Shown here: positions 1 to 5,336 of the stretch, one piece after another
Layout of the letters: the number at the start of each line of letters is the position of its first letter
Numbering within the stretch: the stretch's first letter is position 1
Origin: Rickettsiales bacterium TMED211
GTDB taxonomy: Bacteria; Pseudomonadota; Alphaproteobacteria; TMED127
NCBI GenBank assembly: GCA_002169685.1
Contig: NHJI01000066.1
Span: forward strand, 6,027-11,362
DNA: 5,336 bases
Reading direction: 5' to 3'
Translations under genes and position numbers: made by a program
Notes under the pieces: generated by a model
Databases searched by the model: none
What the model was told of the DNA's origin: nothing
What the model saw: only the letters and a program-made list of their open reading frames with translations

Positions 1-482
1 GGAAACATAAAGTTAGATGGGAATATAATTGCAGAACCCTTGGCTGGGCAAAACTTTTTGTCTGCTACATAAAACTCTCCACCTTCATAATTATCATTAA
101 GATATAATAATGCAGATACTTGTGGATAACCGTAGTGTTGACCATGACTGTGATGAATATTGTCAACGTGTTTAGACATAAACCCACCTTTACTATACCG
201 ATTAATGCGAAAGTCTGTGGTGTGCTTAACTGCAAACAATTCAAAGTCAGATTTGTAATTTACTATCACGTTTTCAAAACACTCTTTAATATCTTGATAG
301 AATACATTGTTTTTTCGTATCCAATATTCTAACATCTTAACACGTTCTTCTTTTACAACTCGTCCACTATCGTGTGTGGAGTATGCAGAAGGCTCATATG
401 GAAAATCGTGTCCAGTTAAATCATTACATAAACTTTCTGAGACAATACCTTCATAATATTTTACATAACCATCTACATCCAT
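1..482 (-). CDS. 2OG-Fe(II) oxygenase, prolyl 4-hydroxylase type (3' end outside window)
   Basis: From the ATG at 482 the frame is open to the left edge, giving 160 residues. It shows the double-stranded beta-helix core of 2-oxoglutarate/iron dioxygenases: FRINRYSKGGFMSKHVDN with the iron-binding His105-x-Asp107 motif, then PQVSALLYLNDNYEGGEFYV (120-139) and the GSAIIFPSNFMF strand (149-160). The second iron-binding His and the 2-oxoglutarate-binding Arg should lie just beyond the edge. Such genes are frequent in marine T4-like phages; substrates are unknown, and protein (for example prolyl) hydroxylation is one possibility. Its start shares one base with the uvsY stop (TAATG), indicating translational coupling in one transcript. 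The N-terminal 80 residues are not diagnostic. The superfamily call is firm; the specific reaction is not determined. Confidence 0.9.
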   Translation of the reverse strand, partial: MDVDGYVKYYEGIVSESLCNDLTGHDFPYEPSAYSTHDSGRVVKEERVKMLEYWIRKNNVFYQDIKECFENVIVNYKSDFELFAVKHTTDFRINRYSKGGFMSKHVDNIHHSHGQHYGYPQVSALLYLNDNYEGGEFYVADKKFCPAKGSAIIFPSNFMF

Positions 483-913
483 TACATCATTCCAGCTTCA
501 AACTTTCTCCACTCTATTGCGTTTTTAATATCCCACCCACGATTATCAATAGACTTGATTACACCATCAATATATTTTATAACAATTTCTAGATAACCAA
601 TTTTATTCATTAGTTCAATTATATCTTCATCAGAAGTGATGTACATCGCAAGGTCACTTTTAAGAACCTTCAAGTCAAATGGTTTAGATGCATAAACTTT
701 TGCGTCAGATTTGCCACCATAGTATTCCCATTTCTGACGATACATACGTTGATAGTCTCCATTGTGTTTTTGTAACAACAATTGAAACTTTGACCTGTGG
801 TCAAGGTATTTTGATTTTATTTTTTGGTTGGTAAGGGATTCAGACGCTAAGTCTTCTTGATTAGTAATCACAAGATCGTTTCTAGCTTCTTCTTTCAATT
901 GGTCTAAATTCAT
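482..913 (-). CDS. uvsY: UvsY recombination mediator protein
   Basis: The 143-residue product resembles T4 UvsY (137 residues), a hexameric single-strand DNA binding protein that helps load the UvsX recombinase on gp32-coated DNA during recombination-dependent replication and repair. Matching features are the N-terminal MNLDQLKEEARNDLVI (T4 has the same pattern with a short helix and Asp), SKYLDHRSKF (34-43), the YYGG motif (64-67), and the C-terminal IDNRGWDIKNAIEWRKFEAG (122-141), the best-conserved part. The ATG at 913 is preferred over an in-frame TTG at 931 because it aligns with the T4 N-terminus; only a weak AAGAGA (923-928) lies upstream. The gene sits among late structural genes behind a late promoter, whereas T4 uvsY is expressed from a middle promoter. 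Its stop overlaps the next start. Confidence 0.88.
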   Translation of the reverse strand: MNLDQLKEEARNDLVITNQEDLASESLTNQKIKSKYLDHRSKFQLLLQKHNGDYQRMYRQKWEYYGGKSDAKVYASKPFDLKVLKSDLAMYITSDEDIIELMNKIGYLEIVIKYIDGVIKSIDNRGWDIKNAIEWRKFEAGMM

Positions 914-927
914 TATATTATTTCTCT

Positions 928-1020
928 TCAAAAATGAGCAGAGTCGATGTACTCTCTGAGTATATCTTGACTTTCTATGAAGTCTTAAATGTAGTTTGCT
1001 AAAGCGTTATCTTTTCTGCT
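928..1020 (-). pseudogene. Possible decayed short reading frame in the uvsY leader
   Basis: In the same frame as gene 3, beyond its stop, the minus strand reads SRKDNALANYI, a TAA (985-987), then DFIESQDILREYIDSAHF and TGA (928-930). The residue composition is protein-like and interrupted by a single stop, but there is no start codon with a ribosome binding site. It could be a remnant of a small gene or of a longer gene 3 C-terminus, or coincidence. The 116-base gap shows no convincing terminator; only weak five-base-pair hairpins are present. Confidence 0.25.
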
Positions 1021-1026
1021 CGGTTA

Positions 1027-1034
1027 TATTTATA
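1027..1034 (-). promoter_or_regulatory. T4-type late promoter overlapping the gene 3 stop
   Basis: An exact TATAAATA on the minus strand that includes the TAA stop of gene 3. It would give uvsY and the downstream oxygenase gene a late transcript with an untranslated leader of about 105 bases. Confidence 0.7.
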
Positions 1035-1620
1035 AAGTTTTTACTTCGTATATTTTGTACGCAAACTCAGCGCTTACAATTAAATTATCAACATCAGTTG
1101 CAGATTGTGTATAATCTAATGCACCCAATGATATTGGAAAAATATCTTCAAAACTAATCTCTACGATAGGATTATTTTTATTAGACAATATCATAAGGTT
1201 TGCATCAGAATACATTGACTTGTCTGGTGTTGCATTTCCTACATCTCCAATATCTGAACTGGTTGATCTTTGACTTGCAGGCGTAGTTGATGTTACATCT
1301 CTATGTGTTGTAAATTGGCCCCTGTTCTTAGGAAACCCAATCCCTGTTATCCAATTATGTAAAGACAGATAGTTTTCTAGATACTCATCTACAATAAAAG
1401 ATATTGAAAGATTTTCATATTCAAGTTTATCTCCCATTGTAGGTATATTTTTAAATGGTGTATTTAAAATTGCTGGCGTGCCAGATATGCCTGGCACGTT
1501 AGCACTAACAGTAAAAAATTCAACTTTAGGAAGCTGAAGTATACCAAACTTAAACTGAGTTGGACTTGCGTAGTCTAACTTGTCTGGTTGTCTATCTAGT
1601 GGGGATTGAGATGTTGCCAT
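1030..1620 (-). CDS. 3: Tail completion and sheath stabiliser protein gp3 (tail tube terminator)
   Basis: The 196-residue product matches the T4 gp3 family, which forms a hexameric ring capping the finished tail tube and, with gp15, fixes the sheath and the head-tail joint. Family-like features are the N-terminal FKFGILQLP strand, ANVPGI (40-45), and especially LEYENLSISFIVDEYLENYL (66-85), which parallels the FEYDPLIVRFIVDEEL segment I recall from T4 gp3; the C-terminal part has LMILSNKNNPIVEISFEDIF and a final AYKIYEV strand. It is about 20 residues longer than T4 gp3 (176), with a Ser/Thr-rich insertion at about 104-135. The ATG follows the stop of the PqqA-like ORF by two bases (TAACTATG) and has no Shine-Dalgarno sequence of its own, so translation is probably coupled. 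A gp19 tail tube protein is the alternative, since the folds are related. Confidence 0.85.
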   Translation of the reverse strand: MATSQSPLDRQPDKLDYASPTQFKFGILQLPKVEFFTVSANVPGISGTPAILNTPFKNIPTMGDKLEYENLSISFIVDEYLENYLSLHNWITGIGFPKNRGQFTTHRDVTSTTPASQRSTSSDIGDVGNATPDKSMYSDANLMILSNKNNPIVEISFEDIFPISLGALDYTQSATDVDNLIVSAEFAYKIYEVKTL

Positions 1621-1622
1621 AG

Positions 1623-1697
1623 TTAACGATTATGAATATACATTGTTACTTCAAATCCAAATCTAACATCTTGATAAGTTGGTTTTGTCCATTGCAT
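1623..1697 (-). CDS. pqqA: PqqA-like peptide, precursor-type of the cofactor PQQ (24 residues)
   Basis: This tiny ORF encodes 24 residues beginning MQWTKP and containing GFEVTMY near the C-terminus, ending in Asn-Arg. That is the signature of PqqA (typically 22-29 residues), the ribosomally made peptide whose Glu and Tyr are joined by the radical-SAM enzyme PqqE, with PqqD as carrier, to make pyrroloquinoline quinone. The required pair is present as Glu16-Val-Thr-Met-Tyr20 with exact Glu-x-x-x-Tyr spacing. It resembles gammaproteobacterial-type PqqA more than the Methylobacterium form. It has a late promoter and a strong ribosome binding site, and its stop is two bases before the gene 3 start. 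No other pqq gene is visible, so it would depend on host PqqB-E, or may act as a leader peptide for gene 3. The sequence match is strong; the function in a phage is unproven. Confidence 0.85.
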
Positions 1698-1704
1698 AAT
1701 ACCT

Positions 1705-1710
1705 CTCCTT
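1705..1710 (-). promoter_or_regulatory. Ribosome binding site of the PqqA-like ORF
   Basis: AAGGAG on the minus strand, seven bases before the ATG at 1697. It has the same sequence and spacing as the gene 22 site, and it is the only strong Shine-Dalgarno sequence between the late promoter and gene 3, which supports translation of the 24-codon ORF. Confidence 0.85.
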
Positions 1711-1724
1711 ATTAATACTACTAC

Positions 1725-1732
1725 TATTTATA
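1725..1732 (-). promoter_or_regulatory. T4-type late promoter for the PqqA-like ORF and gene 3
   Basis: An exact TATAAATA on the minus strand, 27 bases before the ATG at 1697, leaving a leader of roughly 20 bases that just contains the ribosome binding site. It abuts the preceding terminator, so late transcription restarts where early transcription stops. Confidence 0.8.
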
Positions 1733-1734
1733 AC

Positions 1735-1764
1735 AAAAAAAAGGGGGAACTAATGTTCCCCCTT
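1735..1764 (-). terminator. Intrinsic terminator after the HTH gene
   Basis: On the minus strand the ten-base-pair stem AAGGGGGAAC/GTTCCCCCTT (1741-1750 with 1755-1764) has a four-base loop and a run of eight T (1735-1742). It lies 20 bases after the stop codon and ends the small gene's transcript. The late promoter of the next unit starts two bases beyond the T-run. Confidence 0.93.
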
Positions 1765-1784
1765 CGTACCATATTACAATGGTT

Positions 1785-2042
1785 TTAGACAGCGCGAAGT
1801 GCCTGATAACCAGCCGCAATCACTGACCGTGGCGCAGTACCTAAACGATACTTGTTATAGGTCTGTCCATCAAACGAACTTACTCGCTTGTTGAGGAAAA
1901 TGGGGTATCCCTCAGTGCGTAGTTTGCTCATTACTGCTCGAACATTCTTTACACCATATCGTGATGTAATTTGTTTTGCAGTAAGTTCTGTACCACTCAT
2001 AAGTGCGTTAAGAACCTTCTCAGTTTTAGTAATAGTAGTCAT
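1785..2042 (-). CDS. Small winged-helix/helix-turn-helix-like protein
   Basis: The product is 85 residues from the ATG at 2042. An in-frame ATG seven codons upstream (2063) is rejected because AAGGAG (2053-2058) lies downstream of it and correctly precedes the 2042 start with ten bases. Residues about 5-48 (TKTEKVLNALMSGTELTAKQ, then ITSRYGVKNVRAVMSKLRTE) look like a helix-turn-helix: a helix, a turn at YGVKN and a recognition-type helix RAVMSKLRTEG, followed by a beta-like wing YPIFLNKRVSSFDGQTYNKY. The C-terminus RLGTAPRSVIAAGYQALRAV is distinctive and matches, from memory, small hypothetical proteins of cyanophages and pelagiphages. It is basic and probably binds DNA. It has its own promoter, leader hairpin and terminator between two late units. 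A role as an early or middle transcription regulator is inference; no characterised homologue is known to me. Confidence 0.8.
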   Translation of the reverse strand: MTTITKTEKVLNALMSGTELTAKQITSRYGVKNVRAVMSKLRTEGYPIFLNKRVSSFDGQTYNKYRLGTAPRSVIAAGYQALRAV

Positions 2043-2071
2043 TATATAATTTCTCCTTGTCATGACATTAA

Positions 2072-2093
2072 CAATCGAGGTTTTCCCCGATTG
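2072..2093 (-). promoter_or_regulatory. 5'-leader hairpin of the HTH gene mRNA
   Basis: On the minus strand CAATCGGGG and CCTCGATTG can form a nine-base-pair stem with one G-U wobble and an AAAA loop. The wobble indicates a structure selected in RNA of the minus strand, since the DNA dyad is imperfect. It starts within one or two bases of the predicted transcription start, so it would sit at the extreme 5' end of the message, about 13 bases before the ribosome binding site. A likely role is mRNA stabilisation or translation control; no T-run follows, so it is not a terminator. Confidence 0.6.
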
Positions 2094-2100
2094 ATGTAAT

Positions 2101-2130
2101 ACTATAACACGTTATATGATATAATGTCAA
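2101..2130 (-). promoter_or_regulatory. Sigma70-like promoter for the small HTH gene
   Basis: On the minus strand a perfect -35 box TTGACA (2125-2130) is followed after 18 bases by TATAGT (2101-2106), five of six matches to TATAAT; the register TTATAG gives a 17-base spacer. Predicted transcription start is near 2094. It is the only clear host-type promoter in the window and lies just after the gene 23 terminator, so the small gene downstream has its own, probably early, transcript. Confidence 0.75.
2103..2116. repeat. Inverted repeat in the promoter spacer, possible operator
   Basis: TATAAC and GTTATA are exact inverted repeats separated by two bases (AC on the plus strand). They overlap the -10 box and the adjacent spacer of the promoter of the HTH-like gene. 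The location would suit repressor binding, possibly by the gene's own product, but AT-rich dyads arise easily by chance. Confidence 0.35.
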
Positions 2131-2149
2131 TACCCTTTTTAAATAAAAG

Positions 2150-2179
2150 CTAAAAAAAAGGGGTCTGAAAGACCCCTTC
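2150..2179 (-). terminator. Intrinsic terminator after gene 23
   Basis: On the minus strand a stem AAGGGGTCT/AGACCCCTT (2158-2166 pairing with 2170-2178) with a three-base loop is followed by an uninterrupted run of eight T from the stem base (2152-2159). It is a textbook rho-independent terminator, placed to end the gene 22-23 transcript. Confidence 0.92.
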
Positions 2180-2215
2180 TTAATATTAGGTTGGTTGACC
2201 CAACTCTTATGTTTA

Positions 2216-3565
2216 TTACATAAGGTTTGTGACTTTAACCCTTCGATACCAAGCATTAGTGTTTGCATCAAGAGAAGCATCAGTGTTAACTGTGTCTCCA
2301 GCTGCAACCGCACCAGCGGCAGCGAATGGATTAGCTGCAAGACCATAACGTGTCTTGAAACCAATCTTAGGTTGGAAAGAACTTTCACCAACCGCACGAA
2401 CCATCTGTAGTGGAACGTATGGGCAGTAGAAAAATCCAGCGTCATAAGGGGAAGTACCCTTGTAACCAACAACATAGTACTGCGATGCAGCTACGTTAGC
2501 AGCATATGGATCAACATATACTTTGTAACGTCCGTTCATAACACCAGCGAATGTGGTAGTTGTGTCGTCTACGTTTAAGTTGTTTGATAGAGCAGGAGTG
2601 TAATCAAGTACACCTGCCATCTGAAGTGCAGAAGCAACATCAGCTGAACAGATAATCATGTTACCTTTCCCTCTACGAGTCTGTTGACCAATCGCATTGG
2701 CATCACGTTCGATTGCGAACATTAAACCTTTGAATTTCTCAACTGACCAACGACCGTTTGAATCTGTATCAAGGTCGAATATACCAGCAGTAGTTGTGTT
2801 AACTTGAGCACCCTTAACCGCAGTTACATACAATGAGCGAATTACTTCACGATTGATTTCTGCGAGGATTTCAGAACTTAGGATATTAGAAAGTTCTGTC
2901 TCTGCGTCAAGACCATGAATTGCTTTAAGGTCTTGTGCGAGTTCCATTGTGTACTCAGCTTTTAGCGCACGACTAACAGCAGTCACAGTTGACTTCTCGA
3001 TTGAAAATGCCATCTGAGCAAATCCGTTGTCAGAACTGTCACCTAATGCTTCTGCCTGAGCAGTAGTCATACCTGTTGCAGAAACGTATGTTCCAGCAGA
3101 AGGACTGTCGTTAAGGACAGCAGGGTTAGTTTCTGTTGATCCAACATCACCACCACCGATATCACCGGCAGAGTTCTGGTTAGATGCACCAGTTTGGCCA
3201 GGCATTGCCTCGTCAACAAGTGCTTCTGCACCATCTTGTGAAAGGAAAGATGAACGCATTGCAAAGATAAGACCAGTAGGCCCTGTCATTGGTTGTACAC
3301 CACATACGTCATATGCAATCAAGTTAGGCATTGCACGCCGTACTAGTGATATTAAAATTGGATCCCATGTATCGAATTGTCCACCACCAGTACTGTTGAC
3401 TGGCGCTGTTTCTCCGAGGAAACCTCTATCTTCTTTTAAAGCTTTTTCTTGGTTCTCTAAGATGAGAGTAGTAACTGCCCGCTTATAAGGATCGGCGATC
3501 TCAGGAAGATCGGGATGCTCTAGGACTGGCTGCCACTTTTCTTGTAGATGTTCTGTCTGAAACAT
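2216..3565 (-). CDS. 23: Major capsid protein gp23
   Basis: The 449-residue product has the HK97 fold known for this family and forms the hexamers of the head shell. The N-terminal segment HLQEKWQPVLEHPDLPEIAD and the segment FDTWDPILISLVRRAMPNLI (64-83), followed by YDVCGVQPMTGPTGLIFAMR, are hallmark T4-like gp23 sequences; AEYTMELAQDLKAIHGLDAE in the middle and YGTSPYDAGFFYCPYVP-type sequence near the C-terminus (here YKGTSPYDAGFFYCPYVPLQ) also fit. A gp21 cleavage site of the L/I-x-E type is visible as FLGE/TAPVN, cutting after Glu52, which would leave a mature protein of about 397 residues. The length is shorter than T4 gp23 (521) and in the range I associate with marine relatives, which lack the T4 insertion domain. 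A strong terminator follows the stop by about 40 bases. Confidence 0.97.
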   Translation of the reverse strand: MFQTEHLQEKWQPVLEHPDLPEIADPYKRAVTTLILENQEKALKEDRGFLGETAPVNSTGGGQFDTWDPILISLVRRAMPNLIAYDVCGVQPMTGPTGLIFAMRSSFLSQDGAEALVDEAMPGQTGASNQNSAGDIGGGDVGSTETNPAVLNDSPSAGTYVSATGMTTAQAEALGDSSDNGFAQMAFSIEKSTVTAVSRALKAEYTMELAQDLKAIHGLDAETELSNILSSEILAEINREVIRSLYVTAVKGAQVNTTTAGIFDLDTDSNGRWSVEKFKGLMFAIERDANAIGQQTRRGKGNMIICSADVASALQMAGVLDYTPALSNNLNVDDTTTTFAGVMNGRYKVYVDPYAANVAASQYYVVGYKGTSPYDAGFFYCPYVPLQMVRAVGESSFQPKIGFKTRYGLAANPFAAAGAVAAGDTVNTDASLDANTNAWYRRVKVTNLM

Positions 3566-3571
3566 TTGTTT

Positions 3572-3578
3572 CTCCTTT
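3572..3578 (-). promoter_or_regulatory. Ribosome binding site of gene 23
   Basis: AAAGGAG on the minus strand, six bases before the ATG at 3565. It is a strong Shine-Dalgarno match, as expected for the most abundant virion protein. The 40-base gap between genes 22 and 23 holds no exact TATAAATA box. Confidence 0.85.
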
Positions 3579-3605
3579 AATTAATATACATCTGTTTAAT
3601 ATAAT

Positions 3606-4838
3606 TTACGCACTTGCCTTTTGATTACGACTGATTGCCGACAAATAAGCGTTCATCGCATCTGTCGTATCAATGTCCTTAGCAGTGCTACCATCTTCAT
3701 CATCAAAAGTCTGTTCGACTACAGTATTTTTAGGAAAGTAACTTTCCTTCAAAGTATTCAGTTTTTCTCGAAATGATTCCTCATCTGCAAAATCAACGTC
3801 TTCTGTAAGTCCTTTGAACTTCTCAATTTCTGTGTCGGCTAAATCTTCGGAAACCTCAGATATAACCTGTTCACGAACTAGTTTAGAGTTTGAATTAACC
3901 AACTCAACTGATTTCTCAATTGACTCGTTTAACTTATCTTCTAATTCGGAAATTCTTTCAGATTGTGCTTCGAGAACGTCATACTTCTCGTTAGGCACAT
4001 CAATATAGTGATCTTCAAACAACTGTTTCAGTCCAGAGATAAAGTCTTCTGCAATTTCGCCCTTTAAACCGCGCTCTATTGCTAACTCGTTCTCTTTAGT
4101 CCATTCCTCTACAACGTAGTTGAGATAAGTATCAACTTTCTCTGTAAGTTCTTCTTTGAAAGTCTCTATTTCAGTTTCTTTCTCAGAACCAACTTCTTCA
4201 TGAATACGTTCAATTTCTGAACGTACTTTAGATTTAACTGCAGCTTCAAATATTGTAGCTGCCTTAACCTTGAAGTCTTCAGAAAGACTGTCATCAGCGT
4301 TCATCAAAGCTTGTACATCTTCTTTTACGTTGATGTCTTTGATTCGTGCTTCAACTGCTTCTGCTTTTTCTAATTCTTCTTCAGTAGGTTCTGCCTTTTC
4401 TGCTTGCATCGCGGCCATGATGTTTTCATACTGAGATTTTAAATCTCCAGCCTTCATCATTTCCATCTTGTTAACCATTGCTTTTAGCATTTCTTTCTTA
4501 GTCTTAGGCATTTCCATTTCTGAAATAACCTCTTCACCTTCTGGTTCGTGACTAGCTGCTAGTTTTTCTGGTTTGTCTGCCTTGCCTGCACCTTTTTGTT
4601 GTGCATCACCTTTAACTTCTTTTGCTTTCTTAGATGCAACGTCTGTTGGAGAAGATTTAGCTTCGGGGTCAACTACTGCCGCCCCTCCGTCTTCTACTTC
4701 ACCGCCAGGTGTGACTGCATCAATTTTTTCAGCTTTCGCGGAAGGAGCAGCACCGTCAGTAGGCTGTTTAGATGCCTCTTCTAGTTCTGCAAGTACTTCG
4801 ACTTCCAGCTCTTCAATTGTTTTATCTAATTCGGACAT
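3606..4838 (-). CDS. 22: Prohead core scaffolding protein gp22
   Basis: The 410-residue product is the main internal scaffold on which the gp23 shell assembles; gp21 later degrades it. It is very rich in Glu, Lys and Ala, with long predicted coiled-coil or helical stretches (about residues 145-235 and 285-370). Recognisable family segments are VDTYLNYVVEEWTKENELAI (235-254) with the following GEIAEDFISGLKQLFEDHYIDVP, and the C-terminal DAMNAYLSAISR (393-404). Residues about 22-105 are low-complexity Ala/Pro/Lys/Glu/Gly sequence, probably disordered. The segment MPKTKKEMLKAMVNKMEMMK (110-129) follows it. Several L/I-x-E triplets, the gp21 cleavage consensus, occur (for example ISE at 105-107). 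It is considerably longer than T4 gp22 (about 270 residues), mainly through the N-terminal part; marine T4-like relatives are, from memory, also long. The start is fixed by AAGGAG seven bases upstream. Confidence 0.92.
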   Translation of the reverse strand: MSELDKTIEELEVEVLAELEEASKQPTDGAAPSAKAEKIDAVTPGGEVEDGGAAVVDPEAKSSPTDVASKKAKEVKGDAQQKGAGKADKPEKLAASHEPEGEEVISEMEMPKTKKEMLKAMVNKMEMMKAGDLKSQYENIMAAMQAEKAEPTEEELEKAEAVEARIKDINVKEDVQALMNADDSLSEDFKVKAATIFEAAVKSKVRSEIERIHEEVGSEKETEIETFKEELTEKVDTYLNYVVEEWTKENELAIERGLKGEIAEDFISGLKQLFEDHYIDVPNEKYDVLEAQSERISELEDKLNESIEKSVELVNSNSKLVREQVISEVSEDLADTEIEKFKGLTEDVDFADEESFREKLNTLKESYFPKNTVVEQTFDDEDGSTAKDIDTTDAMNAYLSAISRNQKASA

Positions 4839-4845
4839 AGGGTGT

Positions 4846-4851
4846 CTCCTT
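4846..4851 (-). promoter_or_regulatory. Ribosome binding site of gene 22
   Basis: AAGGAG on the minus strand, seven bases before the ATG at 4838. This spacing supports the chosen gene 22 start. Confidence 0.85.
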
Positions 4852-4861
4852 ACCTTTTCTG

Positions 4862-4875
4862 TATTTATATTTATA
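4862..4875 (-). promoter_or_regulatory. Two overlapping T4-type late promoter elements upstream of gene 22
   Basis: On the minus strand this reads TATAAATATAAATA, which contains two exact copies of the T4 late promoter -10 box TATAAATA (4868-4875 and 4862-4869) sharing two bases. It fills most of the 39-base gap between the gene 21 stop and the gene 22 start. Known biology: such boxes are read by RNA polymerase carrying the gp55 late sigma factor. The transcript would start about 15-25 bases before the gene 22 start codon. No similar box is visible before gene 23, so this site probably drives 22 and 23 together. Confidence 0.8.
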
Positions 4876-4877
4876 AA

Positions 4878-5336
4878 TTATAAACTTTTGAGGAACTTTG
4901 CGAATTCCAAAGCTTCCTGTGCGTGGTTTCTCTTTTCTTCAACCACATCAAATTGTTGTTTCAAGTCCTCTAACTCCGCTTCTAAAAGTGCGCCATGTTT
5001 CCAAACCCACTCTTTACCTTCCATAATACCTTCTACGAAAGCATTTGGTGCGGAAGGATCAGCAACAATATCTGCGGCTGTTGCAAGATAAAAATCGTCA
5101 CGAACATAGTTCGCACCATTTTTTTGATTTAAACTACCCATTCCTCTAGAGGAAACACCTAGTTTTGCACCTTCATCCATAAGACTTTTAACAATCTCAC
5201 CCATAGGAGTTGACATTATTTTTGCCTCACCGATAAAATTTTTACCATCTGGTGTCAAAGAAGTAATCATATGTGATACACGTTCTAGATTGACCGTTGG
5301 GCCATCAGGGTGTCCTAGTTCACCATATGCACGATT
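4878..5336 (-). CDS. 21: Prohead core protease gp21, C-terminal part (5' end outside window)
   Basis: The frame is open to the right edge and encodes the last 152 residues; an ATG at 5270 is internal, because the 22 codons upstream of it encode conserved protease sequence. T4 gp21 is a serine protease (herpesvirus-assemblin-like, MEROPS S80) that digests the scaffold core and trims gp23 during head maturation. Both motifs with known catalytic residues in T4 are visible: GELGHP, whose His (visible residue 9, codon 5310-5312) corresponds to T4 His85, and GVSSRG, whose first Ser (residue 62, codon 5151-5153) corresponds to T4 Ser140. The DDFYLATAADIVADPSAPNAFV segment is the region after the Ser motif. 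The C-terminal 50 residues are charged and probably helical. By comparison with T4, about 75 N-terminal residues lie outside the window. It is followed at once by late promoters and gene 22, the usual T4-like order. Family identity is close to certain. Confidence 0.95.
   Translation of the reverse strand, partial: NRAYGELGHPDGPTVNLERVSHMITSLTPDGKNFIGEAKIMSTPMGEIVKSLMDEGAKLGVSSRGMGSLNQKNGANYVRDDFYLATAADIVADPSAPNAFVEGIMEGKEWVWKHGALLEAELEDLKQQFDVVEEKRNHAQEALEFAKFLKSL

Follow-up and report, generated by a model that had tools for sequence, protein, structure and literature searches.

The pqqA gene and its neighbours

The window, by which we mean the whole stretch of 5,336 nucleotides analysed here, carries its genes in a T4-like order: protease, scaffold, Gp23, a small winged-helix/HTH-like gene, pqqA, a tail-tube-like gene, UvsY, and a 2OG-Fe(II) oxygenase. 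The structural genes lie on the minus strand and comprise the prohead protease Gp21 (4878..5336, truncated by the window end; PF03420, 66 bits), the capsid scaffold Gp22 (3606..4838; PF25623, 231 bits), the major capsid protein Gp23 (2216..3565; Pfam PF07068, 483 bits), and the tail-tube-like protein (1030..1620; PHROG 45 tail tube, E 9.5e-29), which forms a second cistron whose ATG begins two bases past the pqqA stop. At the DNA level, the isolate with the widest coverage was Methylophilales phage Melnitz (69% identity over 47% of the window), and the Pelagibacter phages HTVC008M and Mosig matched at 71–72% over one third.

The pqqA ORF comprises 24 codons and a stop (1623..1697, minus strand, read from 1697 down to 1623). 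Ahead of it on the same strand are the Shine-Dalgarno sequence AAGGAG (1705..1710), seven bases from the ATG, the T4-type late promoter TATAAATA (1725..1732), recognised by its motif count against shuffles and by comparison with relatives, and a terminator-like hairpin with a T-run (1740..1765), which closes the unit preceding pqqA. The window has four TATAAATA sites, each of them on the minus strand, whereas shuffled sequence has a mean of 0.38 (0 of 200 shuffles reached four). The first-pass annotation had read a 24-codon ORF with an exact AAGGAG site and a late promoter from the letters alone, and both the coordinates and the shuffle test bear this out. With a late promoter and a Shine-Dalgarno sequence in place, the gene is presumably translated.

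The predicted peptide scored about twice the cut-offs of both curated models, Pfam PF08042 (E 6.1e-11, 42.5 bits, cut-off 21.1) and the NCBIfam equivalog TIGR02107 (E 1.5e-11, 43.8 bits, cut-off 20), so that the PqqA identity proposed earlier holds under the HMM search named for checking it. Glu16 and Tyr20, the pair four residues apart that becomes PQQ, are located where they had been placed, and a degenerate PqqA peptide pattern matched the window once and none of 200 shuffles. The peptide resembles bacterial PqqA in length, W..P start, GxExxxY core, and above-cut-off score. It differs in being phage-borne, in standing, within the window's clade, under a T4-type late promoter ahead of a tail gene, and in the absence of pqqB–E from the window. 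No PHROGs family matched the peptide, and Rfam had no match anywhere in the window. A host-type metabolic gene thus lies on a virus contig amid virus genes, which marks an auxiliary metabolic gene, and we conclude that the ORF is a genuine pqqA and an auxiliary metabolic gene of a T4-like phage.

The position "between genes 23 and 3" given in the first-pass annotation was only partly right. The gene does follow gene 23, but the HTH-like gene (1785..2063, minus strand; PHROG 4973, E 1.7e-14; HTH_39 below cut-off) and the terminator intervene, and the next gene matches a PHROG named tail tube. The HTH-like gene has a likely start at 2042 with its own AAGGAG ahead, and a sigma-70-like promoter, TTGACA-18-TATAGT (2101..2130, minus strand), is a match to consensus only; judging from that promoter sequence, it may be an early gene inside the late region. 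We also observed that the interval between gp23 and the tube gene accommodates various small genes (window 1785–2063; contigs L283, L289, and L290).

Relatives of the window and the spread of pqqA among phages

Comparison with close relatives suggests how pqqA came under late control. Contigs L284, L285, L293, and L294 (Gp23 identity 90%–93%) and L292 (88%) have an empty site without pqqA: a terminator-like hairpin comes after the Gp23 stop, then TATAAATA, and the tube gene starts at an ATG a few bases further along. In the window, by comparison, the HTH-like gene precedes the terminator, and the gap between TATAAATA and the tube ATG is filled by pqqA together with a separate AAGGAG of its own. 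Since the empty-site relatives have the promoter directly before the tube gene, pqqA took over an existing late promoter. Two complete scans of IMG/VR gave 21 contigs (12 and 9) with TATAAATA shortly 5′ of pqqA, and 15 of these belong to the window's clade, with pqqA in the same slot and order. The survey of this slot proposed earlier thus found the ORF at the same site in 15 further contigs, whose peptides are alike except that position 22 is H, M, or N and that the second residue, Q, is present in some and absent in others. In a more distant relative (L301, the same contig as L119), pqqA occupies the same interval in a different arrangement with its own terminator.

Among close gp23 relatives with at least 1200 nt downstream, pqqA was at the site in 1 of 50 (from the best 80 of at least 600 matches). 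A near-absence of pqqA from the window's clade, which this count had seemed to indicate, was dropped, as 15 clade contigs carry the gene. Late-promoter control is not general, with TATAAATA within 80 nt 5′ of pqqA in only 3 of 144 listed IMG/VR loci. Taken together, the curated models, the promoter, and the 15 further contigs support the earlier claim of a PqqA precursor gene within a late structural unit, and we regard the PqqA identity and the late-promoter capture as practically certain.

Both the core residues and the ORF are conserved. A search that did not fix the Glu and Tyr codons gave at least 120 stretches (80 listed) and no new locus, and both residues were present in all loci; they are likewise kept in all 21 contigs with TATAAATA ahead of pqqA. 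One Arg and one Phe that were free to vary in the pattern were invariant. At pattern-free codons, pN/pS was 0.27 (109 unique of 119 usable sequences, from 120 listed), and within the window's clade it was 0.14 for pqqA (16 sequences, 5 unique) compared with 0.16 for the tube gene. The Glu-x-x-x-Tyr core and the ORF, on whose conservation the first-pass annotation had staked its reading, are therefore retained in relatives wherever the pattern left residues open, and both pN/pS values indicate selection at the protein level.

Phage isolates carry pqqA in several lineages. A tblastn search of 50,697 phage records with two PqqA types returned the identical 12 records from both. Nine are Methylophilales or Methylophilaceae phages (four Melnitz records, Venkman, MEP301, MEP401, MEP402, and P19250A), a count that is partly circular, as most of these records were found through pqqA itself, and they represent six phages of several lineages. 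Methylophilales phages outside this count, by NCBI taxonomy, are HIMB624-A, MEP431–434, and Venkman EXVC038S, and no additional Methylophilales record came up when parts of Venkman, MEP402, and MEP301 were used as DNA queries. The spring phage ctXG6705 was also among the 12. We set aside as phage evidence two matches to 'Acinetobacter phage MD-2021a': in one (CAKLQF020000010.1, L005), filed as 'Acinetobacter phage', the pqqA match is followed by pqqB, pqqC, pqqD, and a radical SAM gene, and the record reads as bacterial chromosome; the other was left out along with it. The same search matched 42 plasmid records, 35 of them over at least 80% of the query and some with annotated pqqA, so it was able to detect PqqA of non-methylotrophs.

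The location of pqqA differs between isolate phages. Melnitz was rejected as a same-position case because its pqqA adjoins tRNA-Leu and gene 5 rather than following gene 23. Pairwise comparison among six phages found 0–8 shared ORFs, with the exception of Venkman and ctXG6705 (23–24), and six other phage PqqA types scored 37–43 bits against the cut-off of 21.1. That genes this short escape automatic annotation, as had been suspected, was evident in each of the seven records inspected (Melnitz EXVC044M, Venkman, ctXG6705, MEP402, MEP401, MEP301, and P19250A): none had an annotated pqqA CDS, and in two an antisense ORF was annotated instead.

In IMG/VR, a pattern combining W..P with GxEVTxY and a narrower second pattern gave at least 144 distinct loci (L012–L155), and every one of the 144 listed is a free-standing PqqA ORF of 23–25 aa. 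Searched by blastp against reference phages, 139 of the 144 listed contigs had at least one match and five had none; assigned by most matches, the listed contigs were ctXG6705-like (44), T4-like (32), Venkman-like (29), P19250A-like (12), MEP402-like (11), and MEP301-like (11). Five listed contigs also had a best match within the fetched host loci (L156–L273, from a genome scan with at least 118 matches). The peptide of 54 of the 144 listed phage contigs was letter-identical to a fetched host PqqA, in every case of the Methylophilaceae type. As a separate observation, Hsp20-like genes at L099:1445–1987 and L084:4506–5055 lie directly 3′ of Rfam ROSE_3 RNA thermometers (Pfam HSP20 confirmed for L099).

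Hosts and host-type upstream elements of pqqA

Copy numbers in methylotroph hosts set the precursor gene apart from the rest of the pathway. We found pqqA in 120 of 120 Methylophilaceae genomes, with 1–12 copies (median 4) and at least two copies in 117, compared with pqqE above cut-off in 112 of 120 genomes and a second such copy in three; we note that the pqqA count used genomes at least 90% complete, while the pqqE and Burkholderiaceae sets had no completeness filter, so that the two Methylophilaceae sets of 120 overlap but differ. Among Burkholderiaceae, a draw with many very small genomes, pqqA was present in 51 of 120, with a median of one copy among those and a maximum of three. Excerpts of earlier work give a similar picture, with 3–12 pqqA against one pqqBCDEFG set in nine genomes, apart from an extra pqqDE in one (PMC4109929), and a strain with five pqqA copies (PMC9851590). 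A median of four pqqA against almost always one pqqE in Methylophilaceae makes extra precursor a plausible benefit. The concern that hosts might all lack pqq genes is refuted, on the counts of pqqA and pqqE, for Methylophilaceae, the hosts of cultured relatives.

The window's own host may be different. Its PqqA matches methanotroph, Cycloclasticus, and Methylophaga peptides at 18 of 24 residues, Methylophagaceae at best at 78% over residues 2–24 (match in 47 of 57 genomes), and Methylophilaceae PqqA at up to 70% identity. Five of the 15 clade contigs (L402, L404, L405, L406, and L409) encode a 270-aa AmoC (in L402, at 3826–4635) roughly 96 nt 5′ of pqqA, and a TATAAATA promoter of its own precedes this gene. 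This protein scored 393 bits with the bacterial AmoC model (cut-off 319) and 427 bits with TIGR03078 (cut-off 281). Against solved proteins, it gave 511–535 bits with ammonia monooxygenases and at most 242 with methane or mixed-name enzymes; among named proteins it is 85% identical to one from a Nitrosospira MAG, and its best match overall reaches 91%. An identification as PmoC, made by eye, was ruled out because the models give AmoC. With amoC beside pqqA in five clade contigs, the gene content points to an ammonia oxidiser as a possible host of the window's phage. Sister T4-like contigs (L425–L430 and L437) have amoC without pqqA in the 1.3–4 kb visible downstream, and across L425–L438 we observed amoC without pqqA within the available stretch.

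Other phages share upstream elements of pqqA with their hosts. A TAATGATTTTCATTAG-like site (at least 12 of 16 matching, within 200 nt 5′ of pqqA) was present in 43 of 51 Methylophilaceae-type hosts (2.9 in shuffles), 20 of 30 T4-like phages (3.1), 51 of 102 other phages (9.7), 18 of 74 other hosts (3.3), and one of four unassigned sequences; since the host and T4-like sequences were those from which the motif was picked by eye, an independent test comes from the 'other phage' group alone. These counts leave out duplicates and sequences with less than 120 nt upstream, and the control was an approximate dinucleotide-block shuffle of 10 rounds. The motif is inverted-repeat-like, and TATAAT follows it in several hosts (among L156–L273) and phages (among L012–L155). 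It is possibly an activator site common to hosts and phages. No TAATGATTTTCATTAG-like site was found within 200 nt 5′ of pqqA in the window.

Between promoter and ATG, 13 phage loci and five small-genome Methylophilaceae loci share a leader; 12 of the 13 phage loci are T4-like, and the remaining one, L079, matched P19250A in one ORF. The predicted fold is a three-way junction in several loci. RNAalifold on 18 leaders found helix P1 unaided, with two-sided changes in four of six pairs. We counted 23 two-sided cells in P1 compared with 5.9 in shuffles (0 of 500 reached 23) and at most 2 when the helix was slid; in 37 model-fitted sequences there were 38 against 9.9, while counts of pairs and pair types in P1 showed no excess over shuffles. 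Helix P1 thus shows the compensatory changes of a conserved structure. Hairpins P2 and P3 were predicted in 23 of 23 host sequences, and of 14 phage sequences six were without P3 and six without P2. A predicted pairing of UCUC with the Shine-Dalgarno sequence lies in columns that hardly vary and hence carry no covariation; in this model the leader is predicted to hide the ribosome site.

The leader model matched 23 of 187 Methylophilaceae genomes, all of 0.7–1.4 Mb (some small genomes had no match), and 23 of its 24 matches stop at the base before the PqqA start codon, the 24th being weak. In phages, it added L102 (E 2.6e-5) and weak matches in L083 and L154. Loci with the leader include L376–L398, L046, L084, L099, L133, and L155. 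The window gave no match, and neither did the fetched isolate genomes or 369 genomes of the class, a draw that contained no positive control; Rfam searches at gathering level (ten loci) and with permissive settings (one leader) did not match the leader either. We consider it very probable that the pqqA leader of these relatives is a real cis-regulatory RNA; that it is a metabolite riboswitch is quite conceivable, though short of probable. A still more tentative and on balance doubtful scenario is that the leader of small-genome methylotrophs is a PQQ-pathway riboswitch without an Rfam family, that T4-like phages captured pqqA together with the switch and the host-type site, and that the window's clade, which lacks both, keeps the gene under a late promoter of its own, in part of the clade next to amoC, which would free energy-related host supplies from host feedback late in infection.

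Probable supply of a PQQ precursor during infection

Each PQQ costs one PqqA, so that with a single gene of 24 codons the phage would raise the one component that is spent. In the mechanism we propose, the phage would make this precursor late in infection, as the first cistron before the tail-tube gene; host PqqD, PqqE, PqqB, and PqqC would convert it to PQQ; and PQQ would keep quinoprotein dehydrogenases active during virion building, such as the methanol dehydrogenase of the methylotrophs that related phages infect. Hosts would follow the same route with several pqqA and one pqqE. Supply of a PQQ precursor is probably the function of phage PqqA, and from it we infer processing by host PqqB–E, more PQQ, and a benefit to the phage. 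As pqqA is common to T4-like and unrelated methylotroph phages, phages probably top up a scarce host cofactor.

One T4-like contig of 72 kb (L375) combines pqqA and the leader RNA with a PQQ enzyme: a 624-aa PQQ-dependent methanol dehydrogenase (L375:8990–10864, above the TIGR03075 cut-off) on the same strand, about 6 kb 5′ of pqqA. Four Melnitz-like and two host-like proteins lie near this pqqA. The contig was the only one with a PQQ-enzyme domain among 50 records (44 of the listed IMG/VR contigs and six phages), and a second set of 20 records held no PQQ dehydrogenase domain.

The PQQ could instead serve another end, protecting against oxidative stress or being exported to close a PQQ-importing receptor to rival phages. 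A coliphage that uses the PqqU importer is blocked by PQQ, according to the part of PMC12124388 available, but this reading leaves unexplained why the isolate matches are methylophages and one spring phage, and we consider it improbable. A second substrate could also compete, so that the phage peptide would act as a decoy, occupying host PqqD and PqqE, lowering PQQ, and shutting down host respiration to the phage's advantage. This version of the competitor role raised in the first-pass annotation is disfavoured and, in our judgement, very unlikely: the core residues including Glu and Tyr are retained, the listed contigs include the 54 with a host-identical peptide, and two T4-like phages combine pqqA with methanol dehydrogenase. 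It is just as hard to sustain a new phage role, as a virion or regulatory peptide that only resembles PqqA; the peptide gene is tied to the tail-tube gene in the window's clade, but other lineages place it elsewhere and their sequences still score as PqqA. Least credible is neutral cargo, host DNA acquired by chance in a variable slot, for while inserts between gp23 and the tube gene are varied and most close gp23 relatives lack pqqA, the purifying selection seen in the present pN/pS values, the 15 further contigs at one site, and the several lineages speak against it.

The preferred reading, precursor supply, has a counterpart in the psbA of cyanophages, which resupplies a used-up host component during infection; here the component is a cofactor precursor peptide, not a protein subunit. 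The pmoC-phages of methanotrophs are alike in carrying a gene for one copper monooxygenase subunit, said in the portions of PMC7674155 available to appear most active late in infection. They are large freshwater phages, and 'pqq' does not occur in the text, whereas here an ammonia-oxidiser-type amoC lies near pqqA on five T4-like contigs. Phage PqqA itself is already known and was found in two papers. The accessible text of PMC7678222 describes the Lake Baikal viral populations VP_139/VP_266, a T4-like phage of Methylophilaceae with PqqA and methanol dehydrogenase, for which its authors propose enhanced methanol oxidation, and the accessible part of PMC13188868 has phage PqqA in a gene list. 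Compared with the Lake Baikal study, which names the VP_266 representative in that text, we describe several lineages, a defined late slot, upstream elements, and host copy numbers. The main texts of the MEP401/402, MEP301, and Venkman papers do not contain 'pqq', and the Melnitz paper has it as a medium component only. In the literature on phage or viral pqqA and PQQ, pqqA copies, and PQQ riboswitches, we did not find the late-promoter capture, the breadth of phage pqqA, or the host-type upstream site and covarying leader common to hosts and T4-like phages.

If the proposed function is true, phages of methylotrophs have repeatedly acquired the smallest handle on central energy metabolism, a used-up cofactor precursor, through a gene of 23–25 codons that is easily overlooked. 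Whether infected methylotrophs are limited by their PQQ supply becomes a testable question. Phage pqqA would then serve as a marker for methylotroph phages and connect infection with the turnover of methanol. As for the leader RNA, it is a candidate new class of regulator in PQQ synthesis, and the amoC–pqqA pair in T4-like phages raises the question of whether some ammonia oxidisers depend on PQQ.
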